Shown one piece after another: positions 1 to 64,000 of a stretch of 64,000 bases of DNA (position 1 is the stretch's first letter; every line of letters starts with the position of its first letter). The translations under genes were made by a program, and so were the position numbers. The stretch lies in the NCBI GenBank assembly GCA_018402085.1, contig JAGYJM010000002.1, positions 372,001-436,000 of the forward strand. Direction: 5' to 3'. The notes beneath the pieces were generated by a model. That model was not told where the DNA came from. It saw only the letters and a program-made list of their open reading frames with translations, and searched no databases. The DNA is from Flavobacteriales bacterium (GTDB lineage Bacteria; Bacteroidota; Bacteroidia; Flavobacteriales_D; Sanyastnellaceae).

Positions 1-171
1 GGCGCGGTATTCGGCGGCTGTTTGCACAAAGAGCACTGCAGCCTCGAGGTAATCCTGGCTGTTTGTTACTTCAGAAAATGAGTTTGGTTTTACGGCAGGT
101 TTAGATTCCTCCCGGCATGAAATGAGTGCTGTGGCGAGGATGAGGGCTATAAGTAGGCTTGGGGCTTTCAT
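1..171 (-). CDS. Lipoprotein, N-terminal 57 residues only
   Basis: This reading frame runs off the left edge of the window, so only the N-terminus is visible. It begins at an ATG (169-171 on the minus strand) and encodes a short hydrophobic signal segment ending in the lipobox ALISC with the lipidated Cys at residue 19, followed by a charged, Lys/Glu-rich linker. A Bacteroidota promoter motif lies 21 bp upstream, which supports the start. The remaining residues (a helix-like stretch with DYLEAAVLFVQTA) do not identify a family. It is inferred to be a membrane-anchored periplasmic or surface lipoprotein; function unknown. Confidence 0.7.
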   Translation of the reverse strand, partial: MKAPSLLIALILATALISCREESKPAVKPNSFSEVTNSQDYLEAAVLFVQTAAEYRA

Positions 172-192
172 GTGTTTAGTTGTAATAGGTAG

Positions 193-200
193 CAAAGGTA
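193..200 (-). promoter_or_regulatory. TACCTTTG promoter -7 box
   Basis: The minus strand reads TACCTTTG, an exact match to the Bacteroidota -7 consensus TAnnTTTG, 21 bp before the ATG of the partial lipoprotein gene. Confidence 0.55.
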
Positions 201-266
201 AAGAATGGTACGTTTCACCAAATCGAACCGGAACGTTTTTCAATTGTCATACACTTAAAAGATTCT

Positions 267-944
267 ATGCGCATGCACACACTTTTGATCATTTTCACGG
301 CAGTCATGCTGAGCTGCTCGAACACTCCTGAGAAGAACGCACAAGGAGAGAGCAACGCCGGTGTATTGCCATTGGCCATGATGCAAGATGAGAACTTGCA
401 GAAAGCCTATTTCGCAAGCGGCTGTTTTTGGTGCGTAGAGGCTGTTTTCGAGTCGGTTAAAGGTGTAGAAGAAGCGGTTTCCGGCTATGCCGGAGGCGAA
501 GAGCCTAATCCTACTTACAGAGAAGTGAGTGCCGGGCGAACCGGTCATGCAGAGGCGGTAATGGTTCTTTACGATCCGGGAGTCATTGATTTTGCGACGC
601 TTGTTACCGTGTATTATGGTTCGCATAACCCGACTACCGTGAATGGTCAGCACCCTGACTACGGCACCCAGTATCGGTCGGTCATCTTCTTCACCAATGA
701 AGAAGAAAAAGCGATTGCACAGCAGGCGAAGGCGGATCTGGGTGCAAGTGGTTCGTATGATCAGCCGATTGCTACTGAGATTTTGCCACTGCAAAAGTTT
801 TGGCCGGCTGAAGATTATCACCAAAACTTTGAGAGACGCAATCCGAATCAGCCTTATGTACGTTCGGTATCGATTCCAAGACTCAATAGGTTTAAAGCGC
901 GTTTTCCTGAATTGCTGAAAGAGCAAAGGTCTTCGGCAGAGTGA
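267..944 (+). CDS. msrA: Peptide-methionine (S)-S-oxide reductase, lipoprotein form
   Basis: MsrA reduces the S-epimer of methionine sulfoxide in oxidised proteins. The catalytic motif GCFWC is at residues 52-56 (nucleophile Cys53), followed by the conserved GYAGG, GHAEAV and GTQYRSVIF stretches; the length (225 aa) is that of the family plus a leader. The first 17 residues form a lipoprotein signal (VMLSC), so the enzyme is predicted to be membrane-anchored outside the cytoplasm, unlike the usual cytosolic MsrA. No MsrB domain is fused. It stands alone, divergent from the lipoprotein gene on its left. A second in-frame ATG two codons in would give nearly the same protein. Confidence 0.93.
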   Translation: MRMHTLLIIFTAVMLSCSNTPEKNAQGESNAGVLPLAMMQDENLQKAYFASGCFWCVEAVFESVKGVEEAVSGYAGGEEPNPTYREVSAGRTGHAEAVMVLYDPGVIDFATLVTVYYGSHNPTTVNGQHPDYGTQYRSVIFFTNEEEKAIAQQAKADLGASGSYDQPIATEILPLQKFWPAEDYHQNFERRNPNQPYVRSVSIPRLNRFKARFPELLKEQRSSAE

Positions 945-958
945 AACCCGGTGGCACC

Positions 959-1015
959 ATTTGCGTAGAATTAGCAGGGATGCTTCGGCTTCCCCTTAAG
1001 ACGACTACGCTAAAT
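959..1015 (+). promoter_or_regulatory. Stem-loop spanning the start codon of the SiaB-like gene
   Basis: ATTTGCGTAG (959-968) can pair with CTACGCTAAAT (1005-1015) with one bulged base, and inside lies GGGATGC-TTCG-GCTTCCC (977-994), a UUCG-capped stem with one mismatch. The outer arm covers the AT of the ATG at 1014. No T-run follows, so it is not a classic terminator. It may be the msrA 3' end structure or a translational control element; this is inference. Confidence 0.35.
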
Positions 1016-2141
1016 GACAATGCCTGGTGATAACGTACCTTCGAATGTACCATCGATGATGGTGCCATTTTTTATAGCTCTTCGCGATGTGCGCCTCATG
1101 TTCGCCTACCGTGGTCCGCTCAGTGATCACCTCACCGATGGCATTATCAGCATCAGTGAACATACGGTCAGTGGACAAGAGGAGATGTCGCGGGTGAACC
1201 GTAAGGTGTCTTTCCTTCTGGTTGAGTGCTTTCAGAATATCTTAAAGCACGGCGAGAAATCGCCGGATGGTAACTTGCTCAGTGAAAATGCCGTTTTCAG
1301 CTTCAGAGCCTTTGATGACTCGTTCTACATCAACTCGATCAATCCGCTGAAGCCGGAAGATCGCGATCGCCTTGCTGAAATGGTAGAGCGTGTGAACCGG
1401 ATGGACCGGGCAGAACTGAAAACGTTTTATAAGCAGCAGCTCGAAGAGAACGCCATCAGTTCAAAGGGAGGGGCCGGACTCGGTCTTATTGAACTGGCGC
1501 GTAAATCGGGACAGCCTATCCGCTACGATTTTGAAGAAGAGCCTTCCGGAATGCTGTTGTTTCACAATCAGGTATACTTCAGAAAGAACAGCCAACGACC
1601 TGAATTTTCATTCACAGAAGCAACAAAGAAACTTCGCTTTGAATTGATCCGTCACCGTATACTTTTGATTTATAAAGGTGACTTTTCACAAGGGGCGATT
1701 CTCCCCCTTCTTGATATTATTGAATTGAATGTAGGGCGTAACAGCAGCAGTTCTGAAACACGCCGAGTCGGACATGTTCTGATTGAATTGCTTCAGAATA
1801 TAGGATCTCATGCAGCGATTTCGGCTGATGGCACACGTGAGGGTATGCTGGCCATTTCAAGAGAAGCCGGTGCCATGGTGATTCGCACAGTGAATGGCAT
1901 TTCTGAAGATGCCGATCCATCTGCGCTCAAGAAGCGGCTTGATGAATTGAAAAATAAAGACACTCAAACGCTTAAACGCCTCCACCGTGAGCGCTTTAAG
2001 GCGAGTTTGAATTCGCCCGTACGAAGCAGTTCAGGGCTCGGTCTTATTCAAATTGCCAAGGCAGCTAAAGGCCAGATAGATTATTCAATACACACTGAAC
2101 AAAACGGAGAAAGATTTTTTTCTCTGAGCGTCAGAGTTTAG
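1014..2141 (+). CDS. Tandem SiaB-family (DUF6272) protein kinase
   Basis: SiaB-type proteins are GHKL-fold serine kinases that phosphorylate the anti-sigma-antagonist-like protein SiaC in a partner switch. This protein is about twice the usual family length (375 aa) and holds two copies of the domain: residues about 20-195 with N-box FQNILKHG and glycine box GGAGLGLIELA, and residues about 200-375 with LQNIGSHA and SSGLGLIQIA. Both ATP-lid glycine motifs are kept, so neither half is plainly dead. siaC follows 16 bp downstream and a PP2C phosphatase is convergent. The start could be this ATG or the one six bases later. The family call is by motif and neighbours. Confidence 0.75.
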   Translation: MTMPGDNVPSNVPSMMVPFFIALRDVRLMFAYRGPLSDHLTDGIISISEHTVSGQEEMSRVNRKVSFLLVECFQNILKHGEKSPDGNLLSENAVFSFRAFDDSFYINSINPLKPEDRDRLAEMVERVNRMDRAELKTFYKQQLEENAISSKGGAGLGLIELARKSGQPIRYDFEEEPSGMLLFHNQVYFRKNSQRPEFSFTEATKKLRFELIRHRILLIYKGDFSQGAILPLLDIIELNVGRNSSSSETRRVGHVLIELLQNIGSHAAISADGTREGMLAISREAGAMVIRTVNGISEDADPSALKKRLDELKNKDTQTLKRLHRERFKASLNSPVRSSSGLGLIQIAKAAKGQIDYSIHTEQNGERFFSLSVRV

Positions 2142-2142
2142 C

Positions 2143-2150
2143 TACTTTTG
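2143..2150 (+). promoter_or_regulatory. TACTTTTG promoter -7 box for siaC
   Basis: An exact TAnnTTTG match sits between the SiaB stop codon and the siaC ATG (7 bp upstream of the start). It suggests that siaC can be transcribed separately from siaB, with an almost leaderless message. Confidence 0.45.
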
Positions 2151-2157
2151 GAGAGCC

Positions 2158-2517
2158 ATGCATCTGGAGCCCACCATAGATACGCCGGAGGTAACGTATA
2201 CCCGAGATCAGCACCGACTGATCATACGAGGTCGTTCGCTGCCTGAAGACGCCTGGTCGTTCTACGAACCCGTGCTAGACTGGGCCAAAGATTTCATTGC
2301 CAATGGCCATCAGGAATTGACGATAGAATTCTTTCTTGAATACTTTAATTCGTCAAGTGGCCGCTACCTGCTCGAGTTACTTTCAACGCTCGAAAAGTCT
2401 CCACAACAAATACAGGTTGTCTGGGTCTCTGAACCTGACGATGAATTGATGGTGGAGAAAGGGGAAGAGTTTAGCGGACTGGTTTCGATTCCGTTTGTGT
2501 TCCGTACGGCTTCCTGA
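2158..2517 (+). CDS. siaC: SiaC family regulatory phosphoprotein (DUF1987)
   Basis: In Pseudomonas, unphosphorylated SiaC binds and activates the diguanylate cyclase SiaD; SiaB phosphorylates it and the PP2C phosphatase SiaA dephosphorylates it. This 119-aa protein shows the family signature in order: an N-terminal TPEV, the GRSLPEDAWSFYEPVLDW block, the central FLEYFNSSSGRYLLELL with the phosphorylatable Thr/Ser position, and the C-terminal DDELMVEKGEEF. It lies between the double SiaB kinase and the convergent PP2C phosphatase, so kinase, target and phosphatase are together. No SiaD-type cyclase is nearby, so the output partner is unknown. Confidence 0.85.
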   Translation: MHLEPTIDTPEVTYTRDQHRLIIRGRSLPEDAWSFYEPVLDWAKDFIANGHQELTIEFFLEYFNSSSGRYLLELLSTLEKSPQQIQVVWVSEPDDELMVEKGEEFSGLVSIPFVFRTAS

Positions 2518-2882
2518 ACCGCCTTTTTTGTCGGTGCGAAACCTATCCTGATTCATCGGGAAGCGCCGGATGTCAACTTCTTCCTGCAGGTGAGTAAAGA
2601 TTCGAAACAGCTATTCCGTGCCGGTAGCTTGTTTTTGCGAATGCATCAGTTGATGAGTAAAACATCAGGTTGATGGGTAGACCGGAAGCTGCTTACACTA
2701 TTTAAACACCCATTTGGAGGCGCGTTCGCATCCTGCGCTTTTGCGCAGAAACCTACCTCGGTAAACCGCTAATCTTGATAACGTCATCATCCAATTGCCT
2801 GAATCACAGCATTGAGTGTACACTGTGGATGCCACACGTTGCTTTCTGGTAATGTGATCAGGTGACTTAAAGGCCTGTAGAT
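2518..2882 (+). other. 365-bp intergenic region between convergent siaC and PP2C genes
   Basis: No credible gene. It holds one copy of the dispersed palindrome (2726-2748) and two near-identical short palindromes, CATCAGTTGATG (2644-2655) and CATCAGGTTGATG (2663-2675), 19 bp apart. A weak GGC/GCC hairpin with TTTTTT at about 2512-2535 could end siaC transcription. Confidence 0.5.
2726..2748 (-). repeat. Dispersed palindrome copy 1 (intergenic)
   Basis: CGCATC then CTGCGC-TTTT-GCGCAG: a perfect 6-bp stem with a 4-nt loop next to the CGCATC tag. Same design as the copies listed below, minus orientation. Confidence 0.7.
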
Positions 2883-4892
2883 TCAGAGTTTTGCGCCGAT
2901 AATGAGGATGTCATCGATCTGTGGATTCTTGCCCCTCCAGTCATTGAGGCGCTGATCGAGGCGTTCTTTAACAGAACCAAAACCATGGGTGCTGACCTCC
3001 AGGAGGAGTTCCTGAAAGCGCTTTTTATTTAACTTCTTATTGTTTTCTCCACCGAATTGATCTACGTAGCCGTCAGTGAACAAGTAGAGATAAGAATCAG
3101 GTGTTACCTGAAGTTCTTGTGTGCGGAAGCCTTCACTTGACGCATGCTTCAAGTGAAAGAACGCGCCTCCGATGGAGAGGTTGTCAGGCTTAAGTTCGGT
3201 GATGCTGTCACGATTGACAATCAGCGCGGGGTTGCGTGCTCCGGCAAATTGCAGAATGCCTTTTTGTCGGTTGAGCTTGCATAGGCTCATATCCATACCG
3301 TCTTGTGAACGGCTGTAGCCGTTGTGTTGGTTCAGGCTGGTGAGAATCTCTTCATGAACCTTATTCAGGATTTCGCCCGGATCTGTGCAGCCGAGTTCAT
3401 TGACTACCTTATTGAGTTTTGAATTGGCAATCAACGACATGAAAGCTCCCGGAACGCCATGTCCGGTGCAGTCAATGGTCGCTATCAGGATTTCATCTCC
3501 CACTTTGCTGAACCAGTAGAAATCACCGCTCACGATATCTTTGGGCCTGAAGTAGATGAACGAATCATTCAAATGCTGCTTGATTTCTGCTTCAGGGAGC
3601 AGGATGGCGCTTTGGATTTTCTTGGCATAGTGAATGCTCGCAATGATTTTTTGTCGTTGCGCTTCAATTTCTTCATTCTTGATGTTGAGCAATTTATTGG
3701 TGCGTCTTTTTCGAATGAGGCTCCAGGAGACGATTGACAGCACGATGATAATTGCGGTGATAACAATAAAGAATACACGGGTTTGAAGTTTCTCGTTTGC
3801 TTGCTGAGCAACGATCATCGCCTCCTTCTCAGCCAGTTCTTTTTCGCGTTTTTCGCTTTCGAAGCGTGCATTGAGTTCAGAAATGCGATTGAAATTATTG
3901 ATTTCGTCGAGGCTGTCTTTCAGCGTGACATAAGCCTCTTGTTGGTTGTATGCTTGTTTGAACTTTCCTTGTTGGTTGTAAATACGCGCACGCAGGTTAA
4001 AACCGGCCAGTAGATTTTCGTTGAGTTCGTTTTTAATGCTCACTTGCTCAGCAGAATCGAGGTAGGCATTGGCCAGGGCAAAGCGCTGTTTTCCGAGATA
4101 TAGTTCTGCAAGGGAGAGAAAACCACTAGACAGGTGATGCTCTTCGCCTTGTGACCGATGTATTTCGAGTGACTCAAGCAGATATGGCTCAGCGGCATTA
4201 TACTCTTTTTGTGCGAGATGAAGCTCTCCACGCATGGGTACCGGACTGATGGCCTCCTTGTAGCTCGCGTGCAGAGCGCTGAGACTGTCGATGTAGAGTG
4301 CAGAAGCCTCAAAGTCTTCAAGGCTGAGGTAGTCATTTGCTATGTTGAAGAGATTGAAAGAAGCACCTTCAATGTCATGTCGGTTTATATTGAGCTCGTA
4401 GCACTCTTTGAAGTATCGGATGGATTCTTCATAATTCTCGAGTGAGCTGTAGATGACTCCAATATTGTTCAGCAGCTTCGACACTCCCTCCTGATCGTTG
4501 GCAGCTTCATAATAGCGCATGGCCTGCTGAAACGATTCAACCCCGGTGATGTAATGACTCTTCAGAGTGGCTATAATGCCGAGAAGGTTGTGTGTACGGG
4601 CCAGTGCAAGGGTATCGTTGACTCCTTCGGCAAATTCGAGGGCTTCATTGCAATAGATCGCGGCCTCATTCGGTTGCTGAAAAACGAGAATGTCGCAAAG
4701 CTCTAAGTGCAACCGCATGCAGACGGTATCTTCTCCACATGCGCTAAGCACGTTTTGGAGACTGTCAACAGGCTCACTGGCACAACCTTTACACGGTAAG
4801 TGCAGAAGGGTGGTCAATGCTACGATGAGCGGCAGTAAAGCGCGGTGGAATCGCTCCAAGTGTAGTGTGTTTAGGTTTTTGTTCCTAAGCAC
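2883..4892 (-). CDS. TPR sensor with SpoIIE-type PP2C serine phosphatase domain
   Basis: Membrane phosphatase of the RsbU/SpoIIE class, likely the one that dephosphorylates SiaC. From the N-terminus (669 aa): hydrophobic signal segment (about 15-35), a run of tetratricopeptide repeats (about 60-330, with ARTHNLLGIIA and KLLNNIGVIYSSL), one transmembrane helix (VFFIVITAIIIVLSIVSW), a charged coiled coil, then the PP2C domain with metal-binding motifs VSGDFYW and IDCTGHGVPGAF and the C-terminal FTDGYVDQFGG. The predicted start is GTG; no in-frame ATG precedes the signal segment. Convergent with siaBC. The TPR array would face the periplasm; the signal is unknown. Confidence 0.85.
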   Translation of the reverse strand: MLRNKNLNTLHLERFHRALLPLIVALTTLLHLPCKGCASEPVDSLQNVLSACGEDTVCMRLHLELCDILVFQQPNEAAIYCNEALEFAEGVNDTLALARTHNLLGIIATLKSHYITGVESFQQAMRYYEAANDQEGVSKLLNNIGVIYSSLENYEESIRYFKECYELNINRHDIEGASFNLFNIANDYLSLEDFEASALYIDSLSALHASYKEAISPVPMRGELHLAQKEYNAAEPYLLESLEIHRSQGEEHHLSSGFLSLAELYLGKQRFALANAYLDSAEQVSIKNELNENLLAGFNLRARIYNQQGKFKQAYNQQEAYVTLKDSLDEINNFNRISELNARFESEKREKELAEKEAMIVAQQANEKLQTRVFFIVITAIIIVLSIVSWSLIRKRRTNKLLNIKNEEIEAQRQKIIASIHYAKKIQSAILLPEAEIKQHLNDSFIYFRPKDIVSGDFYWFSKVGDEILIATIDCTGHGVPGAFMSLIANSKLNKVVNELGCTDPGEILNKVHEEILTSLNQHNGYSRSQDGMDMSLCKLNRQKGILQFAGARNPALIVNRDSITELKPDNLSIGGAFFHLKHASSEGFRTQELQVTPDSYLYLFTDGYVDQFGGENNKKLNKKRFQELLLEVSTHGFGSVKERLDQRLNDWRGKNPQIDDILIIGAKL

Positions 4893-4961
4893 TTACGGAT
4901 ATAGGCGAATAAAGTTGCGCTCTCATCTTAGAGATATTTGCTTCGTTTTCAGGAAATGTTC

Positions 4962-4969
4962 TATATTTG
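4962..4969 (+). promoter_or_regulatory. rpsT promoter (-33 TTTG, -7 TATATTTG)
   Basis: TATATTTG matches TAnnTTTG; a TTTG at 4937-4940 lies 21 bp upstream, in the expected -33 place. The rpsT ATG is 28 bp downstream. Confidence 0.6.
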
Positions 4970-4997
4970 CAGCCCGTTTCGGGAAATTATCGTTGAT

Positions 4998-5249
4998 ATG
5001 GCAAACCACAAGTCCGCACTTAAGCGCATCCGTTCAAACGAGGCTAAGCGTCTCCGTAACCGTTATTACCACAAAACAACACGTAACGCTGTTCGTGTTC
5101 TTCGTGAGTCTACCGACAAGACGGAGGCAGCTGCAATGCTGCCCCGTATCTACTCTATGATTGATCGTTTGGCTAAGCGCAACATCATTCATAAAAATAA
5201 AGCGGGCAATCTTAAATCAAGTGTGACGGTTTACGCCAACAAGCTTTGA
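4998..5249 (+). CDS. rpsT: 30S ribosomal protein S20
   Basis: S20 is a primary 16S rRNA-binding protein of the small subunit. The 83-aa product begins [12 protein letters not shown] and is rich in Lys/Arg helices as expected ([28 protein letters not shown]). An in-frame ATG 60 bp upstream exists but would add a non-homologous extension and overlap the promoter, so the internal ATG is chosen. Monocistronic: its own promoter and a strong terminator flank it. Confidence 0.96.
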
Positions 5250-5273
5250 TCATTTGCAATCCTTAAATACATT

Positions 5274-5299
5274 AGCCTCGCTTTGCGGGGCTTTTTTTA
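5274..5299 (+). terminator. rpsT intrinsic terminator
   Basis: AGCCTCGC-TTTG-CGGGGCT followed by a run of seven T, 25 bp after the rpsT stop. Confidence 0.85.
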
Positions 5300-5331
5300 T
5301 GCCCCGTCCGGCGCAACACAAATTCAAGATT

Positions 5332-6030
5332 ATGTATCCGAAAGAATTAAATGTTGCGCTCTCCACTTGGAAAGAAGAAGATCGGCCACGCGAGAAAATG
5401 CTTCGCCAGGGTTCTAGATCTCTGAGTGAAACCGAATTGCTGGCCATTTTGGTGGGTAGCGGTATCAAAGGCGAGAATGCCATTGATCTTGCTCGTCGCG
5501 TGCTTGCTGAGGCCGGCAATGACCTGGCGGTATTGGCGAGGTTATCTCCGGAGTACCTTTGCAGGGTGAAAGGAATAGGTGAAGCAAGGGCCATTCAGAT
5601 AGTAGCGGCCCTGGAATTGGGTCGCAGACGCCAGGCGCAGTCAGACAGCCACACCCAATCCATCCGCTCGTCATCAGATGTTTACCGCATTTTCAGGCCG
5701 ATTCTTATGGATCACCAACATGAAGAATTCTGGATTCTGCTGCTGAATCGTGCCAACAGAGTGATGGGGAAACAGATGATTTCGAAAGGTGGCTTATCCG
5801 GAACGGTGGCTGACCCCAAAGTGATCTACCATCGTGCGCTGCTTGCCCTTTCGAGTGCGGTGATCCTGGTTCATAATCACCCGAGCGGCAACGCTTCACC
5901 GAGTCAGGCTGATCGTGAAATCACCCGGAAACTGCGTAATGCGGGTGAATTCTTAGATTTGCCCGTGTTGGATCATGTGATCGTTACAGATCACGCATAT
6001 TACAGCTTCGCTGACGAAGGTATCTTATAA
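5332..6030 (+). CDS. radC: DNA repair protein RadC (JAB/MPN domain)
   Basis: RadC-family protein, 232 aa from this start, with the N-terminal EDRPREKML...LSETELLAIL segment, a helix-hairpin-helix (LCRVKGIGEARAIQI) and the JAMM metal motif ILVHNHPSGNASPSQAD near the C-terminus. The family is widespread, but its biochemical role is not settled despite the name. The ATG at 5332 fits the usual RadC N-terminus; longer starts would begin inside the rpsT terminator. The wecB gene begins 3 bp after its stop. Confidence 0.92.
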   Translation: MYPKELNVALSTWKEEDRPREKMLRQGSRSLSETELLAILVGSGIKGENAIDLARRVLAEAGNDLAVLARLSPEYLCRVKGIGEARAIQIVAALELGRRRQAQSDSHTQSIRSSSDVYRIFRPILMDHQHEEFWILLLNRANRVMGKQMISKGGLSGTVADPKVIYHRALLALSSAVILVHNHPSGNASPSQADREITRKLRNAGEFLDLPVLDHVIVTDHAYYSFADEGIL

Positions 6031-6033
6031 AGC

Positions 6034-7170
6034 ATGAAGAGAATTTTGACGGTGATCGGTGCGAGGCCGCAATTTATAAAGGCTGCAGCCCTTTCACGAG
6101 CCATTCGTGAATCGTTCAGCGAGCGCATTGAAGAGCTTATTCTGCATACCGGTCAGCATTATGACACTTCTATGTCAGAGGTTTTCTTTGAAGAATTAAG
6201 TATCCCCCGACCAGACGTTCTTCTCGATTGTGGTGGCAAATCGCAAGGCAAGCAGACGGCACTCATGCTCGATGGTATTGAGCAAATCCTGACCGCGCAA
6301 CAGATTGATGCAGTGGTTGTGTACGGAGATACCAACTCAACGCTCGCGGGTGCGCTGGCAGCTGTGAAGCTGCACATTCCGGTAGTGCACATCGAAGCCG
6401 GACTTCGATCATTTAATAAATCAATGCCCGAAGAGATCAACCGGATTACATGCGACCATTGTTCTACGTTGTTATTCTCACCAACAGATACTGGTATTGC
6501 TAATTTGGTACGAGAAGGATTTAGCGCGGCAATCCCGGAAAGATGCACTGTAGACGCTCCCGGCGCCTTCCGGTGTGGAGATGTAATGTATGATAATTCG
6601 CTCCATTTTGCTGCGATTGCGGAAGAAAAGTACCGCATTGCAGATTTTGGTATCGGTCGTGAATTTGCACTGGTCACGATACATCGTCCGTACAACGCAG
6701 ATAAGACCGATCGCCTGAAAGCACTGCTGGACGATCTCAGCTGGCTTGCCTCTGCGCGTGAACTGGATGTGGTGTTGCCGCTTCATCCGCGTACACGAAA
6801 CCAATTGGAGAAAGAAGCGCCTGAAGCGCTGGAAGCTTTCAAAGCAATACCCGGCGTGAAACTGATTGAACCGGTGTCTTTTCTCGAGATGACTTTTCTC
6901 GAAAAGAATTCTCGCATGATCATCACCGATTCAGGAGGTGTGCAAAAAGAAGCGTTTTTCTTCCACAAACCGTCGGTTGTTATTCGCACAGAGACGGAGT
7001 GGGTTGAGTTGGTAGAGCTTGGTGCTGCAGAATTGTCATTTGAAACCGGTGAAGCCATGCGTGCAGCTTTCGACCGGGCATTGGGAAAAGAAATTTCCGA
7101 ATGGCCTTCCGTATTCGGCGACGGAAATGCAGCCGCCTTCATCTGTGAGCAGATTGATAAGCGCCTCTGA
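6034..7170 (+). CDS. wecB: UDP-N-acetylglucosamine 2-epimerase (non-hydrolysing)
   Basis: Interconverts UDP-GlcNAc and UDP-ManNAc for surface polysaccharide synthesis. The 378-aa protein has the GT-B-type fold signatures: N-terminal VIGARPQFIKAAAL, GQHYDTSMS, the VHIEAGLRSFNKSMPEEINR block and the C-terminal TDSGGVQKEAFF nucleotide-binding motif. It is 3 bp after radC and its stop overlaps the next start by one base, so it is likely cotranslated with the deacetylase that follows. Confidence 0.93.
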   Translation: MKRILTVIGARPQFIKAAALSRAIRESFSERIEELILHTGQHYDTSMSEVFFEELSIPRPDVLLDCGGKSQGKQTALMLDGIEQILTAQQIDAVVVYGDTNSTLAGALAAVKLHIPVVHIEAGLRSFNKSMPEEINRITCDHCSTLLFSPTDTGIANLVREGFSAAIPERCTVDAPGAFRCGDVMYDNSLHFAAIAEEKYRIADFGIGREFALVTIHRPYNADKTDRLKALLDDLSWLASARELDVVLPLHPRTRNQLEKEAPEALEAFKAIPGVKLIEPVSFLEMTFLEKNSRMIITDSGGVQKEAFFFHKPSVVIRTETEWVELVELGAAELSFETGEAMRAAFDRALGKEISEWPSVFGDGNAAAFICEQIDKRL

Positions 7171-8513
7171 TGCTGACCATTTACGCCCCTGATATCAGTC
7201 CGAGAGTAGCTTACGTCTGTCAGGTACTTTTTGAGTACGTGCTTGAAGTTGAGTACCGACTGATTGATCGTGAAGATGTGTATAAGACTGCTGGTGGATT
7301 GCAGGTTCATTACACGCAAGATGATTCTCTGCCGGGCTACCAGATAGTGCCTGATGGTTGGCTCAGCGCACGCGGTCTTCGAGAAGTGGAGCCGGCCGTA
7401 ACTGAGTGGGAAGGACTGCCTGCTTTGTTTCCGGTAAAGGGTGGGATCGGCTTTGATGTATTCAGTGCGGCTTTTTTTCTGCTGAGTCGTTATGAAGAGT
7501 ATCAGCCATACCGGGGAGACGCCTTCGGTCGTTTTCCTGCAGAAGACTCGTACGCATACCGTCATGGTTTTTTACACAGACCCGTAATTGACGAATGGAT
7601 GCACAAGCTCAATCGAAAGTGGTTGATCCGTGATGTCACAGGAGCTAAAGGAGATTACCGGTACGCTTTTGTGAGTACCATCGATGTTGACAGTGCTTTT
7701 GCATATCGATATAAGGGTTTGATGCGCACCCTTGGGGGCTTTGCTAAAGACGCTGTGGGCGGCGACATACGAAATGCCCGTCGAAGAAGCATGGCGTTGG
7801 CCGGCCGTGTACCGGATCCATACAATACTTACGATCGGTTTCATCAGTGGCATCAGGAGTATGATGTGCGGGCGATTTACTTCTTTTTACTTGCCGACTA
7901 CGGCTACAATGATAAAGGTGTGTCGCATCGCAGCCGACATCTTCAGCAACTGATCCGGGAGGTGGGAGATTATTATGAATTGGGCATCCACCCAGGCTAC
8001 CAGAGTAACTTTGATGCTAAGCGACTGGAGGTTGAAGTTCATAGAATGGCAAGGATCTCCAGGCGCGATATTGTGAGGTCAAGGCAGCACTTTTTGATAT
8101 TGAATTTACCCGAGACGTTTCGCAGGTTGATTGCACTTGGGGTGCGCGAAGACCATACAATGGGATTCGCATCGCAGCCGGGCTTCAGGGCAGGTACATC
8201 GAAGCCTTTTCCGTTTTATGACCTCGAAAGAGAAAGTACGACACCTCTTATGCTGCATCCTTTTGCGGTGATGGATGCGACCTTGAACCGCTATCTTTCA
8301 TTGAGTCCGTCTGAATCACTCGAACGCATCCGTGAGCTCGCCCTCAAAGTGAAGTCTGTTGAAGGAACCTTTACTATTCTTTGGCACAATGAGTCTGTGA
8401 GCGAAGAAAACATTTGGAAGGGGTGGCGCGATGTTTACCCCAAGACACTCGCTTTAGCTAAAGAACTTGAAAATAAGGAGAAAGGAGCAAGTGAGAACCC
8501 TCAGCGTTCGTAA
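7170..8513 (+). CDS. Polysaccharide deacetylase family protein
   Basis: A 447-aa protein matching the long Bacteroidota polysaccharide-deacetylase-like type: an N-terminal alpha/beta domain (about 1-130, with FPVKGGIGFDVFSAAFFLLSRYEEY), then a NodB-like barrel containing STIDVDSA (metal Asp pair region), ELGIHPGYQSNFD (His in the expected metal place) and EDHTMGFASQPGFRAGT. It probably removes acetyl groups from an envelope glycan; the substrate is not visible from sequence. No signal peptide, so it is likely cytoplasmic, as is common in this subgroup. Overlaps the wecB stop by one base. Confidence 0.75.
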   Translation: MLTIYAPDISPRVAYVCQVLFEYVLEVEYRLIDREDVYKTAGGLQVHYTQDDSLPGYQIVPDGWLSARGLREVEPAVTEWEGLPALFPVKGGIGFDVFSAAFFLLSRYEEYQPYRGDAFGRFPAEDSYAYRHGFLHRPVIDEWMHKLNRKWLIRDVTGAKGDYRYAFVSTIDVDSAFAYRYKGLMRTLGGFAKDAVGGDIRNARRRSMALAGRVPDPYNTYDRFHQWHQEYDVRAIYFFLLADYGYNDKGVSHRSRHLQQLIREVGDYYELGIHPGYQSNFDAKRLEVEVHRMARISRRDIVRSRQHFLILNLPETFRRLIALGVREDHTMGFASQPGFRAGTSKPFPFYDLERESTTPLMLHPFAVMDATLNRYLSLSPSESLERIRELALKVKSVEGTFTILWHNESVSEENIWKGWRDVYPKTLALAKELENKEKGASENPQRS

Positions 8514-8518
8514 CTTTG
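8511..8518 (+). promoter_or_regulatory. TAACTTTG promoter -7 box for upp
   Basis: TAnnTTTG match whose TAA is the stop codon of the preceding deacetylase gene; the upp ATG lies 19 bp downstream. Confidence 0.5.
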
Positions 8519-8537
8519 GAAGGAAAAATCACCCGCT

Positions 8538-9188
8538 ATGGTTCGAGAGCTGAGTAAAGAGGCTTCTGTCCTCAATCGTTTTTTGTCTGAAATCCGCGAT
8601 GTAGACGTACAGAAAGACCGCATGCGCTTTCGCCGAAACCTTGAAAGGATAGGCGAAGTTATGGCTTATGAAATCAGTAAAACATTTTCATACAGCAAAC
8701 AGCAGGTGATTACACCTCTCGGTGAAGCAGCTATTGAACTTGCAGACCTTGAACCGGTTCTGGTGACTATTTTGCGCGCTGGTTTACCCTTTCATCAGGG
8801 CTTTCTCAATTACTTTGACGGTGCTGATAATGGCTTCGTATCAGCCTATCGAAGAGCGCACAAAGGAGGTGATTTCGAGATTGATATTGACTATGTATCT
8901 TGTCCGTCATTAGAAGATCGCGATGTCATCATTTGCGATCCGATGATTGCTACGGGATCTTCGATAGACTGCGTTTATAAGTCATTGACCGGCAAAGGAA
9001 CCCCCCGATCTCTTCATGTCGCATCGGTTATAGCCAGCGAACAGGGCCTGAGGCATTTACGCAGCAGGCTTCCTGAAAACCTTCGTTTATGGTCTGCGGT
9101 GGTGGATAATGAACTTACAGCGCAAGCATACATTGTGCCCGGTTTGGGGGATGCCGGAGACCTGGCGTTTGGCAGCAAACAGTCATAA
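8538..9188 (+). CDS. upp: Uracil phosphoribosyltransferase
   Basis: Salvages uracil with PRPP to UMP. The 216-aa sequence has the type I PRTase PRPP loop (VIICDPMIATGSSI), the LRAGLPFHQG flap region and the uracil-binding C-terminus YIVPGLGDAGDLAFG. Own promoter motif upstream; two bases separate it from the next gene. Confidence 0.95.
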   Translation: MVRELSKEASVLNRFLSEIRDVDVQKDRMRFRRNLERIGEVMAYEISKTFSYSKQQVITPLGEAAIELADLEPVLVTILRAGLPFHQGFLNYFDGADNGFVSAYRRAHKGGDFEIDIDYVSCPSLEDRDVIICDPMIATGSSIDCVYKSLTGKGTPRSLHVASVIASEQGLRHLRSRLPENLRLWSAVVDNELTAQAYIVPGLGDAGDLAFGSKQS

Positions 9189-9190
9189 AA

Positions 9191-9634
9191 GTGGAATACA
9201 TCGCAGAACTCTTTGGATGGTGGGCTCTTGCCATCGTGAAGTTTTTGTTTCTTCCCTGGGTTATGGTACTAGGCGCGGAGAAGGGTTTCTGGGAGACGTT
9301 CTGGATCAGTTCTTCAGGCGCGGCAATTGGTGTTTTCGTAATTTCATTCTTTGGTGAGAAGCTTTTTCTCTATCTATCGAAAAGGGCCCGCCAGAGAGGA
9401 AAGAGGATCTTTACCCGTAGCAGGAGAAAGATTGTGAGGATTAAAAACCGATATGGTTTAGAAGGTCTTATGATGGTGGGCGGACTGATTTCGGTGCCGA
9501 TTACTGCTTTGCTGGCTACAAAATACTTCAGGCACCAGCGAGCCATGCAGCTCAAAGTGGCAGGAGGTTTCGCGGTGTGGGCGCTGGTTCTGACTTCGCT
9601 TGCATGGGCTGTTAAATGGCTGTTTCATGCCTGA
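9191..9634 (+). CDS. Small polytopic membrane protein, unknown function
   Basis: 147 residues beginning at GTG two bases after upp. Three to four hydrophobic segments are visible: about 8-28, 36-55, 92-112 and 122-143, separated by a very basic cytoplasmic loop (KRARQRGKRIFTRSRRKIVRIKNR). The stretch YGLEGLMMVGGLISVPITALLA vaguely recalls the small multidrug export family (PF06695), but this is not secure. Its 3' end overlaps the HAD gene by 8 bp, so the two are probably cotranscribed with upp. Confidence 0.7.
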   Translation: MEYIAELFGWWALAIVKFLFLPWVMVLGAEKGFWETFWISSSGAAIGVFVISFFGEKLFLYLSKRARQRGKRIFTRSRRKIVRIKNRYGLEGLMMVGGLISVPITALLATKYFRHQRAMQLKVAGGFAVWALVLTSLAWAVKWLFHA

Positions 9635-10325
9635 ACTCAAACATATCTTCTTTGATCTGGATCATACGCTGTGGGATTTTGAGGCAAATTCGCGCGAGGC
9701 GCTCACCGAACTTTATCAATCGTTGAAGCTTTCTGAAAAAGGGCTTCCTGATATCAATACGTTCATCAAAGCCTATACCGAAGAGAATGCAAAGTGCTGG
9801 GAAGCTTACCGAAAAGGAGAAATGTCAAAGGAATCCCTGAGGTCAGAGCGCTTTGCCAGGGCATTTCGACGGTTCGGAACAGACGACTTTCGTACCGCTG
9901 AAGCCGCAGGTAGGCTGTATATCGAAATCAGTCCGCTCAAAACACAGCTTATTCCGGGCACACTCAACCTGCTGAGTTACATGGCCAGCAAAAATTATCG
10001 GATGCATATTCTGACAAATGGTTTTGAGGAGGTACAACACATTAAGGTGAAACAAAGTGGAATTGAGCCCTACTTTGAAAATCTGATCACCTCCGAAGAC
10101 CTGGGCGTCAAGAAACCTCATCCCCAAGCGTTTCTGGGAGCGCTGAAACGCACCGGAAGCCAAGCTGCTGCCTCTGCCATGATCGGCGATAATCTCGAGG
10201 TGGATGTGGTGGGAGCGCGGGAAGTCGGCATGCTCGCCGCTTATTTTAATCCGACGGCAAAGCCACACACCGAACGGGTTGCCATTGAAACACGTCAGCT
10301 AATTGAACTCCGAAAATACTTCTGA
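9627..10325 (+). CDS. HAD-superfamily phosphatase, YjjG type
   Basis: Haloacid dehalogenase-like hydrolase of 232 aa, resembling the YjjG nucleotidase group. Motif I FFDLDHTLWDFE carries the nucleophile Asp and acid/base Asp, motif II is ILTNGFEEVQ, motif III lies at DLGVKKPHP, and motif IV is MIGDNLEVDVVGA. A helical cap follows motif I, as in subfamily IA. The ATG at 9627 starts the protein four residues before the motif I strand; it overlaps the previous gene by 8 bp. Probably removes phosphate from (deoxy)nucleoside monophosphates; the exact substrate is inferred from the family. Confidence 0.85.
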   Translation: MPELKHIFFDLDHTLWDFEANSREALTELYQSLKLSEKGLPDINTFIKAYTEENAKCWEAYRKGEMSKESLRSERFARAFRRFGTDDFRTAEAAGRLYIEISPLKTQLIPGTLNLLSYMASKNYRMHILTNGFEEVQHIKVKQSGIEPYFENLITSEDLGVKKPHPQAFLGALKRTGSQAAASAMIGDNLEVDVVGAREVGMLAAYFNPTAKPHTERVAIETRQLIELRKYF

Positions 10326-10604
10326 CTACCTGCCGGAGGGGGGCGCCTCGGACGGATCCGGAAGGTTCACCGCTTCTACAGAAAGAACGTTCGGAATCGC
10401 CTTGCGTATCGCTTCTTCGACACCGGCTTTCATGGTCATCAGACTCATTGAGCAGTTGGAACAGGCCCCGTGAAGTTCAACGAGTACACGAAGGTCGTCA
10501 GTCACTTCCTTCAGGGTGATATCGCCACCGTCAGCACGAAGGTAAGGGCGCAACTCTTCCAGAGAACGCTCAACCAAGTCAACTACTTCCTGCTGTGACG
10601 TCAT
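10326..10604 (-). CDS. NifU-like C-terminal domain protein (Nfu)
   Basis: A 92-aa Nfu-type Fe-S carrier. The CxxC motif (Cys48, Cys51) in HGACSNCSMSLMTMKAGVE binds a 4Fe-4S cluster between two subunits. It starts inside the last codons of mrp (4-bp overlap), a pairing that fits joint Fe-S cluster delivery to target proteins. Convergent with the HAD gene with no space between the stops. Confidence 0.92.
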   Translation of the reverse strand: MTSQQEVVDLVERSLEELRPYLRADGGDITLKEVTDDLRVLVELHGACSNCSMSLMTMKAGVEEAIRKAIPNVLSVEAVNLPDPSEAPPSGR

Positions 10605-11728
10605 TGCTTAGGGTACTGCATTTTTATATCCACCTTCTCGGTGGGAGGAAACTGATTCACGCGATCATCTACAGACTCTACGAAATTACGGATTATTCTA
10701 TCAAACGCCTCTGACGCTTGCGTACCCTCCTGAAGCACTGCGGGCCTTCCTATGTCTCCTGATTCCCTGATGCTCTGAACAATGGGTAATTCACCTAGAA
10801 AAGGAACTTCCATTTGTTCGGCAAGACGACGTGCACCGCCTTCACCAAAAAGATGATATCTTTTTTCAGGCAACTCAGGAGGTGTGAAGTAAGCCATGTT
10901 TTCAATGATCCCAAGTACCGGCACGTTAATGCTGTCAAGGCGAAACATAGAAACTCCTTTGCGGGCATCTGCAAGAGCCACTTCCTGCGGGGTCGATACA
11001 ATCACTGCGCCAGTGAGAGGCACCGCCTGCACCAGCGTGAGATGAATATCTCCGGTACCCGGAGGCAGATCAACGATCATATAGTCAAGGTCTCCCCACC
11101 AGGCATCATTGAACAGTTGGTTTAAGGCTTTGGTCGCCATTGCACCGCGCCATACGATGGCCTGATTCACTTCTGCAAAGAAGCCGATCGAAAGTACCTT
11201 TACGCCATAATTGCGCAATGGCTCAATATATTGCTGGCCTTGTACTTCAACAGCACGCGGTTTTTCGTGAACAAGATCAAACATGGTGGGTGCACTAGGA
11301 CCATAAATGTCAGCGTCAATGAGCCCCACCTGGAAACCTTGAGCAGCAAGGCCGGCTGCGAGATTGGCTGCCACGGTTGATTTACCTACGCCCCCTTTGC
11401 CAGAAGCCACAGCGATGATATGCTGAACCCCGGGAAGGGTTCTGCGCGTTTCGGCAGACTGCTCCTCTTTAGGCAGCGCTATGGCCTCAGCATCTACCTC
11501 CACTTCCTGTCCGAAAATGCGTTGCAATGTAAAAATGCAGGCATCTTCCATCCGTTTACGGCTGTGCATCGCCGGGTTACTCACTTTGACCTTGAAGCTG
11601 ATTTTACCAACTTCAACTTTCAGGTCATCTACAAGGTTCAGGGTAATAATGTCTTTCTTCAGATCGGGCTCCTGTACGTGCTGAAGAGCTTCAAGCACAT
11701 TCTCCCGGTTGAGTTCTTTTCGCTCCAT
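10601..11728 (-). CDS. apbC: Mrp/ApbC-type iron-sulfur cluster carrier ATPase
   Basis: P-loop NTPase that binds and transfers Fe-S clusters. An N-terminal MIP18/DUF59 domain (about 5-85) precedes the ATPase: deviant Walker A GKGGVGKSTVAAN, switch GLIDADIYGPSAPTM, and VDLPPGTGDIHL. Start chosen at the ATG 11726-11728 (MERKEL) because a TACCTTTG promoter box lies just 4 bp upstream; an ATG eight codons earlier would sit upstream of that box. Overlaps nfu by 4 bp, so the two are translationally coupled. Confidence 0.92.
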   Translation of the reverse strand: MERKELNRENVLEALQHVQEPDLKKDIITLNLVDDLKVEVGKISFKVKVSNPAMHSRKRMEDACIFTLQRIFGQEVEVDAEAIALPKEEQSAETRRTLPGVQHIIAVASGKGGVGKSTVAANLAAGLAAQGFQVGLIDADIYGPSAPTMFDLVHEKPRAVEVQGQQYIEPLRNYGVKVLSIGFFAEVNQAIVWRGAMATKALNQLFNDAWWGDLDYMIVDLPPGTGDIHLTLVQAVPLTGAVIVSTPQEVALADARKGVSMFRLDSINVPVLGIIENMAYFTPPELPEKRYHLFGEGGARRLAEQMEVPFLGELPIVQSIRESGDIGRPAVLQEGTQASEAFDRIIRNFVESVDDRVNQFPPTEKVDIKMQYPKQ

Positions 11729-11732
11729 AGTA

Positions 11733-11740
11733 CAAAGGTA
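11733..11740 (-). promoter_or_regulatory. TACCTTTG promoter -7 box for apbC
   Basis: Exact TAnnTTTG match on the minus strand 4 bp before the chosen ATG, implying an almost leaderless mRNA. This is what decides the apbC start. Confidence 0.5.
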
Positions 11741-11763
11741 AGGATCGTTCAAGTGAAGAACGA

Positions 11764-13071
11764 TCAGGAATCTTCAACTTCAGAAATGCTTCCTGCAAGC
11801 AACATAGCAATTACGGTAAAGCCGGCAGCGAGGTAGCCAACGATTTCAAAATGTTCAAGGGGCGCGCCCTCGCCGCTTTGACTAACGATCGCCCCGGCAA
11901 TAACTGAAGCTCCGCCGGTAGCGAGTGAGCGCACAGTGCTGTTGAGGCTCATGAATCCGCCCCGATTGCCTGAACCTACTACACTTGTCATCATTGTAGT
12001 AGCCGGAATCATTCTTCCGGATATCGTAATGAAGAAAACTCCGGTAACGGTGAGTACCCACCAGATTGACATCGGCCAGAGGTGCGTGGTCAGTAAGAGA
12101 GGTATAATCGATAAGGTACCCATTCCGTAGAAAATCAACTTTCGTCCAAACCGGTCAACCAACCGCCCCACCAGCGGCGACGAAATCACCGTGCATGCTC
12201 CGCCTACGAGATAGATCAACGGGATCTGTTCCTGGGTTAACCCCACATTGTTGATCATGTAAGGAGTGATAAACGGAATCACCGTAAACTGCCCCAGAAT
12301 CAGGAGCAGCATGAGCAGAAGTGCTTTTTGCTGGTTCGGACTTCTGCGCGTTCGCTGAAGGGTATGGTAAGAAGATTTCTTTTCCTGGTTAACCTGCATG
12401 TGAGATCGGAGGCTAGGAATATATAAGATGATCATCAGCAGTATGATCACTCCGGTACCGCTCACCATGTAAAAAGGTACGTGCCAATTGCCATTGAACC
12501 GGTTCACCAGTTCGAGGGCAAGGGGGACGCCAAAAACGGCCGCCAGTGAGAAAGCCATGGTGACTACACCCATCGCTCGCCCTCGCCTTACCAGCGGAAA
12601 AACATCGCCAATTATAGAGAGTATCAACGCCGTTAGCATCCCACCGAAAAGCCCTGTCACTATTCTAGTGCCTATAAATATTGCGTAGTTAAGTGAGGCG
12701 GTGTCGGTAGCCGGTAGCAAGGCACTCGAGGCCGTTCCCAGCACAAAACCGGTGTAAGCCAAGGCAAGAGCCTGTTTGCGGTCAAAGCGATCCAGAAACA
12801 ATACTCCCAAAAGACTGCTGAAGAACGCTGCAAGCGGGTAGCTTGAAACAAGAATAGAATATTGAAAGGGTCGAATGCTTAACTCACGCTGCAGGATGTC
12901 GCCCAGCGGCATCATGATCATGAAGTCAACAATATGAGTGAATTGCACCGCCGCCAATACAAAAAGCAGAAGCTTCTCGTTCTGAACTATCTTATCCTTT
13001 GAAGTCGATGCTGGAATGGGTTCCGTCACAGTAAGGTTTGTTTGCTGAGCCTCCACAACGGCAAAGCGCAA
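11764..13071 (-). CDS. Major facilitator superfamily transporter
   Basis: Twelve-helix MFS carrier (up to 435 aa). The first helix is LLLFVLAAVQFTHIVDFMIMMPLG, the conserved loop 2-3 motif is LFLDRFDRKQAL, and its second-half counterpart is LVGRLVDRFGRKLIFYG; the halves are split by a cytoplasmic loop around residues 225-245. The pattern fits drug or metabolite/H+ antiporters of the DHA1 kind, substrate unknown. From the only early ATG it overlaps the CDGSH gene by 80 bp; a GTG further in (about 13030) would reduce that, so the start is uncertain. Confidence 0.85.
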   Translation of the reverse strand: MRFAVVEAQQTNLTVTEPIPASTSKDKIVQNEKLLLFVLAAVQFTHIVDFMIMMPLGDILQRELSIRPFQYSILVSSYPLAAFFSSLLGVLFLDRFDRKQALALAYTGFVLGTASSALLPATDTASLNYAIFIGTRIVTGLFGGMLTALILSIIGDVFPLVRRGRAMGVVTMAFSLAAVFGVPLALELVNRFNGNWHVPFYMVSGTGVIILLMIILYIPSLRSHMQVNQEKKSSYHTLQRTRRSPNQQKALLLMLLLILGQFTVIPFITPYMINNVGLTQEQIPLIYLVGGACTVISSPLVGRLVDRFGRKLIFYGMGTLSIIPLLLTTHLWPMSIWWVLTVTGVFFITISGRMIPATTMMTSVVGSGNRGGFMSLNSTVRSLATGGASVIAGAIVSQSGEGAPLEHFEIVGYLAAGFTVIAMLLAGSISEVEDS

Positions 13072-13396
13072 CCATTTTTTGTTTCATTTCGCGTTTGCCA
13101 TCGGGCATGATCACCTCGCAATCACTTTTGACCAGGACCGGGCCGTTGGCCATGACTTCGAGTTGCAGCGCATCAGGGTGATTCTCCAGGTGATCGTCGG
13201 GCAGTGAGAGTGCTCCAGACGGACAAGCGCGCACTTGCTTGCGGATGGCATCCGCCTCTGCCTGATTCAGGTCTATCCAGGGTTTGTGCTGCGGGTTAAA
13301 AACACCGGGCAAACCTTTGACGCATTTTTCACTGTGAATGCATTTTTTAGGCTCCCAACTTACGTCGAGGTCGCCCTTAGAGTATGTTTTATTCAT
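12992..13396 (-). CDS. Fused (4Fe-4S) mono-cluster and CDGSH iron-sulfur protein
   Basis: A 134-aa protein with two Fe-S modules. Residues about 8-65 match the Fer4_19 (YjdI-like, DUF1271) domain with Cys residues in KKCIHSEKCVKGLPGVF and VRACPSGAL. Residues about 85-131 are a CDGSH/mitoNEET-type zinc-finger-like domain: CRCGGSANKPYCDGTH holds three Cys and one His for a redox-active 2Fe-2S cluster. Likely a small redox or Fe-S transfer protein. The downstream MFS gene starts inside it. Confidence 0.88.
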   Translation of the reverse strand: MNKTYSKGDLDVSWEPKKCIHSEKCVKGLPGVFNPQHKPWIDLNQAEADAIRKQVRACPSGALSLPDDHLENHPDALQLEVMANGPVLVKSDCEVIMPDGKREMKQKMVALCRCGGSANKPYCDGTHSSIDFKG

Positions 13397-13411
13397 GGGT
13401 TACAATTTTTT

Positions 13412-13431
13412 CGGCCTAAAAAGGCCGGATG
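13412..13431 (+). repeat. Dispersed palindrome copy 2 (intergenic)
   Basis: CGGCCT-AAAA-AGGCCG then GATGTC: perfect 6-bp stem, AAAA loop, nearly the GATGCG tag. Directly follows the 3' end of the GNAT gene. Confidence 0.65.
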
Positions 13432-14688
13432 TCAGACTTCTAAGTCTTCAAGTTCGCGTTTTTTAAACGCAATTCGCTGATGGTATTCACTCGGCTTTAC
13501 GTAGCCAAATAAAAGTTTGAGCAGGGTATTGGGTGCTTTCTTGCGATGCCTGATGTAGCATTTCAGGTCTACCGGGAAGGCGCCAACGGTACTTTTAATT
13601 TCCATTGCAGTGCGGCCGAATGAAATGCGCTCGGCTCCGCTTTCTATGCCCATGCGTATGTATTCATAAAGCATGCGCTGATAAATCGCATGCCGATAAT
13701 TGTGCTCATAATCGATCCCCACGAAGTGCGCATCTAGCCAGCCATTGTAGAAGAATCCGCTCTGAAACCCTACGAGTTGGCCATTGAGAAAAAAGCCTTT
13801 TAAGGTGAAACAGTCAGTGAGTGTCTCTTTGAGATTGAAGAAGCAATCGGCAGATAGCTTACCCAGTTTAAAGTCAGCGCGGTCGTATACCTGATTGTAC
13901 AGAGCGTGAAGCCCATCTCGTAATTCATTGAGATCTGCCACTGTCAATTCACGGATTTCAAGGGATTCAGACCGCTTGAGGGCTGCGCGTGCTTTTGTAC
14001 GGTATTTCGATGTGAGCGCCATCAGGTAGTCATCAAACGAGGTCCATTCGTTTTTCAGCGGAAGGATCATGTTGGGATCTACAAAGAAATCTGCAAATCC
14101 GTGGTTTCCGAAACGATCCGCTTCCTGAAAGTGCTCAGGGTAAAAATCTTTGATCACCGTTGCCGAAATGCGCTCGCCAGCTTTTTTTTCTGCAGCCTTG
14201 ACTTGCCGCATCGCCTCGTTCAGTAATTGAATCTGCTCTTCATTCTCGATGGCAGAGGTAAAACGATAGGCATGTTCACCGGTGGCGAAGCTATTGCCAA
14301 GTACCAACACACGAAATGAAATCTTGCGGTTGCGGAGCACCTTAGACGCAATTCTGCTGAAAACTCCTTGCCCGTCAATATTCGAAGAGGCGTCATCGCT
14401 TTCGGCATAAGTGAGTTGAAATGCAGCGATGCCTACCATTTCATGCTCCCTCATAAACCATGCAAAGCGATAATTCAGTTGATCACCGAGTTCACCGAGC
14501 GCATGAATGTACCGGCTGTGCAGAAATACAGAGGTGTCACCCACCAACTGATTCCATTGACGCTCAATATCCCCGTCGAGCGTGTGTGACAAATGAATGC
14601 TCACATCCGGAAGGGATGTGTCAAAAGCGACAGGGAGGGCAACTTGTGCGGTGCCCTGACGAAATTCTCGGAAGGTGCGACAATGCAT
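13432..14688 (-). CDS. GNAT-fold acyltransferase, FemAB/BioF2-like
   Basis: 418 aa with a double GNAT (FemAB-like) layout: an N-terminal half with the fold's VFLHSRYIHALGELG region and a C-terminal Acetyltransf_6-type half containing LKGFFLNGQLVGFQSGFFYNGWLDAHFVG and YQRMLYEYIRMGIESGAERISFGRTAMEIKSTVGAFP. Such proteins transfer acyl or aminoacyl groups in envelope synthesis, but the substrate cannot be read here. The start is set at the ATG 14686-14688, 5 bp downstream of a TAACTTTG box; an ATG 13 codons upstream lies before that box. Confidence 0.7.
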   Translation of the reverse strand: MHCRTFREFRQGTAQVALPVAFDTSLPDVSIHLSHTLDGDIERQWNQLVGDTSVFLHSRYIHALGELGDQLNYRFAWFMREHEMVGIAAFQLTYAESDDASSNIDGQGVFSRIASKVLRNRKISFRVLVLGNSFATGEHAYRFTSAIENEEQIQLLNEAMRQVKAAEKKAGERISATVIKDFYPEHFQEADRFGNHGFADFFVDPNMILPLKNEWTSFDDYLMALTSKYRTKARAALKRSESLEIRELTVADLNELRDGLHALYNQVYDRADFKLGKLSADCFFNLKETLTDCFTLKGFFLNGQLVGFQSGFFYNGWLDAHFVGIDYEHNYRHAIYQRMLYEYIRMGIESGAERISFGRTAMEIKSTVGAFPVDLKCYIRHRKKAPNTLLKLLFGYVKPSEYHQRIAFKKRELEDLEV

Positions 14689-14693
14689 CGGGC

Positions 14694-14701
14694 CAAAGTT
14701 A
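14694..14701 (-). promoter_or_regulatory. TAACTTTG promoter -7 box for the GNAT gene
   Basis: TAnnTTTG match on the minus strand, 5 bp before the chosen ATG. Confidence 0.5.
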
Positions 14702-14792
14702 ACAGGCTCAAATGGGGAAGGGTTCAACTTTCAGGAAAATTAACAGCGACTTATAAAGCGGTTTAACTTCAATGACCGTTACCTTTATACGG

Positions 14793-15188
14793 ATGCAACA
14801 CTCTCCTATTCTATTTTTCGATGGATATTGTTCACTGTGCAACAGCACCGTAAACTACCTTTTTCGTATTGACAAACGCAAGAAGCTCAGGTTTGGTTCG
14901 CTTCAGGGAGCAACTGCCGCTGAGGTCTTACCGGCAACGTTGTTAGATGAGGTTGATAGCGTGGTATTGGCGACAGGCACTGATTTCAAGGTGAAATCAG
15001 ATGCTATTCTCGAGGTTTTCAGGATTCTTGGCGGTGGCTGGCGGTTGTTTTCAGCGTTTCGGGTGCTGCCGCTTAGTTTTCGAGATCGTGTCTACGATTG
15101 GGTTGCTGCGAATCGCTACAAGTGGTTTGGTAAACAAGACACATGCCGCATGCCTACTCCTGACGAGCGGATGCGCTTCGTTGAGTGA
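14793..15188 (+). CDS. DCC-family thiol-disulfide oxidoreductase (DUF393)
   Basis: A 131-aa predicted thioredoxin-like protein named for the DxxCxxC motif, seen here as FFDGYCSLCNSTVNYLFR at the N-terminus. Also visible are the family's KLRFGSLQG, SDAILEVFRILGGGWRL and the C-terminal YRF-like region (YDWVAANRYKWFG). The ATG at 14793 gives the standard short N-terminus; an ATG 21 bp earlier adds seven unlike residues. Its last 35 bp overlap the 3' end of the convergent membrane-protein gene. Confidence 0.88.
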   Translation: MQHSPILFFDGYCSLCNSTVNYLFRIDKRKKLRFGSLQGATAAEVLPATLLDEVDSVVLATGTDFKVKSDAILEVFRILGGGWRLFSAFRVLPLSFRDRVYDWVAANRYKWFGKQDTCRMPTPDERMRFVE

Positions 15189-16500
15189 GTCGTCTACCTA
15201 TACACAAGGCGAAATAACCGAAGAACAGAGCATACACCGGCAGTCGGTAGCGCACCACCGCCCCAAGTACCGGCACACAACTACCCATTACCAGTGCAAA
15301 TGTGACCGCGAATGTGCCAATGAACAAGGTCAGTTCACTTACGGGCAAGGCTACCTGCCACCCAGCGAGGCTGGACACATTCAAAATTCTGAATGAGATG
15401 ACGAGCGCGAGAAGGAGAAGCAGCACTGTACTTTCTGCAGCCGGGATCAGGTAAAAGAATCCTTCAATTTCATGCACGAAGGGCCTGAAATAGGCGTGCC
15501 AAAAGCGTTCAGGTGCATCCAAAAGAAAACCCATTGGATGTTGGTCTACCGCTGAAATTTTGACTACGCTTCCGGCGTCATGCATGGCGGCTACGTTGTA
15601 GAAGTCTTGCTGTTTTTTATGCAAAATATATTGCAGGTTTCCTGCCGGAAAGAAAGCCTGGGCGAATGAAGCAATGAGGTAGCACGCGAAAGCAGCGGCC
15701 GGATAACGAAGGTTTCGCATCCAGCGCTTTCGCGCTGAAATAAAAAAGGCCGTCAATCCGGGAATCAAGGTTATAATGACGTAAGGCTTTAACACAAACC
15801 CAATAAGCATCGTGAGCACGAACATCGGAAGATAGCGCCAGCGCTGCATGCGAAGCTTGAGCGCCGAAAAAAGCACCAACCCAAGGGTGGCGATCAACGG
15901 TGCCTCTTTGAGCACGCCGGAACTCCAGAACAGTACGGTAGGGGAGAGCGCCACGGCTGCAAAAATGAGGTCGCGAAGTTGTTGCCGGCGGTCGAATGCG
16001 CTGAAATGCACCAAAAAACGGGTGATCGCCAGAAGACCGGTCAATGACAGAAAACTGAAGATGACGGTATGCACGTGAAAGGCTCCGAAACTCACCAGCG
16101 CGACCAGCATGTTGAGACGTATTATGGTGGGGTTGTCATTTGCAATGCCGTAAGTGTAAACGTTTGTCCACCTCGTCATTTGATCAAAATAGGGAGCGAG
16201 ATCGGCGGCTTGCAGGTCGATTCCCAGCATGAAGCGCCACCAGATTTGCGGGTCTTGCCAAAGTGTGCGATGGAGAACCATCGCATCGTCATAATAACCG
16301 TACAGGTCAGATGCAGCCCTATACGGAGGATAATGTGTATACAATGCCCACAGGGCAAGTCCGGCCATGATCTTCAGTCCGAAAACAAGCCAGATGATAC
16401 GGCTCGAAACTCCGCTATGCCTCGCAAATGACCAGCGCCGAATCAGATATGCCAAAAAAACCGCCCACAGAAGTGGGAATAAGACCTCAAAGAGGTTCAT
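15154..16500 (-). CDS. Polytopic membrane protein, possible GT-C-like
   Basis: 448 aa with about ten hydrophobic helices. A conserved-looking loop, LSPTVLFWSSGVLKEAP, follows the fourth or fifth helix, and an acidic periplasmic loop before it (SDLYGYYDDAMVLHR...) resembles the first loop of GT-C glycosyltransferases, but no family can be named firmly. It starts 3 bp after the YfhO stop and so is probably cotranscribed with it, suggesting a shared role in an envelope glycan or lipid. A copy of the dispersed palindrome lies in a cytoplasmic loop, encoding SARKRWMRN. Confidence 0.65.
   Translation of the reverse strand: MNLFEVLFPLLWAVFLAYLIRRWSFARHSGVSSRIIWLVFGLKIMAGLALWALYTHYPPYRAASDLYGYYDDAMVLHRTLWQDPQIWWRFMLGIDLQAADLAPYFDQMTRWTNVYTYGIANDNPTIIRLNMLVALVSFGAFHVHTVIFSFLSLTGLLAITRFLVHFSAFDRRQQLRDLIFAAVALSPTVLFWSSGVLKEAPLIATLGLVLFSALKLRMQRWRYLPMFVLTMLIGFVLKPYVIITLIPGLTAFFISARKRWMRNLRYPAAAFACYLIASFAQAFFPAGNLQYILHKKQQDFYNVAAMHDAGSVVKISAVDQHPMGFLLDAPERFWHAYFRPFVHEIEGFFYLIPAAESTVLLLLLALVISFRILNVSSLAGWQVALPVSELTLFIGTFAVTFALVMGSCVPVLGAVVRYRLPVYALFFGYFALCIGRRLTQRSASARQE
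15716..15737 (-). repeat. Dispersed palindrome copy 3 (in CDS)
   Basis: CGCATC then CAGCGC-TTTC-GCGCTG, perfect 6-bp stem. On the coding (minus) strand it reads as SARKRWMR in a basic loop between two helices. Confidence 0.65.
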
Positions 16501-16503
16501 CGC

Positions 16504-19191
16504 TTAGCCCTCTTCACTAGTAGTTGTTTTATTTCTACCGCGCCACGCGAGAAAAGCTCCGCCTAGGATAAAAGCGAGAACGAGTCCGGATCCTGCAGCA
16601 GAATAACGCTGTCCGGTTATGTACGTTTCCGGAGCGAAGACAAACTCAACCTTGTGCTCTCCCGGCGGAATGGTCAGGGCGCGAAGTACGTAATTGGCAC
16701 GCACGTGATTCACCGCTTCACCGTCAATGTAGGCTTGCCAGCCCTGAGGGTACCAAATCTCTGAAAAGACAGCAAGTTGCTCGCTTGAGCAGTTCGCAGT
16801 GTATTCGAGATGGTTCGGCTCGTAATGGGTGAGCTCAATACCGGCAGTGCTGTCAGGAACCAGTGCAACCGGCACCATCGACTCGAATTCTCGATGAACG
16901 ACAGCGTCTGTGGCGGTGTTGATTGTGTAAAGCGCTTCCATTTCATCATTGGCGTCTTCAGCGATTTCGATACCTCGCACAAACCAAGCGTTACCATATG
17001 CGTTGGGGTTTGCGAGTGCCTCGCTGTTTGGGTCAATGATGAGGTATTGCGCATTGAGCATGTTGCTGATGGTTAAGCCATTCATAGCAGCAGCCCCTAT
17101 CGATCGCGCAGACTCCATGAAGCGCTGTAACTCGGGTCCGAGATGGAAATCAATGAGCTCTTGGTAACGACCAAGTTTAGCACCGTGGTAGCCGCCAAGC
17201 GATTTGTGAAAGTAACTCGTGCGGGCATCGTTAAAGGTGTTGTTCAGGTTTAGCACGCGGTAATGCGTCTTCAGATTCAGCATGCCAAAGCGGGCTGCCG
17301 CGCGCACGCGTTCTAGTCCGGCTTCTTTTTCTCGCGAGTTGAGGTCATCCGTAAATTTATCATCAAGATCCGACACTCGTTGGTCTACAGCGTCCTTCAG
17401 TGCGGTGGCAACAGCCGGTTGTGCTTGTAGTTCTCGGTTCATGACAGATTGGTCAGCCGGTGAGACCTGATGTGGGTAAATTTTGTCAATGTGTTTTTGC
17501 CAGTGCACATACTCACGTCCTTGTTTTTCGTCATTTACATAGCGCAGGTCAACGGTGTAAATGTCAACGAGAGCGGCAATACCGAAGATAGCCATGGCTG
17601 CAGAAGCCGGCAGTTTTTTGCGGTCAAGGAGCATCAGGAGGGCGATGCCGACAGCGGCGAACAACAGACTTCGGATGGCATCTGCCCGAAGAATGCGCTG
17701 ACGAACCGTTTCAAGTGAGCCCGTAAGGGTGTCAATAAGGGCCACGGTTTGTGGGTCATTGTTGGAGTCTATGATGTAATTCTCAAATTGGCTTCGCTCT
17801 TGTGGCGAAATAAAGTCAAACAATACGCCGGGAGCAACCGTGAAAAGTAAAAGCAGGAGCAGCACGAAGCCTGAACCGGCGTATAGCCAAAAGCGCCTTG
17901 CCGGCGGAATGCCCTTTCGCATCTCATCCATCAGCAAAATGGCCATGAGGGGCGCTATCACAGAGACCAGCACCAGCATCATTTTGGTATCGCGGAATTT
18001 CGCAAATAGCGGAACACTCTCAAGAAAGATATTGGTGATGAACGAGGGATCTTTCCATGAAAGTACAATCGATAACAAGGTCACTAGCAGAAAGGGCCAG
18101 CGGAGGGTGTCACGCAACACGAAAAAGGAAATGATAAATAGCGCCATGACCAGCGCACCAAAGTAAAAGGCGCCTGCCGTAAACCGCTGCTCACCCCAGT
18201 ATTGGTTCGACTGCGCCACGTTTTGCTGCATATTGCCATCAATGCCACGCATTAAATCGGGATCAGTACCGATGGCACCGGTGATGCCCCCCTTGATGTT
18301 GGGGACCATCATTGACCAGAATTCACCCCGGGCCATACTGTACTCAAGAATGTAAGCCGGGTCAAGCCCGTCGCGATTTACCTGCTCGTTTTCCCGCCCT
18401 TCAGGAATGATCGTTAAGTCTGAATTACCACGTGTAGTGTAGGCGCTGTATTCATAGGTGGTCAGAATGTTGGTCATGTTGGGCAGAAGCGCCAAAACTG
18501 CAGCGAGTACCAATACACCGGACGTCACGAGAGCCTTTTTGACCTCTGCGTTGAGTAGCAGTCGAATCACTTCTGAAAGCACAACAAAACCGACCAGGTA
18601 AAGCAGGTAATATGTCATCTGCAAGTGGTTTGCAGCGAGGTGCATTGAAAGCCACAAGGCCGTGATGGCAGCACCTGCCCAGAGCGAACGTCTGTAGGCC
18701 AACAGTACGCCGCCTAGCACACCGGGCATAAGCGCGATGGCATTGACTTTAGAGGCGTGGCCGGCCGCGAGATATAAAATATGTACGCTTGAAAAGCCAA
18801 AGGCGATGGCTCCAATCATCGAAAGCCACGGATTGATGCGCATGCAAAGGCCTAGCACATAAAAACTCAGCATCGCAAGAAACAAGGTGCCAACCGGACC
18901 CGGAAACGTTGTTCGAATGGCCGTAAAGATCATTTTGGGCACATTGCGATCTTGCTTCAACGAAATCTGATAAGATGGCATGCCGCTGAACATGGAGTTT
19001 GTCCAGAGCGTTTCCTCATCATGAAATGCCCGGTAGTCACGGATTTCTTTTGACATTCCCAGAAACTGACTGATGTCGCCCTGGCGAAGGTCATAACCGT
19101 CATAGGCCGGTGAGAAGAAAATGCTGGCAAGGATCACAAAGAGCGGAATCGCTACTGCGTGAGGTAGAATCTGAAGCACTTGTCGGTTCAT
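16504..19191 (-). CDS. YfhO-family membrane protein
   Basis: 895-aa multi-spanning membrane protein of the YfhO family (PF09586), related to GT-C glycosyltransferases; Bacillus YfhO glycosylates lipoteichoic acid. Visible traits: first helix AVAIPLFVILASIFFSP followed by the periplasmic loop YDGYDLRQGDISQF with acidic residues, many helices in the first two thirds, and a C-terminal extracytoplasmic beta-rich domain ending in FSEIWYPQGWQAYIDGE, typical of the family. The start is the ATG 19189-19191, which gives a short cytoplasmic N-terminus; a longer frame adds 26 unlikely residues. In Bacteroidota its role is unproven, probably envelope glycosylation. Confidence 0.85.
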   Translation of the reverse strand: MNRQVLQILPHAVAIPLFVILASIFFSPAYDGYDLRQGDISQFLGMSKEIRDYRAFHDEETLWTNSMFSGMPSYQISLKQDRNVPKMIFTAIRTTFPGPVGTLFLAMLSFYVLGLCMRINPWLSMIGAIAFGFSSVHILYLAAGHASKVNAIALMPGVLGGVLLAYRRSLWAGAAITALWLSMHLAANHLQMTYYLLYLVGFVVLSEVIRLLLNAEVKKALVTSGVLVLAAVLALLPNMTNILTTYEYSAYTTRGNSDLTIIPEGRENEQVNRDGLDPAYILEYSMARGEFWSMMVPNIKGGITGAIGTDPDLMRGIDGNMQQNVAQSNQYWGEQRFTAGAFYFGALVMALFIISFFVLRDTLRWPFLLVTLLSIVLSWKDPSFITNIFLESVPLFAKFRDTKMMLVLVSVIAPLMAILLMDEMRKGIPPARRFWLYAGSGFVLLLLLLFTVAPGVLFDFISPQERSQFENYIIDSNNDPQTVALIDTLTGSLETVRQRILRADAIRSLLFAAVGIALLMLLDRKKLPASAAMAIFGIAALVDIYTVDLRYVNDEKQGREYVHWQKHIDKIYPHQVSPADQSVMNRELQAQPAVATALKDAVDQRVSDLDDKFTDDLNSREKEAGLERVRAAARFGMLNLKTHYRVLNLNNTFNDARTSYFHKSLGGYHGAKLGRYQELIDFHLGPELQRFMESARSIGAAAMNGLTISNMLNAQYLIIDPNSEALANPNAYGNAWFVRGIEIAEDANDEMEALYTINTATDAVVHREFESMVPVALVPDSTAGIELTHYEPNHLEYTANCSSEQLAVFSEIWYPQGWQAYIDGEAVNHVRANYVLRALTIPPGEHKVEFVFAPETYITGQRYSAAGSGLVLAFILGGAFLAWRGRNKTTTSEEG

Positions 19192-19299
19192 ACGAATGTG
19201 GCAGTTTGCGTGGCAAGATAGCGACAATTCGAAGGTTGTCGAAAGCCACGACCCTCTGAAAAGTGACACAACTCACATTTCACACTCACCGCGAGTGAG

Positions 19300-19307
19300 T
19301 ACTTTTG
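19300..19307 (+). promoter_or_regulatory. TACTTTTG promoter -7 box for the DUF983 gene
   Basis: Exact TAnnTTTG match, 4 bp upstream of the ATG at 19312. Confidence 0.5.
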
Positions 19308-19311
19308 TACC

Positions 19312-19746
19312 ATGGCATGGAAAGACACCAAACTTTACTCGATTCTGGCGATGAAATGCCCCAAATGCCATGAGGGTGAATTATTCATTGAGTCAAATCC
19401 CTATAAACTAGGCAGTCTGACAAAGATGCCGGATCGCTGCGCTCATTGCGACGAAAGTTTTACGCGAGAACCGGGCTTCTATTTTGGTGCCGCTTATGTC
19501 AGTTACGCCTTGTCTGTGGCGCTTTGGATCGCCTGTCTCGTGGCATTGATCACCTTTGATGCCATAGGGATGATCGAATTTGGCTTTTTCACTCACCCCA
19601 CCACCTTCATTCTTACCGGAGTCATCTCGCTGGCTTTGCTCTTGCCGGTTCTCTATCGACTCTCGCGCTCTATCTGGATCAATTTATTCGTGAATTTTGA
19701 CCCTGAACGAAGGGGGAAAGGCCCTTACGAAAGCAAGAAATCCTGA
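19312..19746 (+). CDS. DUF983 membrane protein with zinc-ribbon-like cysteines
   Basis: 144 aa. Two CxxC pairs (Cys16/19 in KCPKCHEGELF and Cys43/46 in RCAHCDESF) form a predicted zinc ribbon, followed by two transmembrane helices (about 60-85 and 95-118) and a short basic tail. This is the standard DUF983 layout common in Bacteroidota and alpha-proteobacteria; no function is established. Divergent from YfhO. Confidence 0.85.
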   Translation: MAWKDTKLYSILAMKCPKCHEGELFIESNPYKLGSLTKMPDRCAHCDESFTREPGFYFGAAYVSYALSVALWIACLVALITFDAIGMIEFGFFTHPTTFILTGVISLALLLPVLYRLSRSIWINLFVNFDPERRGKGPYESKKS

Positions 19747-19858
19747 GCATTGCACCGTAGCACTGCAAGATTCTGTGGCAAGTCAGCACCCCTTTATGCA
19801 TTTTTTTCACCGCCAATTCATGCGGAGTTGTATCTTGATAGCTCCTAAATGAACCAGT

Positions 19859-22849
19859 ATGAGAATTTTGCTTGCCATGACGGCCTTGTTTGCCGTCACC
19901 TCAACGCTTGCGCAGAGCGACATCGAGTTTTATACCGACCCGAATGAAGTTCGCCTGAGCTTTCCTGAACAAGAAAACCACGACCCGATCTTACAGCAAG
20001 AATTGCGCGAGGCCGGAGCATGGAAGTTCTTCGCGAAAAACCATGAACGATGGTTTGCCTTGATGAGCCCTGAACACCAGCTCCCACACAGGGCGTTCGG
20101 TCAACCGCTTGAAATTCCCGGTGCCGACCCCCTTGCCAAAGCCGAATGGTTCGTTGAGAACGAGTTGCGCGCTTTTGGTGTGAGGGCAGATCAACTCACT
20201 GAGCCTTCTCTCCACAACAGTAAAAAACATGCGTACGTGCGCTTCGGCCAGCAAATCAATGGTGTGCCGGTGCTGCGAAGCGAATTGGTGCTGAAGTTCC
20301 ATGAGGGTCGCCTGATTATGTTTGGTTGTGATTACTACGCAGATCCGAAGCTTCCTGAAGAACCTTTGATCAGCGCAGAAGCGCTGGATGCCGCCGCAAG
20401 TGCAGGACTCGACCTTGCATTAATGGAAACAGAAGACCTCGGATTACACATCTTGCCCGTACCTTTTGAACGCGGACATCAGCTGCGATTCGTACAGGAG
20501 TTCATGGTGAGTGGCTATGTGAATGCCGTGCCACGTCGTTACAAAACGTATGTGGATGCCATTACCGGTGAAGTACTGGTTCGTGACAATACAGTAAAGC
20601 ACATCGGGCCGGGAGACCCGGAATCGAAAAAAGAGAAGAAAAACAAGAAAGTACTCCCAATGGGGATGCCGGTGGTGGTATCCGGTCAATTTCAGGGTAC
20701 CGTGCATGATATCAGCGTGCTCGAAGACACGGAAGTACTTCAAATGCCTTACCTGAACTTCAATCTTGGAGGCCAAACATTCACCACTGACGGTGATGGA
20801 GGCTTTATTACGAACGTAACCGGGCCGGCGCAGGCAGAGGTAAGTCTTGACGGTGCGTATTGCCATATTTTCACCAACGGCAATACGCCCTCCTTCACGG
20901 TATCAATGAATGATGGCTACAATACGGTTTCGATCGATGACCTCGCGAACCTGCGGGAGCGCTCCACTTACCGAAATACCAATATTTCATGGGAACACAT
21001 GAAAGAGTGGCTGCCTAACTTCACCGGTCTGGATTACCCACTTCCAACTAATATCGATGTGGTGGGTGAATGCAATGCTTTTTACGATGGGAATTCGATC
21101 AATTTCTATCCGGCCGGTGGCGGCTGCAATGCGACTTCTTTGCTCAAAGAAGTCGTGATTCACGAATACGGACATGGCATCAATGACAAGTATTACCAGT
21201 CGCAAGGGGCTTTCTACAATAATGGCGCGATGAACGAGGGGTATGCTGATTTCTGGGCGCTGTCAGAAACACAAGACCTGCGCCTTGCAGAAGGTTTCTA
21301 CAGCGACAACGATGACCCCTTGCGTCGCTATGACATCGACCCTAAGATCTATCCTGAAGACCTGATTGGGCAGGTACATAACGACGGCGAGATTATCTGT
21401 GGTGCCTGGATGGCCACTCATATCCTCCTCGGTGAAGACTGGGATCAAACGATTGCGCTCTTTGTAGAGGCCTTTGACGGATTACAGGCTACAGCATTCA
21501 ACGGGAATGAAGGCCAGGCGTATACCGATGTATTACTAGATGCACTGCAGGCAGATGATGATGATGGAGACCTCAGCAACGGAACACCAAATGGTGATGC
21601 AATTATTCAGGGATTTGATGAACATGGCATTACCCTCTTTGCGTACGCTGACATTGAACATGAGCCTGTTGAGTTTGCAGAGGCTGAAACAGGAATCACC
21701 CTCGAAGCTGACGCTGAAATTGTATTCCCATTTGGACAATATTTTGACAGCATGCGGGCTTATTACCGCTTTGGTCCCGAAGAGGAATGGCAGTCGGTGA
21801 TTATGGATGAACAAGACGACGTGTTCGTCACCAGCATTGACGGGCAGCCCGAAGCTTCTGTGATTCAGTACTACTTTGGTATTTCAGATGTATTCGGAGG
21901 CATATCGGCAGTGAATCCGGTAGCTGCCAATAAAGAGGTGTATCCGAACCTTCCTCATTTCACGCTGGTGGGCGTGTCGCCGATGCTGATCAACGATTCT
22001 GATGATTATTCAGAGTTCGGATTCTTTGACCTCGGTACACCACAAGATAATGCCACCACCGGCGAGTGGGACGAGGTAGAACCCGTTGGCAGCTTCGCAG
22101 ACCCGATGGATCCTTCTTCGATTGTGGCACCCACTGAAGATCATACCGATGTGGAGTTTGGTTTCGCCTTTGTTACAGGTGAAAACCCGGGCGAAGACGC
22201 TGCCATCGGAGCCAATGATGTGGATGGTGGCAGTACCACCTTACTCTCGCCGCTTGTTGATCTTACCGTCTACGATGATCCTGTGCTCGCCTATTGGAGA
22301 TGGTATGTCAATGCTCCGCCCAGCGGCGCCAACCCCGGAGCGGACTGGTGGCAGGTAGAAGTCTCAGATGATGGAGGAAACACGTGGGAACGCGTTGAAA
22401 ACACACTGACACAAGACATTAGCTGGAGAAGAAATGCTTTTAAAATCAGCGAGTACGTTGACCTCACAGCAGATTTCCGCTTCCGTTTTATCGCTTCTGA
22501 TTCTGTGCGTCTTGGGCAACACCTTGACGGCGGTAGTTTGATTGAAGCAGCTGTAGATGACATCGTGTTGTACGACGTGGGCGACGGCACGTCTATTGAA
22601 GAAGAGGATGCGCTGGCGATCGATCTTTTCCCGAATCCCGCATCAGATGTTGTGCAGCTCCGTCTGCCTGCAACGGGGGGGCGCCTGGATGTGATCGATA
22701 ACCGCGGACGTGCAGTTTACACGCTTGAGAACGCTACTGACCTGAACCCGCTTGTTGATGTATCAAAATGGCGCGCAGGTGCTTATTTTGTAAGGTACAT
22801 CGACGCTGATGGCAAGCCATGGAATTTGCGTTTCACCGTGAGTCGATAA
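19859..22849 (+). CDS. Secreted M36/M4-like zinc metalloprotease with T9SS sorting domain
   Basis: 996-aa exported protease. In order: signal peptide (1-18, ending TLAQ), a propeptide with an FTP-like inhibitory region (VRFGQQINGVPVLRSELVLKF, about 120-240), a catalytic domain with HEYGHGIND (His435, Glu436, His439) and the third ligand Glu460 in NEGYADFWA, the gluzincin arrangement seen in fungalysin (M36) and thermolysin (M4). Then beta-rich domains, one like a MAM/jelly-roll (SPLVDLTVYDDPVLAYWRWYVN), and a C-terminal T9SS type A sorting domain (LFPNPASDVVQLRL...GAYFVRY). Predicted to be cleaved and attached to or released from the outer membrane surface. Confidence 0.88.
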   Translation: MRILLAMTALFAVTSTLAQSDIEFYTDPNEVRLSFPEQENHDPILQQELREAGAWKFFAKNHERWFALMSPEHQLPHRAFGQPLEIPGADPLAKAEWFVENELRAFGVRADQLTEPSLHNSKKHAYVRFGQQINGVPVLRSELVLKFHEGRLIMFGCDYYADPKLPEEPLISAEALDAAASAGLDLALMETEDLGLHILPVPFERGHQLRFVQEFMVSGYVNAVPRRYKTYVDAITGEVLVRDNTVKHIGPGDPESKKEKKNKKVLPMGMPVVVSGQFQGTVHDISVLEDTEVLQMPYLNFNLGGQTFTTDGDGGFITNVTGPAQAEVSLDGAYCHIFTNGNTPSFTVSMNDGYNTVSIDDLANLRERSTYRNTNISWEHMKEWLPNFTGLDYPLPTNIDVVGECNAFYDGNSINFYPAGGGCNATSLLKEVVIHEYGHGINDKYYQSQGAFYNNGAMNEGYADFWALSETQDLRLAEGFYSDNDDPLRRYDIDPKIYPEDLIGQVHNDGEIICGAWMATHILLGEDWDQTIALFVEAFDGLQATAFNGNEGQAYTDVLLDALQADDDDGDLSNGTPNGDAIIQGFDEHGITLFAYADIEHEPVEFAEAETGITLEADAEIVFPFGQYFDSMRAYYRFGPEEEWQSVIMDEQDDVFVTSIDGQPEASVIQYYFGISDVFGGISAVNPVAANKEVYPNLPHFTLVGVSPMLINDSDDYSEFGFFDLGTPQDNATTGEWDEVEPVGSFADPMDPSSIVAPTEDHTDVEFGFAFVTGENPGEDAAIGANDVDGGSTTLLSPLVDLTVYDDPVLAYWRWYVNAPPSGANPGADWWQVEVSDDGGNTWERVENTLTQDISWRRNAFKISEYVDLTADFRFRFIASDSVRLGQHLDGGSLIEAAVDDIVLYDVGDGTSIEEEDALAIDLFPNPASDVVQLRLPATGGRLDVIDNRGRAVYTLENATDLNPLVDVSKWRAGAYFVRYIDADGKPWNLRFTVSR

Positions 22850-22858
22850 AGAGCACGA

Positions 22859-22979
22859 TAGATTTGTAACCCTTAAAAAACTTCACCGTAAATGCCCATA
22901 GATCCATTTGGATCATACGCATTAAGAGCAAGCATTTTTGGTTAAGGTTAAAAAGCCCCGGTTATCCGGGGCTTTTTTT
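22859..22979 (+). ncRNA. Small transcription unit 1
   Basis: A TAGATTTG promoter box (22859-22866), a GATCC-ATTT-GGATC hairpin (22901-22914), the block AGAGCAAGCATTTTTGG ending in GGTTAAGG (22940-22947), then terminator GCCCCGG-TTAT-CCGGGGC with seven T. Predicted RNA about 105 nt. A 17-codon frame (22892-22945, ending RASIFG) is also present, so a tiny peptide cannot be excluded. Confidence 0.5.
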
Positions 22980-23139
22980 AATCTCCATCATCCCATCCGT
23001 CAAGGGGCCATACGGAAAAGCGGGCGAGAAACAGAGAATATTGCACAGATATAGGGGGTGGAACCCTGAATAATAAGGATTTAAAAAATTGATAATCAGT
23101 GTTTTGTCACGAAATGAAAAGTTTTATCTTGAAAACTTG

Positions 23140-23268
23140 AAACCTTTGGCAACGTACTCCGTACATAATATCAAGAACTTTGATTCGCTAGAATCTAAAG
23201 CATTTAGAGCAAGCATTTTTGGTTAAGGTAGAAAGGCCTCCGTAACGACGGGAGCCTTTCTTTTTTTG
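23140..23268 (+). ncRNA. Small transcription unit 2
   Basis: Hairpin GATTC-GCTA-GAATC (23182-23195), then GCATTTAGAGCAAGC, TTTTTGG and GGTTAAGG (23221-23228) as in unit 1 with identical spacing, then a long imperfect terminator (23231-23267). The stem differs from unit 1 by paired changes that keep base pairing. The 5' end is approximate; AACCTTTG near 23150 is one base off the promoter consensus. No in-frame ATG opens the RASIFG frame here. Confidence 0.45.
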
Positions 23269-23345
23269 CATTGTTTTTGTCTTGTAGGAATCTTCTTACA
23301 AGGCGGTATCTGATCTTTCCTACTTTATTTCATAACGTCGGCAAC

Positions 23346-23494
23346 TATATTCGTTATGAAAGCAAGACTTTCAATCTACATGAGAGCCTTCTCCCCGCTG
23401 CTGCTGGGAGAATCGCAAAGGTTAATCGTAGTTTTAGTATTTTAAGTTAATTTGGTTAGGAGGAAGTTCTGGTAACGATCAGAACTTTCTTTTG
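23346..23494 (+). ncRNA. Small transcription unit 3
   Basis: Hairpin TTCTCCC-N10-GGGAGAA (23389-23412), then an A/T-rich stretch with TTTGGTTAGG (23451-23460) and terminator stem GGAAGTTCTG/CAGAACTTTC with TTTT. TATATTCG at 23346-23353 is one base off the promoter consensus. A 29-codon frame (23356-23445) begins right after it; whether it is translated is unknown. Confidence 0.4.
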
Positions 23495-23673
23495 TTTCAT
23501 TCTCTTTTTGTAAGGCGTTTAATTTTTCGACAAGTGGTCAGCAGTGCTTCTCGTCGATGATTTTCACCCGCTCATAATATGGATGAAACCAAAAAAATGT
23601 GAATTCAGGTTGTCGGACGCTTCCTACACGTACTCTGAGTCTCATTCTTACGTTGTATCCATGTAGGGTAACT

Positions 23674-23814
23674 TACATTTGTATTGTACAGATAGCAAAG
23701 AGCTTATCAAACGCAGTCTCTGATACTGTGTAAGGTACAGTTAGAAGTTTAGTTATTTAGTATTTTGGTTAAGGTTAAGGCAAAGCCCCGGAAACGTCCG
23801 GGGCTTTCGCTTTT
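23674..23814 (+). ncRNA. Small transcription unit 4
   Basis: Promoter TTG (23653-23655) and TACATTTG (23674-23681) with 18-bp spacing, hairpin ACTGT-GTAAGGT-ACAGT (23725-23741), TTTTGGTTAAGG (23763-23774), then terminator AAAGCCCCGG/CCGGGGCTTT. No ATG-initiated frame occurs between promoter and terminator, which favours an RNA product. Confidence 0.5.
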
Positions 23815-23834
23815 CAGGCCTTCAAGTAAGCCCA

Positions 23835-24602
23835 CTAAATAATCTCTGCAGCCTTCCGTGGCATCCAGCCTACGTTTCCATTGGCTATACGTACCTCAAA
23901 CCACTGATCGGTTTCTTGTAATATATTCACCTTTGTGCCCTCGTGAAGTACAAAGGCGTTGGTGTCATTGCTGTTCGGACTGTTCTTTACCTCCACTTTT
24001 GGCTCAAGAATCACCGCTTCCTCAGACGCCTTGATGCGGTGGTAAGTGGCCCGCGACATACCGTAACCGAGCACTCCGAGAAGGATCAGCACGACCCCCG
24101 ACCAGAAAAATGCTCTGCGGGCGCCCGGAGTACTCACCCAAAGCCAACTTGAAAGAAGAAGAAAACCAATTACATTCAGTACTATGGCCATGCCTGTCCA
24201 CATTGACAGCCGGCTGGATGAGGTCAAAACGGTCCACAAATCTTCAACGCCCAGACTGGGGAGCTCTTGAATGCGGTCTTTTACTTTTTCATTGGCAATG
24301 GCCAAATTCACCCGTAAATCGCCGTCAGAGGGGTCAACTTTTTTGGCACGTTCGTAAAACAATATACTTCTACCAAGTTCTCCGGAGCGATAAGCGGCGT
24401 TGCCCGCATTGAAATAAAGCTCAAAACTCACGTAATCAGCGGCAATGCTGTCGTAAAGCGCAAGTGCCCGATTGTATTCAGCGTCTTCATACGCAGCATT
24501 GGCTTCGGTGAAGAGTGCTTCTGCTTCCGGCTGATCGATGCCGCGCAGAAGCGCGGGATGCGAAATGAACCCGATGAAAAGAAAAATGATAATTGGCTTC
24601 AT
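23835..24602 (-). CDS. batE: BatE: TPR and SH3-like aerotolerance protein
   Basis: Last gene of the Bat operon, 255 aa. Signal peptide at the N-terminus, two tetratricopeptide repeats (EALFTEANAAYEDAEYNRALALY; FNAGNAAYRSGELGRSILFYERA), two adjacent transmembrane helices (about 145-195) and a C-terminal bacterial SH3 domain (VLHEGTKVNILQETDQWFEVRIANGNVGWMP). The start is the ATG 24600-24602, overlapping the batD stop by 4 bp; a longer frame upstream overlaps batD by 100 bp. A palindrome copy encodes HPALLRG at the end of the signal peptide. Confidence 0.85.
   Translation of the reverse strand: MKPIIIFLFIGFISHPALLRGIDQPEAEALFTEANAAYEDAEYNRALALYDSIAADYVSFELYFNAGNAAYRSGELGRSILFYERAKKVDPSDGDLRVNLAIANEKVKDRIQELPSLGVEDLWTVLTSSSRLSMWTGMAIVLNVIGFLLLSSWLWVSTPGARRAFFWSGVVLILLGVLGYGMSRATYHRIKASEEAVILEPKVEVKNSPNSNDTNAFVLHEGTKVNILQETDQWFEVRIANGNVGWMPRKAAEII
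24541..24562 (+). repeat. Dispersed palindrome copy 4 (in batE)
   Basis: CCGCGC-AGAA-GCGCGG then GATGCG. On the coding strand it gives HPALLRG just at the predicted signal peptidase region of BatE. Confidence 0.75.
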
Positions 24603-26284
24603 AGGGCTTCCATTTGGCGGATGACTTCCTGCGCTTCCTGAAGGTCTTTTCGGGTGTCGGCACTGCTCACAGGAGCAAATCGAGAGGCTTCGCACTTGTC
24701 CCACAAAACCAAAAAACGTTCGCGTTGTACCTCCGGAGTGGCAGAAAGCACCTGGTTTACTTTTTTCCGGGTTACCTCACTTCGCTCAAGCGAAAATTTG
24801 TCCATGATGTAGGCCTCCAGTCCGCGGTGAAGCGAAGCATAGAATTGATGCTGGTCACTCTGATCCTGCTCAGCCTGACGAAGCCACTTACGCAGATTTC
24901 GTCCGGCGTTTTTACGCCGTGTACCCGCAACGTCTTGCACTTGTAATTTTTGTTTTCTGCGATACAGCAGCAGGATGGTAAACAGACCGAAGGGTGCTGC
25001 GTAAGACAGGTAGAAAGGGAGACTGCCGAAAAAGTAAGCCGCCGGAGGGCGCAGGTTACCAGCTTGATTGCGGATATAGCGAATGTCTTTATTCAACACC
25101 TGTACATCAGACTTTGCGTTGAAACTATAGTCAACGGCAGCACCTTCCGCACCTTTATCAACCTCCAGGCGCGTAGAAGAACAGGTGAGTGTTTCGTAAC
25201 TCTTTTTTCTCGCATTGAAATAACTGAAGGTCAACTCAGGCAGTGTGTAAGAGCCCGCTGAACGAGGTATAATGACATAATTGAAGGCACGAGAACCCTG
25301 AATGCCATTGGTACTGACACTGAAACGATCTTGAACCTCCGGGTCAAAAACTTCGAGGTCAGGAGGCCACGCAATACCTGGCGCCTGAAGTAATCCGAGA
25401 TTTCCGGTGCCTGCAAACCGGATGTTCAGGTCAAGTGCTTCATTGGCAGCCAGGCTTTCTCGCGTGGTTTCACACGTCATGGTGAGATTGTCAAAGGTGC
25501 CCAGGAAATTCGCGGGTTTCCCTGCCGGAAGAGGCAGAACCTCAATGGTGGCAGAAGATGGGGTTGAAGTTACCCGCTGGCGGTTCCAGAAGCTGCCTAC
25601 AATTCCGGTCATTGAGAATCCGTCAATGGTGATGCTTCCGGTTTGTTGCGGAAAAACAACCTCTACTTTCAGAGTGGCCTCTGAGTAGCGCTGGCCATTG
25701 ATGACTTTGGTTTCCCATTGCCCCTGATGATCGGGCACCTCTTCACGCCAGAAACCATCAATATCAGGCAGTTCATACGACTCGATGTTCAGGCTGCCAT
25801 AGCGTTGATAAACTTTATAGCGCAATACTACCGGTTCACCTAAGTAAACCTTGGTGCGCGAAGGCTCTACAATCGTCATGAAGTTCGCGTTCACTTCCGG
25901 ATTCACGTTGCGCTTGACAGTAAGGGTAAAGGGCTTCGTTTTGACTTTTCCTGAGGCAGTGGTCACCGTGATCGACGGTATTTTGATTTCACCTTCAGTA
26001 TTTGCGCGATAGGTGAACCAATAGGTGAAGTTGCTCACTCTCTGACCGTTCGCAATGTAGGTTCGGTTATCCATGCCTTGCCCGCCAATGTATTGAAGTC
26101 CGGGAATTCGCGGGACTTCCATTTTTGCCTCAGCATTGGTAACGGTGATACTGAGCTTAAACGCTTCACCAGGTGAAACAGGATTCTTACTTACTGCCGC
26201 CGAAGCTGTGATGGCATCTTGTGCCCAAATTGAGCAAGGTAAGGCCAGCAGCACTAATACCCATAGTATACGCGCTACGCTCAT
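24599..26284 (-). CDS. batD: BatD family oxygen-tolerance protein
   Basis: 561-aa membrane protein of the BatD family. Signal peptide (LVLLALPCSIWAQ), a series of beta-sandwich domains beginning with AAVSKNPVSPGEAFKLSITV and including PFTLTVKRNVNPEVNANF, a transmembrane helix (YLSYAAPFGLFTILLLYRRK) and a cytoplasmic helical tail. The start is the ATG 26282-26284, two codon positions past the batC stop; an ATG 11 codons earlier would overlap batC. Bat proteins were first linked to oxygen tolerance in Bacteroides and to stress resistance elsewhere; mechanism unknown. A variant palindrome copy lies in the tail. Confidence 0.9.
   Translation of the reverse strand: MSVARILWVLVLLALPCSIWAQDAITASAAVSKNPVSPGEAFKLSITVTNAEAKMEVPRIPGLQYIGGQGMDNRTYIANGQRVSNFTYWFTYRANTEGEIKIPSITVTTASGKVKTKPFTLTVKRNVNPEVNANFMTIVEPSRTKVYLGEPVVLRYKVYQRYGSLNIESYELPDIDGFWREEVPDHQGQWETKVINGQRYSEATLKVEVVFPQQTGSITIDGFSMTGIVGSFWNRQRVTSTPSSATIEVLPLPAGKPANFLGTFDNLTMTCETTRESLAANEALDLNIRFAGTGNLGLLQAPGIAWPPDLEVFDPEVQDRFSVSTNGIQGSRAFNYVIIPRSAGSYTLPELTFSYFNARKKSYETLTCSSTRLEVDKGAEGAAVDYSFNAKSDVQVLNKDIRYIRNQAGNLRPPAAYFFGSLPFYLSYAAPFGLFTILLLYRRKQKLQVQDVAGTRRKNAGRNLRKWLRQAEQDQSDQHQFYASLHRGLEAYIMDKFSLERSEVTRKKVNQVLSATPEVQRERFLVLWDKCEASRFAPVSSADTRKDLQEAQEVIRQMEAL
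24903..24919 (-). repeat. Dispersed palindrome copy 5, variant (in batD)
   Basis: C then CGGCGT-TTTT-ACGCCG, preceded by TTTCGTC in place of the CGCATC tag. Encodes RRKNAGR in the BatD cytoplasmic tail. Weaker member because the tag is changed. Confidence 0.45.
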
Positions 26285-26285
26285 G

Positions 26286-27092
26286 CTACCAGTCTTTTTC
26301 CACTTTTCGTTTCTCACCTTCTTTATCTTTTCGTCTCAGTGCCTGTTGCAGGAGTTTTTCACGCTGGTCAAGGGCTTTCAGCATTCGTTCAGCCTCCTCT
26401 TTACTGATCTTGTTGGGCATGGCTTGTTGATTTTTAGACTTGCTGTTTGGCTCGTCTGATGAATCACCCTGGTTTTGCTGGTTCTGGTTTTGCTGGTCCT
26501 GGTTTTGCTGATCCTGGTTTTGCTGGTCCTGGTTTTGCTGGTCCTGGTTTTGCTGATCCTGGTTTTGCTGATCCTGGTTTTGCTGATCCTGGTTTTGCTG
26601 ATCCTGGTTTTGCTGGTCCTGGTTTTGCTGATCCTGGTTTTGCTGATCCTGGTTTTGCTGGTTTAATTTTTTCTTTGCGAGCATCAGGTTATGTCGTGCA
26701 TCACTGTCAGCGGGGTTCAGTCGCAGGCTTTGTTTGAAAGCTTCAGCCGCTTCTTTCCATTGGCTTGCCTGATAGTGTGCATTTCCTTTATTGAATAGGG
26801 CTTCTGCTTTCTCCAGCGGGTTGTTCGTGCGGTTTGCTGAAGCTTCAAATGCATCGGAGGCTTCTTCAAAGTCTCCTTTTCGGTAGAGTGCATCACCGCG
26901 ATTGAATTCAGCGAGTGCCGGGTTAGCGCCTTTTTCGATGCTTTCACTGTAGAGGCTGTCGGCACGATAAAATTCACCGGCTTCAAAAGCTTCGTCAGCA
27001 AGGTTGAGGTTCTTCCGCAGCTCCTGGGCTTGTATTCCGCCTGAAAAGGCGGGAAGCAGTAAGCAGATCATAGCGAGTAGATGCTTGTTCAT
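26286..27092 (-). CDS. batC: BatC: TPR protein with QQNQD repeat tract
   Basis: 268 aa. Signal peptide (MNKHLLAMICLLLPAFSGGIQAQ), TPR repeats (about 25-135: FEAGEFYRADSLYSESIEKG, EKAEALFNKGNAHYQASQWKEAAEAF), then a low-complexity tract of thirteen 5-residue units, mostly QQNQD, and a highly charged C-terminus (ALDQREKLLQQALRRKDKEGEKRKVEKDW). BatC homologues are periplasmic TPR proteins working with the VWA proteins BatA and BatB. It overlaps batB by 4 bp and abuts batD. Confidence 0.85.
   Translation of the reverse strand: MNKHLLAMICLLLPAFSGGIQAQELRKNLNLADEAFEAGEFYRADSLYSESIEKGANPALAEFNRGDALYRKGDFEEASDAFEASANRTNNPLEKAEALFNKGNAHYQASQWKEAAEAFKQSLRLNPADSDARHNLMLAKKKLNQQNQDQQNQDQQNQDQQNQDQQNQDQQNQDQQNQDQQNQDQQNQDQQNQDQQNQDQQNQNQQNQGDSSDEPNSKSKNQQAMPNKISKEEAERMLKALDQREKLLQQALRRKDKEGEKRKVEKDW
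26469..26663 (-). repeat. 15-bp minisatellite, 13 units, inside batC
   Basis: Thirteen tandem copies of a 15-bp unit (plus strand CTGGTTTTGCTG plus GTC, ATC or GTT) encode QQNQD. Unit changes are confined to the thirteenth base (G/A) and the last one at the array ends. Slippage would change the tract by whole codons and leave the frame intact. Confidence 0.95.
27037..27057 (+). repeat. Dispersed palindrome copy 6 (in batC)
   Basis: CCGCCT-GAAA-AGGCGG then GAAGC. On the coding strand it encodes PAFSGG within the end of the BatC signal peptide. Confidence 0.65.
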
Positions 27093-28231
27093 ACGATGCG
27101 GATTTTACGGGTTTGTTTGCGTTCGCGTATGAGCCATTCAAAAGCGAGTAGCAAGAAACCTGCGAGGGCAAAGATCCTGAAGTGGTGCTCGAAGTCAGTA
27201 AAGGTAGCTGTGCCAAGTTCACCTTTATCCATTTTGTTGAGGGCATCTTCGATGGGCGACATATTCACAGCACCTGCGGCAGAGCGAATGAAGACTCCAT
27301 TTCCTGCTGAGACCAGTTCAACCAGTGCTTGTTCATTCAGGGCGGTTACAATGGTTGTTCCCTGGCTGTCTGTTTTGAAACCGGTGCGCTGTCCGCGGCT
27401 GTTATACAGCGGTATGGGGGCACCCCCTTTTGCTCCCACGCCGATGGCATGAACTTCAACCCCGAGAGCGGTGGCGCGCTGAGCGGCTTCAACGCCTGCT
27501 TCTTCGTGATTTTCACCATCAGTGATGACGATAATCGCTTTACCGGCTTCGCTTTTAGGGTCAAAGCTCTCCACACAGAGGTCAATGGCTGCACCAATGT
27601 TGGTGCCTTGGTAAGGCACGCTATTGGTGCTGATTGCATCGAGAAAGATTTTGGCAGATTGCACGTCGGCGGTAATGGGCAACTGCACATAGGCGTCACC
27701 CGCGAAGATGACGAGACCAATGCGGTTTCCCCCGAGATTGTTGATCAGTTGCTGAACAGCACGTTTGGAGGTAGCGAGCCTGTTTGGCTTTAAGTCTTCT
27801 GCGAGCATACTGGTTGACACATCGATTGCCACCATCAGATCCACTCCGCGTGTTTCCACCTCTTCGATGCGAGAACCTGCTTTAGGATCAATGAGGGCAA
27901 TGAACAGCAATCCGACTGCCAGCCGCCAGAGAACAAATTTTGCCACGGTTCGCAAAGGAGCATGACCCGGAACTAAATTATGCAATAGCTTTTGATCCGC
28001 CAGGCGGTTAAAGGCTCGATTCCGACGTCCGAGACCATAGGTGAATACAATCGTGGCAATCGGCAGGCTTAAAAGCAACGGCAGCAGCCATTCGTTGTGG
28101 AGTGAAAGGCTTGGGTCAAAGTTGCGCAAGGTGTAATATCCACCGAGCAGGGCTCCCCAGAATAGCAGCTCAGTCATTACCAGCAGCAGAATGACGCTTT
28201 CAAGTCGATATGTCTGTTTGCGTATTCTCAT
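27089..28231 (-). CDS. batB: BatB: von Willebrand factor A domain membrane protein
   Basis: 380 aa: two N-terminal transmembrane helices (about 12-30 and 48-70), a third helix before a VWA domain (about 95-320) with the MIDAS motif DVSTSMLAE and ITDGENHEE, and a C-terminal helix (FRIFALAGFLLLAFEWLI). The domain is expected to face the periplasm and bind a metal-dependent partner, possibly BatA. Start and stop codons overlap batA and batC by 4 bp each. Confidence 0.92.
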   Translation of the reverse strand: MRIRKQTYRLESVILLLVMTELLFWGALLGGYYTLRNFDPSLSLHNEWLLPLLLSLPIATIVFTYGLGRRNRAFNRLADQKLLHNLVPGHAPLRTVAKFVLWRLAVGLLFIALIDPKAGSRIEEVETRGVDLMVAIDVSTSMLAEDLKPNRLATSKRAVQQLINNLGGNRIGLVIFAGDAYVQLPITADVQSAKIFLDAISTNSVPYQGTNIGAAIDLCVESFDPKSEAGKAIIVITDGENHEEAGVEAAQRATALGVEVHAIGVGAKGGAPIPLYNSRGQRTGFKTDSQGTTIVTALNEQALVELVSAGNGVFIRSAAGAVNMSPIEDALNKMDKGELGTATFTDFEHHFRIFALAGFLLLAFEWLIRERKQTRKIRIV

Positions 28232-29295
28232 GTGAGCGAGCGGAAGATGGTATTTCGCAGTAAGAACTCGGCTGCAAGCAGCATCAATGCCGTTACCATG
28301 AATGAATAGAACTCTTCGGTCTTTCTTTTGTATTGCAGTACGTTGAAGCGTGTTTTTTCTAATTGGTCAATTTCTTCATAGATCGAGCGCAATTTGCTTT
28401 GGCTCGTGGCACGGAAGTATTTACCGCCGGTTACGTCTGCAATATCACGAAGGGTCTCTTCATCAATTTCTACTTCAACCCAGTCGTAAACGTAGCGTCC
28501 GTTTCGCATGCCAATAGGGCTGCGTGCCTTACCAATGGTTCCCACGCCTATTGTGTATACGCGTATTCCGTAAAGTTCAGCCATTTGCGCAGCATCAGAC
28601 GGATTGACTTGTCCGGAGGTATTCACCCCGTCGGTCAGGAGGATAACCACCTTGCTTTTACCTTCACTCTCTTTGAGTCTGTTCACTGCCGTAGCGAGCC
28701 CCATACCTATTGCTGTGCCACCTTCAAGCAATCCGGTTTGTAAGCTCTCCAGTCCGTTGAGCACCACGCGGTGATCGGTGGTCAGCGGTACTTGAGTAAT
28801 CGATTCACCTTCGTACACTACAACGCCAATGCGGTCGTCTGAACGTTCTGCAACAAACTGAGCGGCAACTTCTTTGGCACTTTCGAGGCGGTTGGGTTCA
28901 AAATCCATCGATAGCATACTCGAAGAAACGTCCATCGCCAGAATGATATTGATGCCTTCACGCGTCAAATCCTCGTAGCTGTCGCTGCTTTGCGGACGCG
29001 CAATAACGATGATGAGCAGTGCGAAGGCGAACAACCGGAGGCCGAAAAGGATGCAGCGGTAATATTCGGCAAAAGGTGTTTTACGAAATGCACTCAGGTC
29101 AGAAGTCTGGATGCTGGCGCGCTTTTTATTTCCGTTGATGAGGTACCAAATACTGAATGCCGGGAGGGTGAGCCCGAGCCAGAACCAGTTGGGGTGAGCA
29201 TATTCATAAGCTCCTGATGCGAGCCAAAGCAATAGACCTCCTCCGATATTGATCAGGACGATGAGGGCAGTTCGTATGGCTTTTGCTCGCTTCAT
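28228..29295 (-). CDS. batA: BatA: von Willebrand factor A domain membrane protein
   Basis: 355 aa with the same layout as BatB: N-terminal helices (ALIVLINIGGGLLLWLASG; FGLRLFAFALLIIVIARP), a VWA domain with MIDAS DVSSSMLSMD, Thr and LLTDGVNTSG, and a C-terminal helix (FMVTALMLLAAEFLLR). Paralogue of BatB produced by duplication. Four-bp overlaps on both sides couple its translation to its neighbours. Confidence 0.93.
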   Translation of the reverse strand: MKRAKAIRTALIVLINIGGGLLLWLASGAYEYAHPNWFWLGLTLPAFSIWYLINGNKKRASIQTSDLSAFRKTPFAEYYRCILFGLRLFAFALLIIVIARPQSSDSYEDLTREGINIILAMDVSSSMLSMDFEPNRLESAKEVAAQFVAERSDDRIGVVVYEGESITQVPLTTDHRVVLNGLESLQTGLLEGGTAIGMGLATAVNRLKESEGKSKVVILLTDGVNTSGQVNPSDAAQMAELYGIRVYTIGVGTIGKARSPIGMRNGRYVYDWVEVEIDEETLRDIADVTGGKYFRATSQSKLRSIYEEIDQLEKTRFNVLQYKRKTEEFYSFMVTALMLLAAEFLLRNTIFRSLT

Positions 29296-30239
29296 GCCGT
29301 GGTTGTTTCGCGTTGTGCCGTTGCTTCTACAAATCGGAGGGCATTCTTGAATGACTGCTCGTTTTCAGGCGGCATGGTTGAATAGCGGGCAAATTTCACA
29401 GCGTCAGCAAGGCGCAGGGTTTGCAATAGGGTTTCGCGCATATCATCATTCATAGCCACCGCCTGGAGAGCTGACTGAAGCTCGCGTGTGGTGCGCTCAA
29501 GCGCCGGAATATCCCATCGGTGTTCGATATACCGACGCAGAATATCAGTGAGTTCAATGTAGTACGCCTTGGAGCGCCCGTTCTCGCAAAGTTTTTTCGC
29601 TTCCAGTACGCGCAGTGCCTGCAGGGCGATGATGTGTGCCGGGCGTGTATCGGGGGGAGGCTGCGTGCTTTGAACGATTGTCGCATCCCGCCTTTTCAGG
29701 CGGAAAAAAAAGTAGAGGCCCGCAGAGACCAAAAGCACTGAAAGCGGGATATACCAATAATGGCGCAGCCATAATACAAGCTGGTGCCAGGCTGTGAATG
29801 AAGTGCGCCGGATGTCTTTGATATCTTTTATCTCGGCATCAGCGGCAAGCTCAGGAGCGCGGACCTCGATCAGCAATGGGTTGCTGGTGAAAATATCACC
29901 GTTCAGCCTTGCCTCTATGGGTTCAATGACGGCAAATCCCGTATCAAAACACGTAATGAGAATTCGCTGCGAGAACTGTAACATGCCATCAGCTCGCGTG
30001 GTATCAATGGGAGACCTTTTAAGAATTTCAAAACCATTGGCGAGGGTGTCTTCAAGAGCCGGCCACTGAACGTCTGCGGTCTCTTGTGTGAGCTGCTCGA
30101 ACCGAAGTGTGAGATGAGTTTGGCCACCGAGGTCGATGGCATTGGTATCAGCATCAAGAAAGAGCTGTTGTCCGCGTAAAAACGCGGGATGCGAACAGCT
30201 TGCGAGCAGAATGACGATATGGAATAGTTTAGGCGCCAC
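29292..30239 (-). CDS. BatD-like/DUF4381-like membrane protein of the Bat operon
   Basis: 315 aa. Signal peptide, a beta-sandwich domain (about 25-135, with FEILKRSPIDTTRADGML), one transmembrane helix (YIPLSVLLVSAGLYFFF), then a cytoplasmic helical domain (AHIIALQALRVLEAKKL...YYIELTDILRRYIEHRWDIPALERTTREL) like that of DUF4381 proteins found next to moxR and VWA genes. This position between DUF58 and batA is usual in Bacteroidota. Two copies of the dispersed palindrome are inside it: one in the signal peptide (HPAFLRG), one just after the membrane helix (FRLKRRDA). Confidence 0.75.
   Translation of the reverse strand: MAPKLFHIVILLASCSHPAFLRGQQLFLDADTNAIDLGGQTHLTLRFEQLTQETADVQWPALEDTLANGFEILKRSPIDTTRADGMLQFSQRILITCFDTGFAVIEPIEARLNGDIFTSNPLLIEVRAPELAADAEIKDIKDIRRTSFTAWHQLVLWLRHYWYIPLSVLLVSAGLYFFFRLKRRDATIVQSTQPPPDTRPAHIIALQALRVLEAKKLCENGRSKAYYIELTDILRRYIEHRWDIPALERTTRELQSALQAVAMNDDMRETLLQTLRLADAVKFARYSTMPPENEQSFKNALRFVEATAQRETTTA
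29682..29703 (-). repeat. Dispersed palindrome copy 7 (in CDS)
   Basis: TCGCATC then CCGCCT-TTTC-AGGCGG. On the coding strand it encodes FRLKRRDA right after the transmembrane helix. Confidence 0.75.
30172..30193 (+). repeat. Dispersed palindrome copy 8 (in CDS)
   Basis: CCGCGT-AAAA-ACGCGG then GATGCG and AACAGCTTGCG. On the coding strand it encodes HPAFLRG at the signal peptide end of the BatD-like protein. Confidence 0.75.
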
Positions 30240-31098
30240 GTTGCTTGAACAAGTTCATCAGAGGTTTGACATACGGTTGATCAGTGCGGAGAACGATATG
30301 GTCAACTCCGGCTTTACTGAAAGTCTGTTGAAGTAGTTCTTTTCTTTTCCGATGAGCGATTTCGATGGCTTTACGGTTTTTTTTTCGATGGGTATTCACC
30401 CAGGCTTCTTCTCCGGTTTCGGCATCGTGAAGCAGTGCCCAGCCGATATCCGGCAGCCGCATCTCGCCCGGATCTTCAATTCGAAGGGCGACCACGTCGT
30501 GTTTACGCGCGGTAATTTTCAGGCTTTTGTCAAAGCCATTGTCGATAAAGTCAGAAAGCAGGAAGCAGATAGCGCGTTTTTTGAGCATTCGGTTAAGGTG
30601 ATCAAGAGCGGCTGTAATGTTGGTTCCCTTGCCTTCGGGCTCAAACTCGATCAGTTCGCGGATGATTCTCAGGATATGGCTTCTTCCTTTTTTGGGAGGG
30701 ATGAACCGTTCAATACGATCGCTGAAGAAGAGTACCCCAATCTTATCATTGTTTTGAATGGCACTGAAGGCGAGTACAGCAGTGAGTTCTGTAATCAGCT
30801 CTCGTTTCAGCCGTTCACGTGTACCGAAGCTGCCAGAAGCGGAAACATCTACGAGGATGATGGCTGTGAGCTCCCGTTCTTCTTCAAAAACCTTTACGTA
30901 GGGGTGATTCATCCGGGCGGTCACGTTCCAGTCGATCGCTCTGATTTCATCTCCGTGCTGATATTCTCGGTTTTCACTGAAAGCCATACCACGACCCTTA
31001 AAAGCAGAGTGGTACTCTCCTGAAAAGATCTGGTGGCTCAGGCCGCGTGTGCGCAGCTCAACAGCCCTGACTTTTTTAAGTAGCTCAGTGGTTTCCAT
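30229..31098 (-). CDS. DUF58 domain protein of the moxR-bat operon
   Basis: 289 aa, cytoplasmic. Contains the DUF58 signature GEYHSAFKGRGMAFSENREYQHGDEIRAIDWNVTARM followed by a VWA-like fold (ILVDVSASGSFG, with a degenerate metal site) typical of MoxR-linked DUF58 proteins. These are thought to act with the MoxR AAA+ ATPase to bring a substrate, possibly a VWA protein, to an active state. Overlaps the next gene by 11 bp and follows moxR by 20 bp. Confidence 0.9.
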   Translation of the reverse strand: METTELLKKVRAVELRTRGLSHQIFSGEYHSAFKGRGMAFSENREYQHGDEIRAIDWNVTARMNHPYVKVFEEERELTAIILVDVSASGSFGTRERLKRELITELTAVLAFSAIQNNDKIGVLFFSDRIERFIPPKKGRSHILRIIRELIEFEPEGKGTNITAALDHLNRMLKKRAICFLLSDFIDNGFDKSLKITARKHDVVALRIEDPGEMRLPDIGWALLHDAETGEEAWVNTHRKKNRKAIEIAHRKRKELLQQTFSKAGVDHIVLRTDQPYVKPLMNLFKQRGA

Positions 31099-31118
31099 AC
31101 GGTAGGCCCTTTGGCGGC

Positions 31119-32156
31119 TTAGGGTACTTCAACCTTGTTCAGAATTTCGGTAATGATCTGTTCTTGATGGATGTTTTCCGCTTCGGCTTCAAAGGTGATG
31201 CCAATGCGATGGCGAAGTACATCCGCACAGATACCGCGCACGTCTTCAGGGATCACAAATCCGCGGCGATTGATAAAAGCGTACGCTTTCGCCGCAAGAG
31301 CCATACTGATTGAAGCCCGGGGCGAACCTCCGGTGCTGATGAGCGGAGCAAGATGCCCGAGCCCATAGTCTTCAGGATTGCGGGAGGCGAAAACGATGTC
31401 AACGATATACTGCTCAATTTTCTCATCCATGTACACTTCGCGCACTGCATTGCGTGCTTTGAGGATGTCAGCCGGTTTAATGACCGGAGAGGGTTTGGGT
31501 AAACCTTCGGGAGCGATATTGGCGCGAATGATTTTGCGTTCTTCTTCTTTAGTGGGGTATCCGATGATCACCTTAAGTAGAAAGCGGTCAACCTGGGCTT
31601 CAGGAAGAGGATATGTACCTTCTTGTTCAACGGGATTTTGCGTAGCAAGTACGAGAAAGGGTTCAGGCAGGCTGAACGATTCAGGGCCAATGGTGACTTG
31701 ACGCTCCTGCATGGCCTCGAGCAGTGCACTTTGTACTTTGGCCGGGGCTCTGTTGATCTCATCAGCCAACACAAAGTTGGCGAAGATCGGGCCTTTTTTC
31801 ACCGAGAATGCCTCCTGCTTCTGATTGTAAATCATGGTTCCGAGAAGGTCAGCCGGGAGGAGGTCAGGAGTGAACTGCAATCTGGCGAAGTCAACTTCAA
31901 CCGATTGAGCCAGGGATTTGATGGCAAGAGTTTTGGCCAGTCCCGGGACACCCTCCAGTAGAATATGTCCGTTTGACAACAGTCCGATTAAAAGCTTGTC
32001 AAGCATGTCATGCTGACCGATGATTACTTTCTCCAACTCTCGGCTCAGTACTTCAACGAAGGCGCTCGAGGCTTCAATTTTTTCGCTGAGTTGCCTGATG
32101 TCTTCTGATTGCATAGAAGTTGTTCCGGTCATGGTTTTATCGTTTTCATCCATCAT
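31119..32156 (-). CDS. moxR: MoxR-family AAA+ ATPase
   Basis: 345 aa, first gene of the Bat operon. Walker A GVPGLAKT, Walker B VLADEINRAP, sensor 1 ATQNPVEQEGTYPLPEAQ and an arginine-finger region DRFLLKV are all visible; a helical lid domain (SPRASISMALAAKAYAFINRRGFV) ends the protein. MoxR ATPases act as chaperones that mature or activate VWA-domain partners, here probably BatA and BatB. An ATG one codon downstream is an equally possible start. Confidence 0.95.
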   Translation of the reverse strand: MMDENDKTMTGTTSMQSEDIRQLSEKIEASSAFVEVLSRELEKVIIGQHDMLDKLLIGLLSNGHILLEGVPGLAKTLAIKSLAQSVEVDFARLQFTPDLLPADLLGTMIYNQKQEAFSVKKGPIFANFVLADEINRAPAKVQSALLEAMQERQVTIGPESFSLPEPFLVLATQNPVEQEGTYPLPEAQVDRFLLKVIIGYPTKEEERKIIRANIAPEGLPKPSPVIKPADILKARNAVREVYMDEKIEQYIVDIVFASRNPEDYGLGHLAPLISTGGSPRASISMALAAKAYAFINRRGFVIPEDVRGICADVLRHRIGITFEAEAENIHQEQIITEILNKVEVP

Positions 32157-32284
32157 TCTCTTCGTTGACTCTGAATTGTCTCAGTCCTGTAGTACGTACA
32201 AAGTTCCTCAAAGGCAGGTCAGTCAAGGCTTTCACCTTGTTAAAAGTTGTTAAGCTAACTGCTGTGGCGCCCCGAAGATAAGGG

Positions 32285-32388
32285 CTAGATCAATGCGCTC
32301 GCAACGGCCTGTCTTCGTTGAAAAGTTCTGCTGGCGCGTTGATAACTAGGGGTCTGTTCTTCAGGTAGTTTACTGCCTGGTTTTTTTC
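32285..32388 (+). ncRNA. Structured RNA or attenuator with terminator before the MazG-like gene
   Basis: A 14-bp stem pairs CTAGATCAATGCGC (32285-32298) with GCGCGTTGAT-AA-CTAG (32334-32349, AA bulged, one G-U pair). Inside is CAACG-N9-CGTTG (32302-32320). Thirteen bases on, CAGGTAG-TTTA-CTGCCTG (32362-32379) followed by seven T forms an intrinsic terminator, ending only 11 nt before the ATG at 32399. It is either a free small RNA or a leader that can stop transcription of the gene. No known riboswitch class was recognised and no exact promoter box seen. Confidence 0.5.
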
Positions 32389-32398
32389 TTGTGGCGTT

Positions 32399-32818
32399 AT
32401 GAGAAAAGAAGCTTCACTGACCGAAATGATCGCAGGGGTGCGGGTTTTTCACGATGCTTTTGGCATTGTCAATGCGGAATCACCACTAGCAGATATCGGT
32501 GAAGAGCAAGTTGCGCTGCGTCATAGATTGATGCAGGAAGAGAATGACGAATATTTGGAAGCAGCCTCCGAAGGTGATCTGAACGGAATAGCAGATGCAC
32601 TGGGTGATCAGCTATACATATTGTGTGGCACCTTGCTCAAACACGGCATGCAGCACGTCATCGCTGATGTTTTCGATGCTATTCAGGAAAGCAATATGTC
32701 TAAACTGGATGTTGATGGCCGCCCGGTACTTCGAGACGACGGCAAAGTGTTAAAGAGTGATCGATATTTTCCTCCTGCAATAAAGGAAGTGCTGGCATCG
32801 CATTCTAATGAGGCTTAA
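32399..32818 (+). CDS. MazG-like/phosphoribosyl-ATP pyrophosphohydrolase-like protein
   Basis: 139 aa all-alpha NTP pyrophosphohydrolase. The metal-binding pattern is visible as QEENDEYLEAASEGDLNGIADALGDQLYI (EExxE then ExxD-like ADALGD). The family hydrolyses (d)NTPs or related nucleotides to monophosphate and pyrophosphate, often for pool cleaning; the substrate is not defined here. The C-terminal SKLDVDGRPVLRDDGKVLKSDRYFPP is seen in the HisE-like/MazG-like subgroup. Preceded by a terminator-like structure, followed by two terminators. Confidence 0.8.
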   Translation: MRKEASLTEMIAGVRVFHDAFGIVNAESPLADIGEEQVALRHRLMQEENDEYLEAASEGDLNGIADALGDQLYILCGTLLKHGMQHVIADVFDAIQESNMSKLDVDGRPVLRDDGKVLKSDRYFPPAIKEVLASHSNEA

Positions 32819-32830
32819 CCTGCTACGCTT

Positions 32831-32856
32831 CCGAACGTTCAACTGTTCGGGTTTTC
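32831..32856 (+). terminator. Terminator after the MazG-like gene (first)
   Basis: CCGAAC-N8-GTTCGG then GTTTTC; perfect 6-bp stem. Confidence 0.5.
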
Positions 32857-32864
32857 TTCATCAG

Positions 32865-32891
32865 GGCCACACGTGGACGTGGCCTTTTGTT
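32865..32891 (+). terminator. Terminator after the MazG-like gene (second)
   Basis: GGCCAC-ACGTGGAC-GTGGCC then TTTTGTT; perfect 6-bp stem just 14 bp before the next ATG. Confidence 0.6.
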
Positions 32892-32905
32892 CTTACATTT
32901 AAGCG

Positions 32906-33421
32906 ATGAAGAACATCAATTTATCTGCGCGATTTGCTGCCGCCAGAAGTTCTCAGAGAGCGCTGTGGCTGTTGAACCGCTTGCTTTGGACGGGTATACC
33001 TTTTAATCGTCCGCACCGGTTGACCATTCGTGAAATCGGGGAGAACTACGCCGAAGTCTGGATTCCCTTTCGGCGAAAGAACAAGAACCACCTCAATGGT
33101 CTGCATGCCTGCGTATTGGCCACAGGGGCGGAATATGTTTCAGGGCTTGTATTGCTTCAGGCCCTGGATGCTTCGGAGTACAGATTGATCATGCGCAAAA
33201 TGGAGATTGTTTACCATTATCAGGGTAAAACCGATGCCTTTGCGCGTTACGAACTTGACTTGGCAAAGCTTAAAGCGGAAGTAGAGGAGGTTTTAAGGCG
33301 CTCACCTTCTGTTGACCTTCCGGCCGAAGTAGAGGTGGTTGATTCAGGTGGGGAACTATTGTGCACTGCAACCGTTCACTGGCAGGTTAAACCCTGGAAC
33401 AAAGTCAAGACGAAAGCTTAA
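32906..33421 (+). CDS. DUF4442 hotdog-fold protein
   Basis: 171 aa. The block KNHLNGLHACVLATGAEYVSGLVLL is the core of DUF4442, a hotdog-fold family related to acyl-CoA thioesterases, but without a proven substrate. Flanking strands (IREIGENYAEVWIPFRRKNKN; LIMRKMEIVYHYQGKTDAFARYEL) agree. A TACATTTA box one base off consensus lies upstream. Stands alone before the thrS operon. Confidence 0.82.
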   Translation: MKNINLSARFAAARSSQRALWLLNRLLWTGIPFNRPHRLTIREIGENYAEVWIPFRRKNKNHLNGLHACVLATGAEYVSGLVLLQALDASEYRLIMRKMEIVYHYQGKTDAFARYELDLAKLKAEVEEVLRRSPSVDLPAEVEVVDSGGELLCTATVHWQVKPWNKVKTKA

Positions 33422-33468
33422 TATCAGCTTTGGGTGCGGCGATTGTTGAGCTTGCGCCTTGATTCTCG

Positions 33469-33476
33469 TAAATTTG
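33469..33476 (+). promoter_or_regulatory. thrS operon promoter (-7 TAAATTTG)
   Basis: TAnnTTTG match with TTG at 33446-33448, 20 bp upstream; 20 bp before the thrS ATG at 33497. Confidence 0.6.
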
Positions 33477-33496
33477 CAGCTTCGAATCAGAGCGCG

Positions 33497-35440
33497 ATGA
33501 TCAATATAACACTGCCTGATGGCACTGTCCGTCAGGTTGAATCAGGAGCCACTTCCATGGACGTGGCAGAGTCTATAAGTAGCGGTCTGGCACGTAAAGT
33601 GCTGGCCGCAGAGGTGAACGGTGAGGTGAGAGACCTGGGTCGCCCTATCTTCGAGGACGCAGATCTAAAACTGCTGACCTGGGATGATGAGGGTGCAAAG
33701 TCAACACTATGGCACAGTGGTGCCCATTTGATGGCTGAAGCCCTTGAGGCTTTGTACCCCGGGATTAAATTCTGGGTAGGTCCTCCTGTTGAAAACGGGT
33801 TCTATTACGATGTTGATTTCGGTGGGGCAGCTTTTTCTGAAAAGGATTTTGACCTCGTAGAGAAAAAAATGCTTGAACTGGCGCGCCAGAAAAATCCTTA
33901 CGTACGAAAAGACATCACCAAGGCAGATGCAATGGCCTTCTACAAAGAGAAAGGTGACGAGTACAAACTTGATCTGCTCGAAGGGCTTGAAGATGGCACG
34001 ATTACTTTTTATACTCAGGGTAATTTTACAGACCTGTGTCGGGGGCCGCATATTCCGGACACCGGTTACATTAGGGCCGTAAAGTTGATGAATGTCGCCG
34101 GTGCATATTGGAAGGGCGATGAAAGCAATAAACAACTCACCCGAATATACGGGGTTGCATTTCCAAAGCAGAAGATGCTCGATGAGTATCTGGTAATGCT
34201 CGAAGAGGCCAAAAAGCGCGACCACCGAAAGCTCGGCAAGGAGTTAGACTTGTTCACATTTAGTGAGAAAGTAGGGCAGGGGTTGCCGCTCTGGCTGCCA
34301 AAAGGGGCACAGCTTCGTGCCCGCCTTGAGAACTTTCTCAAAGAAGCCCAGCGCAAAGCAGGTTATGAGCCGGTGATCACGCCGCACATCGGTAATAAAG
34401 AACTGTACATCACATCAGGACACTTTGCCAAGTACGGAGCAGACAGTTTCCAGCCTATTGAAACCCCTGCGGAAGGTGAGGTCTACCTACTTAAACCAAT
34501 GAACTGTCCGCATCACTGCGAAATCTATAAATCACGACCACGCAGTTACCGCGATTTACCGGTGCGCTATGCTGAATTTGGTACTGTTTATCGCTATGAA
34601 CAGAGCGGTGAGCTGCACGGGCTTACGCGAGTGCGCGGATTTACGCAAGACGATGCACATATCTTTTGCACGGTTGACCAGGTGAAAGAGGAAGTATCGA
34701 AGGTAATTGATCTTGTTCTTTACATTTTTCAAACACTGGATTTTCAAGATTACCAGGTACAGGTCTCTCTGCGGGATCCTGAAACACCTGAAAAGTACAT
34801 TGGCTCTGACGAGAACTGGGAGAATGCAGAAACAGCAATCCGGGAAGTGGCAGAGGAAAAAGGGTTGAATACCGTAATAGAGCTCGGAGAGGCAGCATTC
34901 TATGGGCCAAAGCTCGACTTCATGGTGCGCGACGCCATCGGTCGTAAATGGCAGTTGGGCACCGTACAGATTGATTACAACCTTCCTGAACGTTTCGAAC
35001 TGGAATATACCGGCGCTGATAACGCTCCGCACCGCCCGGTGATGATCCACAGGGCACCATTTGGTTCAATGGAACGATTTGTCGCAATTCTCGTTGAACA
35101 CTGTGCAGGAAAATTCCCACTTTGGCTCACGCCGGAACAAGTTCGTATATTACCGTTGAGCGATAGATTCATCGAATACTGCGAAGGACTTGAGAAAGTC
35201 CTTGATAATTACGATATTCGCGCCCTCATTGACAGACGTGCGGAGAAAGTGGGGAAGAAGATTCGGGAAGCCGAGCTTGACAAAGTTCCTTACATGTTGA
35301 TCATTGGTGAGAAAGAAGCAGAGAGTGGAGAGCTTGCCGTGAGAAAACAGGGAGAGGGAGACCTCGGTACCATGTCAGTCGAAGCTTTCGCGTCATTCAT
35401 TGATGATGAAATTGGCGCATTGCTGAATAAACAAGAGTAA
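33497..35440 (+). CDS. thrS: Threonine-tRNA ligase
   Basis: 647-aa class II aminoacyl-tRNA synthetase. N-terminal TGS domain ([17 protein letters not shown]), second editing domain with the HxxxH-type [13 protein letters not shown] and a Cys-rich [14 protein letters not shown], catalytic core with class II motif 2 ([26 protein letters not shown]), zinc ligands in [13 protein letters not shown], motif 3 [13 protein letters not shown], and the C-terminal anticodon-binding domain. The start at 33497 gives the standard TGS N-terminus; the open frame extends 21 codons upstream across the promoter box. First gene of the thrS-infC-rpmI-rplT operon. Confidence 0.97.
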
Positions 35441-35458
35441 CATAAAAATAGAGTAGCC

Positions 35459-36013
35459 ATAGCAATACGAAGAAAACGCAGAAAAGGACCGGCAAGGGTC
35501 ATTAAGCAAGACCCGCACCGGATCAACAGGAACATCAAGGTAGACGAGGTACGTCTTGTTGGTGACAACATTGAACAGGGAGTGTTCAGCACACGTGAAG
35601 CACTTGAGATGGCCCAGGAATTAGGGCTCGATCTCGTGGAAATCTCTCCGAAAGCAGTTCCTCCCGTATGTAAAGTCGTTGACTACAAGAAGTTCCTCTA
35701 CGACCAAAAGAAACGCGAAAAAGAGCTGAAGCAAAAACAGCAAAAGGTGGTGATCAAAGAGATTCGGTTCGGTCCGAACACGGATGACCACGATTTTGAG
35801 TTTAAACTTAAGCACGCGAAGAAGTTTTTGTTAGAGGGAGCTAAAGTGAAGGCGTATGTCTTTTTCAAAGGACGAACCATCGTCTTTAAAGAACGCGGCG
35901 AGATCCTCCTCCTGAAATTTGCGCAAGAACTCGAAGAGTACGCTACTGTAGAACAGCTCCCTAAGCTCGAAGGCAAAAGGATGATTATGCTGTTCAACCC
36001 GAAAAAAGGATAA
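35459..36013 (+). CDS. infC: Translation initiation factor IF-3, probable AUA start
   Basis: IF-3 checks start codons on the 30S subunit. The frame includes the N-terminal domain ([39 protein letters not shown]), the linker and the C-terminal domain ([36 protein letters not shown]). No ATG, GTG or TTG occurs in frame between the thrS stop and the GTG at 35582, which would delete 41 conserved residues. ATA at 35459 gives (M)AIRRKRR, the usual N-terminus, 185 codons in all. A non-AUG start fits IF-3 self-control by start-codon discrimination, known in E. coli (AUU). Confidence 0.9.
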
Positions 36014-36031
36014 CTGATAAAGTGCAGTGAT

Positions 36032-36226
36032 ATGCCGAAAATGAAAACCAAATCGAGCGCGAAAAAGCGCTTCAAATTTACCGGCACAGGGAAAATTAAG
36101 CGCAAGCACGCTTACAAAAGCCACATCCTGACCAAAAAAGCAACCAAACGTAAGCGCAATCTTACGGCTTTTACCACGGTGGATAAGGCGGATGAAAAAA
36201 GCATCCGTAAGCAATTGCTTGCCTGA
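36032..36226 (+). CDS. rpmI: 50S ribosomal protein L35
   Basis: 64-aa basic protein starting [27 protein letters not shown], the L35 signature, with [10 protein letters not shown] further on. Eighteen bases after infC, in the conserved infC-rpmI-rplT order. Confidence 0.97.
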
Positions 36227-36309
36227 TTGTAAACTGAACCGTTAGTTTTTAACCAGGTTTGTAGTCATAAGTGTCGTAAAGACCGCTGCAAGCCAAAAAA
36301 AACATTATT

Positions 36310-36654
36310 ATGCCACGTTCAAAGAACGCCGTCGCCTCTCGTGCCCGTCGGAAGAAAATTTTAAAAATGGCGCGGGGCTACTACGGAGCCCGCAAAAACG
36401 TTTGGACTGTCTCCAAAAATGCCGTAGACAAAGGCCTCCAGTACGCCTACATCGGCAGAAAACAACGCAAGCGTCAGTTCCGTCGCCTCTGGATTCAACG
36501 AATCAACGCCGGAGCCCGTCAACACGGGATGTCATACTCTGTCTTTATGGGGAAACTCCATGAACATGGAATTGAACTGAACCGCAAAGTTCTCGCTGAT
36601 CTCGCCATGAACCATCCTGACGCGTTCAAAGCTGTCGTAGAGAAAGTGAAATAA
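36310..36654 (+). CDS. rplT: 50S ribosomal protein L20
   Basis: 114 aa, [30 protein letters not shown] and [18 protein letters not shown] are diagnostic. L20 binds 23S rRNA early in 50S assembly and, in other bacteria, represses its own operon by binding the leader mRNA. The 83-bp gap after rpmI is longer than elsewhere in the operon, but no clear structure was found in it. Ends at a strong terminator. Confidence 0.97.
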
Positions 36655-36676
36655 TTAGCGTTACTCAAACGTTCCT

Positions 36677-36706
36677 AAAGCCGGCTCAATAGCCGGCTTT
36701 TTTTTT
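36677..36706 (+). terminator. thrS-rplT operon terminator
   Basis: AAAGCCGGCT-CAAT-AGCCGGCTTT followed by T residues: perfect 10-bp stem. Confidence 0.92.
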
Positions 36707-36732
36707 ACTTGCAGATCTAAAATCAACGCGCT

Positions 36733-38661
36733 ATGAAGCACTGTTTATACTGTTTTTTCGCTTTCACTCTGTTCATCGCAGCAGATGTCAGTGCGCAAAT
36801 AGAAAGAGAAGAAAAGTCAAGGCAACAGCTAAGGGAGATGAGCGGTACCTTTCTACCGCCAGAAGCAGTGTGGTTCAATGCCAAGCGACCATTTCAGGTC
36901 GCAAGACTCGATAGGGAACGTGTCATCTTGCATTTTTGGGATCCGATTACTGCAAACGGCTGGGAAAGTATGCGGGTCGTAAACGAATTGCACAAAAAGT
37001 ACCCGTCAGCCATTGCGCTATCTGTTCTTCCCCCGATAGCGGAACTCTATAATGATAGCGCCTTAGTCAGTGAATTGGTAAGGAAATTTGGCATCAATCA
37101 TCCGATGATCTTTACAGATGATTATTCAGCCTTCAATTTCCCTGATTCAACGGCAATCAACAACTTGCCGTCAATCTATGTCGTTGAGGCAACAGGCCTG
37201 GCCTCAGGGCCTGTGGGCATTGACCGTATAGCAGAACTCGAAACGCTGCTGGCAACGCTTTACCCGAACGAGGGAAAAGAAGCGAGTGGCATTTATAAGT
37301 ACTCCCTCCCTGAAACCGGAAAAGGGATATTACACCTACTCAACTACCCGTCAGATGCCGCAGAAGACCCCCTGTCAGGAAACCTCTTTATCGCTGATGC
37401 TGGCAGTAACCGAATCATCGAGCTCAATACCGATGGCCGCATCGAGCGTGTGTATGGATCAGGTGTAGCCGGACTTCAAGACGGGAAATATGGCGGTACG
37501 AAGTTCAACAATCCTAAAGGGCTCACCTTTGATCGCGACAACGGGATACTTTACGTCGCGGATACTTACAATCATTGCATTCGGTCAATAGACCCCAAGA
37601 CCGGTGTCGTCAAAACAGTGCTCGGCAATGGCACATTGGCGCGTGAACTTCAACTGTTCGTAGACAGTACAGAAAATGGATTGAATTATCCGGCAGATGT
37701 CGCATTCACTCGTGGAAGATTGATGATTGCAATGGCTGGAGCCAACCAAATATGGGAATATAACCCCCAAAACGGCAAAGGCCGCGCTGCCATTGGAAAT
37801 GGTAAGGCCGCATCTGTAGATGGCGGCACCGGTGTCGCTGCGCTGCATTCACCACAGCACCTCACACAGGGAAGTGAGGGCGATCTGTATGTGGCAGATA
37901 TTGGCTCAGGTAAAATTCGAAGAATAGAGCAGAGCGGATTGATCACTACCCTTGATTTTGACGACGGATTGCTAGGGCAGCATGGGGTAATTGGTGGGTT
38001 GACCTTTGGTGGCCGCGAGCTTTTTATATCAAACTACATCGGGAACCAAATCCTGAAATGGAACCTTGATGAAGAAATGCAAGTCTTGGCAGGAAGTGGT
38101 ACTCCCGGTAAGCTGGATGGCGGAGCAGGCAAAGCGCAGTTCCATAGACCAGCTGGCCTTGCTTACGTAGATGGAGATCTGATGGTCATTGATCAGTTTA
38201 ATGGTGCCTTGCGACGAGTCAATGCAAAGCGTGGGAAAACAAAATCGATCGGTATGTATAATTTCTATGACCTCTTCAGAACGATCGAAGCCTATTCAAG
38301 TGGAGACCAGGTGATTTTTGAAGAGCTGATTCTGAAAAAAGGAACAAACGCTGTCTATGTTGAAATGAACCTTGATCAAGGCTACAAGTGGGAAACTGCC
38401 GGACGAAACAAGATTACCATGGAAATTCCCGGTGAGAATCGGCTCTTGAATTTTGATCCAACACGAGGTTTCATTGAACTGGAGGTTAATGGAAGCGAAC
38501 GCAACAATAATGCAACGGTGCAGGTCTATGCCACCGTGCGCCATAAAGAAACTGATCAGGTGACGTTCAGAACTTTCCTGCTGCTCTTCCCCTTGGTTTA
38601 CGAGCCCGAACTTGGTAAGCGTCAACACGATTTGACCTGGAGGCCTTTCAGCGACCTTTGA
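36733..38661 (+). CDS. NHLRC2-like protein: thioredoxin-like plus NHL propeller
   Basis: 642 aa. Signal peptide (CLYCFFAFTLFIAADVSAQ), a thioredoxin-fold domain (about 35-175, VILHFWDPITANGWESM...LPSIYVV) lacking any CxxC at the redox position, a six-bladed NHL beta-propeller (about 190-510; blades such as NPKGLTFDRDNGILYVADTYNHCIRSID and RPAGLAYVDGDLMVIDQFNGALRRV) and a C-terminal beta domain. This is the architecture of animal NHLRC2 and its bacterial relatives. Without the Cys pair, disulfide exchange is unlikely; a binding role is inferred. No T9SS tail. Its stop abuts that of the convergent TPR gene. Confidence 0.8.
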   Translation: MKHCLYCFFAFTLFIAADVSAQIEREEKSRQQLREMSGTFLPPEAVWFNAKRPFQVARLDRERVILHFWDPITANGWESMRVVNELHKKYPSAIALSVLPPIAELYNDSALVSELVRKFGINHPMIFTDDYSAFNFPDSTAINNLPSIYVVEATGLASGPVGIDRIAELETLLATLYPNEGKEASGIYKYSLPETGKGILHLLNYPSDAAEDPLSGNLFIADAGSNRIIELNTDGRIERVYGSGVAGLQDGKYGGTKFNNPKGLTFDRDNGILYVADTYNHCIRSIDPKTGVVKTVLGNGTLARELQLFVDSTENGLNYPADVAFTRGRLMIAMAGANQIWEYNPQNGKGRAAIGNGKAASVDGGTGVAALHSPQHLTQGSEGDLYVADIGSGKIRRIEQSGLITTLDFDDGLLGQHGVIGGLTFGGRELFISNYIGNQILKWNLDEEMQVLAGSGTPGKLDGGAGKAQFHRPAGLAYVDGDLMVIDQFNGALRRVNAKRGKTKSIGMYNFYDLFRTIEAYSSGDQVIFEELILKKGTNAVYVEMNLDQGYKWETAGRNKITMEIPGENRLLNFDPTRGFIELEVNGSERNNNATVQVYATVRHKETDQVTFRTFLLLFPLVYEPELGKRQHDLTWRPFSDL

Positions 38662-39720
38662 TCATTCACCTAACACACGGCCTTTGGCGATGGCGGCAGG
38701 GGTGTAATCTGGTTGAATCTTCAGGGCCTTGTTGTATGCGCTGAGTGCTTTTTCTGCCTTACCAAGGCTTTCCAGGGCCAGCCCACGGTTGTAATGTGCC
38801 TGATAATAACCCGGAAACAGCTCTGTAGCTTCTGTAAAGTAAAGTGCTGCGCTATCGTAATGCTGCAGGTACTCGAGGTGAATGAAACCTTTGTTATAAG
38901 GAGCTGTGGCATTATCAGGGGAAAGACCACTGATGCGATCATAAATATTCAGCGCTTCGCGATAACGAGAGCGGTCTCTGAAGCCTGTTGACTGAAGAAA
39001 TATGGCCAGATTATACCAGGCCTCTATGCTGCCCGGACGAATCTCTGTTGCTGTTTTGTAATACTCTATTGCCAGGTCACTTCCCGCCGATGCATACAGC
39101 AGACCAACCTCAATGTAGGCATCGTAGAAATCAGGTTCAACCTCTATGGCTGTCTGGTAACTGGATGCTGCCAGCACGGTGTCACCGGTCTCCTTGTAGA
39201 CACGGCCTTTGAGATAGTAAGCCTGAGGCAGTTGACCATCTACGCGCAAAGCTTCGTTAATGGTTTCGATAGCCTGCTTGTAATTGCGCAGATGAACGTG
39301 CATTTCACCAAGGCGCATCAGGCAGTCTGTGTGATTTGGGGTCTCAGCTACACAACGCTGGTAGTCAGCGAGGGCCTTATCAAATTGCTGGTCTCTGAAA
39401 TGGAGATTGCCTCGCTGGTAGTATGCGTCAGAAAAGGTGCTATCAATGACCAACGCTCTGTCAAAATCATTCATCGCCGCTTCATAGTTGGCCGCTTCCT
39501 TGTGCAGAAGACCCCGTTCTATATAGAGCTCTTTATTACCGGGCGCTTCGATGATACGCTCTGTCAATTGCTCAATCATTGCACCGGCTTCCACCAGCGT
39601 ATCTTGTGCCGAAGCTGCACCGTCTGCTGTTTCAGTTTGCGTTGCAGGCTGATCCGTATCACAGTGCGTGAAAAATGCCAGAATGGCGAGAGGGATGAAG
39701 GTGTAAAGAGGTCTTTTCAT
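38662..39720 (-). CDS. TPR-repeat lipoprotein
   Basis: 352 aa. Lipoprotein signal with Cys after LAILAFFTHC, a short linker, then about eight tetratricopeptide repeats filling the rest (for example SDAYYQRGNLHFRDQQFDKALADYQ and PQAYYLKGRVYKETGDTVLAASSYQTAIE). Likely a scaffold on the inner face of the outer membrane or in the periplasm; partner unknown. Start set at the ATG 39718-39720 from the lipobox position and the promoter box 4 bp upstream; 16 further codons upstream would run through the recA terminator. Confidence 0.85.
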   Translation of the reverse strand: MKRPLYTFIPLAILAFFTHCDTDQPATQTETADGAASAQDTLVEAGAMIEQLTERIIEAPGNKELYIERGLLHKEAANYEAAMNDFDRALVIDSTFSDAYYQRGNLHFRDQQFDKALADYQRCVAETPNHTDCLMRLGEMHVHLRNYKQAIETINEALRVDGQLPQAYYLKGRVYKETGDTVLAASSYQTAIEVEPDFYDAYIEVGLLYASAGSDLAIEYYKTATEIRPGSIEAWYNLAIFLQSTGFRDRSRYREALNIYDRISGLSPDNATAPYNKGFIHLEYLQHYDSAALYFTEATELFPGYYQAHYNRGLALESLGKAEKALSAYNKALKIQPDYTPAAIAKGRVLGE

Positions 39721-39724
39721 AAGG

Positions 39725-39732
39725 CAAAAATA
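39725..39732 (-). promoter_or_regulatory. TATTTTTG promoter box for the TPR lipoprotein
   Basis: TAnnTTTG match on the minus strand 4 bp before the ATG. It is also the T-run of the recA terminator, so the two signals share bases. Confidence 0.4.
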
Positions 39733-39757
39733 AGGCCCGTCTGAAAAGACGAGCCTT
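39725..39757 (-). terminator. recA terminator
   Basis: Minus strand AAGGCTCGTCT-TTTC-AGACGGGCCTT then ATTTTTG: 11-bp stem with one G-U pair, 19 bp after the recA stop. Confidence 0.85.
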
Positions 39758-39776
39758 TCAACCGGCAAATCGGTTG

Positions 39777-40775
39777 CTATTTACTCAGTTCTTCCTTGAT
39801 TTTATTCTCAAGTTCTTCTGAAAGTTCGGGGTTGTCAGCCAGCAATTGTTTCACAGCATCACGCCCTTGTCCGAGCTTAGTGTCTCCATAAGAGAACCAG
39901 GAACCGCTCTTTTTGACAATGCCAAGTTCCACACCGAGGTCAATGATCTCACCGGTTTTTGAAATGCCGGTACCATACATGATGTCAAATTCTGCACGCT
40001 GAAATGGCGGAGCAACCTTATTCTTCACAATTTTCACCTTTGTCCGGTTACCGATAACTTTATCGCCGTCTTTAATTTGTGAAGAACGACGAATGTCAAT
40101 GCGAACCGATGAGTAAAACTTGAGCGCATTCCCACCGGTCGTGGTCTCCGGATTGCCAAACATGACACCGATTTTCTCGCGAAGCTGGTTGATAAAGATG
40201 CAGCAGCAGCCGGTTTTACTGATGGTTGATGTCAGCTTGCGCAGTGCCTTCGACATCAGACGAGCCTGGAGACCAACTTGTGAATCCGCCATTTCGCCTT
40301 CAATCTCCGCGCGTGGTGTAAGCGCTGCAACGGAGTCAACCACCAACAGATCAATGGCTCCCGAGCGAATCAAATTCTCCGCAATTTCAAGGGCCTGCTC
40401 ACCATTGTCAGGCTGTGAAATCAATAGATTCTCCGTGTCAACCCCGAGGTTTTCTGCATAGAATTTGTCAAATGCATGTTCGGCATCTATGATGGCACAG
40501 ATACCGCCCGCTCGCTGCGCCTCTGCTATCGCATGAATCGCAAGGGTGGTTTTACCGGATGACTCCGGACCGTAAATCTCTATAACACGCCCACGCGGTA
40601 ACCCCCCGATTCCGAGTGCGAGATCAAGCGTCAGAGATCCCGTCGAAATGGCTTCCGTTTCGTCTACCACGTCGTCACCCAGTTTCATTACGGCGCCCTT
40701 TCCGTAGGTTTTTTCGAGCTTATCGAGTGTGAGTTGGAGCGCTTTGAGTTTTTCTTTGTTTGCTTCTGTCGCCAT
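39777..40775 (-). CDS. recA: Recombinase RecA
   Basis: 332-aa DNA strand-exchange ATPase and LexA/UmuD coprotease. Walker [11 protein letters not shown], Walker [11 protein letters not shown], loop L1/L2 regions [47 protein letters not shown] in segments, and the short C-terminal domain. No SOS-type box was recognised upstream. Monocistronic, with its own terminator. Confidence 0.97.
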
Positions 40776-40873
40776 ACTTGAAATTTTGGCTAATGTAGAT
40801 AAACAGGTACGTAATGTATTTACGGGCCTGCCTTCTTTTTATAAACGTGCCGATTGACTTTACGAACGCTCGC

Positions 40874-41341
40874 TCATCGGATGCCAAACCCTTCCAGAAC
40901 CTGCTCGGTGTGCTCTTTCGCTTTTACCTTTTTAATGATGTCTACAATACCCCCCTCTTCATCGATCAGAAAGGTCATGCGATGCGTGCCGTCAAAAACT
41001 TTACCCATAAATTTCTTCGGCCCCCATACGCCGTATGCTTGCAAAACCTTACGGTCAGTATCCGCAATCAAAGGGAATGGAAGCTCATGCTTCTCAATAA
41101 ATTTCTGGTGCTTCGATGCAGGGTCATCGTTTACCCCTAACACCTCTATGTTGTGCTCTTTGAGCGTGTCATAATGATCCCGGAAATTACAGGCCTGTGT
41201 TGTGCATGTTGGCGTCAAATCACGAGGGTAGAAATACAATGCAAGCTTTTTCCCCTTGTAGTCATTGAGTGAAATTGTATTGCCCGATTCATCTTTACCT
41301 GCGAAATCCGGAGCAGGCGATCCTTTTTCAAGTGTGGTCAT
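40874..41341 (-). CDS. bcp: Thioredoxin-dependent thiol peroxidase (BCP/PrxQ)
   Basis: 155-aa atypical 2-Cys peroxiredoxin that reduces hydroperoxides. Peroxidatic Cys46 in YPRDLTPTCTTQAC and the resolving Cys51 five residues later mark the PrxQ subgroup; the usual TPGC reads TPTC here. The start codon follows directly on a run of AT-rich DNA with no exact promoter box. Function in oxidative stress defence is well known for the family. Confidence 0.94.
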   Translation of the reverse strand: MTTLEKGSPAPDFAGKDESGNTISLNDYKGKKLALYFYPRDLTPTCTTQACNFRDHYDTLKEHNIEVLGVNDDPASKHQKFIEKHELPFPLIADTDRKVLQAYGVWGPKKFMGKVFDGTHRMTFLIDEEGGIVDIIKKVKAKEHTEQVLEGFGIR

Positions 41342-41398
41342 GACGTGTAATTTGTTGATTTGACAAATCTCAGGTAGAAATTGTTCATTTTTTCTTCT

Positions 41399-41424
41399 CC
41401 GCGCAAAAGCGCGGGATGCGGCAG
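41399..41424 (+). repeat. Dispersed palindrome copy 9 (intergenic)
   Basis: CCGCGC-AAAA-GCGCGG then GATGCGGCAG: the most complete form of the element, between bcp and the HYR-repeat gene. Confidence 0.8.
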
Positions 41425-41580
41425 TCTGAGCGAGATCTCCGGGTGCATTACCTTTCGATAAAAATCAATTGTTGATAGATCAGTTGACAGTGGTCAATGA
41501 CGAGCGGCATTTTGACGGTATTTTGTAAAGAGCTCGAAGAGAGCTGTAAAACACTTGAAATTCTTAATGTGCTTAGATCT

Positions 41581-44500
41581 ATGAGAAACTTTACGTCTCT
41601 TGCGAATGTCGCTCCTCAACGCGGCAACTCGCTCTGGCAGGTCGCAATGGTCTGCGGTTTGTTTTTGTTCGCCCTGAACCCGCTCGCCGAGGCTCAGGTA
41701 CCACCCGACGACTGTGTGCCGGGATTGATGATTTTTTGTCCTGATGATGTCAGTATTGACTGCTCTGAACCGACCGATCCAGAGGTAACCGGATCGGCCG
41801 AGGCTACAGTTGACCCCTGCTTCACCGAAGAAGTAGCCATCAGCTATGCCGATGAAGTGCTGACTCAAAACGATTGTGAGGTCGTGCTCGCACGCACCTG
41901 GTTGGCAAGTGCAGGAAATGAAACCGATATGTGCACCCAAACCATCACCATCGTTGATGAAACAGCGCCGGCGCTCAATATGCCACCCCTTTACTACTCA
42001 CTCGAGTGGAGTGTGTTCGATGGTAACTTTCTTGAAGCCTTCCAAAATGGCGAAATTTCCCTCGAAGATCTCGCTGAACTTTCTCCGCTCTTCAATGATC
42101 AACTCGAAGCGCAAGGGTTCTTTTTTCCAACAGCTTCAGATAACTGTGATCTGCAAGTACAGCCCTATTATACCCAGTTTGTTCAAGGTCCTGAAGACCT
42201 CGAATGCCCGCTCGTTGGTGAAGTGATCTGGGATTTCTATGCACAAGACGACTGCGGCAATGAAACCGGACCGCTCAGTATCGTCTGCGAATTCTTTGAT
42301 ACAACGCCGCCTGAATTCATCAACTTCCCCGAAGATAGCACCGTAGAATGTGTTGAAGATATTCCCGCCCCGGTAGAGGTAGAGGCAGAAGACGCCTGCG
42401 CAGACGTAGTTGAAATTGAAGTCTTCACCAGTGAAACCGGCGCGCCGGAAACAGAATGCGTCGCAACAACAGCTTTTGCTCCGGGTGACGACTGGGCTCT
42501 GTGGCTCCCGACGCTCGAAGTACTCGGTCTCACGGCTACCGATGACTTCGTGCCCATGGGGGAGGGGCTTACCTTTATTCAATATGCAGACGGAACGGCA
42601 CACCTCTCAGGAATGGTGCAGAATGACGAAGCACCCGGTCAGCAATGGGAAGTGAGTATCTGGCTTGAGAATAAACGTGACTGGGATGAATGGTCAGGCC
42701 TCGGTCGTTCTTACAAAGATAGCTTTGGCTTCGCTGAAGCAGGAGGAAACCTCTGGGAAACCTGGCACTTCTATGAAATGGTGAACAACTTCTCCATGCT
42801 CACCGGAGCCGGTGACCTTGAGGGCAACGTCCTCTACCTCGAGCACATGCCATCGAATTTCTATCACGGATTTCAATGCGGTGAAGCAGCCAATGACCGA
42901 AATGCAAACTTTGGCATGAGCGGGTGGTTCACATTCTACGGCCAGTTTGAAGGCGAATTCATCGAGGGGCACGGCGATGTCAACGTAGATAAAGAATGTG
43001 AGGATGTCACCAATCCAGATGACTGCCCGGATACCGCAATTACCTACTTCTACCGTGCTGAAGACACCTGTGGTAACGTAGCTATGGATGAATACACTGT
43101 GACGTCAGACGATACTACCGCTCCTGAGTTTACAGTAGTTCCGGAAGATATTACAGTTGAATGCGATGCCATTCCGGAAGTCTTTGAAGGGGTTGAGGCT
43201 ACTGACAACTGCGCGTGCGGCGTAGAGCTGATTGAATATCTCGGTGAAATTCCGGTTGATGGAGGAACCGGCTGCGAGTATCAGATCCAGCGCATCTGGG
43301 CTGCCGAAGACTGCTGCGAAAACCGCGCAGAGTACATTCAAACCATTACCGTAGTGGACACCACCGCTCCGATAGTACTCACTACACCTGAAAACATCAC
43401 CGTTGAATGTGACGAGGTAATTCCGGAAGATCTTCCAACGGCTGAAGATAATTGCCAGCCTGAAGTCTTCATTTCATTTGAAGACCAGATCACAGAAGGC
43501 GACTGTCCGCAGAATTATACCATCATCCGTACCTTCTTCCTTGATGATGGTTGCGGAAACATTTCCCAGGCCACACAAACCATTCAGGTGGTCGATACCA
43601 CACCACCCGTATTCGATGAATATGAAGTGGAGGTGGCAGTAGAATGTACTGAAGTTGATAACGTTCCACAACCAACGGCTACCGATAACTGTGGTCAGGT
43701 GTCTATTACCAGCGAAGATGTACTGCAGTCAGGAGGTTGCCTCGGTGTGATCGTACGCACATTCACCGCTGTAGATGAGTGCGGCAACGAAAGCACCACC
43801 GAGCAGTTTATTACCGTGCAAGACACGACGCCTCCGGTGATTGAGAACCCGAATGATATGACCGTAGAGTGCGACGAAGTGCCTGAAGCCCCTGGTGCTG
43901 ATGGCATCAATATCTTCGACAACTGCGAGCTTTTCGCCGAAGAAGAAGTGACCGTTGAGTTCACCGAAACCATTACAGAAGGTTTCTGTCAAGACAATTA
44001 TACCATCACCTGGACCTGGATCGCAACAGATTATTGTGAGAATGTAAGCGAGGCGACCACGATCATTACCGTACAGGATACCACTGATCCGGTTTTTACA
44101 CAGGTACCTGATGATCTCACCATCGAGTGCGATCAGGAAGTGCCCGGTTGCGATGTGAACAGTGTAGTCGCTGTTGACAATTGTGATGAAGACGTAGTGA
44201 TTGAATGCAGTGATCAAATGGTTGAAGGTGACTGTCCTGAAGAGTACACTATTCAGCGCATTTACCGCGCTTTTGACAATTGCGGAAACCAGGGTGTTTA
44301 TGTGCAGAATATCTCTGTGGTAGACACCACCGCCCCAGTGGTAGATCCGGTTGCAGACTTGACCATCGAATGTGATCAGGAAATCCCGACCGCCGAAGCC
44401 ACCGCAACGGACAACTGCAGTGACTTCGAAGTCAATGTCGAAGAATCCCAGCTGCCCGGTGACTGCCCGCAAGAATTCACTATTATACGTGTTTATACTG

Positions 44501-47500
44501 CAACAGACGCCTGCGGAAATGTGAGCGATCCGGTAGAGCAGACCATCCAGGTCGTTGATACCACAGCACCCGTATTTGAGGACTACCCCATTGAGGTTGA
44601 TGTTCCTTGTGATGACCTCGATTCCGTTCAGATAATGGCTGAAGATAACTGCGGTGCCGCAGAAGTCACCTACACTGACCTGTTCATCTCGGGTGGCTGC
44701 GCAGGTACCATCATCCGCGATTATATCGCAACTGATGAGTGTGGAAATACCGCCGAAGCCCAGCAGATTCTGCACCTTTTTGATGAAGAGGCTCCTGTCT
44801 TTACCAACTTCCCCGATGATCAGACCGTTGAGTGTGATGCAGTGCCGGAAGTAACCGAAGAGTTGACGGCTGAAGACAACTGTGATGACGACGCAGAAGT
44901 GGTATACAACGGTGAGGAAATCATCGAAGGCGACTGCCCGCAGTCTTACACTATCGTTCGCACATGGACTGCAACTGATGACTGTGACAACGACGCGGTT
45001 TACACTCAGAACATCACTGTAGTAGATACTACTGCACCTGAGTTCGAGATCTTCCCTGAAGATGCGACTGTAGAGTGTGACATGATTCCTGAAGTAGCCA
45101 CGGGTGCTACGGCGTTCGACAACTGTGACGAAGATGTAGCGATCGAATACCTCGGTGAGGAAATCATCGCAGGTGAGTGTGAGGATTCTTACACCATCGT
45201 TCGTACATGGGTAGCGACTGATGATTGTGGCAATGCCACGGAGCAGTCACAAACCATTACAGTGATTGACACCACTGCACCTGAGTTCGAGATCTTCCCT
45301 GAAGATGCGACTGTAGAGTGTGACATGATTCCTGAGGTGGCAACCGGTGCTGAAGCAACAGATAACTGTGACGCTGACGTAGCGATCGAATACCTCGGTG
45401 AAGAAATCATCGAAGGTCAGTGTGAAGATTCATACACGATCATTCGCACCTGGGTAGCGACTGACAACTGTGGCAACGCCACAGAGCAGTCACAAACCAT
45501 CACAGTGATCGACACCACTGCACCTGAGTTCACGATCTTCCCGGAAGACGCAACCGTAGAGTGTGACATGGTACCTGAAGTAGCTACCGGCGCTGAAGCA
45601 GTTGATAACTGTGATGACGACGTTAGCATTGAGTACCTCGGAGAAGAGCTGATTGCCGGTGAGTGCGAAGATTCGTACACCCTTGTACGCACCTGGGTTG
45701 CAACTGACAACTGTGGCAACGCCACAGAGCAGTCACAAACCATTACTGTACAAGACACCACTGCACCTGAGTTCACGGTCTTCCCTGCAGATGAGACTGT
45801 AGAGTGTGACATGATTCCTGAGGTGGCAACTGGTGCTGAAGCAACAGACAACTGTGACGATGAAGTGGTCATTGAGTACATCGGTGAGGAAATCATCGCC
45901 GGTGATGTTTGTCCACAGTCATACACGATCGTACGCACATGGACGGCTACCGACAACTGCGGAAATGTAACAGAGCAGTCACAAACGATCACGGTACAGG
46001 ATACCACTGCACCTGAGTTCGAGATCTTCCCTGAAGATGCGACTGTAGAGTGTGACATGATCCCTGAGGTAGCCACGGGTGCCACAGCGTTCGACAACTG
46101 CGACGAAGATGTAACGATCGAGTACCTCGGCGAGGAAATCGTTGACGGAGAGTGTCCACAGTCTTACACGATCATCCGCACCTGGGTTGCGACAGACGAT
46201 TGCGGCAACGCTACTGAGCAGTCACAGACCATCACGGTACAGGATACCACTGCCCCCGTCTTTGACATGGTTGGAGAGGATGTAACGGTAGAATGTGATC
46301 AGGAGCTACCTGCACCAATGGCATCTGCCACTGACAACTGCGGTGAAGTAAGCATCACGAACGTAGATGTGATCGAAGAAGGCGAGTGTGCGCAAGAGTA
46401 CACGGTAATCCGCACGTACACAGCAACAGATGAGTGTGGTAACAGCACTACTGAAGAGCAAATCATCACGGTAGTTGATACCACAGCTCCAGTACTCGAG
46501 GGTACACCAGAAGCAGAGCTTGTGATCGACTGTGAGGATGATGTACCAGCAGCGGATGAAGTGTTTGCAACAGACGCTTGTGAGGGTGAAGTTGACGTGG
46601 TCTTTACAGAAGAACTCGTTGGTGACCTCCCACCGGAAGGCAGCAGCGCATTCTGTAACGCGATGACTCCTGAAGCATTCGAAGACGGCGAGACTTGCGC
46701 AGGTACTGAAACCTGGAGTGTCGTACTCTTCAACTTCGCAGGCGAAGCAGCTTCTTACTACAGCACGATCGATGCGAGCTGGACGGAGTTCCCTGATGGG
46801 TCTGCGGTTCTGACCGGCTCGGTTTCAGCGAACAACAATCCTGACGCAGGATGGGAGATCGCTGTAGAATTCGAGAACGGTATGGACTGGGCTACATGGT
46901 CAACTCAGGGCTTCCCGACAGACTTTAAAGATGATTGTGATCTTGCCGGTGACAGCTACCTCAACTGGATGTACTACATCATGTCTGAAGGTGCAACCCT
47001 CACCGGATGGGGCGATTACGCAGGTTCGGTGCTCACACTTGAACATGCACCATCGAACCTGTATTACGGTTTCCAGCTTGGCGATGCAGCTAATAACGTG
47101 AACGCAAATTACAGCTTCGGCGGTTGGTTCACTTATGAAGGTATCTACAATGGAGAAGAGGTTTCAGGAGCAGGCGACTTTGCTTTTGACCTTGACTGCT
47201 GTCCGCAATATGAGATCGTTCGCACATGGTGTGCAACTGATTGTGCAGGCAACGAAACATGCTTCACTCAGGTAATCAGCTTCGCTGATCTCGGCGGAGA
47301 CGCACCCATCGTTGGCCCGGATGCACACGAGATGATTGATCCAAAAATTGACTTCCAGATTGTAAAAGTCAATCCAAATCCGAGCAACAGCTTCACGAAT
47401 GTGCAGTTTGCCTCGAATGTGAATGCGACGGTGAGACTTGACTTACTCGATCTGAATGGTCGTACAGTGAATGTATTGTTTGAAGGCAACATTCAGAAAA

Positions 47501-47613
47501 ATGAGATCTATCGCACCTTACTCAATGCATCCGAGTTTGAAGCGGGAATGTACTTCCTTCGCCTTCAGTCTGCCGGGTATGCCGACATTGAGCGTTTTGT
47601 GATCAGCCGCTGA
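41581..47613 (+). CDS. Giant HYR-repeat surface protein with T9SS sorting domain
   Basis: 2010 aa, predicted cell-surface or matrix protein. Signal peptide (QVAMVCGLFLFALNPLAEAQ), then about 19 HYR-like Ig-fold units of 70-82 residues, each with TTAPxF, VECD, ATDNC, GDCPQSYTIxRTW and DxCGN motifs. Two homologous larger modules (DNA about 42458-43005 and 46650-47205) are inserted in the first and last units. A type A T9SS sorting domain (PNPSNSFTNVQFAS...GMYFLRL) ends the protein. The start is the ATG at 41581, giving a clean signal peptide; the open frame begins 28 codons earlier. Adhesion or gliding roles are inferred from family use. Confidence 0.88.
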   Translation: MRNFTSLANVAPQRGNSLWQVAMVCGLFLFALNPLAEAQVPPDDCVPGLMIFCPDDVSIDCSEPTDPEVTGSAEATVDPCFTEEVAISYADEVLTQNDCEVVLARTWLASAGNETDMCTQTITIVDETAPALNMPPLYYSLEWSVFDGNFLEAFQNGEISLEDLAELSPLFNDQLEAQGFFFPTASDNCDLQVQPYYTQFVQGPEDLECPLVGEVIWDFYAQDDCGNETGPLSIVCEFFDTTPPEFINFPEDSTVECVEDIPAPVEVEAEDACADVVEIEVFTSETGAPETECVATTAFAPGDDWALWLPTLEVLGLTATDDFVPMGEGLTFIQYADGTAHLSGMVQNDEAPGQQWEVSIWLENKRDWDEWSGLGRSYKDSFGFAEAGGNLWETWHFYEMVNNFSMLTGAGDLEGNVLYLEHMPSNFYHGFQCGEAANDRNANFGMSGWFTFYGQFEGEFIEGHGDVNVDKECEDVTNPDDCPDTAITYFYRAEDTCGNVAMDEYTVTSDDTTAPEFTVVPEDITVECDAIPEVFEGVEATDNCACGVELIEYLGEIPVDGGTGCEYQIQRIWAAEDCCENRAEYIQTITVVDTTAPIVLTTPENITVECDEVIPEDLPTAEDNCQPEVFISFEDQITEGDCPQNYTIIRTFFLDDGCGNISQATQTIQVVDTTPPVFDEYEVEVAVECTEVDNVPQPTATDNCGQVSITSEDVLQSGGCLGVIVRTFTAVDECGNESTTEQFITVQDTTPPVIENPNDMTVECDEVPEAPGADGINIFDNCELFAEEEVTVEFTETITEGFCQDNYTITWTWIATDYCENVSEATTIITVQDTTDPVFTQVPDDLTIECDQEVPGCDVNSVVAVDNCDEDVVIECSDQMVEGDCPEEYTIQRIYRAFDNCGNQGVYVQNISVVDTTAPVVDPVADLTIECDQEIPTAEATATDNCSDFEVNVEESQLPGDCPQEFTIIRVYTATDACGNVSDPVEQTIQVVDTTAPVFEDYPIEVDVPCDDLDSVQIMAEDNCGAAEVTYTDLFISGGCAGTIIRDYIATDECGNTAEAQQILHLFDEEAPVFTNFPDDQTVECDAVPEVTEELTAEDNCDDDAEVVYNGEEIIEGDCPQSYTIVRTWTATDDCDNDAVYTQNITVVDTTAPEFEIFPEDATVECDMIPEVATGATAFDNCDEDVAIEYLGEEIIAGECEDSYTIVRTWVATDDCGNATEQSQTITVIDTTAPEFEIFPEDATVECDMIPEVATGAEATDNCDADVAIEYLGEEIIEGQCEDSYTIIRTWVATDNCGNATEQSQTITVIDTTAPEFTIFPEDATVECDMVPEVATGAEAVDNCDDDVSIEYLGEELIAGECEDSYTLVRTWVATDNCGNATEQSQTITVQDTTAPEFTVFPADETVECDMIPEVATGAEATDNCDDEVVIEYIGEEIIAGDVCPQSYTIVRTWTATDNCGNVTEQSQTITVQDTTAPEFEIFPEDATVECDMIPEVATGATAFDNCDEDVTIEYLGEEIVDGECPQSYTIIRTWVATDDCGNATEQSQTITVQDTTAPVFDMVGEDVTVECDQELPAPMASATDNCGEVSITNVDVIEEGECAQEYTVIRTYTATDECGNSTTEEQIITVVDTTAPVLEGTPEAELVIDCEDDVPAADEVFATDACEGEVDVVFTEELVGDLPPEGSSAFCNAMTPEAFEDGETCAGTETWSVVLFNFAGEAASYYSTIDASWTEFPDGSAVLTGSVSANNNPDAGWEIAVEFENGMDWATWSTQGFPTDFKDDCDLAGDSYLNWMYYIMSEGATLTGWGDYAGSVLTLEHAPSNLYYGFQLGDAANNVNANYSFGGWFTYEGIYNGEEVSGAGDFAFDLDCCPQYEIVRTWCATDCAGNETCFTQVISFADLGGDAPIVGPDAHEMIDPKIDFQIVKVNPNPSNSFTNVQFASNVNATVRLDLLDLNGRTVNVLFEGNIQKNEIYRTLLNASEFEAGMYFLRLQSAGYADIERFVISR
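45037..46254 (+). repeat. Five near-identical 243-246 bp tandem repeats in the HYR gene
   Basis: Units begin at about 45037, 45280, 45523, 45766 and 46012 (the phrase CCTGAGTTC). Spacing is 243 bp, except 246 for the fourth, which carries one extra codon. Units share long identical nucleotide tracts, far more alike than the outer HYR units of the same gene. Confidence 0.9.
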
Positions 47614-47635
47614 TGGCAAAACCATTTGAAAAAGT

Positions 47636-47665
47636 AAAGCCCTCCCTTGCGGAGGGCTTTTTTTT
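47636..47665 (+). terminator. Terminator of the HYR-repeat gene
   Basis: GCCCTCC-CTTGC-GGAGGGC followed by eight T, 25 bp after the stop. Confidence 0.93.
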
Positions 47666-47719
47666 CGCTTTCCTTTCCTGCTATCTTCAAGCCCTCATTT
47701 CAGACCTGCAGATATACCC

Positions 47720-50182
47720 ATGGCTGACCTCGCCACATTCGCTGATGTGATCGTACCGATTGCTATTCCTGATTTGCTCACCTATCGCATTCCACGCGAA
47801 GTAGAAAAAGAAGTGCAGATCGGGCAGCGGATTATTGTGCGCGTGGGTAAACGTAAATTGTATACCGGGGTCATCGTTCGCCTGCATGGAAATCCGCCTA
47901 AGAATTACCAGGCAAAAGGAATTGAATACCTGCTTGATGAGACGCCGGTAGTAACCCGTGAGCAGCTAAAATTCTGGGCATGGTTGGCAGAATATTATCT
48001 CTGCACCCTCGGTGAAGTAATGGGGGCTGCACTGCCTTCTTCAATGAAGCTGGCCAGTGAGACCCGCATAGTGCCGCTTCCATCCGAAGAACTCGACACG
48101 GCCACGCTCTCTGATAATGAGTTTCTTATCCTTGAAGCGCTTGAGCTTCAGAAAAAACTGCAGGTGGATGAGATCGCTGAAATCGTCGGTATAAAAACAG
48201 TTCAACCGCTTATCAATAGCCTCATTAAAAAAGGTTTCGCAACCACTGAAGAAGAACTGAGACACCGCTATCGTCCGAAATTTGAAGAAACACTCGCACT
48301 TGAAGAGGCCTTCAAAGAGGATGAAACGCTCACAGCGCTGATTGATGAACTCGAAAGAAGAGCACCGAGACAGTCTGACCTTTTGCTTGCCTACCTGCGT
48401 GAGGCCCCGCAGATGGATAAAGACGTGGCCAAGGTGGCGCTGCAAAAAAAAGCCGGTGTTGGTGCTACTGTTACGAAAGCCTTGATTGACAAAGGTGTTT
48501 TCCGCCTGAAAAGGCGGGAGGTGAACAGGCTTGCTACCTTCGAAGGAGACACCCGACAAAGCCTGGAGCTCAACCCCTCTCAACAACGCGCGCTTGATGA
48601 TACCCGCAAATTGCTGCAGCATAAAGACGTGGTGCTCATACACGGGGTAACAGGATCGGGTAAGACGGAAGTTTATGTGAAGCTCATTGAAGAAGGAATT
48701 GAAAAAGGCGGACAAGTGCTATATCTTTTGCCTGAGATCGCCTTGACAACGCAGTTGATCGAGCGGCTTCGTGTGTATTTCGGAGATGAAGTTGGCGTAT
48801 ATCATTCACGATTCAACCAGCAAGAGCGTGCAGAGGTATGGCTGAAAATGCTGAGCAACAAGCCGTATAAGATCATCATCGGAGCACGATCCTCAGTTTT
48901 TTTGCCTTTTCAGCACCTGCAGCTTGTGATCGTAGATGAAGAGCACGAAAGCAGCTTCAAGCAATTCAGACCAGCGCCGCGATACAATGGCCGAGACGCT
49001 TCCGTTGTGCTCGCTTTGCAGTCGAAGGCAAAAGTGGTGATGGGATCAGCCACCCCGGCGATCGAAACGTATTTCAATGCGCAGGAGGGAAGATACGGAC
49101 TGGTAGAGTTGAATGAACGCTATGGAGGCATTCAAATGCCTGAGATTCTATGCGCCGATATTCGCCGTGAGATGGCGCGAAAGACCATGCGTGCGCATTT
49201 TACCGGCTTTCTTGTTGAAAGCATGGAACAAGTGCTCAAGAATAAAAAGCAGATTATTCTCTTTCAAAACCGAAGAGGTTACGCACCCTTATGGCGCTGC
49301 CTGACATGCGGCTGGGTGCCTGAATGTGAACGATGTGATGTAAGCCTGACTTATCACAAACGCCATCACCATCTTAATTGTCACTACTGTGGCTACACTC
49401 AGCAGCCGCCGCTTAAGTGTAAAGCATGCGGCAGTGCCCAGCTCACTGACGTTGGATTCGGTACTGAAAGGATTGAAGAAGACCTCAAAGAGATCGTGCC
49501 TTCTGCCCGCGTAGCACGAATGGATCTTGACACCACCCGCAGCAAACATGCCTATATTGAACTAATCACTGCTTTCGAGCGCGGTGAGATTGATATTCTT
49601 GTAGGAACACAAATGGTCACCAAAGGCCTGGATTTCGAGAATGTGGCACTGGTTGGCGTATTGAGTGCAGATCAAATGCTGCGATTTCCTGACTTCCGCG
49701 CTTTTGAGCGCGCCTATCAACTCATGACGCAGGTGGCAGGAAGAGCGGGTAGAAAAGGGGAGCGTGGTAAGGTCATTATTCAGACCTATGATCCTGACCA
49801 CTGGGTGCTGAGGCTGGTCATTGACAGTAGTTACAAAAAGCTGTATGAACGCGAGATGATTGAGCGAAAAGGCTATCAATATCCGCCACACGTAAGACTC
49901 ATCCGGCTGGATATCCGTCACAAAAAGCAAGGTGTGGCCCGAACCTCAGCCGTTCAGCTTGCCGATGAGTTGCGCGCTGAACTCGGACACCGGGTGATAG
50001 GTCCTGAAGCACCTTACGTTGAGCGTGTCAACAATTACTACCACCAACAAATCCTGATTAAAATCGAACGGCAGGCTTCAATGCAGCGTTTTCGTGAAGT
50101 TTTTGCAGCTACACTTGACCGCTTCTATGCGGTACGTGAAAACAGAAGTGTTCGGGTGGTTCCCGACGTGGATCCCTCCTGA
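47720..50182 (+). CDS. priA: Primosomal replication protein N', helicase PriA
   Basis: 820-aa 3'-5' DNA helicase that restarts stalled replication forks. N-terminal DNA 3'-end-binding domain (DVIVPIAIPDLLTYRIP), winged-helix segment, helicase domain with Walker A GVTGSGKTEV, DEEH box VDEEHESSFKQF, motif III VMGSATPAIETY, and paired zinc cysteines (CLTCGWVPECERCDVS; CHYCGYTQQPPLKCKACGS), then AGRAGRKGERGKVIIQTY. A palindrome copy adds FRLKRRE in the winged-helix to helicase linker. Confidence 0.96.
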   Translation: MADLATFADVIVPIAIPDLLTYRIPREVEKEVQIGQRIIVRVGKRKLYTGVIVRLHGNPPKNYQAKGIEYLLDETPVVTREQLKFWAWLAEYYLCTLGEVMGAALPSSMKLASETRIVPLPSEELDTATLSDNEFLILEALELQKKLQVDEIAEIVGIKTVQPLINSLIKKGFATTEEELRHRYRPKFEETLALEEAFKEDETLTALIDELERRAPRQSDLLLAYLREAPQMDKDVAKVALQKKAGVGATVTKALIDKGVFRLKRREVNRLATFEGDTRQSLELNPSQQRALDDTRKLLQHKDVVLIHGVTGSGKTEVYVKLIEEGIEKGGQVLYLLPEIALTTQLIERLRVYFGDEVGVYHSRFNQQERAEVWLKMLSNKPYKIIIGARSSVFLPFQHLQLVIVDEEHESSFKQFRPAPRYNGRDASVVLALQSKAKVVMGSATPAIETYFNAQEGRYGLVELNERYGGIQMPEILCADIRREMARKTMRAHFTGFLVESMEQVLKNKKQIILFQNRRGYAPLWRCLTCGWVPECERCDVSLTYHKRHHHLNCHYCGYTQQPPLKCKACGSAQLTDVGFGTERIEEDLKEIVPSARVARMDLDTTRSKHAYIELITAFERGEIDILVGTQMVTKGLDFENVALVGVLSADQMLRFPDFRAFERAYQLMTQVAGRAGRKGERGKVIIQTYDPDHWVLRLVIDSSYKKLYEREMIERKGYQYPPHVRLIRLDIRHKKQGVARTSAVQLADELRAELGHRVIGPEAPYVERVNNYYHQQILIKIERQASMQRFREVFAATLDRFYAVRENRSVRVVPDVDPS
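48502..48520 (+). repeat. Dispersed palindrome copy 10 (in priA)
   Basis: CCGCCT-GAAA-AGGCGG then GAG. Same reading frame and peptide (FRLKRR) as copy 7. Confidence 0.65.
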
Positions 50183-50185
50183 TAC

Positions 50186-50419
50186 TCAAAGGTCGTCATC
50201 TGCGTTCCGGGAAAGATCGCGGGCAACAAAGTAGTAGATAAGCGAAAATACAACCGTTACGATGCTCGCATAGATCAAGGCGTTACCGCCGGTAGCTGCA
50301 TGCATGTTCTGCTCTTTGAGCTGCTGTATGCGCAAATTAACCCGGTCAGTAATAAAATAACTCACCCCGAATACGAACGGAGCCAGTACCATCCAGACCT
50401 TGAGGTAGCCTTCTTTCAT
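50186..50419 (-). CDS. Small two-helix membrane protein, unknown function
   Basis: 77 aa with two transmembrane helices (WMVLAPFVFGVSYFI and ALIYASIVTVVFSLIYYFV) joined by a polar loop and ending DDDL. Starts inside the last codon of yggS (4-bp overlap), so it is the third gene of a coupled operon. No family recognised. Confidence 0.65.
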   Translation of the reverse strand: MKEGYLKVWMVLAPFVFGVSYFITDRVNLRIQQLKEQNMHAATGGNALIYASIVTVVFSLIYYFVARDLSRNADDDL

Positions 50420-51092
50420 CTGTAGTTTCGCTCTCCGAAAATGGCACTGCCTACGCGCACCATGTTTGAACCTGCTGCGATCGCAGCTTCGTAATCACCG
50501 CTCATGCCCATAGAGAGAATATCGAAATGCGAGTCATCCGTGAAATGCGCTGTGCGCACCTCTTCAAACAGCCGCTTCAAGCCTTCAAATTCTCGCTTCA
50601 CCTTTATTCGATCATCAGTGAAGGTGGCCATGCCCATCATGCCTCGCACGCGCGTGTGCTTGCGCTTGGTGAAGGTGTCACCTGCAAAAAAGGCATGAAG
50701 TTCATCGCGGTCAAAACCAAACTTGTTGCTCTCCTCCGCAATGTGTATTTGCAGTAAAATGTCCACCTGGCGGTCTGCCATACCGGCGCGTTTCTCAATC
50801 TCTTGAAAGAGTTTTTCTTTATCTACAGCGTGTATCAGCGAAACAAAAGAGACGATATACTTTACCTTGTTGGTCTGCAGGTGTCCGATCAGGTGCCACT
50901 CGATATCTTTCGGAAGCGACTCGTATTTATCAAGCATTTCCTGTACCTTATTTTCTCCAAACACACGCTGACCGGCGTCGTATGCCGCCATTATTTTTCT
51001 TCTCCATGCGTTTTCGAGACGGCTACGAGGGTTACTTCCTCTGGCAGTTCGCTTCGCACATGTTGTAGCCTCTCTGCAACCGAATCACTCAT
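50416..51092 (-). pseudogene. YggS-type PLP homeostasis protein with one-base frameshift
   Basis: YggS/PLPBP proteins bind pyridoxal phosphate and tune vitamin B6 and amino-acid pools. The N-terminus (51092 leftward) reads through EVTLVAVSKTHGEEK, which holds the PLP-lysine motif, then hits TAA. The rest, AAYDAGQRVFGENKVQEML to SMGMSGDYEAAI and MVRVGSAIFG, is in another frame from 50991. Adding one A to the five-A run (plus-strand T 50994-50998) restores a full-length 225-residue protein. The 5' ATGA overlap with DUF1015 supports the start. This may be a sequencing indel or a true mutation. Confidence 0.75.
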
Positions 51093-52345
51093 AAGCCCTT
51101 GTCGTGTTTTACGTTTTCGTCATCACTGAATTCATAGATGGTAAGTCCGCTGCGCAACTTTGGTTCAATCCAGGTCGATTTTGGGGGCATGGTTAACCCG
51201 AGATCGGAAATCTTCTGTAGCTGGTCAAAAGGAACCGGGTGAAGTAAAAACGCTGCCGCGAACCGACCATCGTCAACCATGGATGTCATCTCCGCAACTC
51301 CGGTAGTCTCAGGCTCAAAAGCTACCCTCGGATCATTGCGTAAATCACGAATCTTCAAAATCGGATCTAGCACTTCACGGGTCAACCACTCGGCATCCGG
51401 AAGCTCAAGGTGGATCTGTTCTTGAAAATCAAGGCGAAACCAACGCTTATCAAGGTACAAATCAATAGTGCCTACTGCCGGCAGCTTCTCACGATTGCTT
51501 AGTGCAACCACTTTTGCCCTTTTTTTCAAAGCCATCAGAAAGGCCTCCGATGAAAGTCCGCCAAGATCCCGCACAAGTCGGTGGTAACCGTGAATCACCA
51601 AACGAGACGCAGGAATGGTCAGCGCCATGAAAAAGTCGCTTGCCAGTGGCTCTTGATGGCCGCAGCGCAACCTTCTGCGATCAGCCAGCAATACAGAACT
51701 TGCGCTTCGGTGATGACCGTCAGCGATATACAGGCTTTTCATTTCAGCGAAAAATCGCTGGATGTGTGCTATTTCGTTCCCTGAATCAATTTGCCACAAT
51801 TGATGTTGATAGCGATCGGTAGTTGTGAAGTTGTATGTCGGACGACGTTGCATGATCCCGTCGTAAAGGGCATTGAGCTCCGGATGATCTTCATGACAAA
51901 GCAGTATAGGTTCTGCATTGAACGAAGTGGCGTCAAGGTACTCAGCGAAAAGTGCTTCACGCTGGGCGAGGGTTTGCTCATGCACCCGAATGCTTCCTAT
52001 GCGATAGTCGTTGGCATCTACCGCACTGATAATACCCACAGAATCAAACGATGCATTGAATTGCCGGTAGAGATACAGGCTCGGTTGTTGTTCTTGCTCC
52101 AGAATGCCTTCATTCACAAAGTCATCGAAACGAAGCCGAACCTTCATGAAGCGTTCATCTGTGCCGGGTTCAGACGGGCGTTCTGCATTGTAGTCAGGGT
52201 GTATGATGTGTATGAAGCTAAAAGGATTGTTCTCGAGCTTCTCACGCAATTCACGCTCTGCATAGGTCACATAAGACCTTGAAGCAACCAGGTGCACCTT
52301 GTCTTCTGTAGGGCGAAAAGCTTTGAACGGACGAATTCTTGCCAT
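51089..52345 (-). CDS. DUF1015 family protein
   Basis: 418 aa. Starts MARIRPFKAFRPTEDKVHLVASRSYVTY, the DUF1015 signature, and has the family's IADGHHRSASS block and YLDKRWF region. These conserved proteins are often found near serine biosynthesis genes in Bacteroidota, but no activity is proven. Start chosen at the ATG 52343-52345; the frame stays open for 15 more codons. Its stop overlaps the yggS start by 4 bp. Confidence 0.88.
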   Translation of the reverse strand: MARIRPFKAFRPTEDKVHLVASRSYVTYAERELREKLENNPFSFIHIIHPDYNAERPSEPGTDERFMKVRLRFDDFVNEGILEQEQQPSLYLYRQFNASFDSVGIISAVDANDYRIGSIRVHEQTLAQREALFAEYLDATSFNAEPILLCHEDHPELNALYDGIMQRRPTYNFTTTDRYQHQLWQIDSGNEIAHIQRFFAEMKSLYIADGHHRSASSVLLADRRRLRCGHQEPLASDFFMALTIPASRLVIHGYHRLVRDLGGLSSEAFLMALKKRAKVVALSNREKLPAVGTIDLYLDKRWFRLDFQEQIHLELPDAEWLTREVLDPILKIRDLRNDPRVAFEPETTGVAEMTSMVDDGRFAAAFLLHPVPFDQLQKISDLGLTMPPKSTWIEPKLRSGLTIYEFSDDENVKHDKGL

Positions 52346-52604
52346 GATTCTGTGTGTACGCGAAGTAATGAAATGAAGTGCATACTGCATAGTGTGTACC
52401 TCAATTCAGTTATCCGTCGTCTTGTAAAGGGTATTCTGAATAGCTCTGAAATGTTTGGCGCCGTTGGCAGCGGTATAGAAACACCAGCAAAACAACAGAT
52501 ACAGGTCTCCGTTCAAATGATCTGCAAAAATGACGAAGAGTGGATTAATCCATCCAGCGCCTGCCGACGAATCAGGACAAGTCTTGCGCTAAAAAAAACA
52601 GCAC

Positions 52605-53888
52605 TCAGTAGAGAAAGCGCAACTCGGCGCCATTGAAGTGGATAGCTTGATCATTGAGGCAGTTGATCACACGCTGTTGAGGGGTGCAAAGTTGCTGGAG
52701 TGGCTCATAGCGATGTTCATTGAGTACAATGAGGTCAGCCCAGTTCGCGCACTCGTCAAGATTGCTGTAAATGTACTGAACCAGATGGGGGTGCTCTATG
52801 CGCAGGGCTGTCATATTGAGCTTCTCATCGTACACCCGCACATCACGTCCTCGCGCAATCAGCTCTCCAAGCAGATCAACGAAAGGAGACTCCCGAATAT
52901 CATCGGTATTTTGCTTAAATGTGAGTCCGAAAATCAATACCCGTTGGCCCTTTTCGTGAAGTACGGTCTCTGCGATGCGCTGCTTATGCGAAGTGTTGCT
53001 CGCTGCTACACCTTCAAGAAAGGGCGTTTCAATTTCAGCGAGCTTACCAAAATGCAGCAGGGCGCGTGTGTCTTTCGGCAGGCAAGAGCCGCCGTAAGGC
53101 ATGCCGGGGCGAAGGTATTTAGTGCTGATATTGAGAATGTCATCTGCGAGAAACAGCTCATTGGCTTGGCTGACGTTTACCCCCATACGTGAACCAATGC
53201 TGTAGAGCTCATTGGCAAAAGCTACTTTCGCGGCATGGTAAGCGTTGTCTACATACTTCACAAATTCAGCGGTACGGTAGTCAGTAAAAAACAGCGGAAT
53301 TTCATTGCTGAACCCAAAGACCTCAGTGATTGCTGCTTCAGCGCTCTTGTCTGCGTCAACACCGGCAATGATACGTGAACACGTAAAGAAATCTTTAACG
53401 GCATTTCCTTCACGGAGAAACTCAGGTAAAAAAGCCACCTTGACACGCGTTGCATATTCAGGAAAGCGCGATGCAATGGCCGGTAGAATTTCTTCTTCAA
53501 TCGTTCCGGGCGGAATGGTACTGCGAAATATGATGGTGTAGGGTTTATCTGTCTCTTTGAGTACTTCTGACAGTTCTGCCGCCGTATTGCGAATGTAGCT
53601 CAGATTAACATTTCCCTCGGCGTCGCTGGGTGTGCCTACACAGATCAATGCCATATCTGACTTAGCAACACAGGTCTTCGCGTCAGTGTAGGCTTCGAGT
53701 CTGCCTGTTTCGTAGGCTACGCGAATTCGCTCGTCAACACCGGGCTCAAGCACGGTGCTTTCTCCTTTCTTAAGAATATTGACTTTTTGTTGTTTGATAT
53801 CGCACCCAATCATGTGGTGCCCAAGGTCAGCGAGGCAGGCAATGTTGACCATGCCCACATAACCCAGTCCGAAAACGGATATATTCAT
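52605..53888 (-). CDS. UDP-glucose/GDP-mannose 6-dehydrogenase family protein
   Basis: 427 aa NAD-dependent sugar-nucleotide dehydrogenase that makes a uronic acid donor by two-step oxidation. Rossmann motif FGLGYVG at the N-terminus, CVGTPSD, the EFLREG block, catalytic Cys near residue 269 in GGSCLPKDTRAL, and the C-terminal domain VLIFGLTFKQNTDDIRESP. The N-terminus (MNISVFGLGYVG, EPGVDERI) looks closest to the GDP-mannose dehydrogenase AlgD type, but substrate is uncertain. Overlaps the glycosyltransferase gene by 4 bp, pointing to an acidic exopolysaccharide. Confidence 0.9.
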   Translation of the reverse strand: MNISVFGLGYVGMVNIACLADLGHHMIGCDIKQQKVNILKKGESTVLEPGVDERIRVAYETGRLEAYTDAKTCVAKSDMALICVGTPSDAEGNVNLSYIRNTAAELSEVLKETDKPYTIIFRSTIPPGTIEEEILPAIASRFPEYATRVKVAFLPEFLREGNAVKDFFTCSRIIAGVDADKSAEAAITEVFGFSNEIPLFFTDYRTAEFVKYVDNAYHAAKVAFANELYSIGSRMGVNVSQANELFLADDILNISTKYLRPGMPYGGSCLPKDTRALLHFGKLAEIETPFLEGVAASNTSHKQRIAETVLHEKGQRVLIFGLTFKQNTDDIRESPFVDLLGELIARGRDVRVYDEKLNMTALRIEHPHLVQYIYSNLDECANWADLIVLNEHRYEPLQQLCTPQQRVINCLNDQAIHFNGAELRFLY

Positions 53889-55000
53889 TTCAAAAGAGAT
53901 TTGTACAACTCCATATGGAGCCCCGCAACGTGATCCCAGGAAAAGCGTTGGGCGTATTCGAAGGCTTTATCTTGCAAAGACTTGAGTTGTTCAGGGTGTA
54001 GGTTAAGAAGTTGGTTGAGTTGTTCTACGCAGTGGTGAAGATTGTCTTTTTCATACCTCCACACGAATTCGTTGTTGCTTCCATAAAGGTCTTCTTGATC
54101 AAGCCCCGTCACCAGTAGCGGACACCCGAGTGCAAATCCGTGAATCAGTGCATTGCTGCCAGCGAGCCCCTTTATGGGAACAAACTGAATATCACATTGG
54201 AGGGTAAGGGTAGCCAATTCCTGATCAGTGACATTATCGTGAAAGTGCAGGTTTTGAAATGAACGGGTCTTTTTTCGAAACTTCGCATCCAATTTGCGGT
54301 TGACAAGATGGAAGGTGACGTGCGGACAGGCTTTTACGACTTTAAAATAGAAATCCCAGTCACGCAGCCAGTTGCCAACTGTGATTACAGTTTGACCATT
54401 GAATGCTTTGGGCTGGTGCTTGCGATAAAGTTTATTAAGGCTGCTCACATCAATGCCCAGCGGAATGACGTGAATGCGATCTCCGGGCATAACTGAACGC
54501 AGCACCTCTTTTTGTGCCGGGTTGGTCACGATGGCGGCGTCAATGGCTTCAAAGCGGTTTTTATTCATCAGGTGGGTCAAACGCCCCACTTTACCGCGAA
54601 TGTTTCCATGTAAAACTTCCTGTTCAAGAATTTCGGCAGGCTGATGAAACGTGACAACCAATGGTTTGCTTTTGAACAAGCGACCACTGAAACGGAAGTA
54701 ATCTTCACCATAAAGAATGTGCACCACGTCAATTTGACTGATGTACCGCAAGGCTTTGAATTCAAATAGCCACTGGTACTTCCTGAACAATACGTTCTTC
54801 TGCTCTGCGCTCGAGCGTTCGTCAATGCCCAGGGTTACCTGTGGCTTGATGCGCTTCAGAATTTGTTTGTATCCGTGGTTTTCGCCGTGATGCTGAAAAT
54901 CAGTGCGAATGGCGAGTACTCGAACATGATCTCTCTCATTTCGCCTTTTCACATTCTCATCATCAGTTTGAAGAGGAATGGTCCTGATTTCCGCTTTCAT
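53885..55000 (-). CDS. Glycosyltransferase, GT-B fold
   Basis: 371 aa, GT4/GT1-like. Visible GT-B traits: DVVHILYGEDYFRFSG, GDRIHVIPLGIDVSSLNKLYRKHQP at the domain border, the C-terminal donor domain with VITVGNWLRDWDFYFKVVKA and the IKGLAGSNALIHGFALGCPLLVTGL motif in place of the common EGFGLPxxEAMA. Probably adds a sugar in the pathway supplied by the dehydrogenase encoded next. Promoter box 31 bp upstream. Confidence 0.8.
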   Translation of the reverse strand: MKAEIRTIPLQTDDENVKRRNERDHVRVLAIRTDFQHHGENHGYKQILKRIKPQVTLGIDERSSAEQKNVLFRKYQWLFEFKALRYISQIDVVHILYGEDYFRFSGRLFKSKPLVVTFHQPAEILEQEVLHGNIRGKVGRLTHLMNKNRFEAIDAAIVTNPAQKEVLRSVMPGDRIHVIPLGIDVSSLNKLYRKHQPKAFNGQTVITVGNWLRDWDFYFKVVKACPHVTFHLVNRKLDAKFRKKTRSFQNLHFHDNVTDQELATLTLQCDIQFVPIKGLAGSNALIHGFALGCPLLVTGLDQEDLYGSNNEFVWRYEKDNLHHCVEQLNQLLNLHPEQLKSLQDKAFEYAQRFSWDHVAGLHMELYKSLLK

Positions 55001-55031
55001 CCTGTTTCTGATAGACTCCTCGTGTTGTCTT

Positions 55032-55039
55032 CAAAGGTA
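55032..55039 (-). promoter_or_regulatory. TACCTTTG promoter box for the glycosyltransferase-dehydrogenase pair
   Basis: Exact TAnnTTTG match on the minus strand, 31 bp before the ATG. Confidence 0.5.
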
Positions 55040-55081
55040 ATTAGCCTATTGTAAAGGTAATGTTGTTTTTCGTTGAAGCCA

Positions 55082-57406
55082 CTAAGAAGCGATCGCATCA
55101 GACACTACAGCGTTATTGTTAGGCTCAGTGGCCGGAATGGGTGAATTTCGGTAGAACAGCATGATCAGTACCGGTAAGAGAAATAGGTCTGCCAGCACGG
55201 CAAAAAGCAAGGTCATGCTGATCAATAGACCGATGTAGAAAGTACCCAGAAAGTTTGACAAAATCAATGTGAGGAAGCCACCGCAGAGAATTATAGAAGT
55301 TACGATGATCGCTTTGCCGGTGGTAATGTAGGTGCGTTTCAGCGCGTAGAGCATGCTTCGACCTTTGGCAAGCTCAAGGCGAAGTTTGGTCATAAAGTGT
55401 ATCGTATCATCTACCGCAATGCCAAAGGCGATCGTGAAGATGATCGAGGTAGATACTTTCAGGTCAATGCCGTTGAAGCCCATAAAGCCTGCAATCATAA
55501 GCAATGGCAAGAAGTTTGGTATCAGGCAAATGATGACCATCTTCAAACGCTTGAACATGATACCAACGATCAGAGCAACCACCAAAAAGGCGATCAGCAA
55601 TCCGGCCGTCATATCAACTGCCAGTGTCTTGTTGTTCAAATCAATCAGATTCGCCGTTCCGGTCACACGAATATCGAACGGTTTATCAGGAAGGTGCTCG
55701 TTCACAAAGGCCTCAAGAGCGTCGTTTTTCGCATAAAAGTGCTGTGCTCCATAATCGCCAACTTTGCCACTGACGCGCGCAATGCCTTCTTCAGGTGCAA
55801 TGTACAGTGACATAAGACTGTCTCGGTCAAAGCGTTCGGCCATTTCCGCCATACGATCAATTTCTGCCTGAGACCCTGGAATCTTGTAAAAACGATTGCT
55901 TCCTCCGTTCAGCTGCTTGTACCCCAACTTGACGAAACGCGCGGGAGAGAACAGGGATCCTACTCCGTATTCCCGCTCAAGAAAACCATCTATACTGTCA
56001 ATAGCGACAAGTACTTCACGGTCAAATATGCGGGCAGAATCGTTCAATAGAATCGCCATTTCGAACGGTCGAGCTCCAGAGAAGTTCTCTTCGAAATACA
56101 CGAATTCTTTCTTCAGCTTATCACCTTCGCGAAGGTCTTCAAGAATGAAATTATTCACCTCAATTCTACTCATACCGTACAGGCAGATAGCTATAACCGC
56201 AACTGAAACCGATAATATCCTCTTCCGGTTACGAATGGTGAAAGCCAGTGAACGGTGAAGTTGCCGGGTCCAGAACACCTTTTTTAAACGTTCGCCTGAT
56301 ACCGCCGGAGCCTTGCTTAGAATGAGTACAGCAGGAAGCAAGGTATATGCCAGAAGGAAAGCGATGAACACACCGGCTGCTGTGTATACACCAAACTCTG
56401 ATATGGGGCGGATAGAGGATGTCAGCAGCGTCAGAAAGCCTATCGATGTGGTGAGCGAGGTCAGAAAGGTCGCTAGTCCGATCTCTTTGAATGAGACCTT
56501 GAGAGCTTCATATTTGGGCCTGCCGGCGCGAAGCTCGTCGTAATATTTGGTAAGCACGTGTACCACGTCGCTCATGCCAACCACAAAGATGATGGTGGGC
56601 AGCACGATCAGCATAAGATCGATCTCTTTACCGGTGATTTTCATGAAGCCCAGAATCCAGACCACGGAAAGAAGTACCACCGTAATCGGCACCCAGATAC
56701 CCCAGAGCGAGCGAAATGAAATCCAGAGAAATAAGGTGATCAACAATATACCCAGGCTTACGAAAATCATGAGCTCCCGCTTCATGACATCAACGTAATA
56801 CCCCTGCCCGATAGCTCGTCCAATAACATGGGCATTGTCAAATCCGGCATTCAAGACCACTTCCTGCATCGCCATCGATAGCGTGTCACAAGCTTGTTTA
56901 GAAAGGTAATTCTTATGCTTGATTTGAAAAGCCAGGGCCTTACCGTTTTCTGAAAACAGATTGCCCAGCATAAAACCCTCGTGCCAGATGCGCGCGCTGT
57001 CTTTTTTTAAACCTTCCGGATTGTCAATTCGAAGCAAAGGACGTTCAAAAACCATCCCCATGAGAGGATCACGTGTAGTCACCTTCATGCGGGTAGGTGA
57101 GATCACGGTATCAATGTGCAGCACTTTATCAATAACCCTTGCCAGCGAATCGGCTTTCTCAAGAAACGCAGGATCAAAAACACCTTCGTCATTGTGAAGG
57201 CCTACGATGAGAAAGTCATTGTCACTCTCGAAATGAGAGCGGAATTCCTTGAAGAAATCGGTGTCGGGATCGTTCTGCGGAAAGAAATTCTCGAAATCGT
57301 AATCAAACCCCAAATTCGCAGCCAACCAGATATTTAGTCCGCTCAATATCACAAGCGCTATCAATACCCGGCGCGCTATTCTCCTAATCCTGCTTCTTTC
57401 CCACAT
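55082..57406 (-). CDS. RND/MMPL-family exporter
   Basis: 774 aa with the 12-helix, two-large-loop layout of the RND superfamily (MMPL branch). First helix LIALVILSGLNIWLAANLGFDYDFENFFP, periplasmic loop to about 215, five to six clustered helices with VVGMSDVVHVLTKYYDEL in TM4 (the proton-relay region), then a repeat of the pattern with GIAVDDTIHFMTKLRLELAKG. Members export lipids or hydrophobic compounds; the substrate here is unknown. Stands alone. Confidence 0.88.
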   Translation of the reverse strand: MWERSRIRRIARRVLIALVILSGLNIWLAANLGFDYDFENFFPQNDPDTDFFKEFRSHFESDNDFLIVGLHNDEGVFDPAFLEKADSLARVIDKVLHIDTVISPTRMKVTTRDPLMGMVFERPLLRIDNPEGLKKDSARIWHEGFMLGNLFSENGKALAFQIKHKNYLSKQACDTLSMAMQEVVLNAGFDNAHVIGRAIGQGYYVDVMKRELMIFVSLGILLITLFLWISFRSLWGIWVPITVVLLSVVWILGFMKITGKEIDLMLIVLPTIIFVVGMSDVVHVLTKYYDELRAGRPKYEALKVSFKEIGLATFLTSLTTSIGFLTLLTSSIRPISEFGVYTAAGVFIAFLLAYTLLPAVLILSKAPAVSGERLKKVFWTRQLHRSLAFTIRNRKRILSVSVAVIAICLYGMSRIEVNNFILEDLREGDKLKKEFVYFEENFSGARPFEMAILLNDSARIFDREVLVAIDSIDGFLEREYGVGSLFSPARFVKLGYKQLNGGSNRFYKIPGSQAEIDRMAEMAERFDRDSLMSLYIAPEEGIARVSGKVGDYGAQHFYAKNDALEAFVNEHLPDKPFDIRVTGTANLIDLNNKTLAVDMTAGLLIAFLVVALIVGIMFKRLKMVIICLIPNFLPLLMIAGFMGFNGIDLKVSTSIIFTIAFGIAVDDTIHFMTKLRLELAKGRSMLYALKRTYITTGKAIIVTSIILCGGFLTLILSNFLGTFYIGLLISMTLLFAVLADLFLLPVLIMLFYRNSPIPATEPNNNAVVSDAIAS

Positions 57407-57471
57407 GATGTCGAATAAACAACTCGTTTATCATTAAGTTGTCACGAAGCTCAAAAAGATTCCCCCCTCCG

Positions 57472-57508
57472 GCAAAAACACAAAAGGCCCCGTTTCCGGA
57501 GCCTTTTG
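57472..57508 (-). terminator. dnaK terminator
   Basis: Minus strand CAAAAGGCTCCG-GAAA-CGGGGCCTTTTG then GTGTTTTTG: 12-bp stem with one G-U pair, 23 bp after dnaK. Confidence 0.9.
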
Positions 57509-57531
57509 TCATTAACTGACTGGTGTCAACC

Positions 57532-59442
57532 TTATTTCTTGTCGTCATTCACTTCTTCGAAGTCAACATCGGTGACCTCTTCGTCTTGTCCGTCTTCTGC
57601 TGCACCGCCCGAAGCACCGGCATCGCCTTGTGCCTCTTGCGCCGCATTGTACATATCCTGGCTGGCAGCCTGGAACGCATTATTGAGTTTCTCCATGGCA
57701 GGATCAATCTTCTCGATGTCTTTCGCTTCGTGTGCTGCCTTGAGCTCAGTCAGCGCTTCTTCGATCGGTTGCTTTTTCTCTGCCGGGATTTTGTCACCGT
57801 ACTCCTTTAATTGCTTTTCTGTCTGGAAGATGAGGCTATCAGCTTTATTGAGCGTGTCAATCTCCTCTTTCGCCTTGCGGTCTGATTCAGCATTGGCTTC
57901 AGCCTCCTGCTTCATGCGCTCAATTTCTTCTTCGCTCAGTCCGCTGCTGGCCTCAATGCGAATCGATTGTTCTTTATTGGTGGCTTTATCTTTCGCGCCT
58001 ACGTTGATGATACCGTTCGCATCAATGTCGAAGGTCACTTCAATTTGCGGTACACCTCGCGGAGACGGCGGTATACCGTCAAGGTGGAAACGACCGATGG
58101 TTCGGTTGTCTTTCGCCATTGAACGCTCTCCCTGCAAGACATGAATCTCAACTGAAGGCTGATTATCAGCCGCGGTAGAGAAGGTCTCTGACTTCTTGGT
58201 CGGAATCGTCGTGTTCGCGTCGATCAGCTTCGTGAAGACACCTCCCATCGTTTCAATTCCCAATGAAAGCGGAGTTACATCAAGCAGCAGTACGTCTTTT
58301 ACCTCACCGGTAAGCACTCCTCCTTGAATGGCCGCACCAATGGCCACTACTTCATCCGGGTTCACACCTTTCGAGGGCTCCTTTCCGAAGTAGTTCTTCA
58401 CGGCGTCTTGCACCGCAGGAATACGCGTTGATCCTCCAACAAGAATGACTTCGTCGATGTCGCTTTTACTGAGGCCTGCCGCTTTCAGCGCTGATTCACA
58501 AGGTTCAATCGTACGTTTAACGAGGTCGTCTGCAAGTTGCTCAAACTTCGAGCGGGAAAGTGAACACACCAGGTGCTTTGGTACACCGTCAACCGGCATG
58601 ATGTAAGGAAGATTGATCTCCGTAGATGCAGAACTTGAGAGCTCAATCTTCGCTTTCTCCGCGGCTTCTTTCAGTCGCTGCAATGCCATCGGATCTCTCG
58701 TCAGGTCAATGTCACCATGGTCTTTCTTGAATTCAGATACGAGCCAGTCAATGATCGCCTGGTCGAAGTCGTCACCACCAAGGTGGGTGTCACCGTCAGT
58801 AGAAAGTACCTCAAAAACACCGTCACCGAGTTCGAGAATCGACACGTCATGCGTACCACCTCCAAGGTCAAAGACCACCACTTTCTGATCCGTGCTCTTT
58901 TTGTCGAGACCATAGGCCAGCGCCGCAGCAGTAGGCTCATTAATGATACGCTTTACCTGCAGTCCGGCAATTTCCCCGGCCTCTTTCGTCGCCTGACGCT
59001 GGGCGTCATTGAAGTAAGCTGGTACCGTGATAACCGCTTCGGTTACTTCAGTACCGATGTAGTCTTCAGCCGTTTTCTTCATCTTCTGAAGAATGATCGC
59101 AGAGATCTCCTGCGGAGAATACTTGCGATCATCAATCTGCACCCGAGGGGTGTCTCCCTCACCTTTCACTATTTTATATGGTACACGATTGATTTCTCTC
59201 GATGCCTCATCGTAACTCTGGCCCATGAAGCGTTTGATGGAGAAGATTGTCTTCTCCGGGTTGGTGATGGCCTGACGTTTTGCAGGGTCACCAACTTTAC
59301 GTTCGCCTCCATCCACAAAAGCTACCATAGACGGTGTGGTACGTTTGCCTTCGCTGTTTGAAATCACAACCGGCTCGTTCCCCTCCATTACAGCAACGCA
59401 AGAGTTCGTGGTACCGAGGTCAATTCCTATAATCTTACCCAT
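57532..59442 (-). CDS. dnaK: Chaperone DnaK (Hsp70)
   Basis: 636-aa ATP-dependent chaperone. Start [21 protein letters not shown] is canonical; the ATG 59440-59442 is chosen over one 17 codons upstream. ATPase motifs [11 protein letters not shown] and [12 protein letters not shown] (His where many DnaK have Phe), the linker [18 protein letters not shown], the substrate-binding beta domain and the Gly/Ala-rich end [26 protein letters not shown] are visible. No dnaJ or grpE gene is adjacent. Confidence 0.98.
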
Positions 59443-59632
59443 TTCGTTGTTCTTTAAGTCTGTTTGCCTCCGTAAGGTCAATGATTGTGCCACGCCGTTT
59501 TTTTAACATTTCCGTGTAAAATTGACATATTTTGAAGGCCGTTGTCAGTTTTTTGGCGCAATGCTCTGACAGATATGCAGATTGACAGGTGAAACCATCT
59601 GAACAGATTCTTGTTCCTTTCAAAAATGCTTT

Positions 59633-59655
59633 CCGCGTAAAAACGCGGGATGCGG
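59633..59655 (+). repeat. Dispersed palindrome copy 11 (intergenic)
   Basis: CCGCGT-AAAA-ACGCGG then GATGCGG, followed by CAAGCTGC. Ends about 10 bp before the exonuclease ATG, so it would lie in the 5' leader of that mRNA. Confidence 0.8.
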
Positions 59656-59665
59656 CAAGCTGCCC

Positions 59666-60685
59666 ATGAACCCTCTGCTCGTATTTCGTCCTGAAGGCAT
59701 CTACTGTCCAGCCGGTGACTTCTATATCGACCCCTGGAAACCCGTCCACAAAGCAGTGATCACTCATGCGCACGCCGATCATTCACGCGGGGGAATGAAA
59801 GCCTACCTTGCTCACCATGACAGCATTCCGGTGATGCGCCATCGCCTGGGTTCTGATATAAAGGTACAGGGCGCCGGATACGGAGAGGTCATTCGTATCA
59901 ACGACGTGGAGGTGTCGTTGCATCCGGCAGGTCATATCATCGGCTCTGCTCAGGTACGTGTGGCGCGCCATGACGAGGTCTGGGTGGTCTCCGGCGACTA
60001 TAAAACAGGACCCGATCACAGTTGCGCGCCCTTTGAACCGGTCAGATGCCATCACTTTATCACAGAATCCACCTTCGGTCTCCCCGTATTCAAATGGAAA
60101 CCACAAGAAGAAGTTTTCGACGAAATCAACCGGTGGTGGTCTCAGACGCAAGCAGAGGGTAAAACAGCACTTATACTTGCCTACAGCCTCGGAAAAGCGC
60201 AACGCATCCTCCAGAGCGTTGACTCCACCATAGGGCCTGTTTTTACGCATGGTGCCGTAGAAAATGTCAATCAGGTATTGCGCCAAGCCAAACACACCCT
60301 GAAACCCACCACACGAATCACACGCGAAACAAACTCGGATGAGCTCAAGGGTGCCCTGGTGATTGCACCACCCTCAGCCTTGGGCACCTCCTGGACGAAA
60401 CGCCTGGGAGATTTCAGTTCAGCGGTTGCCAGCGGATGGATGCAAGTGCGAGGAATGCGCAGGAGACGCAATGCCGACCGCGGTTTCGTGCTGAGCGATC
60501 ACGCTGACTGGCCCGGACTGAATGAGGCCATTGAAGCCACCGGTGCAGAGCATATACACGTCACACACGGCTATACCGGCATATTTAGCAACTGGTTGAA
60601 AGAAAAAGGATACAACGCCACTGTGGTCGAAACCGAATATGGTGGAGAAGAAGATGATGAACCCACAAAAACAGACGAGGTATGA
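59666..60685 (+). CDS. Ligase-associated DNA exonuclease (metallo-beta-lactamase fold)
   Basis: 339-aa MBL/beta-CASP-like nuclease. Zinc motif THAHADHSRGG, HPAGHIIGSAQV, SGDYKTGP and the C-terminal LSDHADWPGL and HVTHGYTGIF match the LigExo family encoded with ATP-dependent DNA ligases in bacteria. It starts MNPLLVFRPEGIYCPAGDFYIDPW. Its stop overlaps the ligase start by 4 bp, which points to a joint DNA repair role; the other usual partners (Lhr-like helicase, PdeM-type phosphoesterase) are not in the window. Confidence 0.9.
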   Translation: MNPLLVFRPEGIYCPAGDFYIDPWKPVHKAVITHAHADHSRGGMKAYLAHHDSIPVMRHRLGSDIKVQGAGYGEVIRINDVEVSLHPAGHIIGSAQVRVARHDEVWVVSGDYKTGPDHSCAPFEPVRCHHFITESTFGLPVFKWKPQEEVFDEINRWWSQTQAEGKTALILAYSLGKAQRILQSVDSTIGPVFTHGAVENVNQVLRQAKHTLKPTTRITRETNSDELKGALVIAPPSALGTSWTKRLGDFSSAVASGWMQVRGMRRRRNADRGFVLSDHADWPGLNEAIEATGAEHIHVTHGYTGIFSNWLKEKGYNATVVETEYGGEEDDEPTKTDEV

Positions 60686-62271
60686 AAGCATTCGCCCGGC
60701 TTTTTGTCGCCCTCGATCAGACAACCAAAACGAACGCCCGCCTGGCAGCACTCCGCAGCTTTTTTGAAGAAGCCGATAAAAAAGATGCCATCTGGTGCAT
60801 TGCACTCCTCACTCATCGCCGCCCGAAACGTCCGGTTAAAACCCCTTTGCTGCATGAATGGGCTGCTGAAGCAGCAGAGATTCCACTGTGGTTGTTCGAA
60901 GAAACCTACCATGTTGTGGGAGACCTGGCGGAGACCATTTCCCTCATCCTGCCGGAGGCAGAAAAAAGAGAAGAAAAAACACTGAACGAGCGCATGCTTG
61001 AATTGATCAGCCTCGGCAAAAAGGAAGAGGCCGATAAAAAAGCATACATCACCAGCACCTGGAGCCATCTCAGCAGGCAAGAATGCTTTGTTTTCAATAA
61101 ACTCATCACCGGTGGCTTTCGAATGGGAGTGAGTGCACGTAACCTTACCAGGGCGCTTGCGGCGCATACCGGTCAAGATGTCAATGTGATCGCACACCGG
61201 CTGATGGGCGACTGGCGCCCCGAAACTACGACCTTCGAAGCGCTCATTGAGAGTGAAGCCGTTGACGCCGATGCCGGTAAGCCCTATCCGTTCTATCTTG
61301 CCTATCCACTTGAAGACAAACCTTCTGTGCTCGGTGCTCCCGGTGACTGGATCATCGAAGATAAGTGGGATGGTATTCGCGGTCAAATCATCCGGAGAAA
61401 TGGCGAACTATTTGTTTGGAGCAGGGGAGAGGAGCTGGTTACGGATAAATATCCCGAGTACAGCAGTTTTCTGACGTCTGTTTCTGATGGTACCGTCATA
61501 GATGGTGAGATCATCTGCCATGACGGTAAGGCACCGCTGCATTTTGGAGTTCTCCAGAAGCGTATTGGGCGTAAGACGGTCAGTAGAAAGCTGCTTGAAG
61601 AAGCGCCCGTCAAGCTCATTGCTTATGATTTGCTCGAATATCAGGGTAAAGACCTTCGCGAAATACCTCAGCACGATCGGCGTGCGCTCCTCGAGAATGT
61701 GGTGGAGCAGGCAAACGACTCCTGTTTGCTGATCTCGCCGGTGGTGAACCTCCCTGATTGGGCGCAGCTTGAGGCTTACCGCGCAAAAGCGCGGGATAGA
61801 AACAGTGAGGGCTTGATGCTCAAGCGCCGCAGTGCCAGCTATAAGGTGGGGCGCAAAAGAGGTGACTGGTGGAAGTGGAAGATCGAACCACTCGTCATTG
61901 ATGCGGTGCTGATCTACGCGATGCGCGGACACGGGCGTCGCGCCAACCTCTACACCGATTATACCTTTGCCGTATGGAAGGGAAAAGAACTGGTACCCTT
62001 TACGAAGGCTTACTCCGGCCTGACCGACAAAGAGTTTCAAAGGGTAGATGCCTTCATCAAGAAGAACACCATTGATCGCTTTGGTCCGGTGCGCAGTGTA
62101 AATCCTGAACTCGTGTTTGAAATTGCTTTCGAAGGAATTCGAGCATCAAACCGGCATAAAAGCGGGGTCGCACTCCGCTTTCCGCGGATTTCGAGGTGGC
62201 GCGAAGACAAACCCGCGCATGAGGCCAATACCTTTCAAGACCTTATTCGAATGCTGGAGGCATACGGTTGA
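60682..62271 (+). CDS. ATP-dependent DNA ligase
   Basis: 529 aa, bacterial LigB/LigC-like type. N-terminal helical domain (1-200), adenylation domain with lysine motif I DKWDGIRGQ (Lys228), motif III VIDGEIIC, motif IV SEGLMLKRR, motif V WWKWK, and an OB-fold with FEIAFEGIRASNRHKSGVALRFPRISRWREDK. Acts beside the NAD-dependent replicative ligase in repair. A palindrome copy (YRAKARDR) lies just ahead of motif IV. Cotranslated with the exonuclease. Confidence 0.93.
   Translation: MKAFARLFVALDQTTKTNARLAALRSFFEEADKKDAIWCIALLTHRRPKRPVKTPLLHEWAAEAAEIPLWLFEETYHVVGDLAETISLILPEAEKREEKTLNERMLELISLGKKEEADKKAYITSTWSHLSRQECFVFNKLITGGFRMGVSARNLTRALAAHTGQDVNVIAHRLMGDWRPETTTFEALIESEAVDADAGKPYPFYLAYPLEDKPSVLGAPGDWIIEDKWDGIRGQIIRRNGELFVWSRGEELVTDKYPEYSSFLTSVSDGTVIDGEIICHDGKAPLHFGVLQKRIGRKTVSRKLLEEAPVKLIAYDLLEYQGKDLREIPQHDRRALLENVVEQANDSCLLISPVVNLPDWAQLEAYRAKARDRNSEGLMLKRRSASYKVGRKRGDWWKWKIEPLVIDAVLIYAMRGHGRRANLYTDYTFAVWKGKELVPFTKAYSGLTDKEFQRVDAFIKKNTIDRFGPVRSVNPELVFEIAFEGIRASNRHKSGVALRFPRISRWREDKPAHEANTFQDLIRMLEAYG
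61779..61798 (+). repeat. Dispersed palindrome copy 12 (in DNA ligase)
   Basis: CCGCGC-AAAA-GCGCGG then GATAGA; encodes YRAKARDR ahead of ligase motif IV. Confidence 0.6.
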
Positions 62272-62302
62272 TCAACTCATATTTTCAACCGAAATTCGGC
62301 CT

Positions 62303-62683
62303 ATGAAACCGGAAGAAGCACAACTGGCGAGATTAATTCGCCTCGTGAAAGCAGATGGAGTGCTCGACGCTCAAGAAATCGAGCTCCTTGTTGAAATGGC
62401 AGAACGTAAAGGGTTTACTAAAGAAGACCTGACGCGATTGGCTGATAGCACACCTGCTGTCAGCCCTGATCCGGGGCCTGAAAGGGTACGCTTCTTTTAT
62501 CAGGCTGTTGCCCTCGCCCTCACCGATGGCGATGTGGCTCGAGATGAATTAAACGTACTTCGCACCATCGGTAAGCAACTGGATCTCGATCCGGTGGCCG
62601 TTGAGAAAGTACTCGATCATCTGCAACAGGATCACGATGCAGGTCTCAGCCGCGAGCAGATGGAAGGACTCTTCGAATGGTAA
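62303..62683 (+). CDS. TerB-like domain protein
   Basis: 126 aa, all alpha. Two acidic helix-turn segments resembling TerB/DjlA N-terminal domains: LVKADGVLDAQEIELLVEMAERKGF and ALTDGDVARDELNVLRTIGKQLDLD. TerB-like domains are linked to tellurite resistance and to membrane or metal-sensing complexes; here there is no ter cluster, so the role is unknown. The ATG at 62303 is the first one after the ligase gene; its end overlaps the next gene by 7 bp. Confidence 0.75.
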   Translation: MKPEEAQLARLIRLVKADGVLDAQEIELLVEMAERKGFTKEDLTRLADSTPAVSPDPGPERVRFFYQAVALALTDGDVARDELNVLRTIGKQLDLDPVAVEKVLDHLQQDHDAGLSREQMEGLFEW

Positions 62684-63489
62684 AAACGGTTCGCGATCAC
62701 CTCGCCAGAAAAATTGAAGTGCCTTCGAAACCCCGGCGAATCGTATCGTTGGTGCCGAGTCAAACCGAGTTGCTCTTTGACCTTGGGCTTGATGAGGAGG
62801 TTGTCGGACTGACCAAGTTCTGTATTCACCCCCGTGAGAAATGGCGCACGCTTCCGCGGGTTGGAGGCACTAAGGATGTGAAACACGATGTGATTGCGTC
62901 ACTTGAGCCAGACCTGATCATTGCCAATAAAGAGGAGAACACGGAAGATGATGTCAGAAAACTGATGAAAGACTACCCGGTCTGGGTAAGCGATGTGCGC
63001 AGCGTAGAAGATGGCTTTGCCCTGGTCAGAGATATCGGTGAACTTACCGGTGCCATCACAAGAGCTGCCACGATGAAGCAGCAAATGGAAGCTTCATGGA
63101 ATGAAATCAAAGGGATCGGCCAGAATCGAACTGTTGTCTATTTAATCTGGAATAACCCACTCATGGTAGCAGCTGCAGACAACTTCATTCACGCCGTCTT
63201 AGATTGGTGCGGTTTGAGAAACCTGGCGATCACTTTAGACGGTCGTTACCCTGAGGTCAGGCACGAATGGCTGTACCGGGCTCGTCCGGATATAGTGCTA
63301 CTCAGCAGTGAGCCGTTTCCGTTCAAAGAGAAGCACCAGAATGAACTGAGTCTGCTTTGGGCAGATGAAGAAGGTGATAAGCCCGCAATAGAACTGACCG
63401 ATGGGGAGTTATTTAGTTGGTACGGCTCACGTCTCTTGCATGCTCCGGCTTATTTCAGGGAGTTCTTTAAGAGGTTCGAGTCTTCCTAA
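62677..63489 (+). CDS. Helical-backbone metal receptor (BtuF/TroA-like), no signal peptide
   Basis: 270 aa with the periplasmic-binding-protein fold of the cobalamin/iron-siderophore type: RRIVSLVPSQTELLFDLGLDEEVVGLTKFC, IASLEPDLIIANKEEN, the helical bridge, then YLIWNNPLMVAAADNFIHAVLDWCGLRN. No signal peptide or lipobox is present, so it is probably cytoplasmic, unlike BtuF. No ABC permease or ATPase gene is adjacent. Overlaps the TerB-like gene by 7 bp. Confidence 0.8.
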   Translation: MVKTVRDHLARKIEVPSKPRRIVSLVPSQTELLFDLGLDEEVVGLTKFCIHPREKWRTLPRVGGTKDVKHDVIASLEPDLIIANKEENTEDDVRKLMKDYPVWVSDVRSVEDGFALVRDIGELTGAITRAATMKQQMEASWNEIKGIGQNRTVVYLIWNNPLMVAAADNFIHAVLDWCGLRNLAITLDGRYPEVRHEWLYRARPDIVLLSSEPFPFKEKHQNELSLLWADEEGDKPAIELTDGELFSWYGSRLLHAPAYFREFFKRFESS

Positions 63490-63571
63490 TGTTTACTTTT
63501 CTAAAAGAAAGCATTTCATTAACCTTAGGTAAGTGCCAAAAAGCGCACTTTTACAGCGCAGAATATACTTT

Positions 63572-64000
63572 ATGCCCCGAATGAGGCCACTCTTTCTTGC
63601 CATCTTTACCCTTGTGCTCTTCTTGCCGGCTTCCGGACAGCGGGTAGGGGTTGTATTGAGCGGTGGCGGTGCCAAAGCTGCGGCACATGTGGGTTTTCTC
63701 AAAGCCCTGGAAGAAAACGGAATACCGATTGACTACATCGCGGGTGCGAGCATGGGGGCCATTGTTGGCGGAATGTACGCTGCAGGCTACAGTATCGCAG
63801 AAATAGACAGTATTCTTCGCGATGAAGAGTATATAAAAATGACCCGAGGTGAAGATGAGCAGTTGCGTTACTATTTCAAAGAGTACGACCCCGATGCGGC
63901 CATGGGAACCCTTAAGTTCAGCAAGGGGGACCTTATTTCGCCAGTACTTCCTACCAACCTTGTGAGCTCTGCCCTTCTCGACTTTAATTATATGGAAGGC
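63572..64000 (+). CDS. Patatin-like phospholipase, 5' part
   Basis: Cut by the right edge; 143 codons are visible. Signal peptide (LFLAIFTLVLFLPASG), then the oxyanion-hole motif GVVLSGGGAKAAAHVGFLKALEENG and the nucleophile elbow GASMGAIVGGMYAAGY, the patatin signature. Continues with KFSKGDLISPVLPTNLVSSALLDF. Exported patatins of this type in Bacteroidota often carry a C-terminal outer-membrane barrel, which cannot be checked here. Confidence 0.88.
   Translation, partial: MPRMRPLFLAIFTLVLFLPASGQRVGVVLSGGGAKAAAHVGFLKALEENGIPIDYIAGASMGAIVGGMYAAGYSIAEIDSILRDEEYIKMTRGEDEQLRYYFKEYDPDAAMGTLKFSKGDLISPVLPTNLVSSALLDFNYMEG

Follow-up and report, generated by a model that had tools for sequence, protein, structure and literature searches.

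The window analysed here, a 64,000-nucleotide stretch of a Flavobacteriales genome, contains a 985-base gap between protein genes (22850-23834) that holds four short units, all on the plus strand. In each unit, a hairpin is followed 5' to 3' by an A/T-rich, C-poor linker (T-rich), the core TTTGGTTAAGG, and an intrinsic terminator (Table 1). The word TTTTGGTTAAGG occurs at 22936, 23217, and 23763, and unit 3 carries the core variant TTTGGTTAGG at 23451; a hairpin and a T-rich stretch lie directly 3' of every core, unit 3 included. The terminator loop is AACG in three of the four units, the exception being unit 1 (TTAT). The longest open reading frame (ORF) fully within the gap is 59 amino acids. 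The original prediction of four units with terminators on one strand, in a region without protein genes, is confirmed. The hairpin arms that it gave for units 1 and 2 are likewise correct, as is their identical hairpin-to-core spacing (21 nt). In a four-genome alignment, the window copy of the unit 3 linker differs from the others by several additional T and the lack of one A. The TPR/SH3 gene bordering the gap is batE-like. At 26286-27092 on the minus strand there is a further TPR gene, BatC-like, with a long tandem QNQDQ repeat and GFADPGFAGP repeats on the opposite strand.

Table 1. Features of the four-unit cluster and its flanking genes (positions in the window).
Feature	Position	Strand	Evidence
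Secreted protein, type IX sorting tail, second synteny anchor	19859..22849	+	Por_Secre_tail
Putative sigma-A -7 box, unit 1 (TAGATTTG, TAnnTTTG type)	22859..22866	+	Read from sequence
Unit 1 hairpin, GATCC-ATTT-GGATC	22901..22914	+	z = -2.2, p = 0.026 vs shuffles
Unit 1 core TTTTGGTTAAGG, predicted antisense seed	22936..22947	+	Motif search, alignment of members
Unit 1 intrinsic terminator, loop TTAT	22950..22979	+	R1 57.6 bits
Unit 2 hairpin, GATTC-GCTA-GAATC	23182..23195	+	z = -2.3, p = 0.038
Unit 2 core TTTTGGTTAAGG	23217..23228	+	Motif search
Unit 2 intrinsic terminator, AACG loop	23230..23267	+	R1 68.2 bits
Putative unit 3 -7 box (TATATTCG)	23346..23353	+	Inferred by eye
Unit 3 first hairpin, GAAAG-..-CTTTC	23358..23372	+	G001 counterpart GAAAGC..GCTTTC
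Unit 3 variable hairpin, TTCTCCC/GGGAGAA	23389..23412	+	Position kept in relatives, stems differ
Unit 3 linker and core, ending AAGTTAATTTGGTTAGG	23414..23460	+	Conserved for the most part across four genomes
Unit 3 intrinsic terminator, AACG loop	23460..23494	+	R1 57.5 bits
Putative unit 4 -7 box (TACATTTG)	23674..23681	+	Identical in window and 4 aligned relatives
Unit 4 variable hairpin, ACGCAGT/ACTGTGT	23711..23731	+	z = -1.3, p = 0.12 for the window copy by itself
Unit 4 linker and core, TTTTGGTTAAGGTTAAGG from 23763	23740..23780	+	Core mean P(unpaired) 0.90
Unit 4 intrinsic terminator, AACG loop	23782..23807	+	R1 77.9 bits
batE-like gene (TPR + SH3), synteny anchor	23835..24704	-	Pfam TPR_2, SH3_3

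A generic terminator scan of 20000-27000 recovered the terminators of units 2 and 3 but not those of units 1 and 4. It found 12 sites in all and is little proof by itself, because this total barely exceeds that of shuffles (mean 8.0, sd 3.3). Generic promoter and terminator scans gave counts near shuffle level and were not used as evidence. The core, by comparison with its reversed pattern, is above chance in the window's 3.78-Mb genome: TTTTGGTTARGG occurs eight times and the reversed pattern not at all. A similar terminator lies 3' of six of the eight occurrences. Three of the sites are in the cluster, three are isolated copies with a similar terminator (L005, L006, and L008), and the remaining two fall in a gene leader (L004) and at a gene end (L007). 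Across 21 members selected by the core and aligned from it, TTTGGTTA is invariant and the terminator loop is AACG in 19. Similarly, the aligned loop is AACG in 79 of 84 matches to a covariance model built mostly from AACG-loop members; these matches comprise 72 distinct sequences, 68 of which have AACG in the terminator part. Core and terminator are the most conserved part of the units, rather than the upstream hairpin stressed by the original prediction.

To follow this module beyond the cluster, we used a covariance model (R1) of the 3' module made from 18 sequences; one copy from the window's own genome was held out and was recovered at 51 bits. Running such a search of relatives, as the original prediction had proposed, identified R1 matches at E ≤ 0.01 in 111 of 114 genomes of the host's taxonomic family, with all 21 of its genera represented. 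There are up to 14 matches per genome (8 in G000, 14 in G001, and 13 in G002), so that many paralogous copies with an intrinsic terminator coexist. At E ≤ 1e-5, matches were present in 42 of 245 genomes of the order (40 of 51 in the host's family and 2 of 194 others) and in 4 of 392 genomes of a phylum sample, 2 of those 4 belonging to the host's family. Absence outside the family is not proof, since the order and phylum searches took genomes at least 90% complete, applied stricter filters, and scored at most 20 and at most 12 candidates per genome. The out-of-family matches are L132 and L133 from the phylum sample and two f4 matches from the order search.

A scan of genome contigs returned 28 loci, and by reading, eight matches in seven of them are family members (L040, L043 [twice], L045, L046, L049, L057, and L060). 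In L042 a hairpin also follows the match; the other loci look like chance and lie mostly within long frames. Three loci from a viral-contig scan with AGCATTTTTGGTTAAGG have no terminator after the match and were taken as chance. The public metagenome-assembled genomes (MAGs) of L040, L046, and L049 are named Chryseobacterium gleum, and their module scores equal those of L108, L107, and L105 of genus g12 in the host's family; these MAGs are probably mislabelled. Rfam gave no match at its cut-offs in the window or in 20 related loci, and the original prediction had likewise recognised no known RNA class. Permissive thresholds produced 34 and 10 weak matches, all below cut-off and mostly to unrelated families. 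There is no apparent description of this RNA family in the literature on flavobacterial and Bacteroidota sRNAs that we covered, mostly non-subscription papers. On the strength of these comparisons, we regard the units as members of a many-copy RNA family of one bacterial family that is missing from the RNA catalogue Rfam.

The upstream hairpin is a different matter from the module in how it is kept. Covariation had been claimed from units 1 and 2, and two sequences make a thin argument; yet the comparative data back it, as hairpins are kept while stems are replaced. In orthologs of units 3 and 4, a hairpin occupies about the same place and its stem sequence is wholly replaced. The unit 4 stems, for example, are ACGCAGT/ACTGTGT in the window, GTTGAGG/CTTCAAC in G001, and GGCGC/GCGCC in L045, and those of further relatives are CCGCAG/CTGCGG (G047) and CTCTTGC/GCAAGAG (L057). 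By eye, the register of the unit 2 hairpin is not kept in G001 or G002. Compared with dinucleotide shuffles, the folding energies of 15 segments, five per unit type, gave a Stouffer Z of -8.0, with folding windows that were picked with hairpin positions known and sequences that are related. By type, Z was -2.8 for unit 1/2 (the weakest), -6.3 for unit 3, and -4.8 for unit 4. Single segments reached p < 0.05 in 8 of 15 cases and missed it in 7, and for the G001 ortholog of the unit 1/2 type, folding was not better than in shuffles. Initial windows for units 3 and 4, which truncated the hairpins, gave weaker values (Z of -1.5 and -2.2) than the wider windows used in their place. After duplicate and cut-short upstream sequences were dropped from the 84 matches (leaving 73 for folding and 71 for the sigma54 search below), a wide-window test of the 73 members gave a mean z of -0.86, with 19% below -2. 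In a group of four loci (L082, L084, L117, and L138), a long hairpin has arms that change together (GGTGGTTC/GAACCACC, GGTGATTC/GAATCATC, and ACAGTCC/GGACTGT); GGTAGGGTA lies upstream in L082 and L117.

Exact promoter boxes had been predicted for units 1 and 4. TAnnTTTG boxes are indeed present in both (TAGATTTG at 22859 and TACATTTG at 23674), but no exact -33 box, as defined by its known consensus, was seen by eye at the usual distance in either. The boxes of the window units are of the sigma-A type and were read by eye. Unlike the unit 4 box, the unit 1 box has no support from conservation; the unit 4 box in G047 and G048 differs (TACAATTG and TACAACAT, respectively). A different motif, TGGCA[CT]N5-6TTG, lies upstream of the module in 24 of 71 members (shuffle mean, 0.1), the 71 being the non-duplicate members from the loci searched, a part of all loci. 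By its likeness to the familiar -24/-12 consensus, this motif is a sigma54-type promoter. Loci with TGGCAC-N5-TTG include L064, L068, and L094-L135, several of them with a hairpin like ACTTCTCAGTAAGT before the core, possibly marking a distinct subfamily. In PMC9723704, TAnnTTTG is the consensus of the -7 box and a sigma54 motif is reported in a flavobacterium.

The same batE-like gene adjoins related clusters in at least three genera, being found near units in the G001, G002, G046, G047, and G048 loci as well as in L045 and L057. Within the window's genus, G001 and G002 have a three-unit cluster beside the batE-like gene and a different gene on the far side. In the MAG locus L045, three units are flanked by batE-like and protease genes; G047 and G048, from another genus, have four units beside batE; and in L057 a single unit follows batE in the other relative orientation. 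The secreted Por_Secre_tail gene found upstream in the window is also present in L045 and L093 and is absent at that place in G001 and G002. The unit 1/2 type is doubled in the window and the unit 3 type in G047 and G048, indicating that the duplication is lineage-specific. With tandem duplication visible, a shared module, and comparative hairpin data, a locally duplicated sRNA family, as originally proposed, is supported as the best reading. In L032 and L033 (G001 and G002), the gene preceding the cluster has a DDGSC-type repeat region at its own end and in this resembles the predicted target class described below. Elsewhere, the modules of L102, L103, and L110 start directly after an ORF stop codon (ORFs of 153, 499, and 499 amino acids within the stretches) and are possibly 3'UTR-derived sRNAs.

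The exact complement 10-mer of the core, CTTAACCAAA, has 56 sites in three genomes of the window's genus. By reading, 31 of these are sRNA or sRNA-like (9 in the window's own genome, 11 in G001, and 11 in G002). Six of the 25 other sites are in start regions (3 of 6, 2 of 12, and 1 of 7 in the same genomes), within about 20 nt of the start codon and on the complementary strand. The rest are at gene ends, in post-stop stretches, and in ORF interiors, and the gene-end sites include two groups that resemble coding conservation. Outside sRNAs, CTTAACCAAA has no clear excess over its reversed control: 15 sites (6 of them recognised sRNAs) versus 8 in the window's own genome, 23 versus 16 in G001, and 18 versus 22 in G002. 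All six start-region genes, three of which are orthologs of one gene, encode a signal-like start and GCTDPxACNYDP...DDGSC repeats, and we therefore tested complementarity across this class of giant secreted proteins. The class was defined after the six sites had been seen, start codon assignment followed a simple rule, and the class contains many paralogs.

Among 337 ORFs from stretches of the window's genome, a complement of at least 8 nt was found for 15 of 40 class genes and 8 of 297 others (p = 2e-10). In 12 of the 15, the site starts 9-21 nt before the ATG. De-duplication by protein start or leader likeness reduced 31 signal-like class genes to 25; class genes without a signal-like start (5 of 36 in G000), stretch-edge genes, and genes with N were dropped from the class tests. 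In this de-duplicated set, 19 of 25 class genes have a complement of at least 7 nt, compared with 10 of 248 others (5 of the 104 that have signal-like starts and 5 of the 144 that lack them; p = 3e-17); none of 300 shuffled cores reached 19. Of the six discovery genes, L151 (in L212) is part of this class set, and L146 (truncated in L195) was counted with the others. For the leader alone, 15 of 25 were observed, whereas dinucleotide-shuffled leaders averaged 2.4 and reached at most 7 of 25. When class-leader 7-mers were ranked without reference to the sRNA, CTTAACC, a complement of the core, came first of 820 (7 of 25 class genes and 0 of 248 others).

Two other genera show the class bias in weaker form. 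Complements of at least 8 nt were found in G047 for 7 of 19 class genes versus 3 of 95 others (p = 1e-4) and in G030 for 7 of 20 versus 3 of 67 (p = 0.001); at 7 nt or more, the counts are 7 of 19 versus 6 of 95 (p = 0.001) and 8 of 20 versus 7 of 67 (p = 0.005). Shuffled cores equalled the observed count at 7 nt in 16 of 300 cases for G047 and 11 of 300 for G030. The top 7-mer in both genomes is TAACCAA, also a core complement. Class genes without even 7 nt number 12 of 19 in G047, 12 of 20 in G030, and 6 of 25 in the window's genome. In one ortholog group, the 13-nt site ACCTTAACCAAAA precedes the ATG by 8 nt in four species and by 9 nt in a fifth, with differing flanks. The proteins of this group share 55-68% identity across genera; the one from the window's genome is about 68% identical to that of G001 or G002, and the latter two are 98% identical to each other. 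In a second ortholog group, TTAACCAAAA is retained across three genera, and there the flanks resemble each other too. Predicted duplexes between the four units and four leaders range from -14.6 to -25.8 kcal/mol, and the core is predicted to be partly open in units 1-3 (mean P(unpaired), 0.26-0.40) and open in unit 4. The window's whole genome has 193 GCTDP repeat matches, and about 100 kb of it (C2:733000-832500; L193-L197) is dense in giant GCTDP-repeat genes, some near-identical.

Taken together, each of the four units is probably a gene of its own, encoding a small base-pairing RNA that acts in trans, and all four belong to one multicopy family that would target GCTDP leaders. As would be expected of such RNAs, each unit appears to be an independent short gene with its own terminator and inferred promoter, with a structure conserved across species and a predicted, conserved complementarity to distant mRNA start regions. 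This complementarity to the start regions of giant-protein mRNAs suggests joint control of those proteins.

The units could instead be sRNAs whose core is mainly a protein-binding site (for an RRM protein, for example) or a stability element, in which case the leader complementarity would be incidental or protein-sequestering. The core does lie beside the terminator in all aligned members and, in structures predicted for units 1-3, is partly paired; a single RRM_1 match is present in the genome, and RbpB, according to PMC11697453, binds mainly single-stranded parts of its RNA ligands, FopS included. However, a protein site predicts neither sequence-specific complementarity to one gene class in three genera nor a 13-nt site at the same spacing in five species, making this reading rather unlikely. 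We also consider it unlikely that TTAACC-like words in the class leaders stem from paralogy or serve as a translation aid and match the sRNA core by coincidence. Several class genes are near-identical duplicates and the leaders of the second ortholog group are alike beyond the site, but the signal was controlled with de-duplicated sets, genes with signal-like starts, shuffled leaders, and shuffled cores, and the first orthologous site has differing flanks. It is quite improbable that the units have no trans function and are only terminators, untranslated leaders, or 3' ends belonging to longer transcripts: intrinsic terminators are common and the three modules that begin right after an ORF stop codon fit this description, but the units come with promoter boxes, conserved linkers, and hairpins, whereas the other strong hairpin-plus-T sites in the window have different loops and lack the core and the AACG loop. 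Tiny peptides are very improbable products, as no frame of similar length is present in all orthologs of any unit (alignments A3-A5) and stems are replaced wholesale, although 40- to 59-residue ORFs with TTG or GTG starts overlap the region and GTG/TTG frames of 18-30 residues run through core and terminator in some orthologs (unit 1/2 type in G001, G002, and L045; unit 4 in four of five); ortholog-shared starts give unequal frames or lie in the core and cross the terminator.

If the units are trans-acting base-pairing RNAs, each would be transcribed as a small RNA from its own promoter, of the sigma-A type here and of the sigma54 type in 24 of 71 relatives. The RNA would consist of a fast-changing 5' hairpin, a T-rich linker, the shared seed UUUUGGUUAAGG, and a terminator that is usually AACG-looped. 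The seed would pair with the mRNA start region and block ribosome loading, and different promoters would let different signals act on one target set. Hfq is lacking in many Bacteroidota, and because no Hfq match was found in the window's genome, the RRM protein may assist. A more ambitious reading, which we hold tentatively, is that of a dedicated post-transcriptional switchboard in which sRNA genes, numbering up to about 14 in a genome and driven by sigma-A or sigma54, would use one seed to silence tens of giant GCTDP-repeat surface proteins together, with fast-evolving hairpins tuning the copies and with seed and sites co-maintained across genera.

The closest parallel is FopS (RF04319) of Bacteroides thetaiotaomicron, which PMC11697453 describes as a set of multicopy paralogous sRNAs (12-15 copies per genome). 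Their conserved seed lies in a single-stranded 5' stretch ahead of an intrinsic terminator and is reported to pair with SusC-like surface-protein mRNAs at the start region, blocking translation. Both are multicopy Bacteroidota sRNAs with a conserved seed beside an intrinsic terminator and with surface-protein start regions as targets (candidate sRNAs and predicted targets here), and the FopS Rfam consensus also has UUUAAGGUUAA before the terminator. The best window units score 19.9 and 19.8 bits against the FopS model, and none of 20 related loci reaches the cut-off; at about 20 bits versus a gathering score of 56, we did not file the window family as FopS. Unlike FopS, it has AACG-capped terminators, variable upstream hairpins, partly sigma54-type promoters, and tandem clusters, and it belongs to another taxon, with GCTDP-repeat proteins as its predicted targets. 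The short resemblance (UUAAGGUUAA before the terminator) may reflect a distant link; homology aside, the window family would, by analogy, work like FopS. Rfp18 and the other Rfp RNAs are also independent flavobacterial sRNAs. Rfp18 of Flavobacterium psychrophilum is needed for precise protease expression and is predicted to pair via its third stem-loop (PMC9723704); it is set apart from our units by this description. OmrA/B, Qrr, and LhrC are sibling or multicopy sRNAs too (PMC11697453) and come from other phyla.

To our knowledge, few sRNA regulons are known in Bacteroidota, and we know of no study of the control of very large GCTDP-repeat secreted proteins. With the units described here, a whole taxonomic family gains a candidate sRNA family together with a concrete predicted target set. 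The parallel to FopS, in which many sRNA genes with a common seed act on the start regions of one surface-protein class, raises the question of whether this may be a general way for Bacteroidota to control expensive surface proteins.
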